Under the pieces are notes generated by a model. The model made no database searches and was not told the origin of the DNA. It worked only from the letters and a program-made list of their open reading frames with translations. Shown piece by piece: positions 1-5,697 of a stretch of DNA of 5,697 nt. A program made the translations under genes and the position numbers. The stretch is from Pseudomonadota bacterium. GTDB taxonomy: Bacteria; Pseudomonadota; Gammaproteobacteria; Halothiobacillales; Halothiobacillaceae. Location of the stretch: the NCBI GenBank assembly GCA_021795795.1, contig JAJYPA010000528.1, forward strand, positions 1 to 5,697, given 5' to 3'. Positions within the stretch are counted from its first letter, which is position 1. Each line of letters begins with the position of its first letter.

Positions 1-1
1 G

Positions 2-2455
2 CATGTGCTTTTTGAGGCTGTTCAGGTCGAGCTTGGAGCGCTGGAAACATTGATCAGCGCCATAAATTCCGCAAAGGTCAATCGTAGCGCCGACCGTCGC
101 GGGGATCCTTGGCTTTATTTCTACGAGGATTTTCTGAGTGTTTACGATCCAAATGAGCGCCGTCAGGCAGGTGTGTACTACACACCTTTGAAGGTTGTAC
201 AGGCGATGGTTCGTATCGTGGACCATCTGCTGGTCGATCGTTTTAATATCCGCCTTGGCTTTGCAGATCCCAAGGTGGTGACGTTAGATCCGGCCACTGG
301 TACGGGTACGTTTCCCCTGGCCGTCATTGATCGTGCCGCGGCGCGTGCCGAGGAATTGCGTGGGAAGGCTGGAAGTGCGCAGGCGGTCACTGGCCTTGCT
401 CACAATCTATTTGCCTTCGAACTGCTACCAGGGCCGTACTCTGTAGCCCATCTGCGCCTCAGTCAGCGACTGAAGGAGCTTTCACCGGGTTTCACCGGAT
501 CGGCCCAGGTGGTGCTGACTGACACACTGGAATCTCCGCTTGATCCGCAAGTACAGCTTTCTTTGTTTGGCGATGCCGAGGTGCTTGCCGCCGAGCAAAA
601 CCGCGCCAAACGTATCAAACTCGAGCAGCGCGTTACTGTGGTAATTGGAAATCCACCCTATCGAAGAGTGGAGCGGGATATTCACGGGCGTGGGTCAGGT
701 GGTTGGGTGCTTGATGGTCAGGTGCCCGGAAGGAAATCGTCAAAGAGTTTGTTTGACGACATACTGGACGTCGCAAAGAAAAACACAATTTTTAGTCACC
801 ATGCCAGCCTTTATAACCTCTACGTTTATTTCTGGCGATGGGCGATTTGGAAAGCTTTCGAAGCACATGGTGAAGGACCTGGTGTGGTGGCGTTCATTAC
901 TGGTAGCAGTTGGCTAATGGGTCCAGGATTTATTGGTCTGCGCAAGCTAGCACGCGAGGTATGTGATGAGATTTGGGTTATTGACCTCGGTGGAGACAAT
1001 AAAGGCGCTAATCCAGAAGAGAACATCTTTGCTATTGAAACACCTGTAGCCGTTGTGATCTTGGTACGTAATTCCAAGAATGATAAAAAGACCCCTGCAT
1101 CGGTCCATTATCAGCGTATTAAAGGTACTGCAGAAGAGAAACTCGCTTCAATGGAGCGTATTGCTACGTCGAACAAACCTTTATCCGGAGTATGGACGGA
1201 ATCGCCAAAAGACTGGTTTGCTCCCCTAACTCCGCCGACTGGTGGTATGGCTTGGCAAACAATGCCTCTCCTGACCGATGTCTTTCCGTGGCAACAGCCA
1301 GGCTGCAAGTTCGGACGCACATGGCCAATAGGTCCAGACCCAGTTACTCTCGAAAAACGCTGGAAACAATTTGTAGAGGCACCATTGGATGATAAACCAT
1401 CTCTGCTGGTAACTGCCAAGACAGGACGAAATATTTATACTCAAGTTGGTGGACTAAAGCGTTTATGTGACCTTAACGAAAAAGATCCAGCAAATCCAAT
1501 CGTGCGGTACGGCTACCGCAGTTTTGACCGACAGTGGGCATTTAATGATCCACGATTGGCGGCACTTGAACGACCAGCATTGTGGGCTACAAATTCCGAT
1601 AAACAGGTTTTTTTTGCGAGTGCCATGACTGCATCTATGTCTGATGGTCCCTGTATTACTGCTAGTGAGAATATACCGGACCTACATTATTTCAACGGAA
1701 GGGGTGGCAAAGACATTATTCCGCTCTACCTCGACCCAGAAGCTCGGCAACCAAATATCACTAAGGGGCTTGTCAATGCTATCGCTAGACAAATTGGATT
1801 GCCTGAGCTCGCTCCAGAGGATGTGGCAGCTTATGTTTACGCGATTTTATCCACGCCACACTATCACGAGCTTTTTGCGGAGGAATTAAAAACTCCAGGG
1901 CCTCGTGTGCCAATTACTGCAGATACAGTGCTTTGGTCCGAAGCAGTTGCTGTCGGCCGTTGGTTGATCTGGCTCCATACTTATGCCGAGAGATTCCAAG
2001 ACCTAGGTGAGGGCCGGGACAAGCACGTACCTTTTGTTGTCGGCATTGGCTGGACCAAACCTGTTGTAAATATGCCGCAAACTCTTGCGGATATAACTTA
2101 TGATCCTGAAAATCAATCTCTGATGGTCGGAGATGGGCATATAATGGGGGTGCGTGAGGACGTATGGAGCTACGCTGTCAGCGGGATGTCGATTGTAAAA
2201 AAATGGCTTGGTTATCGTACGGTAAGGGGCGCTGGACGGGCTGCGTCATCCAAAAATCCTCTTGATCAAATCCGTCCTGTAACTTGGCTTGATGCATGGA
2301 ATGATGAATTGCTCGATCTTTTGCGAGTGTTGACGCTAACTCTAAATAAGAATATTGAGCAGATACGGTTGTTGGATAGCATTTGTGATAGTCCATTGAT
2401 TATGGCTGTAGATTTGCCTGTGCCAAAATTTGCTGAGCGCAAATCCATAGACTAA
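2..2455 (+). CDS. Type ISP-like adenine-specific DNA methyltransferase, N-terminus off the window
   Basis: Transfers a methyl group from S-adenosylmethionine to adenine in DNA; the C-terminal part should provide sequence recognition. Residues are numbered from the GTG at 5. AGVYYTP (55-61) is the usual entry to the N6-methylase core. LDPATGTGTF (94-103) is the AdoMet-binding motif I, and NPPY (216-219) is the catalytic motif IV. From about 440 onward the protein matches the type ISP C-terminal specificity domain as I know it, with RYGYRSFDRQW (501-511) and a SYAVSGMSIVKKWLGYR stretch (722-738). The frame is open to the left edge (a CAT codon precedes the GTG), no ribosome site is visible, and relatives are usually 1000 aa or more. 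The GTG is therefore an internal codon and several hundred residues are missing. No helicase or nuclease motifs are visible in this part, so whether it restricts as well as modifies cannot be judged. The family call is confident; the exact subtype (stand-alone methylase, full ISP enzyme, or a DISARM-type methylase) is less so. Confidence 0.9.
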   Translation, partial: HVLFEAVQVELGALETLISAINSAKVNRSADRRGDPWLYFYEDFLSVYDPNERRQAGVYYTPLKVVQAMVRIVDHLLVDRFNIRLGFADPKVVTLDPATGTGTFPLAVIDRAAARAEELRGKAGSAQAVTGLAHNLFAFELLPGPYSVAHLRLSQRLKELSPGFTGSAQVVLTDTLESPLDPQVQLSLFGDAEVLAAEQNRAKRIKLEQRVTVVIGNPPYRRVERDIHGRGSGGWVLDGQVPGRKSSKSLFDDILDVAKKNTIFSHHASLYNLYVYFWRWAIWKAFEAHGEGPGVVAFITGSSWLMGPGFIGLRKLAREVCDEIWVIDLGGDNKGANPEENIFAIETPVAVVILVRNSKNDKKTPASVHYQRIKGTAEEKLASMERIATSNKPLSGVWTESPKDWFAPLTPPTGGMAWQTMPLLTDVFPWQQPGCKFGRTWPIGPDPVTLEKRWKQFVEAPLDDKPSLLVTAKTGRNIYTQVGGLKRLCDLNEKDPANPIVRYGYRSFDRQWAFNDPRLAALERPALWATNSDKQVFFASAMTASMSDGPCITASENIPDLHYFNGRGGKDIIPLYLDPEARQPNITKGLVNAIARQIGLPELAPEDVAAYVYAILSTPHYHELFAEELKTPGPRVPITADTVLWSEAVAVGRWLIWLHTYAERFQDLGEGRDKHVPFVVGIGWTKPVVNMPQTLADITYDPENQSLMVGDGHIMGVREDVWSYAVSGMSIVKKWLGYRTVRGAGRAASSKNPLDQIRPVTWLDAWNDELLDLLRVLTLTLNKNIEQIRLLDSICDSPLIMAVDLPVPKFAERKSID

Positions 2456-2786
2456 TCATTAATATATCTATTCCGTGCCAACTAGAGGCGAATATGATTG
2501 ATGGCTATGGTTCTGCGCACTCAGTCTCAGGTCCGTCTTTACCGCAAACGAAAATATATGCCCAGGTAGGGCGCTGGTGGCGGGTTTCGGGATACGCTTC
2601 ATCCGCGGCCCGAGCTATAATCGAAAGTGGTGTACGGGCTAAACTAAACTTGGCAGAATATCAGGTGGTCAATTTACACGCTGTTTTCCACTCCAATACT
2701 GGCTACTTTTACACGCTGTTTAACACAAACGCGCAGTCGGAGGGATACGCGTTCGTCGTTCTGACAGTGCAACAACGATGCGGGAC
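2456..2786. other. Intergenic stretch between convergent genes, no convincing gene
   Basis: This 331-bp gap separates the methyltransferase stop from the stop of the opposing CoiA-like gene. A 98-codon forward reading frame (2494-2790) begins after a plausible AGAGG five bases before its ATG. Its product has no recognisable motif and it overlaps the end of the opposing gene, so I do not call it a gene. No hairpin followed by a T-run that could end either gene is evident. The right half carries the repeated 14-mer described separately, which looks like a transposon end. The rest is unexplained. Confidence 0.6.
2673..2767. repeat. Two 14-bp direct repeats, possible IS21-type element end
   Basis: TTTACACGCTGTTT occurs at 2673-2686 and again at 2708-2721, a 35-bp period. 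The first copy is preceded by GGTGGTCAA, so the other strand reads GTGTAAATTGACCACC. Paired internal repeats of this sort, close to a terminus that starts with TG, are typical of IS21-family ends, where they are thought to be transposase-binding sites. On the minus strand a TGTCAGAACGACG sequence begins at 2767 and could be the terminus. No istA or istB coding sequence is present, so this would be a bare end fragment. The repeat is certain; the IS21 attribution is from memory of similar ends and is tentative. Confidence 0.45.
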
Positions 2787-3491
2787 TTAGGAAGGGGCGC
2801 TATCTTCCCAGCGGACGGCCCTCAGAAATTCCTCGCGAGTCAAGGAGCAGAGAGCGAACTCGCCGCGTTGAAGCGGGCCTCCCAAGCGAGCTGCGACGCC
2901 AGTGCTGGCAAGGTAGAAGATGTAAGGGCCAGCGTTGAAGAAGACATGGGCGGTAGCGCGTTTCCACTTCTCGATAAATTGCTTGTTCGGTCCCATCCAG
3001 TGCATGACGGCGAATTCCTTGCCATCGAGATTGATGACACGCGATTTGAAATCGAGCGACATGCTGAAGTAGGTTCCCAAAAACGAACTTTCGCTGTGGA
3101 TGTGGATCAGCCAGAACATCCGATGCTCGCGCCGATAGAAGGCCTCTCGTGCGTTTCGCTCATCCTCGCTGATCGAAGAGTGCTGCAGTTCAAGAACGGT
3201 TGCGCGCGGTGTGCCGCTACCGACTAGGACGTCAGCTCGGTGAAGTTCTCCCGTTGCCAAGTCGCGCAGAGCGATCTCGCGGAAGGACATATCGAAGAGT
3301 TCTTTCCAACCGAGGTGCCATGGCCCTTCAGACTCGCTCCACGGATCGCAGTCGCCCGCTTTATGCCGCCAGTGGGGCGTGTTCTCGACAGGCATCACTG
3401 CGGTCAGCAGGCCACCGCAGTCACGGCAGGTTGTCCGCTCGCCCTTCGCGACAGGTGCGCGCTTTTGATCGCCGATCCAGGCATAAAGCAC
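2787..3491 (-). CDS. CoiA-like nuclease with zinc-ribbon-type N-terminus
   Basis: Member of the competence CoiA-like family, which carries a PD-(D/E)xK-type nuclease fold. The role of these stand-alone proteobacterial members is unknown, and the name does not prove involvement in DNA uptake. The 234-aa protein opens with Cys22/Cys25 (CRDCGG) and His40/His43 (HWRH), a likely metal-binding site. It continues with ESEGPWHLGWKELF (53-66), containing the family's conserved E/H/K positions, then HRADV (Asp87) and LELQHS (Glu101, Gln103), which fit the catalytic D...ExQ pattern, then an R...FY segment near 115-119. The start is GTG at 3491, preceded on the minus strand by AAGGA nine bases upstream. 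An in-frame TAA, the stop of the preceding gene, lies 12 bp upstream and rules out a longer product. It is the last gene of a leftward cluster and is intact, unlike its neighbour. It converges on the methyltransferase gene. Confidence 0.8.
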   Translation of the reverse strand: MLYAWIGDQKRAPVAKGERTTCRDCGGLLTAVMPVENTPHWRHKAGDCDPWSESEGPWHLGWKELFDMSFREIALRDLATGELHRADVLVGSGTPRATVLELQHSSISEDERNAREAFYRREHRMFWLIHIHSESSFLGTYFSMSLDFKSRVINLDGKEFAVMHWMGPNKQFIEKWKRATAHVFFNAGPYIFYLASTGVAARLGGPLQRGEFALCSLTREEFLRAVRWEDSAPS

Positions 3492-3503
3492 GTCTACGGT
3501 TCC

Positions 3504-3836
3504 TTAGGCGTCAGCGGCCGGCAAACGCAGCTTTCCTCGACCGACGCGTACAGCGTCGACGAGCCAGGTTTTGCCTGGCAGTCGGCTCGAGAAGAGACTG
3601 GGCTTAGGACCGACCGCCGGCTTCTTGAAGACTGCGATCCGCTGGTAGTCGGCGCTTGCCAGCCACGTCCGTCCGTCTCCTTCGTCGGTGACGATCCGAT
3701 AAAGGCCAGCAGGCGGGGGGAGCATCAAAATCGAGCAGGCGCTTATAGCGTTCGACCGACCATTTCTGGATGCCACCGCCGCCGCAACCGATAGGTAGAC
3801 GCGATGATGCTGATCAAGCACACGCGCTGGAGACAT
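3504..3836 (-). pseudogene. Small unknown gene, apparently frameshifted twice
   Basis: A 110-codon frame runs from ATG 3836 to TAA 3504, but the true coding signal seems to change frame inside it. From about 3800 to 3720 the uninterrupted frame has rare codons (AGA, ATA). The neighbouring frame instead gives GGGIQKWSVERYKRLLDFDAP with common codons. At the run of six G on the plus strand (3715-3720) the signal returns to the first frame and continues as PPPAGLYRIVTDEGDG and on to GKLRLPAADA. The alternative frame has no start and is closed by a TGA at 3816-3814, so the simplest reading is one lost base near 3813-3786 and one extra C in the C-run, leaving the ends in phase. This may be a real mutation or an assembly error. 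The product is not recognised. It sits 12 bp before the CoiA-like gene and 19 bp after the 109-aa gene, which suggests one operon. Confidence 0.55.
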
Positions 3837-3855
3837 TCATGGCGAACGGAGCAAT

Positions 3856-4185
3856 TCAGGCGAGCATGGGCTCGTCGCCGGCTCCCCGCTGGGCGCGCTG
3901 ATCCTTGATAATCGCGCGCGTTTGCTTGGCCGTTAAAGGGGCTTTGGTTTTCGAGTCTTCATAGAGATCGCCATACGCCAAGACTTTGGCAGCGGTATAG
4001 CGCTTGCCATTTGGGCTGTTTTTCGTCATTTGCAATGCGATGACTTCGGGATCAACGTCTTCTTCTAGCATACGGCCGGCGCGTTCGACAGCGGAGCCTG
4101 CTCGCGACGCCGGGCTTGAGATTTTTTCAATGAGATCGGCAGCACCGTCAGCGACGGTGCCCAGGACGTTATTGGATTTCGGCAT
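3856..4185 (-). CDS. Unknown 109-aa protein, first gene of the leftward cluster
   Basis: I do not recognise this protein. The start is the ATG at 4185 (MPKSNNVLGTVADG), because AGAAGGA lies eight bases upstream on the minus strand. A longer frame up to 4263 exists, but its extra residues are arginine-rich, lack a ribosome site and run towards the IS end. The protein is soluble and charged, with no signal peptide or membrane segment. An Ala-rich amphipathic N-terminal half (residues 7-45) is followed by DVDPEVIALQM and NGKRYTAAKVLAYGDLY, a spacing that could form a small helix-turn-helix-like unit. The tail is basic, then acidic (KAPLTAKQTRAIIKDQRAQ, then GAGDEPMLA). It ends 19 bp before the broken gene and is probably co-transcribed with it and with the CoiA-like gene. 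A regulatory or accessory role for that set would be a guess. Confidence 0.7.
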   Translation of the reverse strand: MPKSNNVLGTVADGAADLIEKISSPASRAGSAVERAGRMLEEDVDPEVIALQMTKNSPNGKRYTAAKVLAYGDLYEDSKTKAPLTAKQTRAIIKDQRAQRGAGDEPMLA

Positions 4186-4253
4186 GGTTAGAGTCCTTCT
4201 AAAAGCCCATCGAGCGGGCATAGGTTGGTCATTACGCGGAAGACACTTTTTTA

Positions 4254-4283
4254 ATTGTGCCACTCGTGACCGGCGTCTATCAA
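4254..4283 (-). promoter_or_regulatory. Candidate leftward promoter with -35 inside the IS end
   Basis: Reading the minus strand, TTGATA (4283-4278) is followed after 18 bases by CACAAT (4259-4254), a moderate sigma-70-like pair about 70 bp before the start at 4185. The -35 element would lie in the terminal region of the IS3-family remnant and the -10 outside it or at its edge, the classic geometry of a hybrid promoter formed by insertion. The -10 matches only four of six consensus bases, so this is a suggestion only. Confidence 0.3.
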
Positions 4284-4499
4284 GGTAGTCGCGTCTCCCA
4301 TTTTCTAAGCCGCCTTTTTATCCTGTCGCTGCGGGTTCAGATCTACCGCACCGACGGGTGTCCAATTGCGTGTGCCGCCTGACCAGCGGGCAGGATTTCT
4401 CGCCTTGGCCGCCTCATAGAGCGTATGGCGTTTCGCCAGCAACGCATGATCTTCGCCCGGTGACGCTGGGCCGGGGGCGGTCAAGCGTCCGTATTGATC
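4267..4499 (-). mobile_element. 3' remnant of an IS3-family insertion sequence
   Basis: This is the distal end of an IS3-family element, lying on the minus strand. It contains the last 64 codons of the transposase and a short non-coding tail. The tail, read on the plus strand, starts TGACCGGCGTCTATCAAGG at 4267 and is the likely terminal inverted repeat: it begins with TG and lies about 40 bp from the stop codon. The other end of the element is missing. At 4493-4499 the sequence passes directly into a truncated integron attC site, so the 5' part was deleted or recombined away. The exact terminus is inferred, since no partner repeat is present to align with. Confidence 0.65.
4305..4499 (-). 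pseudogene. C-terminal fragment of IS3-family transposase (OrfB)
   Basis: The minus-strand frame from 4499 to the TAG at 4307-4305 gives 64 residues that include ALLAKRHTLYEAAKARNPA, RWSGGTRNWTPVG and AVDLNPQ. The RWSG-TRNW-P-G-V-LNP pattern is a familiar C-terminal signature of many IS3-family transposases, downstream of the DDE integrase core. The core itself, with its D, D and E residues, is absent, so the fragment is inactive. There is no start codon or ribosome site. An in-frame TAA at 4508-4506, which is the stop of the upstream cassette gene, separates the two frames by only two codons. Confidence 0.85.
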
Positions 4500-4511
4500 G
4501 CATTGTTAGAC
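4493..4511 (-). other. Truncated integron attC site (R'' end only)
   Basis: On the minus strand GTCTAAC (4511-4505) fits the attC outer box RYYYAAC, and the following AATGCGATCAA continues like the start of known attC sites (compare the aadA type, GTCTAACAATTC). The stop codon TAA of the 272-aa gene lies within this box, as is common in gene cassettes. The remainder of the site (inner boxes and the GTTRRRY recombination core) is gone, replaced by the IS3-family remnant. The left end of this cassette can therefore no longer be cut by the integrase. Confidence 0.6.
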
Positions 4512-5324
4512 ATCATCGAATTTTCGCGCTCTTGCAAGGGATTCCTCCGTGACGCAACCACATGTCTTGTGATGCTCAGCAGTCCACCAACGTCTGCATA
4601 GCTTGGGTTGAAAAGGAAAGCGATCAAACTTCGGCTCGCAGCGATTTGAGGAACGAAGTGCATCTCGCACGACAGCATAACCGTCTACGCTAGCCATGTA
4701 CTTCTCTTTCCATGCCTCAGCGCGTGCATAGTCATAGGATGGGATATCAAAGCCGAGTGCCGCAAGCGAGTGCAAGAACTGTTGGTCGTTGATGAGAATG
4801 ATCTCATGAGTATTAGGCCGAGGATTTAGATAGTTCCAACCAAAGAGCCAATACGGGTACCTCGTTCCTTGCACCTCGTGGAAGCTAGCCACATACGTCG
4901 CGATTGCGTTCACGACAGACATTGGCTCAACTTCGAACAGCCGTTCATAGATGTTGTGCCCAACAGTCTTCGGATGTGTTAAGTCACCGCGAACATCATT
5001 ACAGAACTCGATTAACTCGATAACGTCTGACGCCACTGATGTTGGGCGACCAATTATCTCAGCAGGCCACGTCTTAAGTTTCTTGATAAAGCGACCGGTA
5101 CGGAGTTTTTCAAATATCGCGTCGTCATCCTTGCTCGGGGTCAGATGCGAACGCATTTGCTGGTTCAGAAAAGCTTCGAGTGCTGCAATCCCAAAGTACA
5201 GGGAAGCTGTGAGATGGTGTGACTTCTCCATGTCAGTTGGTGCTTCGATTGCCGCATTAGCCTCACGAAACAGAGAAGAGAAGTTCTGCCACGCCGGGTT
5301 AACTGACCAAGGACCGAGAGCCAT
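4506..5324 (-). CDS. Integron cassette gene, HEPN-like 272-aa protein
   Basis: Probable all-helical HEPN-type protein; the family's Rx4-6H motif cuts RNA in many toxins and defence proteins. The first half has SLYFGIAALEAFLNQQM (41-57), similar to the second helix of HEPN domains. About 50 residues later, VIELIEFCNDVRGDLTHP (101-118) places Arg112 and His117 in the Rx4H motif at the expected spot. The C-terminal part (about 150-272) is not recognised but has a cluster of Cys and His (Cys243, His251, His252, Cys255, Cys257) that might bind zinc. The ATG at 5324 is 12 bases after the GTTAGGC core of an attC site and the TAA lies in another attC box, which is standard cassette architecture. No Shine-Dalgarno sequence precedes the ATG. 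Expression would depend on an integron promoter to the right. RNase activity is inferred from the motif, and the residue after Arg is Gly rather than the usual polar residue. Confidence 0.75.
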   Translation of the reverse strand: MALGPWSVNPAWQNFSSLFREANAAIEAPTDMEKSHHLTASLYFGIAALEAFLNQQMRSHLTPSKDDDAIFEKLRTGRFIKKLKTWPAEIIGRPTSVASDVIELIEFCNDVRGDLTHPKTVGHNIYERLFEVEPMSVVNAIATYVASFHEVQGTRYPYWLFGWNYLNPRPNTHEIILINDQQFLHSLAALGFDIPSYDYARAEAWKEKYMASVDGYAVVRDALRSSNRCEPKFDRFPFQPKLCRRWWTAEHHKTCGCVTEESLARARKFDDV

Positions 5325-5336
5325 ATTGTGGAAGAG

Positions 5337-5403
5337 GCCTAACGATAAAATTCAGCCGAGGAGGCGCGTCAGCGCCGATGTCGGCTGGAGTGACTTGTTG
5401 GCT
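5337..5403 (-). other. Integron attC recombination site, complete, 67 bp
   Basis: Read on the minus strand, the site starts with AGCCAAC (5403-5397, outer box R'') and ends with GTTAGGC (5343-5337, outer box R', a perfect GTTRRRY core). Between them CAGCCGA (5387-5381) and TCGGCTG (5359-5353) are perfect 7-bp inverted repeats corresponding to the inner L boxes, enclosing a further GGCGC/GCGCC stem (5376-5372 with 5367-5363). The single strand folds into the long imperfect hairpin that the integrase IntI recognises. It lies one base after the stop codon of the partial gene to the right and 12 bases before the start of the HEPN-like gene. This is where an attC must be between two cassettes. Size and layout resemble sites of proteobacterial integrons. 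The R'' box deviates at one base from the consensus. Confidence 0.85.
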
Positions 5404-5404
5404 T

Positions 5405-5697
5405 TCACTTCGGAACCTCAAGACCCTTTGCCTCAAAGGGGGTAAGGGTATTTATGACAGCCAATCCGTGGGTGAAAGCCTCGACGGCTTTTCCACGATT
5501 TTTAAATCGCCCTGAATGCACCACTTCATTGCGATGATCATTCAATAACTGGATATGCTTCTCTTGAATTTTCTTAATGTTTGTCCATGTCTCGCGTTGC
5601 CGCGCTATTGGCTGGACAAGCCGTAAAAACTTCCCAAAAATTCCGCTTGTATCCTTCAGGAGGTTGTCTACAAATCCCCATGGCAGATGATATTCGT
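5405..5697 (-). CDS. Integron cassette gene, C-terminal part of a second HEPN-like protein
   Basis: An open minus-strand frame enters at the right edge and ends at TGA 5407-5405, giving 96 visible residues; the start is outside the window. The key feature is LLNDHRNEVVHSGRF, which contains a canonical HEPN motif RNxxxH (Arg55, Asn56, His60 of the visible part). It follows a basic helical stretch (RETWTNIKKIQEKHIQ) and precedes another helix (KAVEAFTHGLAVIN), the helix-loop-helix setting expected for a HEPN active site. The protein ends EAKGLEVPK and its stop codon is one base before the attC R'' box, so it belongs to the next upstream cassette in the array. Length and N-terminal domains are unknown. 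A role as an RNase toxin or defence factor is inferred from the motif, and non-catalytic HEPN proteins also exist. Confidence 0.7.
   Translation of the reverse strand, partial: EYHLPWGFVDNLLKDTSGIFGKFLRLVQPIARQRETWTNIKKIQEKHIQLLNDHRNEVVHSGRFKNRGKAVEAFTHGLAVINTLTPFEAKGLEVPK

Follow-up and report, generated by a model that had tools for sequence, protein, structure and literature searches.

Introduction

Integron integrases recombine the folded bottom strand of an attC site at the G/TT of its R' box. A cluster of attC sites that lacks an integrase and contains at least two such sites is called a CALIN; in a complete integron, intI, attI and Pc adjoin the array. A cassette consists of one attC and a single, usually promoterless gene that begins shortly after the R' before it. 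Integron arrays have one gene per attC; the attC carries core boxes and forms a hairpin with two single-base bulges, the stop codon of the gene lies in or beside R'', and R' lies a few bases before the next start.

HEPN proteins have been found on such cassettes. The available excerpts of Anantharaman et al. 2013 (PMC3710099) describe them there, including the family of PDB 3JRT, and propose that these cassette proteins are RNases that induce dormancy under stress. HEPN domains are also found in the HepT/MntA (HEPN-MNT) toxins, in Csm6 and in AbiV. Members of the superfamily have a four-helix fold and an invariant R-x4-6-H motif where a core helix ends.

The stretch of DNA analysed here, referred to as the window, is 5,697 nucleotides long. 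Its part from 4485 to 5697 is likely the left, broken end of a minus-strand integron cassette array whose genes encode putative RNases of the HEPN superfamily (Table 1). The window shares with integron arrays one gene per attC, the core boxes, the bulged hairpin and the positions of stop and start codons. The differences are that the window has one complete and one half attC, that no intI, attI or Pc is seen within it, and that the end of its array is broken at an IS remnant. Toward the two attC sites of a CALIN, the window, which ends at 5697, thus supplies one full and one half site. A scan for promoter-like sequences stays at the chance level, with two found and 1.1 expected.

Table 1. Positions of the features in the window
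Feature	Position	Strand	Remarks
3' part (96 aa) of the next upstream cassette gene	5405..5695	minus	Open at the right edge of the window; full protein P0121, 156 aa
Complete attC site, 67 nt	5337..5403	minus	R'' AGCCAAC 5403-5397, R' GTTAGGC 5343-5337
Cassette gene, 272 aa	4506..5324	minus	Predicted N-terminal HEPN-like domain, residues about 7-153, R112-x4-H117
5' half of the second attC	4485..4511	minus	Retains R'' (GTCTAAC 4511-4505), the spacer and L''; has lost its 3' half
3' remnant of an IS3-family (ISPpu4-like) element	4270..4476	minus	Abuts the half attC; apparently reaches the IS end
110-aa frame	3504..3836	minus	Like the C-terminal end of HamB helicase
234-aa frame	2787..3491	minus	Weak CoiA nuclease-like match
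Direct repeats, 19 nt	2673..2726	plus	TTTACACGCTGTTTTCCAC / TTTACACGCTGTTTAACAC, starts 35 bases apart
Type ISP / type IIG restriction enzyme-methyltransferase	2..2455	plus	Open at the left edge of the window

Models for attC sites and integrases

Two covariance models were used. R1 was built from 25 hand-picked attCs of other genomes, none of them from the window; longer, weaker or off-strand candidates were dropped in the selection, and 11 of the 17 pairs in the alignment have compensatory changes. Since similarity to the attC or the protein of the window had led to some of the R1 sites, R2 was built from 17 of the 25, all of which lie on five contigs with an intI over the cut-off. R2 excludes loci L065, L066 and L001; the attCs of L065 and L066 are not independent of the window, because short matches to its attC had brought them in. 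Applied to 17 further loci with a total of 184,809 bases, R2 yields 14 sites at E <= 1; at this threshold it finds none in four plasmid loci, in L072 or in L073. R1, also at E <= 1, finds no site in five of the 12 intI-bearing contig stretches (L055, L058, L060, L062 and L063). With a model built from independent arrays, a single attC becomes callable.

Half sites were scored with position weight matrices (PWMs) for the 5' and 3' halves of attC, each scan being compared with 200 Markov simulations run on the window's own base transitions. The integrase profile contains 12 integrases, the one of L002 and 11 others that are 53.8-76.4% identical to it. It finds no integrase-like frame in the window, in agreement with the initial annotation, and recovers the known integrase of L010 in the same run.

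The complete attC site

The initial annotation had described a complete attC hairpin lying between two genes on the same strand, and had proposed a covariance-model search of the minus strand as the check. With the models built here the site is recovered by both: R1 matches it at 34.1 bits (E 1.1e-7) and R2 at 28.8 bits (E 3.1e-6), while the runners-up in the window have E values of 5.8 and 4.8, respectively. Both models match on the minus strand only, and both matches span model positions 1-60 of 60, with the bulged positions 16 and 23 present and two non-standard pairs marked. The core boxes, the L''/L' stem, the extrahelical bases and the imperfect hairpin of an attC are all found in this segment. 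Its R'' deviates from the canonical RYYYAAC and pairs with R' by way of a bulge. As single-stranded DNA, the 67 nt form one hairpin with a minimum free energy of -14.4 kcal/mol and a z score of -3.43, and none of 200 shuffled sequences is as stable; when a few flanking bases are included (5335-5408), z is -2.42 and seven of 200 shuffles are as good. The segment is an attC by sequence and by structure, read on the minus strand.

The position of the site relative to the two genes is that of a cassette junction. Exactly 12 bases (5336-5325) separate R' from the ATG (5324) of the 272-aa gene, which is the spacing that had been described, while the TGA stop of the upstream gene (5407-5405) is one base away from R'' (5403). 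The assignment of both genes to integron-type cassettes on the minus strand is well supported, since the attC passes an independent model on the right strand; in another genome, moreover, a gene whose product is 53% identical to the 272-aa protein immediately follows an attC. The complete attC would join two cassettes. Its bottom strand, which is the plus strand of the window, would be the one that an integron integrase folds into the hairpin and uses for recombination, at the G/TT of R'.

A search of Rfam at a permissive threshold gives nothing real, the best E value being 0.25, and no match to an attC family. The plasmid collection contains no convincing match to the window's attC (one record, E 0.7), and the viral contigs contain no exact match to it. 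In a terminator scan of 4200-5697, the sole match is at 5425-5448 on the plus strand (one found, 1.5 expected), and there is none at the attC. Short matches to the window occur in three of the 57 genomes of the order of genome G208, two of them to the attC. AttCs that closely resemble it are located at L065 5845-5911 and L066 7166-7232, in two genomes of one order. No integrase frame is found in the 14-kb stretches of these two loci; for one of these genomes, G430, an integron integrase that scores 458 bits and passes the cut-off is encoded on a different contig.

The cassette proteins

The 156-aa protein, of which the window contains the C-terminal part, is found on nine contigs. It is predicted to be a small HEPN domain with the motif R115-N-x3-H120, in which R115, N116 and H120 are invariant (9/9). 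The motif is placed at the end of a predicted core helix, residues 97-121, and the predicted fold is the four-helix fold of HEPN. Most of the top VIA-align rows in the structural comparison of its model are HEPN proteins. Two plasmid relatives have weak, sub-threshold Pfam matches over the motif, to HEPN_Swt1 (E 0.0044) and HEPN_RiboL-PSP (E 0.0077).

The 272-aa protein is likewise predicted to have a HEPN-like fold, less firmly than the 156-aa protein. A total of 291 relatives were found. Alignment A3 contains 52 of the 120 homologues listed, together with the window and L001, while alignment A2 has one more homologue and L011 in addition. R112 and H117 are invariant in all 54 sequences of the family alignment, at the end of a predicted core helix, residues 99-116. 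Most of the top VIA-align rows for this model are again HEPN proteins, and residues beyond 206 are barely covered. The C-terminal half (155-272) has its own invariant residues, W163, C229, C243, W246, W247, H251 and C255. One relative is named HEPN domain-containing protein in UniRef, and a relative with 99% identity, found on five contigs, is named from an Acidithiobacillus MAG. The longest contig listed is 233,346 bases for this protein and for the 156-aa protein alike, which suggests that the two may share a contig. No relatives of the 272-aa protein are found by tblastn in the plasmid collection, and the viral contigs contain no relatives of either cassette protein.

The best guess for both proteins is that they are growth-arresting or defence RNases. 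The R-x4-H pair at the helix end would be catalytic in each, and the two proteins would most likely stop translation under stress or phage attack. It is also conceivable, even if unlikely, that neither is an RNase, with the HEPN-like fold only binding and the conserved C-terminal half of the 272-aa protein doing the work. The seven invariant residues of that half fit this explanation, as does a structural comparison that hardly reached beyond residue 206; on the other hand, even relatives of only 30-32% identity keep the R-x4-H pair without exception, as expected of a catalytic motif.

Among known systems, the 3JRT family, as it appears in the excerpts of the 2013 paper, resembles the two RNase candidates, which are predicted to be HEPN-type proteins and are likewise carried on integron cassettes. 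The profiles of the two cassette proteins do not match 3JRT at E values up to 1, and 3JRT is absent among the 50 structural matches listed. Since it is missed in both ways, the two proteins may be HEPN families other than that of 3JRT, even though such an absence is no proof. HepT/MntA, Csm6 HEPN domains and AbiV are only 6-15% identical in the structural matches, and the 272-aa protein differs from them in its extra conserved C-terminal half. None of the family libraries searched names either HEPN-like family, and no antitoxin gene is recognised beside the cassette genes within the window. The two families were not met in the portions covered of the literature that treats both phage defence and integron cassettes, in Vibrio, Xanthomonas and other bacteria, in which subscription journals are little represented. 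The cassette pool gains two HEPN-like families, and the new genes make the 2013 proposal of cassette-borne growth-arrest RNases directly testable.

HEPN cassettes are already known; cooperation between two adjacent ones is a notable possibility. By analogy, the two neighbouring cassettes, each encoding a different HEPN protein, could constitute a two-part defence or growth-arrest module made of separately mobile cassettes, which seems rather improbable. The 156-aa protein would then be the partner of the 272-aa protein, in the way that the genes of two of its plasmid relatives overlap a gene for a second, unrelated HEPN-annotated protein. In L074 (3474-5410) and L075 (3474-5410), the gene for the relative shares 4 bases with one whose 467-aa product carries the annotation HEPN domain protein, and this pair is a possible two-HEPN operon. 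The 467-aa partner is not a form of the 272-aa protein, as judged by BLASTP of one of the two (best E 1.1). In L074, a gene with a borderline Mrr_cat match adjoins the HEPN pair. In Paraburkholderia fungorum (L076 355-3965), a relative of the 156-aa protein is located beside Qat anti-phage genes. Relatives of this protein occur in 11 plasmid records; the four inspected have no attC.

Relatives of the 272-aa gene in other genomes

In three genome searches the 272-aa gene had relatives in two of 369, one of 20 and three of 398 genomes, four different genomes in all. The closest genome-borne relative, with 53% identity, is located in a gammaproteobacterial MAG (locus L001, genome G001), directly behind an attC that R2 matches at 24.6 bits (E 0.0014). 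Its TAA stop is inside a GCCTAAC box, and no complete attC is found behind it by R1 or R2 at E values up to 1; genes for a SIR2-like protein and a helicase follow. The integron integrase of G001, which scores 497 bits (cut-off 265), is encoded on a different contig from the relative. Integrases over the cut-off are present in 12 of the 20 genomes of its order, and attC rows in some of their contigs.

In G090, which encodes a 32%-identical relative with an Abi_C gene nearby, an attC is located about 2 kb upstream, and the sole site beside the relative is weak (5.0 bits, E 8.4). In G811 (L072 9257-10192), the relative is a lone gene that immediately follows tRNA-Sec, and there is no attC. G638, which has a short match to the 272-aa gene, yields no attC better than E 5. 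Since these contexts range from a position directly behind an attC to no attC at all, the family uses cassettes without depending on them.

The broken left end of the array

The 272-aa gene starts 12 nt after one R' and ends in the R'' of its own attC, of which only half is preserved. The initial annotation had noted a second attC box, GTCTAAC, containing the stop codon, and had taken this place as the distal end of the array. The box is there, with the TAA (4508-4506) inside it, and what is preserved is more than a box, namely the 27-nt 5' half of an attC. This half scores 26.9 with the 5'-half PWM and the complete site 19.8, neither score being reached in any of the 200 simulations. When the stretch is cut at 4485, R2 matches the half site at 20.0 bits, with the match truncated at its 3' end; the E value of this match is favourable, the cut having been picked after the end of the match was seen. 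The best match to the 3'-half PWM in the window belongs to the complete site (5337-5360, score 22.1, reached in none of 200 simulations). To the left of 4485 no convincing 3' half is found, the runner-up, 3915-3938, being on the plus strand, which is the wrong one, and its score being reached in 14 of 200 simulations.

Instead, the half site is adjoined by the IS remnant. In blastn searches the remnant is 71-74% identical to 13 plasmid records, four of which have an IS3-family transposase annotated under the match; in both records inspected, the match lies within an IS3 transposase gene. Pairwise alignments with IS3-family records cover 4270-4467 and 4345-4476. The remnant is like ISPpu4 in having a homologous end region and, along some 130 bases, 71-74% identical DNA, the difference being that only about 205 bases of the 3' end are kept in the window. 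At about 4484 the second attC breaks off halfway, and this IS3-family tail is joined to it. Since the 5' half is kept and the IS3 tail lies beyond it, the left end of the array is a broken attC beside an IS remnant: the description as the end of the cassettes stands for the left side, and the implied tidy terminus does not.

The halved site could also be read as a whole, degenerate attC at 4437-4511, with a chance partner, GATCATGCGTTG, supplied by the IS DNA; such a site might fold and recombine, and the 272-aa cassette would be mobile. The second-best R1 match in the window covers exactly this segment, and CAATGCGATC and GATCATGCGTTG are base-paired in the predicted DNA fold. However, this full-length R1 match has only 5.4 bits (E 5.8), R2 gives no match there at E values up to 10 with the whole window scanned, and the fold is equalled by 58 of 200 shuffles. 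Moreover, the would-be 3' half is located within DNA that aligns to IS3-family transposase genes, and the would-be R', GTTGCTG, does not have the RRRY pattern. A whole site is, on this evidence, very unlikely.

The left end is thus best regarded as a junction at which the interior of an attC meets that of an IS. It is probably not a product of the integrase, since the integrase cuts at R', and R' is elsewhere than the junction. A deletion or rearrangement would have joined the attC of the second cassette to the interior of the IS3-family element, at the cost of its 3' half. Since that half is missing, the normal reaction between two attC sites would probably no longer excise the 272-aa cassette. 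This end shows that an attC box taken as 'terminal' can be a half site that stems from a rearrangement linked to an IS; such a rearrangement would lock the last cassette in its position.

The half site also bears on the complete one. A single complete site with a non-canonical R'', in a window that has no integrase, might suggest that the 5337-5403 hairpin is no attC and that it arose by chance or is an ordinary stem related to transcription, lying between co-directional genes. This is extremely improbable, given the E value obtained with R2, which was never trained on the site, both boxes and single-base bulges in register on one strand, a second, half attC one gene further on, and a terminator scan with no match at the site.

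Other features of the window

The plasmid collection contains no near match to the window, and no long match to it is found in the 57 genomes of the order of G208 or in five of the order of G264. The gene at the left edge of the window matches Type_ISP_C with an E value of 7.3e-76 and the PADLOC model REase_MTase_IIG with an E value of 1.2e-238; the pair of 19-nt direct repeats lies shortly behind it. The CoiA nuclease-like domain match of the 234-aa frame is sub-threshold (E 0.0034). The 110-aa frame matches profile positions 1095-1161 of 1163 of HamB (PADLOC E 2.9e-6) and is perhaps, judging from this match, the remnant of a Hachiman-type defence gene.
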